DNA from: Alphaproteobacteria bacterium | Lineage (GTDB): Bacteria; Pseudomonadota; Alphaproteobacteria; Micavibrionales; Micavibrionaceae | NCBI GenBank assembly: GCA_028277665.1 | Contig: JANQFU010000058.1 | Location: forward strand, 1-35,685 | Reading direction: 5' to 3' | Length of the DNA: 35,685 nucleotides | Shown: one piece after another, positions 1 to 35,685 of the stretch | Numbering within the stretch: position 1 is the stretch's first letter | Layout of the letters: each line of letters begins with the position of its first letter | Notes under the pieces: model-generated | Seen by the model: the letters and a program-made list of their open reading frames with translations, nothing else | Told to the model about the DNA's origin: nothing | The model's database searches: none | Made by a program: the position numbers and the translations under genes

Positions 1-101
1 CTCCGGACCTCCGCGTTTAAACAACTCTATGACTGGATCCCGGCTTTCGCCGGGATGACGGTTGGTTTTGTAACTTATTCTTATCCATAGTTCAGGTTAA
101 T
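1..101 (-). repeat. Dispersed ~100-bp palindrome-containing repeat, left copy
   Basis: This stretch is the reverse complement of the segment at 35470-35579 near the other end of the window, apart from a few substitutions and a short indel. It contains the hairpin core GGATCCCGGCTTTCGCCGGG at about 37-56, followed by a T-rich tail and TTATCCATAGTTCAGGTTAA. Two further partial copies lie at 27555-27846. The element may continue beyond the window start. No coding capacity is expected; peptides read through this family are spurious. Confidence 0.85.
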
Positions 102-349
102 TATAGTACGTTGAACAAATAATTACGCACGAAAAGCCTTCTCTCCCGTGAGGTATATGGATAATCTGTGCGGAGGGCTGGAGTTTTTCACCACGAAGTA
201 ACCGTGTTAGGTCCTGACCCTAAATGTCACAACATTTTCAAATCGGATGATGTTTACGCGTTGAGCGGCGTATTGGATAATTATCTTTTCAATGCACTAT
301 ATATCAGAATGTTAAGGTACGCGCATATTTTAAAGCGATTGCCCTCCTG
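102..349. other. Non-coding stretch, nothing recognised
   Basis: The stretch is AT-richer than the neighbouring genes. It holds a 68-codon open frame starting at 168 that has no Shine-Dalgarno sequence, no recognisable motif, and runs into the 3' end of sppA on the opposite strand. No convincing terminator for sppA is visible here. It may be a decayed gene or spacer. Confidence 0.4.
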
Positions 350-2239
350 CTACTCCACCCGCGCGGGGCTGTAGACATTGACGGGGCCGGCGGTGGCGCG
401 GAGCGCCGGGCGGAGGGCGCCGAGCGCCGTCCCGAGATCGCCGAGCGTGCCGGATGAGACATGCAGGAAGCGCATCAGTTCTTCAAGCGGCGTATCCGGC
501 CCTGGAAGTTTGACAAGCGGAACATCCCGCCAGTCGTCGAGACCCCGCTCTTCGGCGATGGCCGAGAGCACGGCGACATAGCCGCCTTCATGGTCTGCGA
601 GTCCGTTATTGAGGGCGTCCCGCCCCGTCCAGACCCGCCCGCCGGCGAGGGGTTCGAGATCTTCCGGCGGGAGAAATCGCCCTTCCGCGACCCGGTCCAG
701 AAAATCGGCGTAGGTGCGGTCCAGCATGGCGTTCAGGCGCGCGCGGCCTTTGTCTCCGAACGGGCGGTTCAGGGACAGGAAGCGTCCTGATTCCTCGTCG
801 TCCGTCGCCGAGACGCTCTCCCAGTTGACGCCGAGCTTGTCCCACATCTGCGCGAGCGAAAATTTTCCGCCCGCGACGCCGATCGATCCGGTCAGCGTTC
901 CGGGCAGGGTATAAATCTCATCCGCCGCGCTGGCCGCCCAATACCCCCCGGAAGCCGCCATGTCGCCCATTGAGACGATGACCGTCTTGCCGTGATCCTG
1001 CGCGTAGCGGACCGCGTGCCGGATCGTTTCCGATGCCGACGGAGAGCCGCCGGGCGAATCGATTCGCAGCAGGATCGTATCGATCTGCAGCGAATCTCCC
1101 GCCGTATAGAGCGCGTCTGCGACATCGTCCGCGCTTCCGTTCTCGCCGCCGAAGCTTTCCCCTGCGCCGGATGCGGCCGGAAAGATCGGACCGTTGACGT
1201 GAACGAGCGCGACAGGGGATCCGGACTTGCGGCTTTTCGGCGCGCTCCGGTGCGATCCCGCTTTTGCAGACAGGCGGTAATCCTGAAATTCGGCGAAGGG
1301 TGCGCTGAATTGCGCTGCGAGATCGCTCTCCGCCTCCTCGACATAGGCCAGCCAGTCGATCAGACCGGAGCCGAGCGCCTCGTCATCCAGAAGAAGTCCC
1401 TTGTCCAGCGCCTTTTGAACCTCTTGCGGGGTAAGGCCTCTCGCCGCGGCGATGTCGCTTGTGATCTGCGCCGATAGATCTTTCAGAAGCCGGGTCGTCA
1501 TCTCGCGGTTTTCCGGGCTCATGTCCGTGCGCATAAAAGGCTCGATGAATGATTTATAGGCTTCGCGGCGCTCATATTCCGGTTTGACGCCGATCTTGTC
1601 GAGCGCCCTCCGGAAGAAGGGCTCTTCGATCGACAGGGGTTCCAGCATCAAAAGGCCGCCCGGCTGCATCAGAATCCGGTCGAAGGCAGAAGCCAGATAA
1701 TAGGCTCCGAGCGAGCTCCCGAGATCCGCGAAAGAGGGCGTATAGATATGGGCCGGTTTCCCGGTTTTGCGGAAATCGAGAACGGCGGCCCGAAACTCCT
1801 GAATGCGCGCCAGAGAGAGGCCGTTCGGATACAGGCGGACATACAGGGCCTTGACGTCCGGATCGGCGGCCGCGTCATAGATCGTCCGGATCAGGTCGAA
1901 AAAGGAGATCTCCAGAAACGCGAGCGGATTGGTCAGCGTTGGCGCCGCCGGGACTTCGGGATAATCTCCGTCCAGGTCAAGCGCCAGAATTTTCGGGCCG
2001 GGCGGGACGGCGGGGGCCGGCGGGCCGAGATCGCCTTTCGGGAAGAAAAGCGCCAGCATGAGAATGAGCAAAACGACGCAAAATCCGATGGCGGCAAACG
2101 CGCGGCCGAGTGCGCGTGCGGCAAGCCGTGCCGCGCCATGCCATGACAGAGCGGGCAGAAAACCGGCAAGGCCTTTCTTTTTCCAGTCCCCCCTTTTTCC
2201 TTTCCGGCGCGGTGCCCATGATTTAACCAGACGGGTCAT
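350..2239 (-). CDS. sppA: Signal peptide peptidase SppA, 67-kDa (long) type
   Basis: SppA is a membrane-anchored serine protease with a Ser/Lys dyad that degrades cleaved signal peptides on the periplasmic face of the inner membrane. The 629-residue protein has a basic N-terminus and one membrane segment at about residues 49-66, then two tandem SppA/ClpP-fold halves as in the E. coli long form. The general-base lysine is seen in REAYKS (Lys229) and the nucleophile in MAASGGYW (Ser430), matching E. coli Lys209 and Ser409. The ATG at 2239 is preferred over one ten codons upstream because it makes an ATGA overlap with the aroC stop and has GGAAGG nine bases upstream. It is co-directional with aroC and probably translationally coupled to it. 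All key residues are present, so it should be active. Confidence 0.93.
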
Positions 2240-3351
2240 GCGCGAGAGCCTTCCGGTACGCACAGGCATTGCGCCTTGTGACGGAGCCAGTGATCAGTAA
2301 GGACGCAGGCGACCATGGCTTCCGCGACCGGCGCGCCGCGCAGGCCGACGCAGGGATCATGCCGCCCTTTGGTTGCGATTTCCGTTTCATTGCCGTGGAG
2401 GTCGATTGTCGGTTGCGGGATCAGGATCGAAGCCGTCGGCTTGAAGGCCGCGCGGGCGATAATCTCCTGCCCGCTCGATATGCCGCCAAGAATGCCGCCC
2501 GCGTGATTTCTGTCGAAGACGGGGGCACCGCTCTCGTCCGGCGTGTGCCGGATCGGATCGGCGTTGTCTTCCCCGCACAGGGCGGCGGCCGCGAATCCGT
2601 CTCCGATCTCAACGCCCTTGACGGCGTTGATGGACATCAGGGCTTTGGCCAGATCGGCGTCGAGCCTGTCATAGACCGGGGCGCCAAGCCCGACGGGAAC
2701 GCCCCGCGCGCGGATTTCGACGACGGCGCCGACGCTGGAGCCGCGCTTGCGGATCTCATCCAGATAAGCGGCGAAACGCGGGACGGCCTGCGGATCCGGG
2801 CAGAAAAAATCGTTCCGGCCGATTTCGGAATCGTCCCAGTTTGAGGAATCCGCGGCCTCGGCCCCGATCCGGATCACACCCGCGCGGATCGCGATTCGGT
2901 CGCCGATTTCGTGGGAGAGGATTTTCCGGGCGATAGCGCCCGCCGCGACCCGGATCGCGGTTTCCCGCGCGGACGCCCGCCCGCCGCCGCGATAATCCCG
3001 CAGGCCGTATTTGGCCTGATAGGTGTAATCGGCGTGGCCGGGGCGGAATTTTTCGGCGATCTCGCTATAATCGCGGCTGCGCATATCCTGATTCTCGATG
3101 ATCAGGGAGATCGGCGCGCCGGTTGTCTGTCCGTCGAAAACGCCCGAGAGAATTTTGACCGTATCCGGTTCGCGGCGCTGGGTCGTATGCCGCGACTGCC
3201 CGGGCTTCCGGCGGTCCAGAAAAGACTGGATGTCCGACTCGGACAGGGGAATTCCGGGCGGGACGCCATCCACAATGCCGCCGATCGCCGGGCCGTGGCT
3301 CTCTCCCCAACTCGCATATTGAAACAAGGTTCCGAATCTGTTTCCCGACAT
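2236..3351 (-). CDS. aroC: Chorismate synthase
   Basis: The enzyme converts 5-enolpyruvylshikimate-3-phosphate to chorismate with reduced FMN, the last common step of aromatic amino acid synthesis in the cytosol. The 371-residue length is normal. Family signatures are visible: [18 protein letters not shown] near the N-terminus, RRKPGQS, then [14 protein letters not shown] and [14 protein letters not shown] in the middle, and GGISSGQ in the C-terminal third. ATG at 3351 is chosen over a GTG three codons upstream because GAGGGG sits eight bases before it. That Shine-Dalgarno lies inside one arm of a long inverted repeat (3358-3503), which could affect translation. The gene is followed by sppA with a 4-base overlap. 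Nothing suggests decay. Confidence 0.97.
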
Positions 3352-3357
3352 CCTTAA

Positions 3358-3503
3358 CACCCCTCAATTTTGTCATTGCGAGCCCGCGGAGCGGGCGCGG
3401 CAATCCAGAATCTTACAGATTTAAACGCTTTTTCTGGATTGCTTCGTCGCTTACAGCTCCTCGCAATGACGGAAAAGAAGACCTTTCACGAAATTGAGGG
3501 GTG
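3358..3503. repeat. Long imperfect palindrome in the aroC leader
   Basis: The outer arms CACCCCTCAATTT (3358-3370) and AAATTGAGGGGTG (3491-3503) are exact inverted repeats. Inside, GTCATTGCGAG and GCAATCCAGA pair with TCTGGATTGC and CTCGCAATGAC. The whole 146 bp can therefore fold into one nested hairpin in either transcript. The inner part resembles the widespread intergenic palindromes that begin with GTCATTGCGAG. The element sits between divergent genes and overlaps the aroC ribosome binding site. Confidence 0.8.
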
Positions 3504-3606
3504 GTAAGCCCGACATCCGTGAAGGTTTCCTTTTTTCTGCGCTTTCTGCTAGTCTAAATGAATACAAAGCCAAGTAAAGTCTCATCTGAAAAAGGACGGT
3601 CGGGCC

Positions 3607-4059
3607 ATGAGCAGGGAATATGTCGAACGCCGGGTCAGGGAAGCTCTCGACAAGCATGACGGGAGCCCGGCCCGTGCGCGCCAGCAGATTATCGCCTGGA
3701 CTTATGAGGATCCAAAGCTCCTGCAGGACTTGACGCGCCCGCATCTGACGGGGATCGTCGCCTATGCGGTAAGCAGCGTGCTCTCCCATGCCAAAGACGC
3801 GCAAGTCGAGCCCGTTGAGCCGCCGGACGAGCCGGAGATCATCGATTCGCCCTTGAAACAGGCGCCGGGAGATGCATTCGGGCTCGACCTTCTGAAAGCG
3901 CTCTCAAAGGGCGGATCGACGACGTTCGGCCTCGGCGCGTATGAAGGAGCGCCCCGGAAAACGGGGCAAGCCTCCAAACGTCATATCGAAACCATCCGCG
4001 AGATGGCCCGCAAGAGCGGTAAAAGCAGCGAAGGGGACGGATCGCCGGATGCATCCTGA
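3607..4059 (+). CDS. Conserved hypothetical protein, 150 aa
   Basis: I do not recognise a named function. The protein is soluble, has no signal peptide or membrane segment, and has two parts. An N-terminal block of about 60 residues includes ARQQIIAWTYEDPKLL and PHLTGIVAYAV and looks well ordered; I recall similar N-terminal blocks in small alphaproteobacterial proteins. After an acidic, proline-rich linker (EPVEPPDEPE) comes a Gly/Ser/Lys-rich C-terminal tail. The ATG at 3607 has AAGGA about ten bases upstream. Its stop overlaps the start of the downstream kinase gene by 11 bases, so the two are probably co-translated. A nucleic-acid or protein-binding accessory role is possible but is only a guess. 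Confidence 0.75.
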   Translation: MSREYVERRVREALDKHDGSPARARQQIIAWTYEDPKLLQDLTRPHLTGIVAYAVSSVLSHAKDAQVEPVEPPDEPEIIDSPLKQAPGDAFGLDLLKALSKGGSTTFGLGAYEGAPRKTGQASKRHIETIREMARKSGKSSEGDGSPDAS

Positions 4060-5146
4060 GTCCTTCCTGAAAGCGGAGGGCTGGGCGGATGCCGCGCGCG
4101 AGCCTCTATGCTCCGACATGTCCCCGCGGGTTTATACACGGCTGCGCAAAGAGGGGCGGGACCATACCGCCATTTTGGTTCGCATGCCGCGCGACGATTC
4201 GCCGGACGCGCTGATCGGGCATCTCTACGGGGATATGCTTTATCTGAATGCGCATTTCCGCGCGCACGGCATCCGCGTCCCGGAAATCTACGCGGCGGAT
4301 CCGGAAAACGCGCTCGCCCTTATCGAGGATTTCGGCGATCTGACCCTCGACAAGGCGCTTGCCGCAGGGGCGATCGGCAAGGCGGAAGCCTATACCCGGG
4401 CGGCACAGGCGCTTCGCGCCTTTCACGACGTTCCGTTCCCCGAAGAGAAGACGGCGGCGTTTCGTCTCAGGGTCTATGAGCGCAGCCATATCCGCAAGGC
4501 GCTGGCCTATTTCCCGCAATGGGTGTTGCCGGAAATTATAAGGGGACAGTCTATAACAGGAACCTCTGCCAAAACCCCCTTAATACAAAATTCGTCATCC
4601 CCGCGAAGGCGGGAACCTTTTCAAAACAATCTACCGAAAGATCCCCGCCTTCGCGGGGATGACGACTCATTTATAAAAGATTATACCGCAGAATGGGCGG
4701 ACGCCTGGGAAGAGGTCTTCAGGGCGCGGGAAAGCGGCGCTTGCCGCGCTCTGCTCCATGTCGATTTTTTCCCGGGCAATCTGGCTCTGCTTCCGGACGG
4801 CGAGATCGGCATTCTCGATTATCAGGGCGCGCTGGAGGGGCCGACGGCTTACGATCTTGTCAATCTGGCCGCGGACGCTCGCCGCATGCCGGACCCGGGC
4901 GTCGAGTCCGTCGTCCGGGGCGCATATGCCCCGCACCCGGACGTTCTGGAAGACTGGGCTCCTCTGGCCGCGGAATTTCATGCACGGGTCGCCGGGCAAT
5001 GCCTGAAAATCGCCGCAGAAACCGGCCAGACCCGCTATCTGGCCTTCGTTCCGTGCGCGCTCGCCCATCTCCGCCGGGATCTGGAAAGCGATCCGCGCCT
5101 TGCGCCGGTCATGCGGTTTTTACAGCGTAACGCTTTCTCCTTGTGA
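4049..5146 (+). CDS. APH-fold phosphotransferase (AmgK-like amino-sugar kinase?) with in-frame palindrome insert
   Basis: This is a protein-kinase-like small-molecule kinase of the aminoglycoside/choline phosphotransferase superfamily, 365 aa. The catalytic loop is HVDFFPGN (His237 to Asn244, HxDx4N type) and the metal-binding Asp is in ILDYQGA shortly after; an N-lobe Glu/Asp hinge (ALIEDFGDLTLDKAL) is also visible. In many alphaproteobacteria this family member is AmgK, a MurNAc/GlcNAc kinase for cell-wall recycling, but the usual partners TsaE and MurU are not beside it here, so the substrate is uncertain. Residues ~182-206 are encoded by a 72-bp palindromic repeat, with a further ~16 unusual residues before it; the flanking domain sequence resumes normally. 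ATG at 4049 was chosen because it follows the upstream gene directly and removes 36 unrelated residues. The reading frame is intact through the insert. Confidence 0.85.
   Translation: MHPESFLKAEGWADAAREPLCSDMSPRVYTRLRKEGRDHTAILVRMPRDDSPDALIGHLYGDMLYLNAHFRAHGIRVPEIYAADPENALALIEDFGDLTLDKALAAGAIGKAEAYTRAAQALRAFHDVPFPEEKTAAFRLRVYERSHIRKALAYFPQWVLPEIIRGQSITGTSAKTPLIQNSSSPRRREPFQNNLPKDPRLRGDDDSFIKDYTAEWADAWEEVFRARESGACRALLHVDFFPGNLALLPDGEIGILDYQGALEGPTAYDLVNLAADARRMPDPGVESVVRGAYAPHPDVLEDWAPLAAEFHARVAGQCLKIAAETGQTRYLAFVPCALAHLRRDLESDPRLAPVMRFLQRNAFSL
4593..4664 (+). repeat. 72-bp palindromic element inserted in frame in the kinase gene
   Basis: The ends CGTCATCCCCGCGAAGGCGG and its complement at 4645-4664 form long hairpin arms around a short AT-rich centre. 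The length is 24 codons. It encodes SSPRRREP near the start and KDPRLRGDD at the end. A second 72-bp copy sits in the troA-like gene at 27108-27179 in the same codon phase. It starts at the second base of a codon in both genes. Confidence 0.92.
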
Positions 5147-5184
5147 CATGGATCACAGACAGGTCGTTCTGATTATTCCATAAT
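5142..5184 (+). promoter_or_regulatory. CRP-type operator and putative class II promoter of pyrB
   Basis: TGTGACATGGATCACA at 5142-5157 is a perfect TGTGA-N6-TCACA palindrome, the E. coli CRP consensus. CATAAT at 5179-5184 is a plausible -10 box. If transcription starts about seven bases after it, the operator centre lies near -41.5, the spacing of class II CRP activation. There is no good -35 box, as expected for an activator-dependent promoter. The site begins four bases before the upstream gene's stop codon ends. The Crp/Fnr regulator encoded after pyrB is the obvious candidate ligand. Confidence 0.7.
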
Positions 5185-5211
5185 GCTCTGAAAAAATAAA
5201 AAGAGGGCATT

Positions 5212-6207
5212 ATGGCGGCATACTACGCATCCGTGGGCGATCTGAATAATCAGAAAATCATGCAACTGCTCCGCGATACACGCGAGATCAAAGAGCGGGT
5301 CCGGGAAGACAAACGAACGTTCCTCGACGTTTGCGCCGGTAGAATGATGGGCATGATGTTTTATGAGCCCTCGACGCGAACATCCGGATCATTCGCCAAA
5401 GCCATGACGTATCTCGGCGGGCTGATTTATGAATTCAACATCGCTGCTTCATCAATTGCCAAAGGGGAAAGCCTGGACGATACGGCGCGGATGGTTGCGA
5501 TGGAAAGCGATCTTCTCGTCGTCCGGCATAAGAAAGCCGGCACGACAAGGCATCTGGCAGAAGAGACCCTTGATATTCCCGTCCTGAACGCAGGTGAGGG
5601 AACGGGGGAACATCCAACGCAGGCTTTGCTCGATGTGTTCACAATCTGGGAAACATTCGGATATCCGGAAACACTTGAGGGAATCACAATCGGGTTTTAC
5701 GGCGATCTGGCTCACGGGCGGACATGTCATTCCCTGATCAAGCTCGCCAGCCGGCTCGGCGCAAATTTTGTCTGCATTGCGCCTGAAGAGGCCCTCCAAA
5801 TGCCGGACCGCTATATTGAATACGGGGAAGGCGAGGGTGCAACCGTGTGCCGCACGGATGACATCAACGCGGAAATCGCTGGACTCGACGTCCTGTATGT
5901 CACAAGGTTACAGCGCGAACGCCTCCCGGATGAGTTACATCACCATTATAACGAACAAAAAAGCGATTACGGCGTGACGCCGGAATTGCTGAAAAATTTT
6001 CCGGAGAAATCGATCGTTATGCATCCGTTACCGCGTCTTGATGAACTGGACGCAAGATGCGATAAAGACCCCCGCGCAGCCTATTTCAAGCAGGCAAATA
6101 ACGGGATTTTCGCAAGAATGGCTTTGATCATGCATTATCTGGATCTTTCAAACGGACACCTGATGAGCCGCCAGAATACGGAACCAAGACGGCTGCGCGT
6201 GACATAA
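5212..6207 (+). CDS. pyrB: Aspartate carbamoyltransferase catalytic chain, E. coli (class B) type
   Basis: The enzyme condenses carbamoyl phosphate and aspartate to carbamoyl-aspartate, the committed step of pyrimidine synthesis. The 331-residue chain has the carbamoyl-phosphate loop STRTS (54-58), Lys84 in AKGES, His134 in GEHPTQALLD, the conserved Arg170 in GDLAHGRTCHSL, and HPLPR at 271-275, which marks aspartate rather than ornithine as substrate. GDLAHGRTCHSL and QANNGIFARMAL resemble the E. coli class B subfamily more than the usual alphaproteobacterial enzyme next to pyrC. No pyrI or pyrC is adjacent. AGAGGG lies seven bases before the ATG. A CRP-type operator precedes it and a Crp/Fnr gene follows 14 bases after. 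Codon use is AT-richer than in the flanking genes, so acquisition by transfer is possible. Confidence 0.92.
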   Translation: MAAYYASVGDLNNQKIMQLLRDTREIKERVREDKRTFLDVCAGRMMGMMFYEPSTRTSGSFAKAMTYLGGLIYEFNIAASSIAKGESLDDTARMVAMESDLLVVRHKKAGTTRHLAEETLDIPVLNAGEGTGEHPTQALLDVFTIWETFGYPETLEGITIGFYGDLAHGRTCHSLIKLASRLGANFVCIAPEEALQMPDRYIEYGEGEGATVCRTDDINAEIAGLDVLYVTRLQRERLPDELHHHYNEQKSDYGVTPELLKNFPEKSIVMHPLPRLDELDARCDKDPRAAYFKQANNGIFARMALIMHYLDLSNGHLMSRQNTEPRRLRVT

Positions 6208-6221
6208 CACATAACCAAAAA

Positions 6222-6914
6222 ATGACAAGACAGATGCCTCCCCGTAATCCTGTAAAATTCTTGTTTCTCTCCGCCCTCCCGGAGGGGCAGGAACGTGCCT
6301 TGATGGACTCTCTTCCGCGCGTTGTCTATGAAGACGGGGGCGTCATATTCGAGCGAGGAGACGAGACGACCGATATCTATTTCATTCTCGAAGGGGCGAC
6401 AAAATCCGCCACTTACGGTCCTGAAGGCAATCTGGCCTATTTCAAGATGCGCAAGGAAGGCGATTTTTTCGGGTATTATTCCGCCGTAACCGGAAAGCCC
6501 CGGACTGCTAATATGATAGCGGTCGGACATACCGTTCTGGCGAAAATGAGCGGTAAGGCGTTCATGGAGCTTGTCCTCTCTCACAGAGCGTTAAGCGAAT
6601 ACATGCTGAAAATGGTAACAGAGCTTCTCCGCTCCGAGACGGACCGGATTACAAACCTGATTACGATGGATGCGCGCGGACGTCTTGCCGCGGAGATCGT
6701 GAGCTTATGCGCGGCGGCAAAAGGGGACGGGCGGATTGTCGAGATCCCCCCGCGCAACGAATTCGCCGCCCGTCTTGGCATGACCCGGGAGACACTGGCC
6801 CGGAATCTTTCGCTTTTTGTGCAGGACGGAATTCTTGAATTACAGCAGAATCATCTCCATATTCTCGATATCGAACGACTGTCAGATTTTTATCTGTGGA
6901 GATTTAACGTGTAA
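6222..6914 (+). CDS. Crp/Fnr-family transcriptional regulator
   Basis: The 230-residue protein has an N-terminal cyclic-nucleotide-binding-type beta-roll (about 30-120), a long dimerisation helix (about 120-145) and a C-terminal winged helix. The recognition helix reads MTRETLAR, keeping the Arg-Glu-x3-Arg set (Arg189, Glu190, Arg194) that CRP uses to read TGTGA; FNR would show ExxSR. No N-terminal cysteine cluster is present, so it is not an iron-sulfur FNR. In the phosphate-binding cassette, GDFFGYYSAVTGKPRTA keeps the Arg (Arg94) but has Tyr where CRP has Glu72, so cAMP binding is uncertain. It is co-directional with pyrB and its 3' end overlaps the end of the converging membrane-protein gene by 25 bases. 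The start lacks a good Shine-Dalgarno; Met5 is an alternative. Confidence 0.9.
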   Translation: MTRQMPPRNPVKFLFLSALPEGQERALMDSLPRVVYEDGGVIFERGDETTDIYFILEGATKSATYGPEGNLAYFKMRKEGDFFGYYSAVTGKPRTANMIAVGHTVLAKMSGKAFMELVLSHRALSEYMLKMVTELLRSETDRITNLITMDARGRLAAEIVSLCAAAKGDGRIVEIPPRNEFAARLGMTRETLARNLSLFVQDGILELQQNHLHILDIERLSDFYLWRFNV

Positions 6915-9142
6915 GGTCGGCATGTCTGGCAGCTTCTGCCCGACTCCCGCAACCATCCGCCAAGGAGAGCCCCGCCGAGGAGAAAGGCCCAGAGAATAAA
7001 GGGCAGGAGCGGATGACGGGTCACGGAGTCGTTCCGGTATGTCACGGCATTGCGCAAATCGATCACGCCGTTGTGGATCCCCCCCGGACGAACGGAGCGG
7101 GCCAGGCGCACCGGCGGTACACCATCTTTTTGATAGACAAAAATCTCTCCGCCGCTGTGGTGCACATAAGGCGCGAGATGCGCGTCTGTTGTCACGACGT
7201 CGCGATATTCCGGGGTATCCGGATCACCGGCGTAGATGTGCCGGCTTTTTCCGGTTACGGGATCTTCGAGACGATAGAGCCCGTCCTGATCGAGAGCCGC
7301 CGTCCCCTGTACCCATCCCCTCATGTTCGAAAATTCCGGAAGGGGGAGAAGCGGGATTGTCTGCGCCCGATCATCCGGGCGGCATAGGCGGACGTCGATT
7401 TTCTCTTCGGTCAGGCCGGCGGTCCGGCGGCGGATGCGCAGGGTTTTGCCGCTCTGAGTGATCTCGAGCGCGTTTTCGTCGAGCGCGGGCTCGCCCATCA
7501 ACCAGTGCACCATGCGCTGCATTAACGCAGGGTAGGGCCCGCCGCCGAGATAATGCCGCCGCCAGAGCCAAATCTGGTCCGATGTTAACTGGGCGATCCG
7601 TCCCTCTCCGACATGTGCGAGAAGTAAAAGAGGATCTTTCTGTTCTCCACGGAGCAAGACTTGCGGCCCTTTATCCGAAGCAGAAATTTCCGGGTTTGGA
7701 ACGACCCGGACCTGACGCAGCCACGGCCCGGTGCTCTTCCCGGCATTGCCGAGGATTTCTGTGACCGGATGAATGTTTCCGAGCTCCGTCAGGCGCGGCT
7801 GGATCTCTGCGGTGTAAACAACATTCCTTTCGGGATCCGGGAGACCGGGTAAAATCGGGCCGAGCGGGCCTTCAGCCAGAGAGCGCGCCGGGTCGGCAAA
7901 CGCGGGGCCGTTGACGACGAGCAGGCCGCCGCCTTCCCGGACGTATCGTGCGATATTCTCGAAATAATGTTGCGGCAGAATCCGCATCATCTGAAAGCGG
8001 TCGAAAACGATCAGGTCGAAGTCATAGAGTTTTTTCTCGAACAACTCGTTGATCGGAAAGACAATCAGGGCCATATCGTTTTGCGGCGTCGGGTCGATTT
8101 TCTGCGGCTGACGCAAGATTGTGAAATGGACGAGATCGATCCCGGGATCGCCGGTCAGCAGATCCCGCCATGTTCGCCCGCCGTTATGCGGCAGCCCGGA
8201 GACGAGCAGGACTTTCAGCCGGTCCCGGATCCCGTTGATTCGCAGCGCACGGGTATTATTGCGCGCGGTTAATTCTCCCGGCGCCGGCGGCGCATGAATT
8301 TCGGCAATGATCTCGCCATTATGCGGAACGGGAATATCGACATCGGCCGGAACGCCCGGACGCACGTTCATAAAGCGGACGTCCCCGTCTTCGCTGCGGA
8401 TCCTGACGGAGACGACATCCCCCTCTTTCGCCTCTGACGGCGTATCAATCACCCGAAAGGTCACTTTCACCGTTTTGCCGGCAATCCCGTAAGCCGGCGC
8501 GCTCAAAATCTCGACACGCCGGTCGAATGCCGCCGGATCTCCTGTCAGGATCGCATGAACCGGACCGTAGGGAGATGCGGAGCCCGCCACGTTCCTGCCT
8601 TCGCCTTCGTCTTCGCCGTTTTCTTTATCAATATTCGGGACGTCCTGTACCTGTCCGTCTGTGATCAGGATCAACCCGGCGCGCCGGGACGGGGGCACAT
8701 CCGCGAACAGACGCTCTGCCGCCGCAAAAAGGGCCGTGCGCGGATCGGTAAAACCGGTTCCCGAAAAATATGCGGGCGCATACCGGACCTCCGGCGGGGA
8801 GGATAGCCCCTGAAAGCGGGATTTGAGCGCATCCAGTGCCGCAGCACTTTGCGCGGCGCGCGCTTCGAAAGATTGGGACAAGGACGTATCCGTCACGACC
8901 CCGACCACAGGCGGCAAAGGGGTGCGCACCGTCTCCAGCACGGACGGCCCGGAAAGAAGGAGCAAGGTTCCCGCTACAAAAAGGAAACGCCATCCGCCGC
9001 CCCGGGCACGCCAGTAGAGCGAAACGCCGAGCAGAAGCAGGGCGAGAGTCCCTCCCGCAATCATCATCCACAAAGGAGCCTCCGGGGACCAGAGGAGATG
9101 CGTATGAATGTCGATGCCGATGCCCATAAAATCAATCATCAT
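6890..9142 (-). CDS. Bat-operon membrane protein with vWA-like N-terminal half
   Basis: This 750-residue protein is the last gene of the MoxR/DUF58/DUF4159 operon. Two membrane segments (about 24-45 and 51-66) precede a region starting VVGVVTDTSLSQS, where Asp85, Ser87 and Ser89 give a DxSxS metal-ion-adhesion motif of a von Willebrand A domain; a second hallmark, LILITDGQVQD, follows. The middle contains a glutamine-amidotransferase-like fold (REGGGLLVVNGPAF), common in this family. A C-terminal membrane helix (LLPFILWAFLLGGALLGG) ends it. It overlaps the upstream gene by ATGA. The operon as a whole is a MoxR-type chaperone system acting at the membrane on periplasmic targets; the exact substrate is unknown. 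Its 3' end converges with and overlaps the Crp gene. Confidence 0.85.
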   Translation of the reverse strand: MMIDFMGIGIDIHTHLLWSPEAPLWMMIAGGTLALLLLGVSLYWRARGGGWRFLFVAGTLLLLSGPSVLETVRTPLPPVVGVVTDTSLSQSFEARAAQSAAALDALKSRFQGLSSPPEVRYAPAYFSGTGFTDPRTALFAAAERLFADVPPSRRAGLILITDGQVQDVPNIDKENGEDEGEGRNVAGSASPYGPVHAILTGDPAAFDRRVEILSAPAYGIAGKTVKVTFRVIDTPSEAKEGDVVSVRIRSEDGDVRFMNVRPGVPADVDIPVPHNGEIIAEIHAPPAPGELTARNNTRALRINGIRDRLKVLLVSGLPHNGGRTWRDLLTGDPGIDLVHFTILRQPQKIDPTPQNDMALIVFPINELFEKKLYDFDLIVFDRFQMMRILPQHYFENIARYVREGGGLLVVNGPAFADPARSLAEGPLGPILPGLPDPERNVVYTAEIQPRLTELGNIHPVTEILGNAGKSTGPWLRQVRVVPNPEISASDKGPQVLLRGEQKDPLLLLAHVGEGRIAQLTSDQIWLWRRHYLGGGPYPALMQRMVHWLMGEPALDENALEITQSGKTLRIRRRTAGLTEEKIDVRLCRPDDRAQTIPLLPLPEFSNMRGWVQGTAALDQDGLYRLEDPVTGKSRHIYAGDPDTPEYRDVVTTDAHLAPYVHHSGGEIFVYQKDGVPPVRLARSVRPGGIHNGVIDLRNAVTYRNDSVTRHPLLPFILWAFLLGGALLGGWLRESGRSCQTCRPYTLNLHR

Positions 9143-11976
9143 CGTCCGAGCCTCTCCAGAATTTTGGGGAGATGGATTTGATCGGCCTTGTAATTCCCGG
9201 TGAGCGCATACATCACCAGATTGACCCCGAAACGCTCTGCGAGGATGAGGTCTGCGCTCTGCGACCCTTGCGCCGACAGGGCCCAGGCTCCGGCCCAGTC
9301 ATGAGCCCCGATGATCACCGGAGAAACGGGATAGGCATCGTCACTCTTCCCGGCGGTCCAGAGCGGCGCGCCGTCATACAGACCCGGCACCCGGCCCGGA
9401 AGGAGATAATAACTGCGGAACAGGACATGATCTTTCGGGGCGCGCACAAGCGGCGGAAGGCCGAGCCCGTTCGTGATCTCGCGCAGTTCCCGGACTTGCG
9501 CAGAGGCGACCGGACTATCCTGCAGGCTCGCATCGCGCGTATCAAAAAAAATCATGCCGCCATAGGCCAGATAGGCCCGCAGCGCAGCGCGCCGGGCGGC
9601 AGAAGAGGGCGCATCCGAATCCGGGCGGCCGTCAAGCGGCCAGTAGATCAACGGAAAAAACGAGAGCGGATCGCGGCCCGGAACCACCGGGACGACGCCG
9701 GCGGGCTCCACGGATGTTCGTGCCGCCAGAAGTCCCGCCAAAGCGTTGAGGCCGCGTTCCGTGCGGTTATCAAGATCCGCCCGGCCGCTTGGCACATACG
9801 CCAGATAAATTTCTCCCGCGAGCTCTTCCGGCGGTGGAAGCGACGCGGCTCCGGCCGGACGCGCAAGAGGAGCGAATAAAAGAAAAACACAGATAAAGAA
9901 AAGACAAGATAATAAGCGGCCGGCCGCCCGCACCGAGGTCGCCGGCCGTGTAATCCAGAGCGTAACAATCCAGTCAATCAGAAACAGAAAAAGTGCCGTG
10001 AGCATAAGCGGGGCGAAGAGGCTTGCCTCCCGGTCGTCTCCGGGGGTGAGGCGGGTCACGCCGCGCGGCAGGCGTTCGAGTTTTTCCGGATAAGAGATAT
10101 GCTTCCCGGCATTCAGGGCCGAATCCGCCCCGTCGTCCGATCTGTTTTGATCGCGGTAACGCCCCGGCGGGCTTTTCGGGCCGGGGATCAGGGCGGCGGA
10201 TTCCGGCGTCACGGGAAGAAAATCCGCAGGCGGCGGCTGAAGGCGGCCGTACCCGTCCAGAATCTGAACAGGCCGCAAACCGGCGGCCGCGGCATGGTTC
10301 TTGTCTATCGCCTGCGCCTCTTGCGCCGTCAGACCGGCAAACCGGCGCAGCATCTCGACATAAAATCCGGACAGACATAAATCCGACCAGCCGGGTCCGG
10401 CCGTCGTGTGGACGAGAATGAAGGAGCCTTGCCCGGAGAACCGGCCTGTGACCAGCGGCGTGCCGTCTTCCAGAGTGGCCCAGCTTTGCGCGGGGCCGTC
10501 GTCTCCGGCCAGCGGATCGCTCAAAATCTGGTTCCGGACCCGGACGTCTTTCCCCCCTTCAAGCGCGGCCAGCGGGCTTTGGGACGGTATGGGCGCGATC
10601 GCGAGCGGCGTCCCTTGCGAAAACGCGCCCTCCGAAAACCGTCCGCCGGTGCGCACCGGCACAGGCACGAGAACGGGTTCCGAGGCCGCCATTTTCGGTC
10701 CCGCGAAACGCACGAGAACGCCGCCGCCTTCAATCCAGCGTGTCAGGCGCGCCTGCACATCATCGGGAAGCCGTCCGCTATCGGGCAGAACGATCATCTG
10801 CAACGGCGGATCCTGTGATAAAAGAGCCTCATAATCCCCCGCCAGCGGATCGGAGAATGCGGCAAGGGCACTGCCGATATAATGCGCGGGCTCATCAAGA
10901 TCGCGCGGCGCGCTCTCCGCCTCAAGCGAAAGATAACCGGTTCTGTAGGTCCGGAACCGTCGATCGAGCAAAAAGACGCTGCCTGCGCCGGGAACGCCGG
11001 TTATCCCGATGCGCGCGGCATCCCGCATGAAACGCGCGGGCATATCGATCCCGGTCCGATAAAGCGCGGGGGAAAGAGGCTTTCCGCTGTCTATCGCCTC
11101 AATCAGCGGCCGCGCCGCAAGGACGTCCCCCGCATGATCGTAAACTCTTAAAGAGACGCTCTCCGGAAAGCGGTTCCATCGCTCCGCCCCGATATCAATT
11201 TCGAATCCTGTCCCGCCCTCGCGTTTGATCCGGACACCCCGGATCAAAACCGGCGGCAATATTATGGCCTCACCCGCATCATGACGGCCGGCGGAGGGCG
11301 TTACCAGCTTGACGTCTCCCTGTTCCTGAAGTTTTTCCAGAAAACGGGTGAAGGATTCCGCGGATCCGCCGGGATATGGGGGAGAGAGGACGTCGCTCTC
11401 GCCGCCGTGCGGGATACGTTCAAGGCTCTGCGCGGCGGCTTCGTAATCCGGAAGCCACGGACGCGGGGACAGGGTTTCGAGGGCGGCGGAGACTTCCGGC
11501 GCGCTCAAAGGCCCGGAGAGATACGGCGCGGGATCCTGCCCCGGGCGGGATTGCGCCGCGCTCGTCAAAAGATAAACCGGGCGTCCCGCACGATCTGCCG
11601 CGCGCGCGATCCGCGCGGCTTCGCGCGTCATCGACGGCCAGAAGGGCGCGCTGAACAGGCTGTTTTCGAGGACGATCCGTACAGGCCCGCTTCCGGACAG
11701 CGGCGCGGCCTGACGCAGGACCGGCTGCGAGAGCGCCAAAAGGACAAGCGCGGCGAGCAGAAGGCGCAAGAGCAAAAGCCACCACGGCATGCGGGCCGCC
11801 GTCTTCGGTGTGGGCGGAACGTCATTGAGAAAACGCCATGCCGGAAACCGGATCAGCCGGGGGCGCGGCGGCAAAGTCCGGAGCAAAAACCATAGCGCCG
11901 GAAGCCCCGCAAGCCCGAGAAGGACCCACGGAGACAGGAACGTGATCTGGGATAGCGCGGCAGAAAAAGCAGACAT
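9139..11976 (-). CDS. BatA N-terminal / DUF4159 membrane protein
   Basis: A 945-residue protein combines an N-terminal BatA-type double membrane segment (ITFLSPWVLLGLAGLPALWF, about 11-30, then a second at 63-87) with a large periplasmic region, further membrane segments at about 660-715, and a C-terminal DUF4159 domain (from about LAGEIYLAYVPSGRADLDNR to the end). The position expected for a vWA metal motif reads VLENSLFSAPF, so the DxSxS motif is lost here while it is kept in the downstream partner. The gene starts nine bases after the DUF58 gene and ends in an ATGA overlap. This long BatA-DUF4159 architecture is usual for alphaproteobacterial Bat operons. Its biochemical role is not established; a stress or envelope function with MoxR is inferred. 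Confidence 0.87.
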   Translation of the reverse strand: MSAFSAALSQITFLSPWVLLGLAGLPALWFLLRTLPPRPRLIRFPAWRFLNDVPPTPKTAARMPWWLLLLRLLLAALVLLALSQPVLRQAAPLSGSGPVRIVLENSLFSAPFWPSMTREAARIARAADRAGRPVYLLTSAAQSRPGQDPAPYLSGPLSAPEVSAALETLSPRPWLPDYEAAAQSLERIPHGGESDVLSPPYPGGSAESFTRFLEKLQEQGDVKLVTPSAGRHDAGEAIILPPVLIRGVRIKREGGTGFEIDIGAERWNRFPESVSLRVYDHAGDVLAARPLIEAIDSGKPLSPALYRTGIDMPARFMRDAARIGITGVPGAGSVFLLDRRFRTYRTGYLSLEAESAPRDLDEPAHYIGSALAAFSDPLAGDYEALLSQDPPLQMIVLPDSGRLPDDVQARLTRWIEGGGVLVRFAGPKMAASEPVLVPVPVRTGGRFSEGAFSQGTPLAIAPIPSQSPLAALEGGKDVRVRNQILSDPLAGDDGPAQSWATLEDGTPLVTGRFSGQGSFILVHTTAGPGWSDLCLSGFYVEMLRRFAGLTAQEAQAIDKNHAAAAGLRPVQILDGYGRLQPPPADFLPVTPESAALIPGPKSPPGRYRDQNRSDDGADSALNAGKHISYPEKLERLPRGVTRLTPGDDREASLFAPLMLTALFLFLIDWIVTLWITRPATSVRAAGRLLSCLFFICVFLLFAPLARPAGAASLPPPEELAGEIYLAYVPSGRADLDNRTERGLNALAGLLAARTSVEPAGVVPVVPGRDPLSFFPLIYWPLDGRPDSDAPSSAARRAALRAYLAYGGMIFFDTRDASLQDSPVASAQVRELREITNGLGLPPLVRAPKDHVLFRSYYLLPGRVPGLYDGAPLWTAGKSDDAYPVSPVIIGAHDWAGAWALSAQGSQSADLILAERFGVNLVMYALTGNYKADQIHLPKILERLGR

Positions 11977-11985
11977 GCGTGATCT

Positions 11986-12939
11986 TTAGGCCTTTCCTTG
12001 TGTGAAATGGCATAGAGCGGACATGATATCCTCCGGCGGCGTGTCGGTCGCATGGCGCAGGAGACGGGCGTCATGGGCGGCGCAGGCGTCTTCGAGCGCG
12101 CTCTGATGAGCCGCAAGGCGCGCAAGATACGCCGCGCGGCTGTCTTCACAGCGGGCAAGCTCGATCCGGGGGGCTGCGGCGGCATCGGCAGTGGCAGCGG
12201 AATCTTCGAACACGACGCGGCCGCGAAAGGGAAAACGGATTTCTGCCGGATCGAGGATCTGCAGGGCGAGGATATGCGTCCCGTTCCGCGCGCAGCGCCC
12301 GAGAAAATCCCGGAAGGTCTCGGGCGGGAACAGAAAATCGCTTGCGACGGCCAGGAGGGAAGCGCCCGGCGGCAGGGTTTCCGGAAGAGGGGAGCGCATT
12401 GCGCGCGCGGGAGCGTCGCCCGGAATCGGCAGGTGGAGCAGCGCGGCGGCGAGATCGTCAAGACGGCCCTTGGCCGGCGGTGCATCCGGGCGGAGGAGGA
12501 CAGGGATGTCTCCGGATTTTTGCGCAAGAATCGCAAGCGCGGCCAGAAAAAGCTGTGCCGCGGCGCGCTTTTCCGGAAGGTTTCCGGCCGAGCGGAACGC
12601 CATGCCTGCGCCCGGATCGCACCACAGACAGACATGCCGCGTCCCGGTCCATTCTCTCTGGCGGATGAAAACCTGATCGCTGCGGGCGCTGCGCCGCCAG
12701 TCGATATCCTGCGGGCGGTCGCCGCTCTGATAGGGGCGGAATTGCCAGAAATCCGCGCCGGGACCGGCGCGTTTGCGCGGGCGCGTTCCGGGATAGGGCG
12801 AATCGGGCCGTATGCCGGGCAGGACCCCGGGACCGGCGCGTGCGGCCAGTCTGGCCGCCGCATCCAAAAGCGCGGCCGCAGAACGATATCCGCTTTGCCT
12901 TTTGGACGGGAGGAGAAGACTGGACAGACCGCTCGGCAC
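11986..12939 (-). CDS. DUF58 domain protein
   Basis: The 317-residue protein carries the DUF58 signature FRPYQSGDRPQDIDWRRSAR near residues 67-86, followed by DQVFIRQREW. DUF58 proteins are encoded next to MoxR ATPases and act as their adaptor or client; many resemble a vWA fold. The start is a GTG at 12939 with GAGGAG seven bases upstream; no better ATG exists. It follows the MoxR gene by 13 bases and precedes the BatA/DUF4159 gene by nine, so the four genes form one transcription unit. The high GC gives long spurious frames on the other strand here, which are not genes. Confidence 0.9.
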   Translation of the reverse strand: MPSGLSSLLLPSKRQSGYRSAAALLDAAARLAARAGPGVLPGIRPDSPYPGTRPRKRAGPGADFWQFRPYQSGDRPQDIDWRRSARSDQVFIRQREWTGTRHVCLWCDPGAGMAFRSAGNLPEKRAAAQLFLAALAILAQKSGDIPVLLRPDAPPAKGRLDDLAAALLHLPIPGDAPARAMRSPLPETLPPGASLLAVASDFLFPPETFRDFLGRCARNGTHILALQILDPAEIRFPFRGRVVFEDSAATADAAAAPRIELARCEDSRAAYLARLAAHQSALEDACAAHDARLLRHATDTPPEDIMSALCHFTQGKA

Positions 12940-12952
12940 GATGGGACTCCTC

Positions 12953-13966
12953 TTACAATGTCTCGGCGGCGCGGCGGATCAGCGTATCCTTGTCGAGCCC
13001 GTCCGCGCGCGCGCGGTAGCTCAGCTCCATGCGGTGCTTGAGAACCGGCACGGCAAGATCGATGACGTCGTCGGTCGACGGCGCGCTGCGCCCGTCCAGA
13101 AGGGCTTTGGCCCGGATCGCAAGCATCAGGGATTGCGCTCCGCGCGGCCCCGGCGCCCAGAGCAGGGGCGCACCGGCTCCTTCCGTGTTCACAGGATTCG
13201 TATCCGGGTGACGCAGGCGGCGCACGAGTTTGAGAATGGCCTCGATCGCGTCGTCCGGGACCGGCATGCCGCGCACGAAATGCTGGAGACCGCCCAGATC
13301 ATCCGGGGAAAAGACGGTTTCCGCCGCGCTGCGGCTTTGCCCCGTCGTCGCGAGGAGCATCTCCTTTTCGGCCTGTTTTGTGGGATAATCGACGTCAATC
13401 TGCATCAGAAACCGGTCGAGTTGCGCCTCGGGGAGCGGATAGGTGCCTTCCTGCTCGATCGGGTTCTGGGTGGCCAGAACGTGGAACGGGCGGGGCAGGG
13501 CATGCGTTTTGCCGCTGATGCTGACCTCGCCTTCCTGCATGGCCTGAAGCAGGGCGCTTTGCGTGCGCGGGCTTGCGCGGTTGATCTCGTCCGCCATCAG
13601 GAAATGTGTAAAAACCGGCCCTTCGATGAACCGGAAGCCGCGCTTTCCGGATCCGTTTTCTTCAAGGATTTCGGAGCCGAGCACGTCCGAGGGCATCAGA
13701 TCCGGCGTGCACTGGATCCGGCTATGCGTGAGGCCGAGGACTTTTGAAACGCCGGCGACAAGCAGGGTCTTTCCGAGACCCGGGACGCCGATCAAAAGAA
13801 CATGCCCGCCCGAGAGCAGCGCCGAGAGAGTCAGGTCGATGACGCGGTCCTGCCCTAGAATAATGCGCCCGACTTCCTCCCGCGCTGTCCGGCAGAGATC
13901 CTGCGCGGTTTCGAAAGCGGTGTCGGCGTCGATGTCGATATGGGGCGTGTTTTTTCGGGCGGTCAT
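12953..13966 (-). CDS. MoxR-family AAA+ ATPase
   Basis: MoxR ATPases act as chaperones that assemble or activate protein complexes, typically with DUF58 and vWA partners encoded beside them. The 337-residue protein has Walker A GVPGLGKT (60-67), Walker B FLMADEINR (122-130), the sensor region ATQNP (165-169) and the arginine-bearing SPRTQSALLQAMQE after Walker B. Length and motifs are complete. AGGGAG lies eight bases before the ATG. It is the first gene of the Bat operon and is divergent from cca; the 65-bp gap 13967-14031 must hold promoters for both and contains the short palindrome GTTGAACAAC, whose role is unknown. Confidence 0.95.
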   Translation of the reverse strand: MTARKNTPHIDIDADTAFETAQDLCRTAREEVGRIILGQDRVIDLTLSALLSGGHVLLIGVPGLGKTLLVAGVSKVLGLTHSRIQCTPDLMPSDVLGSEILEENGSGKRGFRFIEGPVFTHFLMADEINRASPRTQSALLQAMQEGEVSISGKTHALPRPFHVLATQNPIEQEGTYPLPEAQLDRFLMQIDVDYPTKQAEKEMLLATTGQSRSAAETVFSPDDLGGLQHFVRGMPVPDDAIEAILKLVRRLRHPDTNPVNTEGAGAPLLWAPGPRGAQSLMLAIRAKALLDGRSAPSTDDVIDLAVPVLKHRMELSYRARADGLDKDTLIRRAAETL

Positions 13967-14031
13967 TCCGGGCTCCCTTTATGGGGGTGAAAGAGTCTGA
14001 TATGTTTTGTTGAACAACTAGCAGATTTTCC

Positions 14032-15321
14032 ATGAACCTGAAACCTGTTGCGCGTATTGATCCGGAAAATAACGCCGCGGCGGCATGGCTCCGCGGTGCG
14101 GCGGCGCGCGCGGTGATGAGCGCCCTTCACGAAGACGCCCTGTTTGTTGGCGGCTGCGTCCGCAATGCCCTGCTGGGCGCGTCCGTCAAGGATGTGGATC
14201 TGGCCACGCCCAAAACGCCGGAGGCCGTTATCGCGGATCTCAAAGCCGCCGGATTGTCTTACGCGCCGACCGGGATCGACCACGGCACGGTCACGGCGAT
14301 TGTCAAAACGCCGGACGGCGCATATCAGACTTTCGAGATCACGACCCTGCGCCGGGATCTCAGGACGGACGGCCGCCACGCGGTTGTCGATTTCACGCAA
14401 GACTGGGCGGAAGACGCCCGGCGGCGGGATTTTACAATGAACACGCTTCTTGCGGACGGGAAGGGCAATGTCTTCGATCCGACCGGCGAGGGCTATGCGG
14501 ATCTGCAGGCCGGGCGCGTGCGGTTTGTCGGGCCTCCCCGCGCGCGAATCCGGGAGGATTACCTGCGTATTCTGCGTTTCTTCCGTTTTTCGGCGCGCTA
14601 CGGATCGGGCGGGCTCGATCCGGACGGGCTCGCCGCCTGCGCCGAAGAACGGGCGGGGCTGGATACGCTCTCCCGGGAGCGGATCATGCAGGAGGTTTTC
14701 CGCCTTCTGGGGGAGGTAAGTTCTGTGGATAAAACCGTGGATATCCTGTGGACGTTAAATGAATACAATTTTTTATCCCCGATTTTTTCAGACCCGGAAG
14801 GGATCCACTGGTACAAAAATCTGATAAAGAACGGGAGAATACATTCCGGCGATATAACCCGCCTGATCGCCTGCGCAAACAAGCTCTCTCTTGCGGATAT
14901 GGAGAAATATCTCCTTTTCTCGAACGCGCAGAAAAGGGCGTTTCTGGATATCGTCAAATGTATGCGCGATCCGTTTACCCAGAAAACCGCGATCTACCAT
15001 TACGGTTATCCGGTCGTGGGGCAGGCGCTCGCGCTTGCTGCCGCCCGGCCCGATGCGCCGGACTTATCCATAGATGTGGATGACTATCTGGCTTTGAAAG
15101 ACTGGCGTCCGCCGGTTTTCCCCGTGACAGGGCATGATGTAAAAGATCTCCGCCCGGATCTGAGCGGCCCCGAAATCGGCGCGGCGCTCCGGGAGGCGGA
15201 AAACTGGTGGCTTGCACAGGATTTCCTTCCGGACCGGGATGCCTGTCTGGCATATCTCGCCGGAGAAAGGTTAAATCAGGTGTTTGATCCACACCATCAC
15301 TGGACGGGATCAAACAGCTAA
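14032..15321 (+). CDS. cca: CCA tRNA nucleotidyltransferase / poly(A) polymerase family
   Basis: The enzyme adds or repairs the 3' CCA of tRNAs with CTP and ATP, without a template. The 429-residue protein starts its head domain with [10 protein letters not shown] and the catalytic carboxylates in KDVDLAT; the nucleotide-selecting motif [11 protein letters not shown] follows at about 130, then [23 protein letters not shown], the class II neck motif. The C-terminal half is alphaproteobacterial in type, without an HD domain. The ATG has no clear Shine-Dalgarno. The two tRNA genes in this window already encode CCA, so the enzyme would be mainly a repair activity for them. It converges on fdxA with overlapping stop codons. 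Confidence 0.95.
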
Positions 15322-15656
15322 TCTCCTTCACCGGGAGCCGGGCTGAAATATTTCTCAAATTTGTCTTCGACGTCCTTATAGTCGTCCGCATCGGGCGGGG
15401 CAGGTTTTTTTCGCGTGATATTCGGCCATTTTTCCGAGTATTCGCGGTTCATTTCAAGAAATTTCTCCGCGCGCGGATCAAGGTCCGAAACAATGGCTTC
15501 GGCCGGACATTCCGGCTCGCACACGCCGCAATCGATGCATTCGTCCGGGTTGATTACAAGCATATTTTCCCCCTCATAAAAACAATCGACCGGGCAGACA
15601 TCGACGCAATCCGTGTATTTACACTTGATACAGATATCGAGCACCACGTATGGCAT
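15318..15656 (-). CDS. fdxA: 7Fe ferredoxin (FdxA type)
   Basis: This 112-residue electron carrier resembles Azotobacter ferredoxin [18 protein letters not shown] carries the cysteines of the [3Fe-4S] site plus one for the second cluster, and [15 protein letters not shown] provides the [4Fe-4S] ligands. An acidic C-terminal extension of about 50 residues with [14 protein letters not shown] is typical of the proteobacterial FdxA family. AGGAG lies six bases before the ATG. The gene stands alone and its stop overlaps that of cca on the opposite strand. The redox partner cannot be told from context. Confidence 0.96.
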
Positions 15657-15760
15657 GACCGGCTCCTGTTTTAGGGAAAATTTTTGCTTGTCATGGACAG
15701 AAAATCTCTATATCAGGCAGGCTAGGTAAAGGCAAATTTTTTGCCCTCTATTTTTACATA

Positions 15761-16651
15761 ATGTTTGACATTTTTTTTTGGATTAATTATAAACGCCCAA
15801 TGGATACAGGACCCGACATAGAAGCAGTTATTGCTCTCGGCAAACCCCAAAGGGATGGGACGATAGTCCTTGACCCGGAAGCTGTGGCCCGCCTGACGGC
15901 CTTTGTTAAAGGGGTTGTCCAAGAAAATGAAGTCCTTAGGGCAGGATCGGTAACGGATCCCCTGACAGGCCTTTATAATAAAAAGGGTTTTGACGATTTG
16001 CTGGAGCAGACTGTTGCGCGCTGCCGGCGGAAAGGGGAAGAAGATGCCGCCATCGTATACATGGATGTAAATTACCTGAAGAGAGTCAATGACACATTCG
16101 GTCATCAGGTGGGGGATGAGCTTCTTAAATGTGTCGGGGAAGCCCTGTCTGGATTTGTTCGGTCGGGAGATGTTGCTGCCCATTTAAGCGGCGATGAATT
16201 CGCTCTAATTATCACCAAAAACAAAGATGATAAAGATTTTCCGGCCGCGGCCATGACGCGTCTTGAAAATGCGCTAAACAATCTTGTTCTGGAAATTTTA
16301 TATGAAGGAAAAGCCTTCAACATGGCCGTATACATGGCTTATGGGGCTGTTTGTGTTTCCAGTCATGCCAGCGTTGAGGAGATCAAAGCTGCAGCTGATG
16401 AAAAAATGTATGAAAATAAAAATGCCGGAAAGGCGCGAAGAGAGCCGGGACATCCGATAGAAGGGATTATGTTCCCGGGGCAAAATTTTCCGCCTGGGGT
16501 TATAAAAGGCGACAGAGGCGCGGGTAATGGTGGATTCCTTAAGCAGGTTTGGGACAGGGTTATAAGAGGAGGCTTGCAATTAGTATCAGGATCTGCTCTA
16601 AATACGGCCTCCAGAGCGGCCGACGGGCCCTCAGCAGGACCGGGCGGTTAG
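15761..16651 (+). CDS. GGDEF-domain protein (putative diguanylate cyclase, SGDEF variant)
   Basis: The 296-residue protein has a short N-terminal part without a recognisable sensor, then a GGDEF domain from DPLTGLYNKKGFDDL (about 66-80) to DEKMYENKN. The active-site motif is SGDEF (143-147), a variant tolerated in some active cyclases; the metal Asp102 in YMDVNYLK is present. RSGD (134-137) ends five residues before it, the exact spacing of the inhibitory c-di-GMP I-site. A 55-residue tail follows the domain. No Shine-Dalgarno is evident at ATG 15761; the ATG at 15800 is an alternative. Base composition is AT-richer than the neighbours. The stop codon lies inside the tRNA-Val gene, so the C-terminus is partly encoded by tRNA sequence. 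Confidence 0.88.
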   Translation: MFDIFFWINYKRPMDTGPDIEAVIALGKPQRDGTIVLDPEAVARLTAFVKGVVQENEVLRAGSVTDPLTGLYNKKGFDDLLEQTVARCRRKGEEDAAIVYMDVNYLKRVNDTFGHQVGDELLKCVGEALSGFVRSGDVAAHLSGDEFALIITKNKDDKDFPAAAMTRLENALNNLVLEILYEGKAFNMAVYMAYGAVCVSSHASVEEIKAAADEKMYENKNAGKARREPGHPIEGIMFPGQNFPPGVIKGDRGAGNGGFLKQVWDRVIRGGLQLVSGSALNTASRAADGPSAGPGG

Positions 16652-16717
16652 CTCAGTTGGGAGAGCATCTCGTTTACACCGAGAGGGTCGGGGGTTCGAG
16701 CCCCTCACCGCCCACCA
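16642..16717 (+). tRNA. tRNA-Val (anticodon TAC)
   Basis: The sequence folds as a complete cloverleaf: acceptor GGGCGGT paired with ACCGCCC, D-arm with AGCTCAGTTGGGAGAGC, anticodon stem TCTCG/CGAGA around loop TTTACAC, and T-arm GGGGTTCGAGCCCC. The 3' CCA is encoded (16715-16717). The first ten bases overlap the end of the GGDEF gene. Repeats and an IS remnant follow directly, which is common at tRNA-linked insertion hot spots. Confidence 0.97.
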
Positions 16718-16861
16718 TCACTCTTTCATTCCACACTACCCGACAACACGACATAACGAGATGAAATATAAAGTCTTTTTAACCGAAGGTGCTGAGGACG
16801 CAGAGGAAAACAGAACGAGAATCGCAAAAACATACGCAAATACGTCATCCTCTGGCTTGTC
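16718..16861. repeat. Intergenic repeat debris between tRNA-Val and the IS remnant
   Basis: The stretch includes CACACTACCCGACA (16732-16745), which recurs inverted near 35445, and an ACCGAAGGTGCTGAGGACGC-like tract at about 16782 that resembles the GCGCCTCTGCGG tract near 35400. The last 19 bases (16843-16861) match the left part of the palindrome at 19840. No gene is supported here; the small open frame starting at 16761 lacks any motif. Confidence 0.55.
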
Positions 16862-17280
16862 CCACTACTGTCCGGTATTGTCGAGAGGCCTTTTGCGCAT
16901 GAGGTTCAGGCAAATCAGGTGTGCGAATGTGCTTGCCGATTGTACCGAAGACCGGGTTTGTTGAACGGCTCCGAGCAACAGATAAGCGATCAGCGCGGTA
17001 AAAACCTGAACGCGCACCGCATTTTCCGAGGTTCCGATGAATCGCCTGATTTTCAGATTTTGTTTGATCCGCTTGAAGAACAGCTCTATTTTCCGGCGCT
17101 GTTTGTAGAGGATCCCTGCGAGAGGGTCGAATTCATGCTGGACAAGCCGGGCTTCGGCATTCCGGAAGCGGCTGCGCCCGGGCCGGTTGTGTTCATCGGT
17201 GTAGGTAATCTCTATGTCCCGGGCGCGCGAGAACCGGCGCGCCGTCCTGTATGATATCGCGGATCATGGGGGTGCGCTCC
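16862..17280 (-). mobile_element. IS4-family insertion sequence remnant: 3' end of transposase and terminal repeat
   Basis: On the minus strand the frame ending at stop 16865-16867 reads RDIEITYTDEHNRPGRSRFR, then KQRRKIELFFKRIKQNLKIR and FIGTSENAVRVQVFTALIAY. Tyr-x2-Arg-x3-Glu-x6-Lys in YKQRRKIELFFKRIK is the C1 signature of IS4-type DDE transposases and supplies the catalytic Glu. Only about 135 C-terminal codons remain; the two catalytic Asp residues and the other IS end are missing, so it cannot transpose. The outer end CCACTACTGTCCGGT matches the ends of the small element at 35074-35254. The break point is close to the stop codon of the next gene. Confidence 0.85.
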
Positions 17281-17285
17281 TTTTC

Positions 17286-17930
17286 TCATCCCGCCCGAAC
17301 GGAAATGTAATTCGCCAGGTGTTTCGACGGGCTGGTCCATGCTTTCTCAAACAGGTCTTTATCGATCCGCTTGTTCAGGCTGCCTTCAGGGCTTGGGCCG
17401 GGGTCATGGACCACAAGCGTCTTGTCAATGTTATTGATTTCTTCGAGAATAAGGATATGGCCCTCATGACCTTCTATGCCGCGCAGAACGGAGCGATTGA
17501 CGTTGACCATGACCAGCCTGCCGCGGGCTAATTCCGACCTGAGATCGTCGATGGTCGGGACGGTTTCAATGAATGTGATTCTGTCTGATGCGATGCATTT
17601 TTTGACGGCCTCAATCTCTGTCTCGAAATCCGTTTCATCGAAGATGCTCTGTATAGCGGTTTCGTCTTCGACCTGTTTGCGAATGGCCCGTTCGGGATTC
17701 AGCACAAAGGTTTCTATATCCAGATTTTCATGGTCAATGGCATGAAGCCCGTGATCCGCAAAGGCCAGCAGCATTTTAAATTGCCATGTGCCCCGGCCTT
17801 CCCGATAGCCGGTCATTTCGTCGGCCGCGTCTTGTCCCGGATCCTTACCGGTCAGGGCATGCAACACCATTCGGAACGCGGATTGCACGCACCTGATCTC
17901 GCCGCCGCTGACATATGTCTTCACTTTCAT
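17286..17930 (-). CDS. Peptidase C39-like protein
   Basis: The 214-residue protein resembles the papain-like C39 fold. A Cys in IRCVQSAFRMVLHAL near the N-terminus matches the CxxAxxxMVL nucleophile motif, and GHEGHILILEEIN followed by VVHDPGPSPEGS near residue 170-190 fits the catalytic His and Asp region. Such stand-alone proteins are often annotated as C39-like or 'papain-like cysteine protease AvrRpt2-type', and activity is unproven. No signal peptide is visible. ATG at 17930 is preferred over one four codons upstream because GGAG lies six bases before it. An ABC exporter gene is divergent, 109 bp away. Its 3' end abuts the IS remnant, which may have brought its own flank; the frame itself looks complete. 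Confidence 0.72.
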   Translation of the reverse strand: MKVKTYVSGGEIRCVQSAFRMVLHALTGKDPGQDAADEMTGYREGRGTWQFKMLLAFADHGLHAIDHENLDIETFVLNPERAIRKQVEDETAIQSIFDETDFETEIEAVKKCIASDRITFIETVPTIDDLRSELARGRLVMVNVNRSVLRGIEGHEGHILILEEINNIDKTLVVHDPGPSPEGSLNKRIDKDLFEKAWTSPSKHLANYISVRAG

Positions 17931-18039
17931 CCTGCGCTCCATTTCCTGGCTGCATTATAAATGACGCGCCGGCTCATTTCGAGGATATAGTGAAACATAA
18001 AGTCATTGCAAAATGCAGGACGTTCTGTAACGTCCTTGC

Positions 18040-19791
18040 ATGGCCTATATCCGTTTATTCAGAGCTCTTTGGCACTATGCCGGGCGCGGGCGGCGGTGGA
18101 AGATTATTCTGTATATGATCCTTCATATGCTCTCTCATGCCTCGACGCTTGCCGAGCCATTTGTGCTCGCGCAGATTTTGAATACGCTTCAAAAACAAAC
18201 GGGAGACGTCCTTGAGACCGTGCTTTTCTGGCTCGGCGTGTGGGTCGGGCTGTTCATCTGGCATAACCTCATGCACCGGGTTGCACAGCAATTCCTGTTC
18301 GACGTTGCGTACCGGGCACAGCAGGCTTATTACAATGCCTATTATCAGGCTGTCATGAAGTTGCCGCTTAAATGGCATGCCGATCATCATTCCGGAGAGA
18401 CGATCAACCGGATCAATACAGCGGCGCAGGCTTTGCGCCGGTTCGGAGCCAATCAGGATTTTTATATCGAGTTCTTTATGCTGTTCTGGGGGCCGCTTGT
18501 GGTGTTGGCTCTACTTTCCTGGCAAGTCTCGCTCATGGCTTTTTGCGTTGCGGTTGCCGGTATCGTCATCATGCGTCTTTTTGATCGGGTGCTCGTCGAG
18601 CTTTTCCGTGAAGTAAACGAAATTCATCACAAGATTTCCTCCGTTTTTTACGATTATGTGTCGAATGCACGAACGATTATCACACTGCGCCTTGTGCGCC
18701 GGACCGGCGAGGAGTTCGACCGCCAGATTGATGCGGGATACCGGCCCTATATAGCCTCCGAGGCAAAAGTCAGCCAGTGGAAATGGTTCTTTGTGACATT
18801 GAGCATTCTTGTTTTAAAAGCGGGGGTCGTTTTCTATTACATCTGGCAGCAGGTCGGGACGGGCCGTGCGATCCTCGTCGGAAATGTCGCTGCCGTGTTT
18901 CAATATCTCGGGCAGGTCAGCGGCGCGTACATGAACATCGCCGTGCATTATCAGGACATTATCGCCTGGCATACGGATTACAAGACGGCGCAACCTATTC
19001 TGGATGCCCTCGCTGCACAGGCCCGGGAGCAGGAAACAGAACGGGTAAAAGACTGGCGGCGGGCCGTTATTTCCGAACTCGATTTTGCGCATGAGTCGGG
19101 ACGTGCGACGCTTTCCGGTCTGTCTTTTTCGTTGGAACGGGGCGAGAAAATTGCGCTGATCGGGGAGAGCGGGGCCGGAAAATCCACGTTGATGGGGCTT
19201 TTACGCGGATTGGCCCGGCCGGATCGCGTCAGGCTCGATCTGGACGGAAGCACGTATAACAGCCTCACGCCGCTTCATGCGATGACGACATTGATTCCGC
19301 AAGACCCGGAAGTTTTTGAAAACACAATCCGTTTTAATATCACAATGGGGATCGAAACGCCGGAGGACGAACTTCAGGCCGCCATCCGTCTTGCACGGTT
19401 TGCACATGTCGTGCAGGAGCTTCCCGGCGGACTTGAGAGCGATGTCCGCGAAAAAGGCGTAAGCCTGTCCGGCGGCGAACGGCAAAGGCTTGCGCTTGCG
19501 CGGGGTATTCTGGCCGCACGGCACAGCGATATCCTTCTTATGGATGAGCCGACGTCTTCTGTCGACACGCAGAACGAGATGGAGATTTACCGGAACCTGT
19601 TCGCGCATTTCCCGGACCGGACGGTCATCGCTTCCGTGCATCGCCTGAACCTCTTGCCGCTGTTCGACCGGGTTGTCGTCATGGACGAAGGCCGGATCGT
19701 CCAGAGCGGACCGTTTGACGCTTTGCGACAAGAGGACGGAATTCTGCGCGAATTGTGGGAAGGGTTTGAAACGGGACAGACGCCACGGTAA
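18040..19791 (+). CDS. ABC exporter, fused membrane and ATPase domains
   Basis: A 583-residue half-transporter that should work as a homodimer in the inner membrane. The N-terminal ~320 residues form an ABC type-1 exporter domain with six expected helices. The ATPase domain has Walker A GESGAGKST (about 375-383), Q-loop LIPQDPEVFE, signature LSGGERQRLALARG (about 475), Walker B DILLMDEPTSSVD (about 497-509) and the switch His in VIASVHRLNL. All catalytic residues are present. The substrate is unknown. Nearby, divergently encoded, is a C39-like peptidase, a fold that in bacteriocin exporters is fused to the transporter; here the transporter has no such N-terminal domain. The ATG at 18040 lacks a clear Shine-Dalgarno. 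Confidence 0.9.
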   Translation: MAYIRLFRALWHYAGRGRRWKIILYMILHMLSHASTLAEPFVLAQILNTLQKQTGDVLETVLFWLGVWVGLFIWHNLMHRVAQQFLFDVAYRAQQAYYNAYYQAVMKLPLKWHADHHSGETINRINTAAQALRRFGANQDFYIEFFMLFWGPLVVLALLSWQVSLMAFCVAVAGIVIMRLFDRVLVELFREVNEIHHKISSVFYDYVSNARTIITLRLVRRTGEEFDRQIDAGYRPYIASEAKVSQWKWFFVTLSILVLKAGVVFYYIWQQVGTGRAILVGNVAAVFQYLGQVSGAYMNIAVHYQDIIAWHTDYKTAQPILDALAAQAREQETERVKDWRRAVISELDFAHESGRATLSGLSFSLERGEKIALIGESGAGKSTLMGLLRGLARPDRVRLDLDGSTYNSLTPLHAMTTLIPQDPEVFENTIRFNITMGIETPEDELQAAIRLARFAHVVQELPGGLESDVREKGVSLSGGERQRLALARGILAARHSDILLMDEPTSSVDTQNEMEIYRNLFAHFPDRTVIASVHRLNLLPLFDRVVVMDEGRIVQSGPFDALRQEDGILRELWEGFETGQTPR

Positions 19792-19839
19792 TCGCCTGAA
19801 AAAATTCGATTACACTAACTTTTTGATATAATTTAATTT

Positions 19840-19924
19840 CGTCATCCTCCGACTTGTTCGGAGGATCCATTTATCCGCTCGCGATAACTTTGGAATGGAT
19901 CCTCTGCATGCGCAAAGGATGACG
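19840..19924. repeat. Intergenic palindromic repeat, intact copy
   Basis: It begins CGTCATCCTCCGACTTGTT and continues CGGAGGATCC, giving a CCTCCGA/TCGGAGG hairpin, and closes with GGATCCTC and GGATGACG. The outer CGTCATCC and GGATGACG are also inverted, so the unit is a palindrome about 85 bp long. Two interrupted copies of its left part occur at 16843-16861 and 35055-35073, each followed immediately by an IS end. The rest of 19792-20070 holds no gene; a partial repeat GGATCCTCCGCCTTCTT lies at about 20038. Confidence 0.8.
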
Positions 19925-20070
19925 ATTTTATTGTTTTTCAATGAGTTGCGTTTTTATGAGCCGCCCTTTCAAGAGTGAAGTGCAGGGGAATCGCTTGAAA
20001 ACATCATCAGTTTATCCGATTGCGAGGGTTTCTGAAGGGATCCTCCGCCTTCTTCTAACATACTTTCGTT

Positions 20071-20158
20071 TGGTGCGGCCGAGAAGACTTGAACTTCCAC
20101 GGGCTTAACGCCCACAGCGACCTCAACGCTGCGCGTCTACCAATTCCGCCACGGCCGC
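20071..20158 (-). tRNA. tRNA-Leu (anticodon GAG)
   Basis: On the minus strand the gene begins GCGGCCGTGGCGGAATTGGT and ends with encoded CCA. Acceptor GCGGCCG pairs with CGGCCGC, the anticodon stem CAGCG/CGCTG encloses TTGAGGT (anticodon GAG), and a long variable arm (TGGGCGTTAAGCCCG) marks a class II leucine tRNA. At 88 nt including CCA the length is normal. It is a single transcript, not part of a tRNA cluster. Confidence 0.97.
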
Positions 20159-20372
20159 ACATAGAAAACAAAAATGCCTGTAGCGTCGGTGAGGAGGAGA
20201 CATAGCAAACTCGGGCACAAAGCGCAAGCGCATTTCTGTCCTTTCCCGCATCGGATGTTAATCTTTGTTTAAGACTTTTCCGGCTATACTGAAGGCATGG
20301 TTTGAGAGTTCCTCCTCATTCAGCACTTCAGCCGCATCGGCGTTTGCCCGTGCGGTTGATTTTTTTATTCGT

Positions 20373-20401
20373 GAATACGGTATCTAATGTGTATCGTATT
20401 C
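20373..20401. promoter_or_regulatory. Inverted repeat, possible operator
   Basis: GAATACGGTAT and GTATCGTATTC form 11-bp arms (nine matching positions) around seven bases. It lies about 55 bp upstream of a good -35 box for the small gene at 20535. It has no following T-run, so it is more likely a protein-binding site than a terminator. The binding protein is unknown. The remaining stretch from 20159 to 20455 shows no gene. Confidence 0.4.
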
Positions 20402-20455
20402 CAGGTGGATAACTGACGAAATTAAGTTGCGAATCTTATAAAAATAAAGAAAGAT

Positions 20456-20483
20456 TTGACCTTTTCGCCAGTTGTTCTATTAT
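20456..20483 (+). promoter_or_regulatory. Sigma-70-type promoter of the DUF465 gene
   Basis: TTGACC (20456-20461) and TATTAT (20478-20483) are separated by 16 bp. The boxes fit a housekeeping promoter and lie about 50 bp before the start codon, leaving a short leader with the strong ribosome site TAAGGAGG. Confidence 0.65.
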
Positions 20484-20534
20484 CATTTCCGTCCACGTAA
20501 GAGTGACCACCCAACAACGGTAAGGAGGTTGACG

Positions 20535-20717
20535 ATGTCTGCAACTCATGGAACACACGCACATGCCTCACGGATTAACGCGTTGCGTATGAAACACGCC
20601 GATCTTGATCGCAAAATTTCCGTGTTGTCTGCCCTTCCTGCCACGAGCGCGATGGAATTGCGCTCCATGAAACGCGAACGCCTCTTTCTGAAAGAAGAGA
20701 TTGAGGGCATTCGCTAG
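20535..20717 (+). CDS. DUF465/YdcH-family small protein
   Basis: The 60-residue protein matches the YdcH pattern: a charged helical hairpin with SRINALRMKHADLDRKIS and MELRSMKRERLFLKEEIEGI, ending almost at the second helix. Small proteins of this family are common in alphaproteobacteria, often in several copies, and their function is not established. TAAGGAGG seven bases before the ATG at 20535 fixes the start; an upstream in-frame codon would place the promoter inside the gene. It is a single-gene unit bounded by its own promoter and a strong terminator. Confidence 0.9.
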   Translation: MSATHGTHAHASRINALRMKHADLDRKISVLSALPATSAMELRSMKRERLFLKEEIEGIR

Positions 20718-20750
20718 CGCCAGGTCTTTGGTTTTCTATTCATTTATAAG

Positions 20751-20781
20751 AAAAGGGCGCGGTTTTTGCCGCGCCCTTTTT
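20751..20781. terminator. Bidirectional Rho-independent terminator
   Basis: AAAAGGGCGCGG (20751-20762) and CCGCGCCCTTTT (20769-20780) form a perfect 12-bp stem with a six-base loop and T-runs on both strands. It lies between the convergent DUF465 and TrcR genes and can end both transcripts. Confidence 0.92.
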
Positions 20782-20800
20782 GTCGAAGACCTCAGGAGGA

Positions 20801-21496
20801 TTATTCCCCGGATTTTTTGAGGAAATTTGAAAAGTCGAATCCGCCGAATGTGCCGGAGGCGGCGCTGTCTGCGGGATCGCTGCCTTCCTGTTCCGCTTCT
20901 CTTTGCGCTGCGGCGGCCGCTTCCTGTTCGGCGCGGATGGCGTCCGGGTCTTTTCCTTGTGCTTTCAGGCTTTTGCGTGACGCCTCATCCAGTTCCGCAT
21001 AAGTGCACAGCCCAAGATCCGCCGGGTGCTGGGGTTTGATATTCGGCGTGTCGGGGTGGGTGCGGTCGCGGACATTGGCGATAGTGGGTTTGGTCGTGCC
21101 GACGAGTTTGACGATCTGTGCATCCGTAATCTCCGGATGGTGCTTCAGGATCCATGCAATCGCGTTCGGCTTGTCGCCGCGTTTGGAGACCGGCGTGTAT
21201 CTCGGGCCTTTCGAGCGTTTGCGCAGAGGCGGAAGTTCGGATTTCGCCATTTGCAGTTTCGCGTTCGGGTCGGTTTGGCCGCGTGCCAGTTCTTCGGCCG
21301 TGATTTCGCCGTGGGCGACAGGGTCGCGTCCGACAATTCCGCGTCCGACGTCTTCGTCGGCAAGGGCCTGAACCTCGATTTCATGCAGACCGGTAAATTC
21401 GGCGATTTGCCCGAAGGTCAGCATCGTGTTTTCAATCATCCAAACGGCGGTGGCTTTGGGCATCAGGAGGCCCGAAACGTCTGCTTTTACACTCAT
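20801..21496 (-). CDS. trcR: TrcR-type cell-cycle transcriptional regulator (DUF1013)
   Basis: The 231-residue protein belongs to the alphaproteobacterial DUF1013 family, named TrcR for a cell-cycle regulator first studied in Rhodobacterales/Caulobacterales relatives. Recognisable blocks are LLMPKATAVWMIENTMLTFG at the N-terminus, GLHEIEVQALADEDVGRGI, RGDKPNAIAWILKHHPEI and a helix-turn-helix-like segment DAQIVKLVGTTKPTIANVRD. An Ala/Glu-rich C-terminal tail ends in GGFDFSNFLKKSGE. The start at 21496 drops 14 lysine-rich residues that do not belong to the family; the region before it is purine-rich (AGAGAAG). It is a conserved single-copy gene and a good clade marker. Confidence 0.92.
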   Translation of the reverse strand: MSVKADVSGLLMPKATAVWMIENTMLTFGQIAEFTGLHEIEVQALADEDVGRGIVGRDPVAHGEITAEELARGQTDPNAKLQMAKSELPPLRKRSKGPRYTPVSKRGDKPNAIAWILKHHPEITDAQIVKLVGTTKPTIANVRDRTHPDTPNIKPQHPADLGLCTYAELDEASRKSLKAQGKDPDAIRAEQEAAAAAQREAEQEGSDPADSAASGTFGGFDFSNFLKKSGE

Positions 21497-21658
21497 GTTT
21501 TTTCTCTTCTCTTCTTTTCTCTTTTTCTGTTTTGACAATGGATCTTCGTCTTCGCGGACCCTGTCTTCCGCGGGTCAACGGTTGAAATTTCTTTTGTGTC
21601 GGGAGACCGGAACTTTTATACCTGCACGTTCGGCAAATCGCAAACGGTTTTTGCGCTC

Positions 21659-21687
21659 TTGTGCGCGTTCGCCGATATTTGTATTGT
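21659..21687 (+). promoter_or_regulatory. Putative promoter of the DUF1192 gene
   Basis: TTGTGC (21659-21664) and TATTGT (21682-21687) are spaced by 17 bp, about 30 bp before the start codon. Both boxes deviate from consensus, so this is a moderate candidate. Confidence 0.45.
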
Positions 21688-21717
21688 ATTTCCAAACGAA
21701 TAACCGGAGTGTGTGAC

Positions 21718-21906
21718 ATGTTTGACGATGATCCCCCCGTTAGAAAAAACGATGCCCCGCAACCCAGAAATATGGAGCGGGATTCCATTGAAGAGATCGG
21801 CGAGTATATTGACTTTCTGCGCGGCGAAATCGAACGGGCCGAGACGGAAATCACCCGGAAAGAGGCCCAGAAAAATGCGGCGGCAAATATTTTCGGAAAA
21901 TCCTGA
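21718..21906 (+). CDS. DUF1192-family small protein
   Basis: The 62-residue protein has an acidic N-terminus (MFDDDPPVRKND) and a helical segment SIEEIGEYIDFLRGEIERAE that is the DUF1192 core, ending in a short basic/alanine-rich stretch. DUF1192 proteins are nearly restricted to Alphaproteobacteria; their function is unknown. ATG 21718 is preferred because GGAG lies eight bases upstream. It is transcribed away from trcR and converges with the Hpt-like gene, only five bases apart. Confidence 0.9.
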   Translation: MFDDDPPVRKNDAPQPRNMERDSIEEIGEYIDFLRGEIERAETEITRKEAQKNAAANIFGKS

Positions 21907-21911
21907 CGGGA

Positions 21912-22433
21912 TTAAATATATTTCTGGATGGCGATCTTTACCATTTTTTTCAGCTCTTCAGCCTGCGATGCATTAATGTCATCGATGCCTTTTTTCTGGA
22001 TGACGACAAGGGCGTCGACATGGGCTTGAATAATCTTTTTCTGGGCATCGATTGTAATAGAAGCGCGGGTCACATAATCTCTCAAAGATTCTGCAAAATC
22101 CGAGATCAAATCCTGCCCGCATAGGGCGGCAATATCCTTGATCTGGTGGGAAACCGTAAAAACCTGTTCTGAAAGGGTGTCGCGTTCGGTGGATTTCGGC
22201 ATATCCCGCATTTCCGCCCAGAGTTCTATCAGCATATTGAGAAGCGTGTCGATAGTCTCAGGGCCGTCTTTGGAGTATTTGGCAACCATCCTGTCCGCTT
22301 CTTCTATCGAGGCCTCGCTCAGAAAACCTTCTTTGATTTTTTCGGCATGCATTCCGAGCTTTTTCTTCAGGTTATTGTCCATTTTATAGACATAAACTTC
22401 TTTTGGTCCTGACGGGAATTTATTGGGTGACAT
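21912..22433 (-). CDS. Helical protein paired with a CheY-like regulator, possible Hpt-like
   Basis: The 173-residue protein is all-helical in appearance, soluble and rich in Lys/Glu, with no named domain I can assign surely. VSHQIKDIAALCGQ near residue 95 resembles the histidine helix of a phosphotransfer (Hpt) protein, but the usual HxxKG reads HQIKD here. Its start at 22433 overlaps the response-regulator gene by 14 bases, which suggests coupled translation and a shared signalling role. A chemotaxis- or biofilm-type relay is possible; no kinase gene is nearby. Confidence 0.6.
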   Translation of the reverse strand: MSPNKFPSGPKEVYVYKMDNNLKKKLGMHAEKIKEGFLSEASIEEADRMVAKYSKDGPETIDTLLNMLIELWAEMRDMPKSTERDTLSEQVFTVSHQIKDIAALCGQDLISDFAESLRDYVTRASITIDAQKKIIQAHVDALVVIQKKGIDDINASQAEELKKMVKIAIQKYI

Positions 22434-22992
22434 GCTGCACCTCAATTTTTTCGGCTTCCATGACCCGGCGTTCAGGACCGCGATAGGGACCTTCCGTCCT
22501 GCGGCGGTCCGGCCCGAAATAATTATGTGATTTGATGAAAGGGCGCGGATGGTCGATAACTGCGCAAATCCGGCTGGCCAGTCCGGTTGCGGAAACGGGT
22601 TTGACGAGGACTTCATTTGCGCCGAGATCTCTGGCCTGAGCGGTGACGAGTTCAGTCGTATACCCGCTAACGACAACGACCGGGATAAAACGGACGGTGT
22701 CGCTGTCATGGTTGCGAATCCATTTCAAAAAATCCCTTCCGGAGCCTTTGGGCATAAGCCAGTCCACAAGGACGATATCGACCTGACGGATATAGCGACT
22801 TTTCGTCCGGGCCTGAGTGACTGTCAGAATATCGGAGGCTTCGCGTCCGCCTTCTGCCGCCATAACATCGCCTACGCCGAAAATTTTCAGCATGTTGCTC
22901 ATCAGCGAGAGCATATAATTTGAATCCTCGGCAATCAGGATGCTGAGGTTCGTTAAATCGTAGGGGCTTTTCTTTTCCTCGAAAACAGGCAC
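22420..22992 (-). CDS. CheY-like response regulator with C-terminal tail
   Basis: The 190-residue protein has a receiver domain: acidic pair in LIAEDSNYM, phospho-acceptor Asp in VDIVLVDWLMPKGSG, a conserved Ser in VVVSGYT, and Lys in EVLVKPVS. No DNA-binding or enzymatic output follows; a tail of about 50 residues carries YFGPDRRRTEGPYRGPERR, a motif often seen after alphaproteobacterial receiver domains. The start is a GTG at 22992 with weak CGGA upstream. Because it lacks an output domain, it probably acts by protein contact. It is followed by the overlapping Hpt-like gene and lies downstream of sseA on the same strand. Confidence 0.9.
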   Translation of the reverse strand: MPVFEEKKSPYDLTNLSILIAEDSNYMLSLMSNMLKIFGVGDVMAAEGGREASDILTVTQARTKSRYIRQVDIVLVDWLMPKGSGRDFLKWIRNHDSDTVRFIPVVVVSGYTTELVTAQARDLGANEVLVKPVSATGLASRICAVIDHPRPFIKSHNYFGPDRRRTEGPYRGPERRVMEAEKIEVQHVTQ

Positions 22993-23047
22993 AGACGAAA
23001 TCCGCAGACAATCGGTTAGAGTCTATAAAACAAATCAGAGTACCATG

Positions 23048-23938
23048 TCAGGCCGTTTGCGCAACAGGGAGATTCAAGTCTTCCCGCCCCCATTCGCTCC
23101 ATGAGCCGTCGTAAACCCGCACATCAATCCCTTTGGTGAGATAAAGCCCAAAGGCCAGCGCACAGGCTGTCACGCCGCTGCCGCAGCTTGCAATAACGGT
23201 TTTCCCCTCTGTGGCGGGGATTTTTTCTTGCAGGAGATCCGTAATTTCTGGCGTTTCCAGGAAATGCCCGCCCGCGTCAAGAAGAAGCGCACACGGAAGG
23301 TTATGGCTCCCGGGGATATGCCCGCTGCGCAGACCCGCCCGCGGCTCCGGGACCTTGCCGCAAAAACGCTCCGCCGCACGGGCGTCGAGGATCAGGTGCT
23401 TACGTTCGCATTCGGGATCGCCGTGACACAAAGATTTCATGTCCTCGACACTCGAGACGAGTTCCGGGCGGAAGCGGGCTGAGAACGTTCCGCCCGGGCG
23501 CGGTTTTTGGGGACCGGTTTCGAGCGGATATCCGGCGCCGGCCCAGTCGCTCAGGTTGCCGTTCATGATCGAGACCCGCTCATGGCCGAAGATCCGGAAC
23601 GTCCACCAGACCCGGCACGGGCCCATAACAGGACTCTGTTTGCCGTAAACGATCACCTGCGTGTCCGGTCCGATTCCCATTTCGCGCACGGACGTCTCAA
23701 AAATCTCCGCGGGCGGCAGCATATGCGGCAAATCCGTATCCGCCGCCGCGACGGCATTGATATCGAACAGGCAGGCGCCCGGCAGATGGCCGCCTTCAAA
23801 AGCCTTTTGAACGTCGACATTCTCGGCGGGCATGTAAAAGCTCCCGTCGATGAGACAGATATCCTCCGCGCCGGATGTTATAAGATCGTGGATCCCGGCG
23901 GCGGACAAGAGGGGCGGGATCCCGTTTTTTGCGCTCAT
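23048..23938 (-). CDS. sseA: 3-Mercaptopyruvate sulfurtransferase
   Basis: The 296-residue protein has two rhodanese domains. The active-site loop CGSGVTA in the second domain is the version specific for mercaptopyruvate sulfurtransferases rather than thiosulfate rhodaneses (CRKGVT). The substrate-contact Arg residues in the first domain region (GPCRVWWTFRIFGH) and the second (DARAAERFCG, GHIPGSHNLP) are present. It transfers sulfur from mercaptopyruvate to thiols or other acceptors in the cytosol. The start overlaps the stop of the metal-transport permease by ATGA, so it is the fifth gene of the Zn/Mn uptake operon, an unusual pairing. Confidence 0.95.
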   Translation of the reverse strand: MSAKNGIPPLLSAAGIHDLITSGAEDICLIDGSFYMPAENVDVQKAFEGGHLPGACLFDINAVAAADTDLPHMLPPAEIFETSVREMGIGPDTQVIVYGKQSPVMGPCRVWWTFRIFGHERVSIMNGNLSDWAGAGYPLETGPQKPRPGGTFSARFRPELVSSVEDMKSLCHGDPECERKHLILDARAAERFCGKVPEPRAGLRSGHIPGSHNLPCALLLDAGGHFLETPEITDLLQEKIPATEGKTVIASCGSGVTACALAFGLYLTKGIDVRVYDGSWSEWGREDLNLPVAQTA

Positions 23939-24864
23939 GATGCGGTCTCCTTTTTGCGAAAGATTTTATAAGCCGATTCCGCGTTTGTGCAAAGTGCAGA
24001 GACAAAGACAATCATGCCTGAGCAAAACGCGATCATGCCTCCGGCATTCAGGGCGAAGTCAAAGCCGAGCCGGAGCGGGAACCATGCCGCAAGCGCATAT
24101 CCGAGGCCTGCGGAAAGCGCCCCGAACGCGGCGGACAGAAAAAGGGAAAGGCCGTATTTATCCGTCCACAGGCGCGCTGCCGCCGCCGGACAGATAAACA
24201 TCGCAATCACGAGGATCGAGCCCACGGCCTCAAAGGCCGCGACTGCGTTCAATGCGGCGAGCGCCAGAATGCCGGAGACGATCATCCTCGGGCGAAGCCC
24301 GGCGCTGTGCGCGTATGTGAAATCGAAGCAGGTCAGCCGGATTTCCTTGTAAAAAGCCGCAAGCGCGGCAAGGGTCAGGCTCAGCGTCAGCGCGAGAATT
24401 TTGATAGAATGGGGCAGGGCGGCCCAGTTTCCCGGCTCATCCCAGTAACTGAGTTCGAGTGCGCCGTAAAGGGCATGATTCGTATCGAGATGAACGCGCT
24501 GCCCGGCGGCGGTCTCCAGAAGAAGAACCCCGCCCGCGAAAAAAGACGTGAACACGATCCCCATAACCGCACCGCCTTCGAGCGGCGTCACAAGCCGGAT
24601 CAGCGCGATCAGCGCGGCGGCGAGCAGGCAGGCCGCCAGAGCGCCCGCGAACATCGCCCAGGCGGCAATCGTCCCCGTCAGAAGAAAGGCGAAGACAAGC
24701 CCCGGCAGGACGACGTGGGACATTGCGTCGGCCATCAGGGCGTCTTTCCGGAAGACAAGAAGGCAGCCGGGCAGGGCGCAGGACACGGCCGCAAGCGTTC
24801 CCGTCAGAAGGGCCGGGAAATCAATGCTCCAGAAGAGGGTCGGATCATCCGGGAATGGGGGCAT
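23935..24864 (-). CDS. troD: Zn/Mn ABC transporter permease, second subunit
   Basis: A 309-residue polytopic membrane protein of the ABC-3 family with eight or nine hydrophobic segments. LVFRKDALMADAMSHVVLPG is the cytoplasmic coupling segment that contacts the ATPase. ATG at 24864 makes a one-base overlap (TAATG) with the first permease gene; a longer frame upstream is a shadow of that gene. Its pairing with a second permease (below) fits the TroABCD order SBP, ATPase, permease, permease. The metal specificity is inferred from the binding protein. Confidence 0.9.
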   Translation of the reverse strand: MPPFPDDPTLFWSIDFPALLTGTLAAVSCALPGCLLVFRKDALMADAMSHVVLPGLVFAFLLTGTIAAWAMFAGALAACLLAAALIALIRLVTPLEGGAVMGIVFTSFFAGGVLLLETAAGQRVHLDTNHALYGALELSYWDEPGNWAALPHSIKILALTLSLTLAALAAFYKEIRLTCFDFTYAHSAGLRPRMIVSGILALAALNAVAAFEAVGSILVIAMFICPAAAARLWTDKYGLSLFLSAAFGALSAGLGYALAAWFPLRLGFDFALNAGGMIAFCSGMIVFVSALCTNAESAYKIFRKKETAS

Positions 24865-25748
24865 TACAGGCGGCTCCTTTTCCTGATATACCGGGGAAGA
24901 CCGCGATCCGGAGAAAAAAGAAGCCCGAACAAAAAGGGAATCGCCTGCATCAGGACGATCGCGCTGCCGGTTGGAATATCGGCATATTCCGAAGAGAGCG
25001 CCGCCCCGACAATCGCGCCGCTTCCCCCGAATACGGCCGAGAGGATCAGTTGTCCCGGCAGGCGCGAGACCCAGAACGCGGCGCTCGCCGGCGGGATAAC
25101 GAGCAGGGCGACAATCAATATGGCTCCGGCGGCCTTCAAGCCCGCACAGACGATCAGGACCGTGGCGGAGATCAGAAGAAAATCGAGGACCCTGACCGAA
25201 AAGCCGGAAGACTGCGCATAATCCGGATCGAAACACAGGCATTGAAATTCTTTATAAAAGAGGAGACAAACCGCGAGCGTCAGGAGGGCTATTCCGGCAA
25301 TCAGAGCGGCATCGGAGAGCGTAAGCCCTGCGATCTGGCCGAGGAGAAAATGATCGAGGCCCGCACGGTTCCCGCCGGGCAGGGACTGGATCAGGCTGAG
25401 CAGAACGACCCCGAGCCCGTATGTTCCGCTGAGCGCCACGCCGATGCAGGTGTTTTCATCAAGGCGTGTATGGCGGGACAAAAGCTGGACGCATCCTGCA
25501 CAGAGCAGGCCCGACAGGGCCGCCGCGCTCAGAAGGATCGGGAGGTTGCGCCCGCCGTCAAGACCAAGGGCGTACGCGAACAGGAAACCGGCGCCGATTC
25601 CGGGCAGGCTGCCGTGCGATATGGCGTCAACGATCATGACCCGCCGGCGGTAAAACAGAAAAGAGCCGGCGACGGCGCACACAACGCCGAGAAGCGTCGC
25701 GGTCGTGATCACAAGGGCGCTGTTATATCCCGCCGCAGGAAAGATCAT
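24864..25748 (-). CDS. troC: Zn/Mn ABC transporter permease, first subunit
   Basis: A 294-residue ABC-3 family membrane protein with about eight hydrophobic segments. YRRRVMIVDAISHGSLPGIG is the ATPase-contact segment and VALLVIPPASAAFWVSR is a conserved late membrane helix. ATG at 25748 overlaps the ATPase stop by ATGA. The two permeases are similar in layout but different in sequence, as in TroC and TroD, so they should form a heterodimer in the inner membrane. Confidence 0.9.
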   Translation of the reverse strand: MIFPAAGYNSALVITTATLLGVVCAVAGSFLFYRRRVMIVDAISHGSLPGIGAGFLFAYALGLDGGRNLPILLSAAALSGLLCAGCVQLLSRHTRLDENTCIGVALSGTYGLGVVLLSLIQSLPGGNRAGLDHFLLGQIAGLTLSDAALIAGIALLTLAVCLLFYKEFQCLCFDPDYAQSSGFSVRVLDFLLISATVLIVCAGLKAAGAILIVALLVIPPASAAFWVSRLPGQLILSAVFGGSGAIVGAALSSEYADIPTGSAIVLMQAIPFLFGLLFSPDRGLPRYIRKRSRL

Positions 25749-26509
25749 GCCTGCGCCCCCCGTCCGAGCAAAAGCTCGCCGCCGTAGGCTTTGCGGAGGT
25801 TGTCGTCGGTAAAGACGTTTCCAACGGGCCCGGCCGCGACGGCGCTCTGGTTCAGGATCAGGACGTCGTCGAAGTAATCCCGCACGGTGGCAAGATCGTG
25901 ATGTACGACCAGAACCGTATGATTGCGGCGTTTCAGGCCTGCGAAGAGATCGAGAATCGTGTGTTCGGTGGCGGCGTCCACACCGGCGAAAGGCTCGTCC
26001 ATCAAATAAAATTCGGCGTCCTGCGCAAGCGCCCGGGCGATAAAAACCCGCTGCTGCTGGCCGCCGGACAGGCGTCCGATCTGGCGTTCTGCGATATCGG
26101 CCAGTCCGACCTGTTCGAGGCAGTGCATCGCTTTTTCGGTATGTTTGCGGCGCACCGGCAGGCACCAGCCGATTTTTCGGTACAGCCCCATTGTCACAAT
26201 GTCGAGCGCGCTCGCAGGAAAGGTCCAGTCCACGCTTGTGCGCTGCGGAATATAGGCCATTTTCTCGCGAATGGCGGCGACGGGCCGGCCGAAGAACAGG
26301 ACGATCCCGCGATCTTTGCGGTGAAGTCCGAGGATCGTTTTCAGGAAGGTCGATTTCCCGGCTCCGTTCGGCCCGACAACCGCGCCGAGCCGTCCGCGGC
26401 ATAAAGCAAAGTGAACCCGCTCAAGTGCGGGATTGCCCTGATAGCCGGCGCTCAGACCGCGCACCGACAAAGCCGGATGAGAAGAGGTCGATGCAGGACA
26501 GGACGTCAT
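25745..26509 (-). CDS. troB: Zn/Mn ABC transporter ATP-binding protein
   Basis: A 254-residue ATPase subunit with Walker A GPNGAGKST, Q-loop region YIPQRTSVDWTFPASALDIV, signature LSGGQQQRVFIARAL, Walker B FYLMDEPFAGVD and switch His in VVHHDLATV. The segment after the Q-loop (RTSVDWTFP) is characteristic of the manganese/zinc family. The ATG overlaps the binding-protein stop by ATGA. All motifs are intact, so the transporter should be functional. Confidence 0.95.
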   Translation of the reverse strand: MTSCPASTSSHPALSVRGLSAGYQGNPALERVHFALCRGRLGAVVGPNGAGKSTFLKTILGLHRKDRGIVLFFGRPVAAIREKMAYIPQRTSVDWTFPASALDIVTMGLYRKIGWCLPVRRKHTEKAMHCLEQVGLADIAERQIGRLSGGQQQRVFIARALAQDAEFYLMDEPFAGVDAATEHTILDLFAGLKRRNHTVLVVHHDLATVRDYFDDVLILNQSAVAAGPVGNVFTDDNLRKAYGGELLLGRGAQA

Positions 26510-27525
26510 GGTTTTACATCCCCTCCGAGCGCTTCGAGGATGACCGAAAGATTATGCCGGACCATGCCGATATAGGTTCCTTCAGGCGTTCCGGCGGGGC
26601 CCATCGCATCGGAATACAGTTCTCCGCCGATTTTAAGGTCATGCCCGCGGGCGCGGGCGCCTTCAATCAGTGCTTTGACATGGCGGGGGCTGACGGAGCT
26701 TTCAATAAAAACAGCCGGAATTTGCCGGTCGACAATCAGGCTGACAAGTTCCTCGATCCGGCGTAGGCCGGATTCGCTTTCCGTCGAAATTCCCTGGATC
26801 CCGTGGACCTCGATCCCGTACGCTTTCCCGAAATACCCGAACGCATCATGTGCCGTTACCAGAATGCGCCGGTTTGCGGGAAGGGACGCAATTCCCGCGC
26901 GGACGTCCCGGTCGAGATCCGCAAGCGCCTGAAGATAATGCGCGCTTGCCGCCCCGATGGCCTCTTTGTGTTCCGGCAGGGCGTCCTGCAAGGCTCCCGC
27001 AAGTCCTGTCGCGGCTTTACGCCAAAGCCCGGCATCCATCCAGATATGCGGATCGAGGGCGTTATTTTTTCCCTCATCTATGGAGGATCTTATGAATAAA
27101 TTTTCTTCGTCATCCCCGCGAAGGCGGGGATCTTTTCGTTCTGTATTATCTAAAGATTCCCGCTTTCGCGGGAATGACGCTTTTTGTTTTTTGATGAAAT
27201 CCGACATCGCGTGAACGGGTTTTTGCTTTTTCAGTTTGTCCAGAAGACCCGGCATCCGGCCTTCGAGGTGAAGGCCGTTATAAAGGACGATATCCGCGCG
27301 TTGCAGGCGGACGGTGTCGGCGCGCGTCGGGCGGTATAAATGGGGATCGACTCCTTCATGCATGATGGACTCGACGCGGATTTCCGGGACGGGACCCAGG
27401 AGATTGCGTGCCGTATCGGCGATCTGTGCCGTTGTCGTGACAACCAGGATGTCATCCGCGTTTGCGGCCCGCAACGGCGCGAAAGAGGCCAGACAGCAAA
27501 AAAACGTCATCAATAGCAGGCGCAT
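26506..27525 (-). CDS. troA: TroA-like Zn/Mn-binding periplasmic protein with in-frame palindrome insert
   Basis: The 339-residue protein has an N-terminal signal sequence (MRLLLMTFFCCLASFAPLRA) without an obvious lipobox. Metal ligands are His62 in DPHLY, His160 in DPHIW, His226 in VTAHDAFGYFGKAYG and Asp306 in LYSDAMG; the His-His-His-Asp set and the sequence resemble Treponema TroA (Zn/Mn). The distance between the first two ligands is 98 residues, against about 65-72 in known relatives. The excess is explained by residues ~116-140, encoded by a 72-bp palindromic repeat. AGGA before the ATG sets the start. It is the first gene of an overlapping five-gene operon. No clear Zur- or Fur-type palindrome was seen upstream. 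Confidence 0.92.
   Translation of the reverse strand: MRLLLMTFFCCLASFAPLRAANADDILVVTTTAQIADTARNLLGPVPEIRVESIMHEGVDPHLYRPTRADTVRLQRADIVLYNGLHLEGRMPGLLDKLKKQKPVHAMSDFIKKQKASFPRKRESLDNTERKDPRLRGDDEENLFIRSSIDEGKNNALDPHIWMDAGLWRKAATGLAGALQDALPEHKEAIGAASAHYLQALADLDRDVRAGIASLPANRRILVTAHDAFGYFGKAYGIEVHGIQGISTESESGLRRIEELVSLIVDRQIPAVFIESSVSPRHVKALIEGARARGHDLKIGGELYSDAMGPAGTPEGTYIGMVRHNLSVILEALGGDVKP
27108..27179 (-). repeat. 72-bp palindromic element inserted in frame in troA
   Basis: The arms CGTCATCCCCGCGAAGGCGG and CGCTTTCGCGGGAATGACG pair imperfectly. In the troA frame it encodes SFPRKRESLD, then ERKDPRLRGDDE, in the same codon phase as the copy in the kinase gene at 4593-4664. In the other two frames on the coding strand a stop occurs within the element, so only this phase could keep the gene open. 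Confidence 0.92.
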
Positions 27526-27554
27526 TATTCCGTTCCTGTTTGTCAGGGGGCTTG

Positions 27555-27846
27555 ACTTTATTAACCCGAACTATGGATAAGAGTGCTTTTAAGTCTTATA
27601 AACCAACCGTCATCCCGGCGAAAGCCGGGATCCAGAGAAACGACAACAACCATACAGCGAAAACGCTGCTATATTCTATTTAACCACCAAGAACACTAAG
27701 GGTACCAAGTTCTCCTTTAATCACAGATATCTTAGTGTGCTTAGTGGTTTTAAAAACTGGATCCCGGCTTTCGCCGGGATGAGGGCTGGTTTTGTCGGTT
27801 TTGTAACTCAATTCTTATCCATAGCCCAAGTTTATTAATGTCATTA
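27555..27846. repeat. Nested palindrome made from two opposed ~85-bp repeats
   Basis: Left part (27555-27640) and right part (27752-27846) are inverted copies of the repeat found at both window ends, each with a GGATCCCGGCTTTCGCCGGG-type core. Between them lies a second inverted pair, ACCACCAAGAACACTAAG (about 27683) against CTTAGTGTGCTTAGTGGT (about 27732). The whole 290 bp could fold as one long cruciform. The rest of 27526-27974 contains no gene; no clear promoter was recognised. Confidence 0.8.
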
Positions 27847-27974
27847 ACCTAAACCGTTCGGGCAAAAGGTCCAGACGCTTTTCGTGCAAACTTTGCCGTT
27901 TGGGCCTGTTCGGAATCGGCGAAGTGTGTTTGAATATATCGCGGATATGATCCCACCAGAAACGGAGAACGGGC

Positions 27975-29357
27975 GTGCCTGTATATCTCGAAAATCATCT
28001 CTACGAAAACCTGAACATCGGCGATTCCGCCTATATTACCAAGACCTTGACCAAGGAAGACATCAAGCTCTTCGCGATTGTCAGCGGGGATATGAATCCC
28101 GCCCACCTTGATGAGGATTTTGCAAAAGACGAGTTTTTCCAAAAGATTATCGCGCACGGCATGTGGGGCGGAAGCCTGATTTCCAGCGTGATCGGCTCGA
28201 AACTGCCGGGGCCGGGGACGATTTATCTGCATCAGTCCTTTGATTTCACGGCGCCGGTCGTCCTCGGCGACACGGTCACGATCACGGTCGAAGTGAAGGA
28301 AAAACTGCCCAAACGCCGGATTTTGCTGGATTGCCACTGTGAGAATCAGGACGGGAAAACCGTGATCAAGGGCGAAGCTCTCGTGATCGCGCCGATGAAC
28401 CCGGTCAAACGGCCGCTTATCAAACTCCCGCGTGTGGAATTCCGGGAGTCCGAAAGCCCGCTTTATAACGAATTTCTGGCCCTCTCACAGGGGATGGAGC
28501 CGCTTCGCACCGCCGTCATTCATCCGGGGGATAACAATTCGCTCGGCGGAGCCATCGCGGCGGCAAAGGATAATTTGGTCATTCCGATCCTGATCGGCCC
28601 GAAACGCAAGATCGAGGCCCTGGCGGCGGATATGGGGCTCGACCTGTCGGTCGCGGAAATCATCGATGTGCCGCATTCCCACGCGGCCGCAGATCTCGGC
28701 GTTCAGCTCGTCCGGGAAGGCAAGGCCGAGGCCTTGATGAAAGGCAAGCTTCATACGCAGGAATTCCTGAAGCCGATTGTCGGCGCATTGCGAACCGAAC
28801 GCCGGACGAGCCATGTCTTTGCCGTTGACGTTCCGGCCTATCCGAAGCCTCTGTTTTTGACGGATGCCGCGATCAATATTGCACCGAACCTGATCCAGAA
28901 AAAAGACATCACCCAGAACGCGATCGATCTTTTCCGGGCCTTATACAAACGCAAGCCGAAAGTCGCCGTCGTTTCCGCGGTGGAGACGGTCGACGAGAAA
29001 ATTCCCTCGACGCTCGATGCCACGGCGCTGTGCAAAATGTCGGACCGGGGGCAGATTACCGGCGGAATCATCGACGGGCCGCTCGCGCTCGATAACGCCA
29101 TTTCCAAAGAAGCGGCGCAGGCCAAGGGGATTAACTCCCCCGTTGCGGGCGAAGCCGATATCATCATTTGTCCCGATATTGAGGCCGGGAATATGCTCTA
29201 CAAGCAAATGCGATTTCTCTCCGGCGCCGAAGGAGCGGGGCTCGTTCTCGGCGCGAAAGTCCCTGTGATCCTGACCAGCCGGGCGGGGAGCGAGATGACC
29301 CGCAAGGCGTCCTGCGCCATGGCGCTCGTCTATGCCAGAAAGGGCATGAAACTATGA
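27975..29357 (+). CDS. MaoC-like dehydratase / phosphate acetyl- or butyryltransferase fusion
   Basis: A 460-residue two-domain protein. Residues ~1-150 form a MaoC hot-dog hydratase with the catalytic set SGDMNPAHLDEDFAK (Asp39, His44) and AHGMWGGSLIS. From about 165 to the end is a PTA/PTB domain (PLRTAVIHPGDNNSLGGAI, LMKGKLHTQEFLKPIV, and the C-terminal GAKVPVILTSRAGS). Such bifunctional enzymes hydrate enoyl-CoA and transfer the acyl group to phosphate, feeding the acetate kinase encoded next with an ATGA overlap. The start is a GTG at 27975 with GGAG seven bases upstream; an ATG 28 bases before is out of frame. Together with ackA it converts acyl-CoA to acyl-phosphate to acid plus ATP, or the reverse. 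The preferred chain length cannot be told. Confidence 0.92.
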   Translation: MPVYLENHLYENLNIGDSAYITKTLTKEDIKLFAIVSGDMNPAHLDEDFAKDEFFQKIIAHGMWGGSLISSVIGSKLPGPGTIYLHQSFDFTAPVVLGDTVTITVEVKEKLPKRRILLDCHCENQDGKTVIKGEALVIAPMNPVKRPLIKLPRVEFRESESPLYNEFLALSQGMEPLRTAVIHPGDNNSLGGAIAAAKDNLVIPILIGPKRKIEALAADMGLDLSVAEIIDVPHSHAAADLGVQLVREGKAEALMKGKLHTQEFLKPIVGALRTERRTSHVFAVDVPAYPKPLFLTDAAINIAPNLIQKKDITQNAIDLFRALYKRKPKVAVVSAVETVDEKIPSTLDATALCKMSDRGQITGGIIDGPLALDNAISKEAAQAKGINSPVAGEADIIICPDIEAGNMLYKQMRFLSGAEGAGLVLGAKVPVILTSRAGSEMTRKASCAMALVYARKGMKL

Positions 29358-30553
29358 ATGACACCGACCGCTTGCAGGGCCTGCAGGACAAGGCGGCCTG
29401 TCTTGTGATCAATGCGGGCTCGTCGTCCATTAAATGCGGCTTTTACGATCTCGAAACCCTGACCAGACTGGACCGGTTCACCTGTGACCTTTCGGGAGAT
29501 CTGTCCGAAAATCCGGCGGGGGATGTCTATGAGCGGGCCTTTGATGATATTCTGGCGCGCCTGTATGACGGGTTTCCGGATTATGCCGTCTCCGCAATCG
29601 GGCACAGGGTTCTGCACGGCGGAGAGATCTTCAGCGCGCCGGCGCTTGTGACCCCCGAGATTTTCAAGCAACTGGAAGGCCTGATTCCGCTCGGCCCGCT
29701 TCACCAGCCGCATAACCTGCGCGGGATCACGACGCTCAGCCGGCTTTTGCCGGGCGTGCCGCATGCCGCCTGTTTCGATACGGCGTTCCATACCTCGATG
29801 GGGCCGGTGAACCGGATCTATCCGATTTCGCGCGCCCTGATCGACAAAGGCTACCGCCGCTACGGTTTTCACGGCATCTCGTACGAGTACATCGCCCATG
29901 CGCTCGGGGAACATCTGCCGCATCTTGCGGACAAGAAAGTCATTGTCGCCCATCTCGGCAACGGCGCGTCGATGTGCGCGATGGACCGTCTGAAATGCGT
30001 GATCACCTCGATGGGCATGACGGCGCTTGACGGGCTGATGATGGGGACGCGATCGGGCGCGATCGATCCCGGCATGATGCTCGATATGATGCGCAATGAA
30101 GGCTACTCCGTCGAGGATATTTCAAGCACGTTATATCACAAATCCGGCCTTCTGGGCGTCTCGGGCCGGAGCAGCGATATGCGCGAACTCCTCGAACATG
30201 CGCAGACGGACCCGAATTGCGAGGAGGCCGTGGCTTTGTTCGCGCTTACCGTGGCCCGTACGGCCATGGCGCAGAGCGCGGATCTCGCCGGGTTCGATGC
30301 GCTCGTTTTCACGGGTGGGATCGGGGAAAACGCCGCGCCGGTCCGGGCACGGATCGCCGCCCATCTTGAATGGATGGGCCTTTCGCTCGATCCCGGCCGC
30401 AACGCCGAGGGCCCGCCGGAAGGGGCGAAAACCCACCGGATCTCACAGGAGAACAGCCCTCTGGAATGCTATGTCATTCCCACAAACGAAGAACGCATGA
30501 TCGCCCGCCACACCAAACGCCTTGTTGAAGAGAGGGCCCATGCAGGACCTTGA
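29354..30553 (+). CDS. ackA: Acetate kinase
   Basis: The 399-residue enzyme interconverts acetyl-phosphate and acetate with ADP/ATP. The family signatures NAGSSSIKCGFYDL at the N-terminus, GHRVLHGG, FDTAFHTSM, YRRYGFHGISYEYI, HLGNGASMCA, MGTRSGAIDPG and VFTGGIGENAAPVRA are all present, including catalytic Glu and His regions. It overlaps the MaoC-PTA gene by ATGA and should be co-expressed. The length is normal. Its last 14 bases overlap the start of a degraded symporter gene. Confidence 0.97.
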   Translation: MNDTDRLQGLQDKAACLVINAGSSSIKCGFYDLETLTRLDRFTCDLSGDLSENPAGDVYERAFDDILARLYDGFPDYAVSAIGHRVLHGGEIFSAPALVTPEIFKQLEGLIPLGPLHQPHNLRGITTLSRLLPGVPHAACFDTAFHTSMGPVNRIYPISRALIDKGYRRYGFHGISYEYIAHALGEHLPHLADKKVIVAHLGNGASMCAMDRLKCVITSMGMTALDGLMMGTRSGAIDPGMMLDMMRNEGYSVEDISSTLYHKSGLLGVSGRSSDMRELLEHAQTDPNCEEAVALFALTVARTAMAQSADLAGFDALVFTGGIGENAAPVRARIAAHLEWMGLSLDPGRNAEGPPEGAKTHRISQENSPLECYVIPTNEERMIARHTKRLVEERAHAGP

Positions 30554-30839
30554 TGGCTGGATCAATGACCGGTTTACCATACCCTGATCGTCTTACGGGA
30601 CGAAGTCCGCGAAGTTCTTCTTTGGTAAGAAGAAAGCCGTCGATATCACTTATAAACTTGTCTTTTTGGCCTTTGTGGTCATCGGCGCCTCAGCCAATCT
30701 GGAAAACGTCATTCTGTTTTCCGATGCGATGATCTTCGCGATGGCGATCCCGAACGTGATCGGGATGTATCTGCTCGCCCCCGAAATCCGCCGGGATCTG
30801 CGGGCTTATACGAAGAGCCTGGGGGACCCTAAGACATAA
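30540..30839 (+). pseudogene. Deleted alanine/sodium symporter (AgcS family) remnant
   Basis: An ATG at 30540, seven bases after GAGAGG and overlapping the end of ackA, opens a reading MQDLDGWINDRFTIP and then stops. In a different frame, from about 30600, KLVFLAFVVIGASANLENVI and FAMAIPNVIGMYLLAPEIRR continue to TAA at 30837-30839; this is the last membrane helix region of AgcS-family alanine:cation symporters. About 400 codons between are missing. The remnant suggests the acetate-kinase operon once ended with a symporter gene. I cannot tell whether the fragment is still translated. That the first 15 codons belong to the same gene is an inference. Confidence 0.65.
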
Positions 30840-31112
30840 GATCGCAGAGATTCTGTCCAACACCCCGTTTTTTTGTCCGAAACGGAATTTATCCACAGCT
30901 TCCTTTTCGCGTTATCGTCCTCGAATTCCGGAATCTTTGGCGTTTTCGACAATTGTGCCTCGTATTTTGGCGGAATGAAGGCTTGAACGACGCTTTTGCC
31001 TGTGCCTAGATGCGAGGATCATCACATAGAAAACGGCGTTTTCGGGATGGCGGTCTTATGTCATCCGGATCCGTCTGATGTTCTGACGTACAGGCTTAAC
31101 AGAGGGCTTTCC
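30840..31112. other. Intergenic leader before the coiled-coil gene
   Basis: No gene is seen. A single DnaA-box-like TTATCCACA occurs at 30889-30897 and a small hairpin CCGTTT/AAACGG just before it. There is no cluster of boxes and no AT-rich unwinding region, so this is not an origin. AGAGGG lies about six bases before the next start codon. Confidence 0.4.
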
Positions 31113-34100
31113 ATGACCAGAATTGCACCGACCTTCTCGACGACTGAAATTGCCTCTTCTGCCGCTAAGGAGCCGGCAAAGCCGGAAAAACCTGAGACCG
31201 CGCGCCCGTCGAGCATCCGGAAAAATGCGACCTCGCTCAAAGCCAAGCTGGACGAGGCGCAAAGCCGGAAAGACCTGCCCGCTTTTCACGCGAGCGGAAC
31301 GTTGAAAGGCCTGCGCCTGACGTCCGATAACGGCAAGCAGGAAGACGCGCCCGAAACCGAAACCGGAAAAGCCCGGAAAACGCTCTCAACGCCGGCTTAC
31401 GAAGACATGGAATCCGAGCCGGTTCTGATGCTCTCTCCGGTCAATCCGGAATCGTTGCAGACGCCAAAGGCGTACGTTTATGCGATGCGTACGGGTATTG
31501 CGTTCAGCGTCCTGTGGGGCGTTTATTGCCTGTGGTCTCTGGCCGCACAGATTTATGCCGGGACGATGAGCCTGTTGCCGCAGGATCTGGGCGGGGTTCT
31601 GGCCGGAATGCTTGCGCCGCCGGCGCTCTTCTGGCTCGGCTTCTCGCATTTCATGCGCAAGGCGGAGGTTCGGCACTATGCCCGGACCCTTCGGTCCGAG
31701 TTGCAATCGCTCCTCTTCCCGACGGAAGAGCAATCCCGCCTGATCAACAAGGATATCCAGCTTTTATGCCGTCAGGCCGCCGATCTCGGCACGTCGACAA
31801 AAGCCGTTCTGAAATCCCTCCACCGCGCGCGGCAGGGGCTTCGCGCGGAAATGAAAGATCTTGTCGGCGTTTCGAAAAAAGCCGAATTTCATATCGAACG
31901 CCTGAGCGAAGATCTGAATGCGAAAGGCGTACACCTGCAGGGTCTGACGGATGACATTGAAGGCCGCGTCGCCCGGATCTCCGAAAAAGCCGGGGCGGGG
32001 GCGCAGAAATGGGATGAGGCCACACAGACCATTCTTTCCCGCGCGGACGAGATGGAGGCCGCCATGGGGCGTGGCGCGGATAGAATTCTCGGCGCGGCGG
32101 ATGAGGCCGCCGGGCGGACGAAAGAGATCGGCGATAACCTCGAAAAGACGTACGATTCTTTGAACGCCGCTGTCGACCGTGTGGCCGGGCGGCTGTCCGT
32201 CCTCAGCAACGAATTCGACGATCATACGAAAGGTCTGCGCGAAGCGACGGATCACGTCGCCGAAGAAACCACGCGCCTTGGAGGTTTGATCGAGGAGCAG
32301 CTTGGCGGTATCGAAAAAATGACCGAACGGGTCAGCGATGCGATTATCAAATCCGGGGAAACGATCGAAGAACAGCGCGCCGTTCTGGATGACGGGGCGG
32401 CTTCTGTCGCCGAACAGGCCGAAAAAGTCTCGCAGATTATTGAATCCTCCGTCGATCACCTTCGGGCGGCGGCGGCCGATATCGATACACGTACGGAAGG
32501 GATCGAAGCCCGGATCAAGGAAAAAGCGGATAATCTCCGGGCGTCCGTCTTGCAGATCTCGAAAGAGACCGAGAATATCGAAAAAACCGGGGAAACCGCC
32601 GCAAACCGCCTGACCGAAGGTCTGGCCGTTGCGCTTTCCGGCGCGGAAAGCATTTCTTCGGCCGTCCGGCGCGCCGTGGATTCTCTTGAAAAATCAACGG
32701 CAAGCGCGCGCGAGCAGGCCGATCAGTTGATCGAAAGCACAAAGACCCATATCGGCGAGTTGAACAGCGCAGGCGAAGGCAATATGGCCCGGATGACGGC
32801 GATCGTGGACCTCCTCGAAAAAAGCCGGGAGCAGGTCGTTGCGGCTTCTACGCTTGCGGAAGAGCAGGTCGGTAATCTCTCTCTTGCCGTGCAGAACCAG
32901 ACGACGGAGATCGACGCGTCCGCGCAGACGCTGGCCGAACGCATTAATGCCGTCCGGCGCGCCCTCGACGAGCCGATGCATGATATGAAAATCGCGCTTT
33001 CCGAGGCCGATAGCAAGCATGAGCTCATTGAGAGTACGCTCAGACGCCGCGTGAATGACCTGGCGGAAGCAACTGAAAAAGCGTCACAATCGGCAGAAAC
33101 GATTCGTGATGCCTTGAAAGGGCAGGCGCAGGAAATCTCCACACTTTCCGGTCATGTTGCGGCAAACGCCCGGACGATCAACGAGCACATCAACCGCCAG
33201 ACGACAACGCTCGCCGATCAGGTCAAAGAGACCCTGGCCCGGGTTACGGAAGTTGCGGATCTTTGCGAGGACCGCTTCGGTAATCTCGATGAACTGACGG
33301 GCGCTTCGGTCGGGCGGATTGAAAAACTGGACGGGTTGATTTCCGGGCGCTGCGAAGAGGTTAACGCTTCGACGGGGCTTCTGATCTCCGAACTCGAGCG
33401 TCTTGACGACATTCTGACCGGACGTTCGGAAAACCTGACGACGCAAAGCCGGAGCGCGCAGGATGCCATAGAGACGGTGACGCAGGCGATGACGTCCGCC
33501 GCGCAGGATGTCGAGCCGGTCTATCTGAAAGCCGTCGATCAGGCAGAGCAAGCCACCGCGCGTTTCGAGACGATGCGCGTGTCTTTCTCCGGATCCACGG
33601 CTTCGGCGATGACGCACCTGAAAAATGTCGGGGAGATTTTTGACGAACGTCTGGCCGCACTGAAAGACGGCTCCGAGACGGCGGCCGAAATCCTGCGCGG
33701 ATCGGCTCAGGATCTCGGCGAGCGCGTTCAGGACATTGAGAGCGCTGCAGGCTCCGCGAGCAAAAAAATGCGGGAGATTGAAACCTCGCTCGACAATCAG
33801 GTCTCGGATATCCACCTCCTGACCGATCAGGCGCTTTTGAAGGTGGAGGCGATCCAGAAAGCGATCAACGAACAATTCCACGAACTCTCGGAATCTGTCG
33901 GGCAGGCGATGGTCCAGCTTGGCCTTGCCCGGGACGATCTTTCGCGCTCTGCCGATCATATCGATACGAACGCGGAAAGGATCATTCAGCGTTTCGGAGA
34001 TGTCGGTGAGAAAGCGAATGCGGAAAGTGTACGTCTCGACAAATCCTCCGAAAAAGTCGTCGAGCATACGTCCGAGATGGTCTCCCGCGTTAAACTCCAA

Positions 34101-34958
34101 TCCGAATCTCTTCTGGAACATGCGCAGGAGGCGCTTCAGGATCTCAAGAAAACGGGTGACAGCTTTGCCATCCGCGCGAAAGAAGTCGCGGAACAGATGA
34201 AAGCCTCCCTCCTGACGTCACGGAACTACACGCAGGATCTCAAATCCCACGCGGAGCTGGTTGCAAGTACATCTATCGAGGCTTCCGACAAGATCGGCAA
34301 GGCCGTCAGTACGCTGAGCGCAAGGCTGGACGATATCGGGCAGGCCACACACGGCAGTACGATCAAGATCGAGAAAAGCCGCGAAAAACTTGCCGATGAG
34401 TCGGAGCGCCTGATTTCGGTCTCCAGTACGGCCCTGAAATCGATCGACGATGCGGCGCAGACGTTCTCCCGCCAGTCCGACTCGCTCTTCAAGGCCGCCA
34501 AGGATGCCGCAGGCTTTGCCGAAGATATCCGCAAATCCGAATGGCATGCGCAGCGTGAGGCGTTTCTTACATCGGCGAAGTTTATCGTCGAAAGCCTGCA
34601 CTCGATGTCGGTCGACCTGACGCGCCTGATGGACGGGGAAGTGTCCGAGAAAACCTGGAAAGCCTTCCAGAAAGGCGATATCGGCGCCTTTACCCGCCGT
34701 CTGGCTCAAATCAACGGCGCGGGGGCAGGGGCTCTGCAACTCGACAAGGCCAAGGCCAAATTCGCCAAGGATACCGAGTTCCGGACCTATGTGCAGCGTT
34801 ACCTGCGTCAGTTCGAGGAGCTTTACGATCAGGCGACGGCTCACGACCACGGAGACCTTCTCGGCGCGACATTCCTCTCCAGCGAGATCGGCCGCCTGTA
34901 CGAGACTCTGTGCAGTATCGCCGGGCGCGAGCCGCGTCTGTCGTCCCGTGCGGCCTGA
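31113..34958 (+). CDS. TipN/GPR-like polarity protein: membrane-anchored giant coiled coil
   Basis: The 1281-residue protein has a disordered, charged N-terminus (to about 115), two membrane segments (about 126-149 and 160-179), then roughly 950 residues of nearly uninterrupted coiled coil made of degenerate heptad stretches (for example ERVSDAIIKSGETIEEQ and AADIDTRTEGIEARIKEKA), similar to apolipoprotein A1/A4/E-type domains. The last ~135 residues form a separate conserved domain: VESLHSMSVDLTRLMDGEV, AFTRRLAQINGAGAGA, TYVQRYLRQFEELYDQA and GATFLSSEIGRLYETL. This layout fits alphaproteobacterial TipN (a pole and division-site marker) and Agrobacterium GPR (growth-pole ring). The start at 31113 has AGAGGG upstream and removes 39 unrelated residues. 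Identity with TipN is inference from architecture and needs alignment of the C-terminal domain. Confidence 0.72.
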   Translation: MTRIAPTFSTTEIASSAAKEPAKPEKPETARPSSIRKNATSLKAKLDEAQSRKDLPAFHASGTLKGLRLTSDNGKQEDAPETETGKARKTLSTPAYEDMESEPVLMLSPVNPESLQTPKAYVYAMRTGIAFSVLWGVYCLWSLAAQIYAGTMSLLPQDLGGVLAGMLAPPALFWLGFSHFMRKAEVRHYARTLRSELQSLLFPTEEQSRLINKDIQLLCRQAADLGTSTKAVLKSLHRARQGLRAEMKDLVGVSKKAEFHIERLSEDLNAKGVHLQGLTDDIEGRVARISEKAGAGAQKWDEATQTILSRADEMEAAMGRGADRILGAADEAAGRTKEIGDNLEKTYDSLNAAVDRVAGRLSVLSNEFDDHTKGLREATDHVAEETTRLGGLIEEQLGGIEKMTERVSDAIIKSGETIEEQRAVLDDGAASVAEQAEKVSQIIESSVDHLRAAAADIDTRTEGIEARIKEKADNLRASVLQISKETENIEKTGETAANRLTEGLAVALSGAESISSAVRRAVDSLEKSTASAREQADQLIESTKTHIGELNSAGEGNMARMTAIVDLLEKSREQVVAASTLAEEQVGNLSLAVQNQTTEIDASAQTLAERINAVRRALDEPMHDMKIALSEADSKHELIESTLRRRVNDLAEATEKASQSAETIRDALKGQAQEISTLSGHVAANARTINEHINRQTTTLADQVKETLARVTEVADLCEDRFGNLDELTGASVGRIEKLDGLISGRCEEVNASTGLLISELERLDDILTGRSENLTTQSRSAQDAIETVTQAMTSAAQDVEPVYLKAVDQAEQATARFETMRVSFSGSTASAMTHLKNVGEIFDERLAALKDGSETAAEILRGSAQDLGERVQDIESAAGSASKKMREIETSLDNQVSDIHLLTDQALLKVEAIQKAINEQFHELSESVGQAMVQLGLARDDLSRSADHIDTNAERIIQRFGDVGEKANAESVRLDKSSEKVVEHTSEMVSRVKLQSESLLEHAQEALQDLKKTGDSFAIRAKEVAEQMKASLLTSRNYTQDLKSHAELVASTSIEASDKIGKAVSTLSARLDDIGQATHGSTIKIEKSREKLADESERLISVSSTALKSIDDAAQTFSRQSDSLFKAAKDAAGFAEDIRKSEWHAQREAFLTSAKFIVESLHSMSVDLTRLMDGEVSEKTWKAFQKGDIGAFTRRLAQINGAGAGALQLDKAKAKFAKDTEFRTYVQRYLRQFEELYDQATAHDHGDLLGATFLSSEIGRLYETLCSIAGREPRLSSRAA

Positions 34959-35054
34959 CGTTCGTTCCGCGCAATGGAGTAAGGCCATAGGTGTATGAAC
35001 CGTGAAATCGCTGTAGAACATGCGTATTTTTAGGGCGCTGAAATATTAGGATTC

Positions 35055-35340
35055 CGTCATCCTCCGATTTGTTCCACTACTGTCCGGTTTAGCATAGACC
35101 GAACTCCATGACTATTTGTCCTGGGTCTGGAGACGGCGGGTCTGGCGACTGGCGGTCTTGACCATGTATGCGAACAGATTGCCGCAAAACGTCTGAATAA
35201 CAGTAGGATCAATGCCGTGCGCCTTGTCCACTCATTTAAACCGGACAGTAGTGGCGAAGGCGGAGGATCCCTTTTGAAGTCGGCGCGGGCGGACGAATGG
35301 ATCCTCCGGACTCAAGCGATGCTTGGCCGGAGGATGACGG
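35055..35340. repeat. Palindromic repeat interrupted by a small IS-derived element
   Basis: The left part CGTCATCCTCCGATTTGTT (35055-35073) matches the first 19 bases of the palindrome at 19840. It is followed immediately by the IS-derived element. After that come CGGAGGATCC, and later GGATCCTCC and GGCCGGAGGATGACGG, which fit the right part of a palindrome of this type. The stretch 34959-35054 has no gene and no terminator that I can see for the coiled-coil gene. Confidence 0.75.
35074..35254. mobile_element. 181-bp non-autonomous IS-derived element with 18-bp terminal inverted repeats
   Basis: The ends CCACTACTGTCCGGTTTA and TAAACCGGACAGTAGTGG are perfect 18-bp inverted repeats and match the outer end of the IS4-family remnant at 16862. 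The interior has no transposase. It has one 39-codon frame on the minus strand (35112-35231, GTG start) reading KAHGIDPTVIQTFCGNLF then YMVKTASRQTRRLQTQDK, of unknown nature. It is best described as a MITE-like deletion derivative that would need a transposase in trans. Confidence 0.85.
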
Positions 35341-35469
35341 GAATAAAAAAATCTCTGCGTCCTTCCTCCTTCGCCCTTCGGGCTTCGGCGGGACAGGCTG
35401 CGCCTCTGCGGTAAAAAATAAATTGTTTCAAAGCACTACAGAATTGTGTCGGGTAGTGTGCTTTCATTC
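35341..35469. repeat. Intergenic repeat debris
   Basis: The stretch contains CCCTTCGGGCTTCGGCGGGA at about 35377 and GCGCCTCTGCGG at about 35400, then TGTCGGGTAGTGTG (35446-35459), which is the inverse of CACACTACCCGACA near tRNA-Val. No gene is supported. Confidence 0.55.
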
Positions 35470-35579
35470 ATTAACCTGAACTATGGATAAGAATAAGTTA
35501 CAGAACCAACAAAACCAACCGTCATCCCGGCGAAAGCCGGGATCCAGTCATGGAGTTGTTTAAACGCGAAGGTCCGGAG
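35470..35579 (+). repeat. Dispersed ~110-bp palindrome-containing repeat, right copy
   Basis: This is the inverted partner of the segment at 1-101. It starts TTAACCTGAACTATGGATAA at 35471, includes the hairpin core CCCGGCGAAAGCCGGGATCC and ends GGTCCGGAG. Relative to the left copy it has an eight-base insertion in the AC-rich part and a few substitutions. Confidence 0.88.
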
Positions 35580-35685
35580 TTTCGGAGGAGAACGCCGTTT
35601 CTGCGGGACGCCGCGTAAAATAAGAAAAACGTTTTCTCTGGATTCTCTAAATTCACGAACGAAGTGCAACACCTGTTGTAAGAAT
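35580..35685. other. Window edge, no gene recognised
   Basis: A minus-strand frame running through here and into the repeat ends in WIPAFAGMT, a peptide typical of spurious translation of this repeat family. Nothing else is recognisable in the last 106 bases; the sequence may belong to another repeat cut by the window edge. Confidence 0.35.

Follow-up and report, generated by a model that had tools for sequence, protein, structure and literature searches.

A CGTC-1 REP dimer, in many copies nested within a small TA-flanked element, lies in frame inside a troA-like gene of an uncultured alphaproteobacterium

The stretch of DNA analysed here (35,685 nucleotides, hereafter the window) is a single contig of a 2.27-Mb draft genome in 114 contigs. 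A troA-like gene on the reverse strand (26506–27525) encodes a metal-binding protein of 339 residues (Pfam ZnuA/TroA family PF01297) and is adjoined by open transporter ORFs, while an APH-type phosphotransferase (kinase) gene of 401 residues lies on the forward strand (3941–5146). Within the troA-like gene is a palindrome of exactly 72 bp (27108–27179, reverse strand), read as SFPRKRESLDNTERKDPRLRGDD, both arms of which equal the consensus with zero mismatches. The kinase gene carries a second 72-bp copy on the forward strand (4593–4664), and arm matches number 8 in the window vs 0 in shuffled sequence. The first base falls at codon position 2 in both genes, and in the TroA copy both of the other coding-strand phases contain stops. 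A sequence-only reading of this DNA had reported this length, shared phase and pair of blocked frames, all of which are borne out by the coordinates and translations; it went on to propose that selection for the one open, hydrophilic frame had produced a domesticated surface loop.

The palindrome belongs to a published class, the CGTC-1 REP sequences, two of which are joined here head to head. One end bears the CGTC tag (CGTC or TGTC across the collected cores), and there is an 8-bp stem that starts with A-T pairs and a 4-base loop (ATTCCCGC-GAAA-GCGGGAAT, compared with PMC3733652). The mostly head-to-head pairing of the class is seen in 46 strict dimers across the genome, where the half-site pattern occurs at 317 places and its reversed control at 0. 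The tail is CTT in the dimer subfamily and CCA in a second hairpin family of the window, the class tail being mostly CCA. CGTC-1 REPs have been reported from Alphaproteobacteria including Micavibrio, and intragenic CGTC dimers coding for 20–30 residues have been listed (Di Nocera et al., 2013; PMC3733652). Because tag, stem, loop and pairing all fit these REPs, elements of this type, and their occurrence within genes, are already published. Among 64 cores gathered by searches and from sequence stretches, a partial inventory of the genome, 37 are 72 bp long, 12 are 71 bp and the others range from 68 to 85 bp; 72 bp is the commonest core length, but it is not the size of the whole insert.

Other repeats are dispersed in the window. 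The second hairpin family (1–101, 27545–27840 and 35455–35579) consists of CGTCATCCCGGCGAAAGCCGGGATCCAG hairpins with flanks containing TTATCCATAG, and two of its copies form 97% inverted repeats at both contig ends. A further repeat, beginning CGTCATCCTCCGACTTGTTC, is present in three copies (16827–16876, 19824–19859 and 35039–35088).

Many of the dimers sit within an outer element that has GGAACCTCTGCAAA inverted repeats and TA flanks, commonly in the order TA, GGAACCTCTGCAAAAGCCCCTTTAATACAAAAAT, core, AAAAAGGAATTTGCAGAGGTTCC, TA. Both terminal repeats are kept in 17 copies and one in 13, and the composites with both are 128–139 bp long, most often 132 bp. Terminal-repeat sites number 41 vs 1 in the control. 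The kinase copy retains the left arm (4559–4592, forward strand; terminal repeat GGAACCTCTGCC), and the right side of the TroA copy is possibly a worn right arm, not clearly recognisable as such. The outer element has several features of a MITE, being short, present in many copies and bounded by terminal inverted repeats, with no transposase gene inside, and TA is found on both sides of many copies, as observed within this one genome. A 60-bp copy on contig C114 (L235) has both terminal repeats without the REP dimer, and in other copies the repeats enclose just one REP or a longer stretch. This is a clear nested case, with a dimer-free outer element present in the same genome. The outer shell appears to be lineage-specific, because 37 relatives match the 132-bp element over the core region alone. 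Viral contigs gave no match to the outer terminal repeat, and among plasmids a single Azospirillum record matched, over the core. Longer elements elsewhere in the genome (L237:385–690, and L123:2317, L236:2077 and L243:488 onward) begin with the same terminal repeat and have a different filling with several hairpins.

No transposase with ends matching the outer element was found in a search that covered the IS630 type, of which the genome gave one gene (L248; G000:C103:22140–22595). This gene is split over two frames near a contig end, and it was rejected as the mover since its ends (CTAGTACCCCG) differ from those of the outer element. The single Y1_Tnp (RAYT-type) transposase gene of the genome is located elsewhere (L089; G000:C70:7068–7367). 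Neither gene is tied to the element by the evidence here, and CGTC REPs are not known to have a transposase.

The addition to the host proteins is larger than the palindrome itself. The metal ligands His62 and His160 are 98 residues apart in TroA vs an aligned 65 in Treponema pallidum TroA (1toa), a difference of +33, and two homologs from the same family have 8–9 residues where the query has 41. TroA is ~33 residues (99 bp) longer than its homologs, and therefore the net insertion exceeds the palindrome; it covers approximately 27082–27180 on the reverse strand (residues 116–148), with ends uncertain by a few residues. The sequence-only reading had put this spacing at about 26–33 residues more than expected, which agrees with the measured value and exceeds 24 residues because the 72-bp core covers only part of the addition. 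Similar excesses are found in the kinase (~34–36 residues, a segment that its homologs lack), alanyl-tRNA synthetase (~27 residues) and RnhB (~35 residues), and in all four proteins the extra length falls exactly at the element. In the alanyl-tRNA synthetase gene (L090:2560–2690), the host-like flanks of the 70-bp core form an inverted repeat (CGCGCGATTGTTCCCCTTCAC / GTGAGTGGTAAGGGAACGATCGCGCG) that is unrelated to the common outer element.

An AlphaFold model of TroA built from 33 aligned homologs has a mean pLDDT of 84.6 and a predicted fold that matches 1toa, with the metal-ligand motifs invariant in the alignment. Values of pLDDT below 50 are confined to residues 116–153, and so the TroA insert is, on this model, most likely a tolerated, disordered solvent loop, the palindrome probably being translated as a floppy extra loop in a metal-uptake protein. 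The idea of a surface loop is upheld to this extent for TroA; the kinase model, predicted from a single sequence without an alignment, is uninformative (mean pLDDT 36).

The shared codon phase was examined against 29 copies with 72-bp cores outside genes, in-gene copies and two doubtful ORFs being left out. Read forward, 7 of these copies lack stops in phase 1, 24 in phase 2 and 1 in phase 3; read in reverse, the counts are 14, 25 and 0. The TGA within the terminal ATGACG closes phase 3 in 27/29, and the rule shifts with core length, phase 2 being closed in 70-bp cores. Seven genes contain in-frame copies, an arrangement that is known here from their sequences and recalls the Rickettsia palindromic elements. 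Five of these copies are in phase 2, namely those in the kinase, TroA, RnhB and MalQ genes (all forward) and the reversed copy in SufD, and two are in phase 1 (DusA, forward, and alanyl-tRNA synthetase, with its 70-bp core). Two of the seven (MalQ and SufD) lie in less conserved N-terminal regions. An open frame without Pfam support (L120:2580) was not counted as in-gene, and a copy beside a SpoU methylase (L146:2565) was dropped, as the insert is probably upstream of the true start. The phases in genes follow the open frames of the copies outside them, and the five forward 72-bp cases, split 4 to 1 between phases 2 and 1, are what openness alone predicts, so that a phase shared by two genes carries little evidential weight. 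Among the copies collected, the tally of insert phases shows neither an even spread nor a single phase, the spread being that expected from the open frames. If coding density is ~85%, as assumed here, then the ~7/64 collected copies found in genes represent a strong depletion, and most insertions would have been removed from genes.

These observations are best explained, with a probability of roughly 85%, by a selfish mobile insertion that is tolerated by the host protein and filtered by stop codons. The REP dimer (72 bp here) would be cargo within a small outer element defined by its GGAACCTCTGCAAA repeats and TA ends, and the shell presumably moved in the past, through some enzyme acting at TA sites. 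A copy in a gene would persist only where the length it adds is divisible by three, no stop codon comes into frame and a loop can be accommodated. One phase is closed by the TGA of the terminal ATGACG and another often by a stop in the spacer, so that most survivors would be in phase 2 and some in phase 1, and some in-gene copies may have been trimmed later. In TroA the outcome would be a loop of ~33 residues, disordered, basic and hydrophilic, in a stretch of variable length that lies between two metal ligands; it is presumably nearly neutral, in a protein that is presumably still made and working.

Alternatively, the element itself may have been kept open in one frame to survive in genes, as has been proposed for Rickettsia palindromic elements. 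Phase 2 is open across nearly the whole composite in 12/17 copies with both terminal repeats and in 24/29 other 72-bp cores, as this would predict. However, the copies share ancestry, so that their openness may be a single inherited accident; only ~7/64 collected copies are inside genes, and composite lengths of 128–139 bp mean that the exit frame is not fixed. Such adaptation is, in our judgement, unlikely, and it is equally doubtful that evolution has made the composite a 'protein-safe' parasite, in which a REP dimer acquired an outer mobile shell and was kept open over most of its length in one frame, leaving genes usable as landing sites. Domestication by the host, which would keep the hydrophilic frame since the peptide is useful in TroA and the kinase, could account for the phase shared by two unrelated genes of the window and for the position of the TroA insert between metal ligands. 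Yet the phase bias is intrinsic to the element, being present already outside genes, where the phase-2 peptide is equally hydrophilic; the copies in genes occur in two phases and in either orientation (DusA and alanyl-tRNA synthetase in phase 1, SufD reversed), and the genes hit have no common function. Selection for one open frame and the domestication that was drawn from it are accordingly very unlikely. Decay of the host genes or faulty assembly, with open frames that are accidental, might be suspected in a fragmented draft of 114 contigs, but this is hardly credible when the TroA and kinase ORFs run open from end to end and have conserved residues on either side, open transporter ORFs adjoin troA, and alanyl-tRNA synthetase, which is normally essential, likewise carries an insert.

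A same-phase pattern of coding palindromes can thus arise from the stop codons of an element and the removal of harmful insertions, and phase bias alone is therefore no proof of domestication. The tolerated insertion described here adds a new lineage to a known type of selfish palindrome; it is a clean counter-example and otherwise ordinary. It resembles the published CGTC-1 REP dimers in its CGTC tag, 8-bp stem, 4-base loop, head-to-head pairing, occurrence in Alphaproteobacteria and intragenic dimers, but differs in its tail (CTT rather than the usual CCA) and in its position inside a lineage-specific outer element (PMC3733652). Like Rickettsia palindromic elements (RPEs), it is a palindrome that lies in frame within genes that are unrelated and presumably working, although RPEs enter genes far more often (PMC2229807; PMC10969869). 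RPE-6 has been equated with CGTC-1 (PMC3733652); the likeness to RPEs drawn here is one of description. Correia/NEMIS and other TA-flanked MITEs are also small inverted-repeat elements with TA ends, but their terminal repeats differ, and the open version of Correia elements occurs in genes while the stop-rich version almost never does (PMC2229807). A REP within a larger inverted-repeat element is known from Anabaena variabilis GTAG-15, Halothiobacillus neapolitanus CGTC-1 (PMC3733652) and Coxiella QMITE2 (PMC5896051), all with other sequences. In A. variabilis and H. neapolitanus no outer element without the dimer was found (PMC3733652); one is present here, and this nested case bears on how CGTC REPs spread.
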